From: JADFSZ01 sp022560555 [NCBI: PVC group bacterium]
GTDB lineage: Bacteria; GCA-001730085; JADFSZ01
Assembly (NCBI GenBank): GCA_022560555.1
Contig: JADFSZ010000121.1
Location: 1-5,613 of the forward strand
Direction of reading: 5' to 3'
Length of the DNA stretch: 5,613 bases
Shown: one piece after another, positions 1 through 5,613 of the stretch
Numbering within the stretch: position 1 is the stretch's first letter
Layout: every line of letters starts with the position of its first letter
The notes under the pieces: generated by a model
What the model was told of the DNA's origin: nothing
Database searches by the model: none
What the model saw: the letters and a program-made list of their open reading frames with translations, nothing else
Translations under genes and position numbers: made by a program

Positions 1-837
1 AGGGAAGCGTATCGCGAGTTTAAAAGCCTTGTGATGCTATGGTCGATTGGGAAAGACAGCACGGTTTTGCTGTGGTTGGCACGGAAGGCTTTTTTTGGTC
101 ATGCTCCGTTCCCCTTGGTGCATATTGATACATCATTTAAGATTCCTGCCATGTGCACGTACAGGGATAAAATTGCGCTTGAATGGAACATCAATATGAT
201 TGTGGGACGAAATCAAGAGGACCTTAAAAACAAAAATACGTTTCCTGACGGGAAGCTAACGCGCCTAGAGTGCTGTAAAGCTCTCAAAAGTGAGCCGCTC
301 AAACATACCCTTTCCGGTGATTGGCCCCGGTACCGTCTTAATCACAAAACAAAGAAGTACGATGTTGATGAAAATACTGAGCCGTATACGGGAGTGATTG
401 TCGGGGCCAGGGCGGATGAAGAAGGCTCGCGCTCCAAGGAGCGGTACTTTTCTCCGCGTGATAAACAAAACGAATGGGACGTCGGAGATCAGCCTCCTGA
501 ATTCTGGAACCAATTCAAGACGGATTTTGCTCCGGGAACACATGTGAGGGTTCATCCTTTGCTGGATTGGACAGAATTGAATATTTGGGAATACATCGAC
601 AGAGAAAATATTCCCATTATCGATCTTTATTTTGATAAAGGAGACGGAAAACGCTATCGTTCTCTTGGGTGTTATCCCTGTACAACTCCGGTTGAATCGA
701 CCGCGAAAAACACAAAAGATATTATTGAAGAATTAAGAAGCGGGAAGTTTTCGAATATCGCGGAAAGATCCGGAAGGGCCCAAGATAAAGAAGACGGTGG
801 CGGGTTGGAAACTTTACGAAGAGATGGGTATATGTAA
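1..837 (+). CDS. cysD: Sulfate adenylyltransferase subunit 2 (CysD), 5'-partial
   Basis: Catalytic subunit of cytosolic ATP sulfurylase, which with CysN converts sulfate and ATP to adenosine 5'-phosphosulfate (APS) and pyrophosphate. The frame is open from the first base, and the 10 codons before the first ATG (position 31) already match the family, so the true start lies upstream; about 20-25 N-terminal residues are missing compared with E. coli CysD (302 aa). Visible signatures, counted from base 1, are the PP-loop SIGKDS (codons 15-20, nt 43-60), [21 protein letters not shown] (from nt 403), [28 protein letters not shown] (from nt 661) and the family-type C-terminus ending RRDGYM. Compared with E. 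coli CysD as recalled, there is an extra segment of about 20 residues around nt 313-393 before GARADEE, and the insertion preceding the LGC motif is absent, so this is a divergent subfamily. The next gene begins 20 nt later and is evidently co-transcribed. Family assignment is firm. Confidence 0.93.
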
Positions 838-857
838 GACAAGTAGCGGAGACTAAA

Positions 858-2735
858 ATGACAGAATTTGAATTTATGGATTGGAAAAGTGAAGGGTCTG
901 GTGTCGTTGAAAGCACTAGGAGTGAGATTGATCAGACTAGGCACAATCGTGAACGGATGGATATTGTCGTTGTCGGGCATGTGGATCACGGAAAAAGCAC
1001 GCTTATTGGGCGGCTTTTAGCGGATACGGGTTCGCTTCCAAAAGGGAAGCTGGATCAAGTTAAGGCCACGTGTGAAAAAAACGCGAAACCGTTTGAATAT
1101 GCCTTTCTTTTGGATGCTTTGAAAGACGAGCAATCCCAGGGTATCACGATTGATACGGCGCGTTGCTTTTTTAAGACTAAGAAACGGGATTACATTATCA
1201 TTGACGCACCGGGCCATATTGAGTTTTTGAAAAACATGATTACAGGCGCGGCCCGCGCGGAAGCTGCTATTCTTGTCATTGACGCGAAAGAAGGTGTGCA
1301 GGAGAATTCCAGACGGCATGGATACATGATGAGCATGCTTGGGATTAAGCAGCTTGTTGTTTGTGTCAACAAAATGGATCTTGTGAACTATTCCGAAGAC
1401 ATCTTTAACAATATTGTCGCGGAATATACAGAATTTTTGGGTCGTATAAAAATGAAGCCGGAGACGTTTATTCCGATTAGTGCCCGTGAGGGTGACGGAT
1501 TGGCACAAAAATCCAAACACATGGCGTGGTATACAGGAAAAACTGTTCTTGAAGTCATGGACCATTTTAAAAAGGAAGCTTCGGAATTGAACAAGCCGTT
1601 TCGCTTTCCGATACAAGATATCTATAAATTTACCAATTTCGATGATGACCGCCGCATTATCGCGGGCCGGGTCGAATCCGGATCTATATCTGTCGGTGAT
1701 GATGTTATCTTTTTCCCATCGGGCAAAATATCAAAAGTGGCTTCATTAGAAAGTTTTAATACTCCGGTTAAAAAGCAGGCCCAAGCGGGAGAAGCCGTGG
1801 GTTTTACGCTTTCAACGCAGATTTATATTCGTCCCGGAGAAATGATGTGCAAAACCAATGATTTGCCGGCCCAAGTTACTTCTCAAATACGTGTCAGCAT
1901 GTTTTGGCTGGGCAGGAGGCCTTTGGTTAAGGGAAAACAATATAAACTTAAAATCTCGACGATGCGGACCTCCGTTTGGTTAGGCGAAATCAATCATATT
2001 TTGGATGCCTCAGAACTTTCTACGGTAAATAATAAAACACAAGTAGATCGTCATGATGTGGCTGAATGTGTTTTGCATACCTTAAAGCCTATCGCGCTTG
2101 ATATTGCCGAGAATATTGCGGCTACGAGCCGTTTTGTTATTGTTGATGATTATGAAATTGCCGGCGGTGGAATTGTTTTGGAAGCGCTCGGAAAAGAGAG
2201 TCAATTGCTTCAGAATCATATCAGTGAGCGTGACCGCAATTGGGACCGCAGCCAAATCACACCCGGCATGCGCGAGGGGAAGAATGGCCAGCGTTCGACA
2301 ATGATCGTGTTCGCGGGATCATCCGGTGTTGGTAAACGACGCCTGGCAAAAGCTCTGGAAGAGGAACTTTTTCGTGCCGGACGTCAAGTGTATTATTTGG
2401 GCTTGTCCAATACCTTTAGCGCCTTGGATCGTGGCGTCACAGAGCAAGGCGAAAGAGACGAGTACTTGCGTCGTTTGGGAGAAATTTCTCACATGTTTAC
2501 GGATGCGGGACTGATTCTGATTACGACTTTACCGGACCCTGATGATGATGATATTGAGATTTTAAAGACTTTGAACGCACCCGCGGATTTAATTCTTGTG
2601 AACGTCGGTGAAAACCGATTTCAAAAGATCAAAACGGATGCCGATTTCCCGAGCGGTGTCAGTGTCGAATCAGCTGTGGCGGATATCCAAGCCCTTCTTC
2701 AAAAGCGCAATGTTCTTATGGAGTATTATCTTTGA
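858..2735 (+). CDS. cysN: Sulfate adenylyltransferase subunit 1 (CysN) GTPase fused to a degenerate APS kinase-like domain
   Basis: GTPase subunit that drives APS synthesis by CysD. The 625-aa product has a 33-residue N-terminal extension and then an EF-Tu-like GTPase domain: G1 GHVDHGKST (40-48), GITID with the G2 threonine (95-99), G3 DAPGH (116-120), G4 NKMD (171-174) and G5 SAR (208-210). Beta-barrel domains follow at about 245-450. Residues from about 480 form an APS kinase (CysC)-like P-loop domain, as in CysNC/NodQ fusions. Here the P-loop reads GSSGVGKRR (487-495), with Arg in place of the Mg-binding Ser/Thr. The usual DGDNxR loop is replaced by [12 protein letters not shown] (515-526), and no KGLY-type motif is seen. 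Kinase activity is therefore doubtful (inference). The ATG at 858 is supported by GGAG at 848-851, six bases upstream. GHVDHGKS resembles elongation factors, whereas E. coli CysN has GSVDDGKS, but the cysD neighbour and overall sequence favour CysN. Confidence 0.9.
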
Positions 2736-2740
2736 GTAGA

Positions 2741-2840
2741 TTCAATTTTACTTTCACACAGTATCTCTGCTAATCGCTACTCAACCATCCTCACAAGTTC
2801 GTATCTATGTGCTCCTATCATGCTCAATCTATTCTAATAT
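2741..2840 (+). terminator. Possible Rho-dependent termination region after cysN
   Basis: No hairpin followed by a T-run is visible after the cysN stop. Instead, these 100 bases hold 28 C and only 8 G, with many pyrimidine-C steps, which is the C-over-G imbalance known from Rho loading (rut) sites. This is the whole non-coding stretch between cysN and the regulator's promoter, so termination of the cys transcript here is plausible. The assignment rests on composition only, and read-through cannot be excluded. Confidence 0.3.
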
Positions 2841-2857
2841 TCTCAAGAACTTGAGAA
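2827..2857 (+). repeat. Left arm of a 31-bp imperfect inverted repeat flanking the regulator gene
   Basis: This segment is the reverse complement of 3156-3186 at 28 of 31 positions; the differences are at repeat positions 13, 24 and 27. The outer 12 bases match perfectly (ATCTATTCTAAT). The inner part contains the palindrome at 2840-2857. The arm ends with the -35 box of the regulator promoter inside it. It may be a regulator-binding site or one end of a small mobile or formerly mobile element; no target-site duplication was found. Confidence 0.8.
2840..2857. promoter_or_regulatory. Putative operator palindrome
   Basis: TTCTCAAGAACTTGAGAA is a perfect 8-2-8 inverted repeat. Its right half contains the -35 hexamer of the promoter for the winged-helix gene, so a dimeric protein bound here would block RNA polymerase. 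Winged-helix regulators of this size commonly bind such palindromes and repress their own genes; binding by this particular protein is inferred. A diverged copy (TTCTTAAATTCTTGAGAA) lies at 3156-3173. Confidence 0.6.
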
Positions 2858-2879
2858 CACATGTCAAATAGTTTATAAT
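2851..2879 (+). promoter_or_regulatory. Sigma70-type promoter of the winged-helix gene
   Basis: TTGAGA (2851-2856) and TATAAT (2874-2879) are separated by 17 bases, which is close to the consensus for a housekeeping promoter. Transcription would begin around 2885-2888, at or within a few bases of the ATG at 2888. The -35 element is embedded in the operator-like palindrome. Confidence 0.75.
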
Positions 2880-2887
2880 GCTGGATT

Positions 2888-3184
2888 ATGAAAAAGATTA
2901 ATAGGGGAATCGGTACAAGGAATTATCGAAAGCTTGAGCGGGTGGTTAAGGGATTTTCAAATCATCGACGAATAGAGATCCTGGAGTTGATTGCGAGAGA
3001 ATCCGAGATTTCAGTCCGAGAAATATCTAGCGCGCTCAATACTAACTACAAAACTATCTCCGAACATATACGTCGTATGACCATTGCCGGACTCATTATC
3101 AAACGCTCCGCAGGGAGCAGCGTTCGCCATAAAATCACACCACGTGGTGAAACTATTCTTAAATTCTTGAGAACATTAGAATAG
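2888..3184 (+). CDS. Small ArsR-like winged-helix transcriptional regulator
   Basis: A 98-aa basic, cytosolic DNA-binding protein. Residues 14-37 (including VVKGFSNHRRIEILELIA) match the first helices of ArsR-type winged-helix proteins. ISVREISSAL (41-50) and NYKTISEHIRRM (53-64) form the helix-turn-helix, IKRSAGSSVRHKITPRG (71-87) the wing, and a C-terminal helix ends the chain. There is no cysteine, so the classical CxC metal sensor of ArsR/SmtB is absent and no ligand domain is visible; the signal is unknown. No clear Shine-Dalgarno site precedes the ATG, and the promoter predicts a start of transcription almost at the ATG, so the message is probably leaderless. The gene lies inside a 31-bp inverted repeat whose right arm covers its last nine codons and stop. 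Autoregulation is likely; control of the cys or thi genes is possible but unproven. Confidence 0.85.
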   Translation: MKKINRGIGTRNYRKLERVVKGFSNHRRIEILELIARESEISVREISSALNTNYKTISEHIRRMTIAGLIIKRSAGSSVRHKITPRGETILKFLRTLE

Positions 3185-3186
3185 AT
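3156..3186 (-). repeat. Right arm of the 31-bp imperfect inverted repeat
   Basis: Reverse complement of 2827-2857 at 28 of 31 positions. It overlaps the end of the winged-helix coding region, including its TAG stop (3182-3184), and ends 37 bases before the -35 box of the thiamine promoter. The 10-mer CTTGAGAACA (3166-3175) also occurs in direct orientation at 2850-2859, because the palindromic core makes the two sites similar in both orientations. Its conservation within coding sequence suggests a DNA-level function. Confidence 0.8.
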
Positions 3187-3223
3187 GTTTCATGTTGTTA
3201 GAGATTAGGGTGTTGGATCTTGC

Positions 3224-3253
3224 TTGACAAGAGATTGGGTAATTAAGTACAAT
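3224..3253 (+). promoter_or_regulatory. Sigma70-type promoter of the thiamine operon
   Basis: TTGACA (3224-3229), a perfect -35 consensus, and TACAAT (3248-3253) are separated by 18 bases. The expected transcription start near 3260 falls immediately before the TPP aptamer, as is usual for riboswitch leaders. A short direct repeat (AGAGATTAGGGT at 3200-3211, AGAGATTGGGT at 3230-3240) lies upstream of and within the promoter. Confidence 0.8.
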
Positions 3254-3260
3254 TAAACCC

Positions 3261-3352
3261 AAATGGGGAGCCTGAACAGAAAGGCTGAGAAAGTGGTGTT
3301 TCCGCTGACCCTCGTGACCTGATCTGGGTAATGCCAGCGTAGGGATTCATTT
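3261..3352 (+). promoter_or_regulatory. TPP riboswitch (THI element) aptamer
   Basis: Binds thiamine pyrophosphate in the nascent mRNA and represses the operon when the vitamin is plentiful. The conserved cores are present: GGGGAGCC (3265-3272), GGCTGAGA (3283-3290), TGACC (3306-3310), and GACCTGATCTGGGTAATGCC (3316-3335) followed by AGCGTAGGGA (3336-3345). The P1 helix can form between AAATG (3261-3265) and CATTT (3348-3352). An accessory hairpin is predicted at 3292-3306 with loop TGTTT. An antiterminator and terminator follow, so control is probably at transcription termination. Confidence 0.95.
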
Positions 3353-3372
3353 TTAACTCGTTGAACCTCTAT
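3339..3372 (+). promoter_or_regulatory. Predicted antiterminator helix of the TPP riboswitch
   Basis: GTAGGGATTC (3339-3348), the 3' end of the aptamer core, can pair with GAACCTCTAT (3363-3372), the left side of the terminator stem, at nine of ten positions including two G-U pairs. Forming this helix destroys both the aptamer's closing region and the terminator, giving the mutually exclusive on and off states expected of a termination-type riboswitch. Derived by hand pairing. Confidence 0.65.
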
Positions 3373-3393
3373 GCATTGTATGGAGGTTTTTTT
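3364..3393 (+). terminator. Riboswitch-controlled intrinsic terminator
   Basis: AACCTCTATGC (3364-3374) pairs with GTATGGAGGTT (3378-3388) across all 11 positions (two G-U pairs) around an ATT loop. A run of seven T (3387-3393) follows, two of which lie in the stem. It sits between the TPP aptamer and thiS and is expected to stop transcription when TPP is bound. The right strand contains GGAGG (3382-3386), the only strong Shine-Dalgarno-like sequence before thiS. Confidence 0.88.
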
Positions 3394-3403
3394 ATTCTCA
3401 CAC

Positions 3404-3604
3404 ATGAAAATTTATCTTAATGGTAAACTAATAGAGATTGAGCCCCAGGCCTCCCTTGAAGCATGTATAATAATGTTTTGTCCTCAAGCAAAAGACCTGG
3501 TAGCAGAGATCAATACCAATATCGTGAAAAAAGAAAAATGGGAATCCACAGTCCTTAAAGACGGGGATATTGTTGAATTGATTGGGTTTGTTGGAGGTGG
3601 GTAA
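3404..3604 (+). CDS. thiS: Sulfur carrier protein ThiS
   Basis: A 66-aa ubiquitin-fold protein that carries sulfur as a C-terminal thiocarboxylate for thiazole synthesis by ThiG. Family signs are the N-terminus MKIYLNGK, the KDGDIVELIGFVGGG end (52-66) with the terminal Gly-Gly needed for adenylation, and the typical length. The ATG at 3404 gives the family N-terminus. In-frame ATGs at 3371 and 3380 lie in the riboswitch terminator and would add unrelated residues. The nearest strong Shine-Dalgarno match, GGAGG (3382-3386), is 17 bases from this ATG, which is unusually far, so initiation may be weak. The activating enzyme ThiF is not in the window. First gene of the riboswitch-controlled operon. 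Confidence 0.93.
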   Translation: MKIYLNGKLIEIEPQASLEACIIMFCPQAKDLVAEINTNIVKKEKWESTVLKDGDIVELIGFVGGG

Positions 3605-3648
3605 TCGTTGATCTATGATCGACGAAGTTCGGAGTAAGGAGTTCCGAG
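3605..3648 (+). other. Two short hairpins between thiS and thiG
   Basis: Directly after the thiS stop, 3605-3613 pairs with 3617-3625 (nine pairs, one G-U, loop TAT). A second, weaker stem joins 3629-3635 to 3641-3647 (five Watson-Crick and two G-U pairs, loop AAGGA). No T-run follows, so these are not terminators. They may set mRNA stability or the relative output of thiS and thiG. The thiG ribosome site (AGGA, 3665-3668) lies outside both stems. Confidence 0.45.
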
Positions 3649-3675
3649 AAAGACAATTAAAAATAGGATATAGAA

Positions 3676-4440
3676 ATGCAGTCATTGATCATAGACAATT
3701 TTGAGATTCAAAACCGACTTTTAATCGGGACAGGGAAATTTCAGAATAAGTATGATGTCCGGGAAAGTATCATTCAGTCCGGCTCTCAAGTCGTGACTGT
3801 GGCCGTACGTCGGATTGATCTAGAACGTCATGAAGAGAATATCCTCGAATACATTCCGGATGGGGTCAAGCTCATGGTCAATACGTCCGGAGCCCGTAAT
3901 GCCGATGAAGTTATCCGCATCGCTCGTCTCGCGAAAGAATGCGGATATGGAAACTGGATCAAGATCGAAGTTATTGATGACTCAAAATATCTTCTTCCCG
4001 ATAATCAAGAAACCATTCGTGCTACTGAACTGCTAGTAAAAGAAGGTTTTGTTGTATTCCCTTATGTAAGTGCTGATCTCTACGTTGCAAGAGAGTTGGT
4101 CAAAGTGGGTGCGGATACTGTCATGCCTCTAGGCTCATGTATTGGAACTAACCAAGGGCTGAAAGCCGAAGAGTTTATCCAGATCCTTATCAACGAAATT
4201 GAGATTCCTATCATTGTAGATGCCGGTATTGGATGTCCGTCCCACGCGGCAAAAGCCATGGAAATGGGAGCGGACGCCGTTCTCGTCAACACCGCCATCG
4301 CGACGGCCGATAATGCGCCAAACATGGCTAAAGCTTTTTCCAAAGCTATAGAAGCAGGTCGATTGGCCTATGAATCAGGAATTCCAGATTCGCAAAACAT
4401 TGCTTCAGCCTCTTCGCCATTAAGCCATTTATTGTCATAA
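3676..4440 (+). CDS. thiG: Thiazole synthase ThiG
   Basis: Cytosolic TIM-barrel enzyme that condenses 1-deoxy-D-xylulose 5-phosphate, dehydroglycine and ThiS-thiocarboxylate sulfur into the thiamine thiazole phosphate. The 254-aa length is normal for the family. Signatures are LIGTGKF (16-22), VVTVAVRRI (39-47), WIKIEVI (94-100) with Lys96 as the Schiff-base lysine known from Bacillus subtilis ThiG, LLPDNQET (106-113), FVVFPY (125-130), [12 protein letters not shown] (150-161), [21 protein letters not shown] (180-200) and VNTAIA (204-209), with the SASSP element near the C-terminus (244-248). The segment [10 protein letters not shown] (69-78) replaces the common NTAGC form, a small divergence. 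AGGA (3665-3668) seven bases upstream supports this start. The ThiH gene follows after nine bases, matching the known ThiG-ThiH partnership. Confidence 0.97.
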
Positions 4441-4449
4441 GGGCATACC

Positions 4450-5472
4450 ATGATTGTGACTGATCAAATTCATAGAATCCTCACGGATTCTCGTGAAGCA
4501 ACCTTCGAGAAATTAAAAAAGCAAGCTTCTGACGTGACTCGGCAGTATTTTGGAAGAACAATTTCCCTCTATGCCCCCTTGTACTTGGGGAATTATTGTG
4601 AAAATAATTGTGTCTACTGCGGCTTTTCCAGCCACCATAAAATTCCGCGGACACGTCTCAATGATGCTGAGCTTCATAAAGAAATGAATGTGCTTTCCAA
4701 GCAAGGGATTCAAAATATTCTGATTCTTACAGGCGAATCTGATCGTATGACATCCGTCAATTATATTAAAAACGCTGTCACAATTGCACGACAATATTTT
4801 CCAAATGTTTCTATTGAGATTCAGCCTCTCTTAACAGATGAGTATAGTCAGCTGATAAAAGCAGGAGTAGATGGCCTCGCAGTCTATCAGGAAACATATG
4901 ATCGTGAAATTTATGACACTGTCCATGTATCAGGGAAAAAGAAAGATTACAATTATCGCTACGAAACGCCGGAGCGAGCGGCCCATGCGGGGATGCGATC
5001 AATTTCTATGGGGATTCTTTTAGGATTAGCCCCTCCGGTTGAGGATGTGATTGCCCTTTTTCAGCATCTCAGATTTATGGAAAAAATATATCCGGGGGTG
5101 GAGTATTCTCTGTCATTTCCGCGAATTGTCCCAGTCGAAGATATGGATTACCAACCGATCAAGGTATCAGATGATCTTTTTGTAAAAATCATATGCCTTA
5201 CGCGTATATTGTTCCCAAGAGTTGGAATCAATCTTTCAACGCGTGAGCAACCGGCCATTCGGGATGATATGTTGTCCCTTGTTACGCGCATGTCAGCCGG
5301 GTCATCAACCCTTGTCGGTGGGTATACGCATATTAGAGAAGGTGAGCCTCAATTTGATATTCATGACCACCGAAGTGTCAAAGAAATTGTGCAACTATTA
5401 AAAGACAAAAACTATGACCCTGTTTTTACCGAATGGCGGTGTCTGCATGAAGTCTCAGGCCTTAGAGTCTAA
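4450..5472 (+). CDS. thiH: 2-iminoacetate synthase (tyrosine lyase) ThiH, radical SAM
   Basis: Cleaves tyrosine with S-adenosylmethionine to p-cresol and dehydroglycine (2-iminoacetate), which is passed to ThiG; oxygen-sensitive and cytosolic. The 340-aa chain has the radical-SAM cluster motif CENNCVYC with Cys50, Cys54 and Cys57, then GFS (58-60), LTGES (93-97), VYQETYDREIYDTVHVSGKK (145-164), SLSFPRIVP (220-228), NLSTREQPAIRD (261-272) and SAGSSTLVGGY (282-292). It is shorter than E. coli ThiH (377 aa), mainly at the N-terminus. AAGGG (4439-4443), overlapping the thiG stop, lies six bases before the ATG and suggests translational coupling. Its 3' end overlaps the next gene by 26 bases. Use of ThiH rather than the flavoenzyme ThiO fits anaerobic or low-oxygen growth. 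Confidence 0.96.
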   Translation: MIVTDQIHRILTDSREATFEKLKKQASDVTRQYFGRTISLYAPLYLGNYCENNCVYCGFSSHHKIPRTRLNDAELHKEMNVLSKQGIQNILILTGESDRMTSVNYIKNAVTIARQYFPNVSIEIQPLLTDEYSQLIKAGVDGLAVYQETYDREIYDTVHVSGKKKDYNYRYETPERAAHAGMRSISMGILLGLAPPVEDVIALFQHLRFMEKIYPGVEYSLSFPRIVPVEDMDYQPIKVSDDLFVKIICLTRILFPRVGINLSTREQPAIRDDMLSLVTRMSAGSSTLVGGYTHIREGEPQFDIHDHRSVKEIVQLLKDKNYDPVFTEWRCLHEVSGLRV

Positions 5473-5613
5473 ATCCTGCCTTAAAGAGTTGTTCCAAAAT
5501 CAATTTTATGGAATTCTATCCTATGAGCATGGAAATGGCCGAAGTGTGTATGAACTAGCCGAGGGGATGATAAAAGGCGGTATTCGAATACTTCAATATC
5601 GTGAAAAGATTCG
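5447..5613 (+). CDS. thiE: Thiamine-phosphate synthase ThiE, 3'-partial
   Basis: Joins thiazole phosphate and hydroxymethylpyrimidine diphosphate to give thiamine phosphate. Only the first 55 codons are in the window and the frame is open to the end. FYGILSYEHGNGRSVYELAE (20-39) matches the first strand and helix of ThiE, and GGIRILQYREK (44-54) matches the GGV-x-x-VQLREK motif whose Gln, Arg and Lys (here 50, 52, 54) line the diphosphate site; Tyr replaces the usual Leu. The ATG at 5447 lies inside the end of thiH and gives a 19-residue lead before the family homology. Only a weak GGCGG-like ribosome site precedes it, so translation is probably coupled to thiH. A start at TTG 5489 is less likely but possible. 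Confidence 0.85.
   Translation, partial: MKSQALESKSCLKELFQNQFYGILSYEHGNGRSVYELAEGMIKGGIRILQYREKI

What the first reader, a model, noticed from the sequence alone, without database searches (positions are those of the whole stretch)
2827..3186. 31-bp inverted repeat bracketing a lone winged-helix gene
2827-2857 and 3156-3186 are reverse complements at 28 of 31 positions, and the 360-bp unit contains only the regulator and its promoter. The right arm is conserved although it also encodes the last nine residues and stop codon of the protein. Two readings are open: a pair of operators allowing DNA looping over the gene, or the ends of a compact element (a regulator cassette with terminal repeats) inserted between the cys and thi loci. 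Short CATG matches continue on both sides after a four-base interruption.
Basis: seen in the sequence. Interest (0 to 1): 0.68.

Follow-up and report, generated by a model that had tools for sequence, protein, structure and literature searches.

The report
Regulator gene bracketed by its operators
A tiny DNA-binding regulator gene carries a copy of what is very probably its own binding site at each end, and in related bacteria with very small genomes the same short palindromes turn up elsewhere, even spliced in frame into conserved genes, so the regulator and a scattered DNA repeat look like one linked system.

Summary
The repeat is real (28/31). Each arm is a decayed copy of one 28-bp palindrome: the left overlaps the -35 box, the right encodes the last nine residues of the winged-helix protein.

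The nearest homologues found (43-67% identity) lie in Patescibacteria and in small-genome MAGs of untold group. Most have the same two-sided layout: 5' and 3' flanks of one gene share a 28-mer at 24/28 or better in 48 of 62 genes, against 32 of 372 cross-gene controls. Operator similarity tracks residues 53-64, the predicted recognition helix, and little else. Both arms are therefore very probably sites of the encoded protein; the window gene looks horizontally acquired.

Two tsaD genes hold 30-bp palindrome inserts, and 7 of 10 tested host-gene sites fit the resident regulator (p = 0.00025 overall). This resembles REP-RAYT and Rickettsia palindromic elements, with a non-catalytic regulator in place of a transposase. 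Autorepression is inferred; looping is unsupported (no helical phasing); how the palindromes move is unknown. Nine searches of an open-access library showed no description of it.

The parts
2888..3184 (+). 98-aa winged-helix (ArsR/SmtB-MarR fold) regulator gene, no cysteine; the ATG begins nine bases after the end of the -10 box, so the mRNA is probably leaderless (inferred)
   Evidence: promoter position; absence of Cys read from the sequence
2827..2857 (.). left arm; 28-bp palindromic site 2831-2858 (13-2-13), overlaps the -35 hexamer: upstream operator (binding inferred)
   Evidence: homologous sites in relatives
3156..3186 (.). right arm; 28-bp palindromic site 3155-3182, which also encodes residues 90-98 (ILKFLRTLE): downstream operator (binding inferred)
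   Evidence: same position relative to the stop (centre -16.5) in 23 of 60 genes, the window's included
2851..2879 (+). promoter TTGAGA-17-TATAAT (11 of 12), -35 inside the left palindrome
   Evidence: consensus match only
3044..3079 (+). codons 53-64, the segment whose changes track operator changes (predicted recognition helix 54-66)
3140..3178 (+). codons 85-97, predicted C-terminal helix, partly encoded by the right operator
   Evidence: and sequence

Best explanation
The window holds a probably horizontally acquired member of a family of small ArsR/SmtB-type winged-helix regulators found mainly in Patescibacteria and other small-genome bacteria. Most genes of the family are bracketed by two copies of their own palindromic binding site. 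The upstream copy overlaps the promoter, so a bound dimer should shut off its own transcription (inferred). The downstream copy lies on the last codons or just after the stop and is a second binding site; I think it works as a roadblock or boundary at the end of the gene (inferred, the weakest step). The same 28-30-bp palindrome also exists as solitary copies, many of which fit the resident regulator. They sit behind stop codons and in frame inside conserved genes, as 30-bp inserts in at least two tsaD genes. So the palindrome behaves as a scattered REP-like element tied to a regulator and not to a transposase. Shown by sequence: two-sided layout, co-variation, dispersal, inserts. Not shown: binding, autorepression, what copies the palindromes. 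In the window genome itself only one solitary copy was found.
For: Two-sided palindromes: score >=12 at the 5' end in 25 of 62 genes, at the 3' end in 25 of 62, both in 14 of 62, against 0.8% and 0.6% of 1240 control windows. 5' and 3' regions of the same gene share a 28-mer at >=24/28 in 48 of 62 genes, cross-gene in 32 of 372; at >=26/28, 33 of 62 against 9 of 372. Operator similarity follows protein residues 53-64 (partial r 0.61, 0 of 2000 permutations, 50 genes); 12-residue stretches that end by residue 54 or begin at 60 or later give 0.19 or less, those overlapping the helix more fall in between. 3' site at one fixed register from the stop in 23 of 60 genes. Palindrome in 10 of 286 genomes of the phylum of G060 with reversed control 0; 5 of those 10 are among the 13 of 286 with the protein at E<1e-20 (p 1.9e-5; 2.1e-4 without the centre genome G060). 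Thirty-bp inserts in tsaD of G363 and G369 against homologues without them. Ten host-gene sites match resident regulators' sites better than permuted ones (260 against 222.8 summed matches, p 0.00025). The window protein branches inside the clade of these regulators.
Against: No binding or expression data. The co-variation test is not corrected for relatedness. 14 of 62 genes do not reach 24/28 between their ends; L040 has no 3' site. Both G367 host sites and the one in G363 do not fit the resident regulators found. Half of the 10 palindrome-bearing genomes showed no strong regulator. In the window genome the palindromes are imperfect and only three places were found. MiaA and TatD sites show no clean insertion: same length or one or two residues' difference. 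The clade that holds the window has weak inner support and two stray long-branch outgroup rows.
Confidence: 0.72

Rival explanations
1. Terminal inverted repeats of a mobile cassette that moves as a 360-bp unit, cut by an enzyme supplied in trans.
For: Gene bracketed by matching repeats, patchy distribution (21 of 286), several paralogues per genome, probable transfer across phyla; the layout equals the REP-RAYT unit (PMC2817692 passages). The window genome has a separate RAYT-like unit on contig C27.
Against: No second copy of the unit in the genome; only winged-helix families and no nuclease or transposase domain in the protein; many solitary palindromes, 56 against 80 near a regulator gene in the pooled loci; the outer arm extensions differ between the two ends of one gene, unlike terminal repeats. 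Target duplications were not looked for.
Confidence: 0.13
2. The palindromes are bidirectional transcription terminators; similarity to each other is only shared terminator design.
For: Solitary sites lie within -45..+90 nt of a stop in 24 of 56 cases against 15% of random positions; the three Patescibacteria or MAG sites folded have z about -10 to -12, and several in G063 carry A/T tracts.
Against: Core sequence tracks the recognition helix, which a terminator would not; sites inside coding sequence; the window sites are weak hairpins (z -1.4 and -0.9) and no terminator was called there.
Confidence: 0.07
3. An ordinary autorepressor with two operators that loops DNA, the scattered copies being its regulon.
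For: Two operators about 300 bp apart around one promoter; solitary sites tend to fit the resident regulator.
Against: No significant helical phasing over 43 distances (R 0.20, p about 0.17 at 10.5 bp); solitary sites are not enriched before start codons (4 of 56 only-before-start, random 6%; 6 more are both after a stop and before a start, random 3%); 30-bp inserts in tsaD are odd for a regulon.
Confidence: 0.06
4. The left arm is only the relic of an inverted duplicate of the gene's 3' end, without function.
For: Read on the minus strand the left arm encodes LKFLRILE-stop, nearly the protein's C terminus (read from the sequence).
Against: The two-sided layout recurs in dozens of divergent homologues with other sequences.
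Confidence: 0.02

Closest known systems
ArsR/SmtB (and MarR-fold) autorepressors with 12-2-12 operators (e.g. SmtB, CzrA, AzuR)
   Same: Fold, size, palindromic 13-2-13 site overlapping the -35 box (12-2-12 repeat of the AzuR target: PMC8790569 passages).
   Different: No cysteine; a second site at the gene's 3' end encoding the protein's own tail; operator scattered as a repeat and inserted into genes in relatives.
REP elements with REP-associated tyrosine transposases (RAYTs)
   Same: Single gene flanked by two inverted palindromes, with palindromes of that kind dispersed in the genome (PMC2817692 abstract and passages).
   Different: Protein is a winged-helix regulator without a transposase domain; 1-12 copies in the six positive genomes instead of usually over 100.
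Rickettsia palindromic elements (RPEs)
   Same: Palindromes inserted in frame into unrelated conserved genes (PMC10969869 passages).
   Different: 28-30 bp instead of about 150 bp; each type tied to a regulator gene that carries it at both ends. In-frame copies seen in relatives, not in the window genome.
AspA of plasmid pNOB8 (winged-helix centromere-binding protein)
   Same: Fold match (Z 13.8, rmsd 2.1 over 77 residues; sequence E 5e-6); binds a palindrome (recalled).
   Different: No ParA/ParB partner in the unit; patchy, multi-paralogue distribution does not suggest a partition system.

Membership tests
ArsR/SmtB transcriptional repressors | winged-helix fold of the family | tested here: met
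   Pfam HTH_5 31.8 bits against cut-off 22; CzrA, SmtB, HlyU relatives; three other wHTH Pfam families also pass their cut-offs and MarR gives the best fold Z
ArsR/SmtB transcriptional repressors | NCBIfam metalloregulator model cut-off | tested here: not met
   NF033788 45.5 bits, cut-off 55
ArsR/SmtB transcriptional repressors | cysteine metal-sensing site | tested here: not met
   no cysteine in the 98-aa sequence
ArsR/SmtB transcriptional repressors | palindromic operator-like site at the promoter | tested here: met
   13-2-13 site overlapping -35, two-sided in relatives
ArsR/SmtB transcriptional repressors | DNA binding and repression | not testable with these tools
   indirect only: co-variation
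REP-RAYT | gene flanked by two inverted palindromes | tested here: met
REP-RAYT | tyrosine (Y1) transposase domain | tested here: not met
   19 families listed, nearly all HTH, none a transposase
REP-RAYT | high copy number of dispersed palindromes | tested here: not met
   1-12 matches per positive genome, 1-7
REP-RAYT | conserved tetranucleotide tag beside the palindrome | not tested
   no systematic test was made
Rickettsia palindromic elements | in-frame palindromic inserts in unrelated genes | tested here: met
   in relatives: tsaD +10 codons, mutY +6 aa against the best PDB match; not seen in the window genome
Rickettsia palindromic elements | length about 150 bp | tested here: not met
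   28-30 bp core
Insertion sequence or cassette with terminal repeats | transposase in the unit | tested here: not met
Insertion sequence or cassette with terminal repeats | target-site duplication or empty site for the gene | not tested
   the one same-phylum genome held has no such gene, but its cys-thi locus was not aligned
Looping operator pair (lac/gal type) | operator spacing in helical phase | tested here: inconclusive
   no significant phasing over 43 pairs; at 300 bp phasing may not be needed

The most novel reading that the evidence does not exclude
A class of dispersed DNA element in which the moving unit is the operator of a small regulator: the winged-helix gene carries its operator at both ends (writing it into its own last codons), and copies of that operator scatter through the genome, insert in frame into conserved genes such as tsaD, and are kept in step with the resident regulator's changing specificity. 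No transposase is encoded in the unit.
Probability: 0.45. Interest if true: 0.86.

Novelty: new variant of a known kind. Interest (0 to 1): 0.74.

Why it matters
It would link two things normally treated apart, a transcription factor's operator and a scattered genomic repeat, and give a natural series of dozens of regulator-operator pairs with diverging specificity, usable for reading the DNA-recognition code of a minimal winged helix. It would also give Patescibacteria and similar small-genome bacteria a palindromic repeat with an obvious protein partner, and it makes a testable question of how 30-bp palindromes enter conserved genes without a transposase of their own.

Tried and rejected
No relative of the protein was found in viral contigs, plasmids or phages at the sensitivity used. 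Helical phasing for looping was not found. A fixed -10 position relative to the palindrome centre was looked for: 29 of 50 genes have a hexamer of at least 5/6 downstream, but at many spacings, so it is not used as evidence. The first scan for palindromes used a wrong pattern and showed none; corrected. The script chose a wrong register for the window's left site (13/28); the direct comparison is. One search's own cross-gene control was biased by how sites were picked; one search replaces it. Presence of a palindrome in tsaD is as scattered on the tsaD tree as shuffled labels (8 changes, at least 3 forced by starred branches), so one old insertion with losses and repeated insertion cannot be told apart. 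Three weak homologues in other genomes (E about 1e-13) were scanned in an 800-nt stretch each: two had no palindrome above threshold, one (L263) had one. The idea that solitary sites mark promoters of a regulon was dropped. Mis-binning of the window contig was considered: the contig carries sulfate-assimilation and thiamine genes (Pfam), unusual for Patescibacteria (recalled), and a third site lies on another contig of the same bin. Ascertainment: the 'inside gene' count is inflated by loci fetched through tsaD and tatD, and the site list there covers only loci already fetched; the tsaD table covers 30 fetched loci of the 39 of 41 genomes with a match. The group of G059's family, which holds the tsaD, tatD, miaA and mutY cases, is not told; I call it small-genome (0.5-1.3 Mb) and not Patescibacteria.

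Full report
Observation. The 31-nt inverted repeat is there as described (28/31) and is well above chance (genome-wide BLAST E 5.2e-5 for each arm; maximum 24 in 200 mononucleotide shuffles). Each arm is also a palindrome. In a common 28-bp register the left site is 2831-2858 and the right 3155-3182, each with one well-kept half and one decayed half, which is why they look like an inverted pair. The left site overlaps the -35 box of an 11-of-12 promoter match (TTGAGA-17-TATAAT, 2851-2879), and the ATG at 2888 begins nine bases after the -10 box, so the mRNA is probably leaderless (inferred). The right site encodes residues 90-98 of the 98-aa protein.

Source genome. A 23-base pattern with up to three mismatches found these two sites and one further copy (C27:5717-5758), each on both strands, plus one three-mismatch match on C187; the reversed control gave none. 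The C27 copy lies between a 93-aa ORF and a gene with MFS, acyltransferase and AMP-binding domains. It folds as a strong hairpin (z -5.7), the window copies weakly (z -1.4 and -0.9). No second 360-bp unit was found.

Relatives. The protein has no match in the one same-phylum genome held (E<=1e-3); of the other 385 genomes only 3 reach E<=1e-12, weakly (about 1e-13). Its nearest relatives, 43-67% identical, are in six MAG records, three named Patescibacteria or Levybacteria and three only 'bacterium'. Four of the six loci (L037, L038, L039, L041) carry perfect or nearly perfect palindromes of 38-46 bp at both gene ends; L040 has only the 5' site, and L042 appears to be a truncated gene. In the phylum of G060 (a Patescibacteria MAG) the protein is in 21 of 286 sampled genomes at E<=1e-10 (13 at E<1e-20), in the family of G063 in 8 of 11, in that of G059 in 16 of 41 (its phylum is not told, genomes 0.5-1.3 Mb). 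A tree puts the window inside this clade (SH-aLRT 98 for the clade, weak inside; two long-branch outgroup rows stray into it). I read this as horizontal acquisition.

Both arms are sites of the encoded protein. Of 64 distinct regulator genes 62 had enough flank. Palindromes of score 12 or more are about 50-fold enriched at either end over control windows (25 of 62 at each end, 14 at both; 0.8% and 0.6% of 1240 controls). The 5' and 3' flanks of one gene resemble each other far more than those of different genes (>=24/28: 48 of 62 against 32 of 372). The 3' site sits at a fixed register, centre 16.5 nt before the end of the stop codon, in 23 of 60 genes, and at +6.5 in 11: in the first group the last codons of the gene are the operator (such as ILxFLRTLE-stop, LVFCKKLE-stop). 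Across 50 genes (those whose two sites match at 20/28 or more, plus the window), operator similarity tracks protein similarity best at residues 53-64, partial r 0.61, no permutation of 2000 as high; stretches ending by residue 54 or beginning at 60 or later give 0.19 or less. That is the predicted recognition helix, 54-66 (model pLDDT 80.8). Residues after 84 were left out because the operator can encode them. The test does not correct for relatedness, but the contrast between segments of the same proteins is hard to explain otherwise.

Solitary copies. With the framework ATTCTNNNNTTCTNNAGAANNNNAGAAT, 10 of 286 genomes match and the reversed control is 0; 5 of the 10 are among the 13 with a strong match to the protein (hypergeometric p 1.9e-5; 2.1e-4 when the centre genome is left out), the other 5 are not. 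A second type (TTTTGCAAAA centre, up to three mismatches) is in 12 of 41 genomes of the G059 family, control 0. Of 56 solitary sites in the loci fetched, 24 lie within -45..+90 of a stop codon (random 15%), 18 inside ORFs (random 71%), 4 only before a start (random 6%), 10 elsewhere (gene calls are simple ORF picks). Many have symmetric, locus-specific arm extensions. At a site behind an ORF that looks like rlmH (named by eye), the arms differ between G059 and G061 by a paired change (CACC/GGTG against CAAC/GTTG), as expected for hairpins under selection or for palindrome correction by template switching (recalled mechanism).

Inside genes. The palindrome occurs in one reading frame in TatD, MiaA, MutY and TsaD (families confirmed). 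Against PDB homologues MiaA and TatD show no insertion, TsaD 11-12 and MutY 6 extra residues. In the G059 family the same TsaD loop holds palindromes of several types in 9 of 30 genes (score 8.5 or more, next best 7). In G363 and G369 it reads as a 30-bp (10-codon) insert, CATTCCAACATTCTGCAGAATGTTGGAATG and CATACCAACAAACTTGAGAATGTTGGTATG, where G374 and others have none. For ten TsaD and TatD sites in genomes with known regulators, the match to the resident regulator's own sites beats permuted genomes (p 0.00025); the exceptions are both G367 sites and the G363 site.

Mechanism. Inferred: a dimer binds the left arm and blocks RNA polymerase (autorepression). The right arm is a second site whose role I take to be a roadblock or boundary at the gene end; looping has no phasing support. 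The palindrome has become a dispersed element whose sequence is kept in step with the regulator. What copies it is unknown; trans-acting Y1 enzymes are a candidate. The source genome has an unrelated RAYT-like gene on C27 (Pfam Y1_Tnp above cut-off, NCBIfam RAYT model 55.9 bits below its cut-off of 80) flanked by its own hairpins, which suggests the enzyme class is present there but not that it acts on these sites.

Known kinds. ArsR/SmtB repressors bind 12-2-12 repeats, in AzuR's case over the -35 (PMC8790569 passages). RAYT genes are described as always flanked by two inverted REPs (PMC2817692 abstract and passages). Rickettsia palindromic elements enter genes in frame (PMC10969869 passages). 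The present system shares features with each and fails a defining feature of each. Nine literature searches listed nothing on palindromes tied to winged-helix genes in Patescibacteria; I saw listings and opened three papers for passages only, and the library lacks most subscription papers and all preprints.

Noticed in passing
window 3224-3362: TTGACA-18-TACAAT promoter match directly followed by a TPP riboswitch (63.8 bits) ahead of the thiS-thiG genes; 37 bp separate the right arm from this promoter.
   Followed up: partly
L006 110-852 (G000 C27): A REP-associated tyrosine transposase-like gene (171-815) flanked by two nearly identical 33-35-nt hairpins: a REP-RAYT-like unit about 5 kb from the solitary palindrome.
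   Followed up: partly
L107, L092, L093, L095, L098, L104, L108: A second, more distant group of winged-helix genes has palindromes with an ATTCGNNCGAAT-like centre near the gene; L107 has them on both sides.
   Followed up: no
L109 1064, 1312, 2540, 3030 (G295 C2): Four nearly identical ATTCTATCATTCTATAGAATGATAGAAT-type palindromes within 2 kb, with no family member seen beside them.
   Followed up: no
TsaD loci L200-L229: One loop of TsaD in this family is a recurrent home of palindrome-encoded peptides such as HSNILQNVGM and SSVLQNTAI.
   Followed up: partly
L042 / L078 (Levybacteria MFNJ01000023.1): Only the second half of the winged-helix gene was matched, with its 3' palindrome: apparently a decayed copy.
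   Followed up: no
window 858-2735: CysN-type protein whose C-terminal APS-kinase-like part matches only positions 2-97 of 152 of the family model.
   Followed up: no
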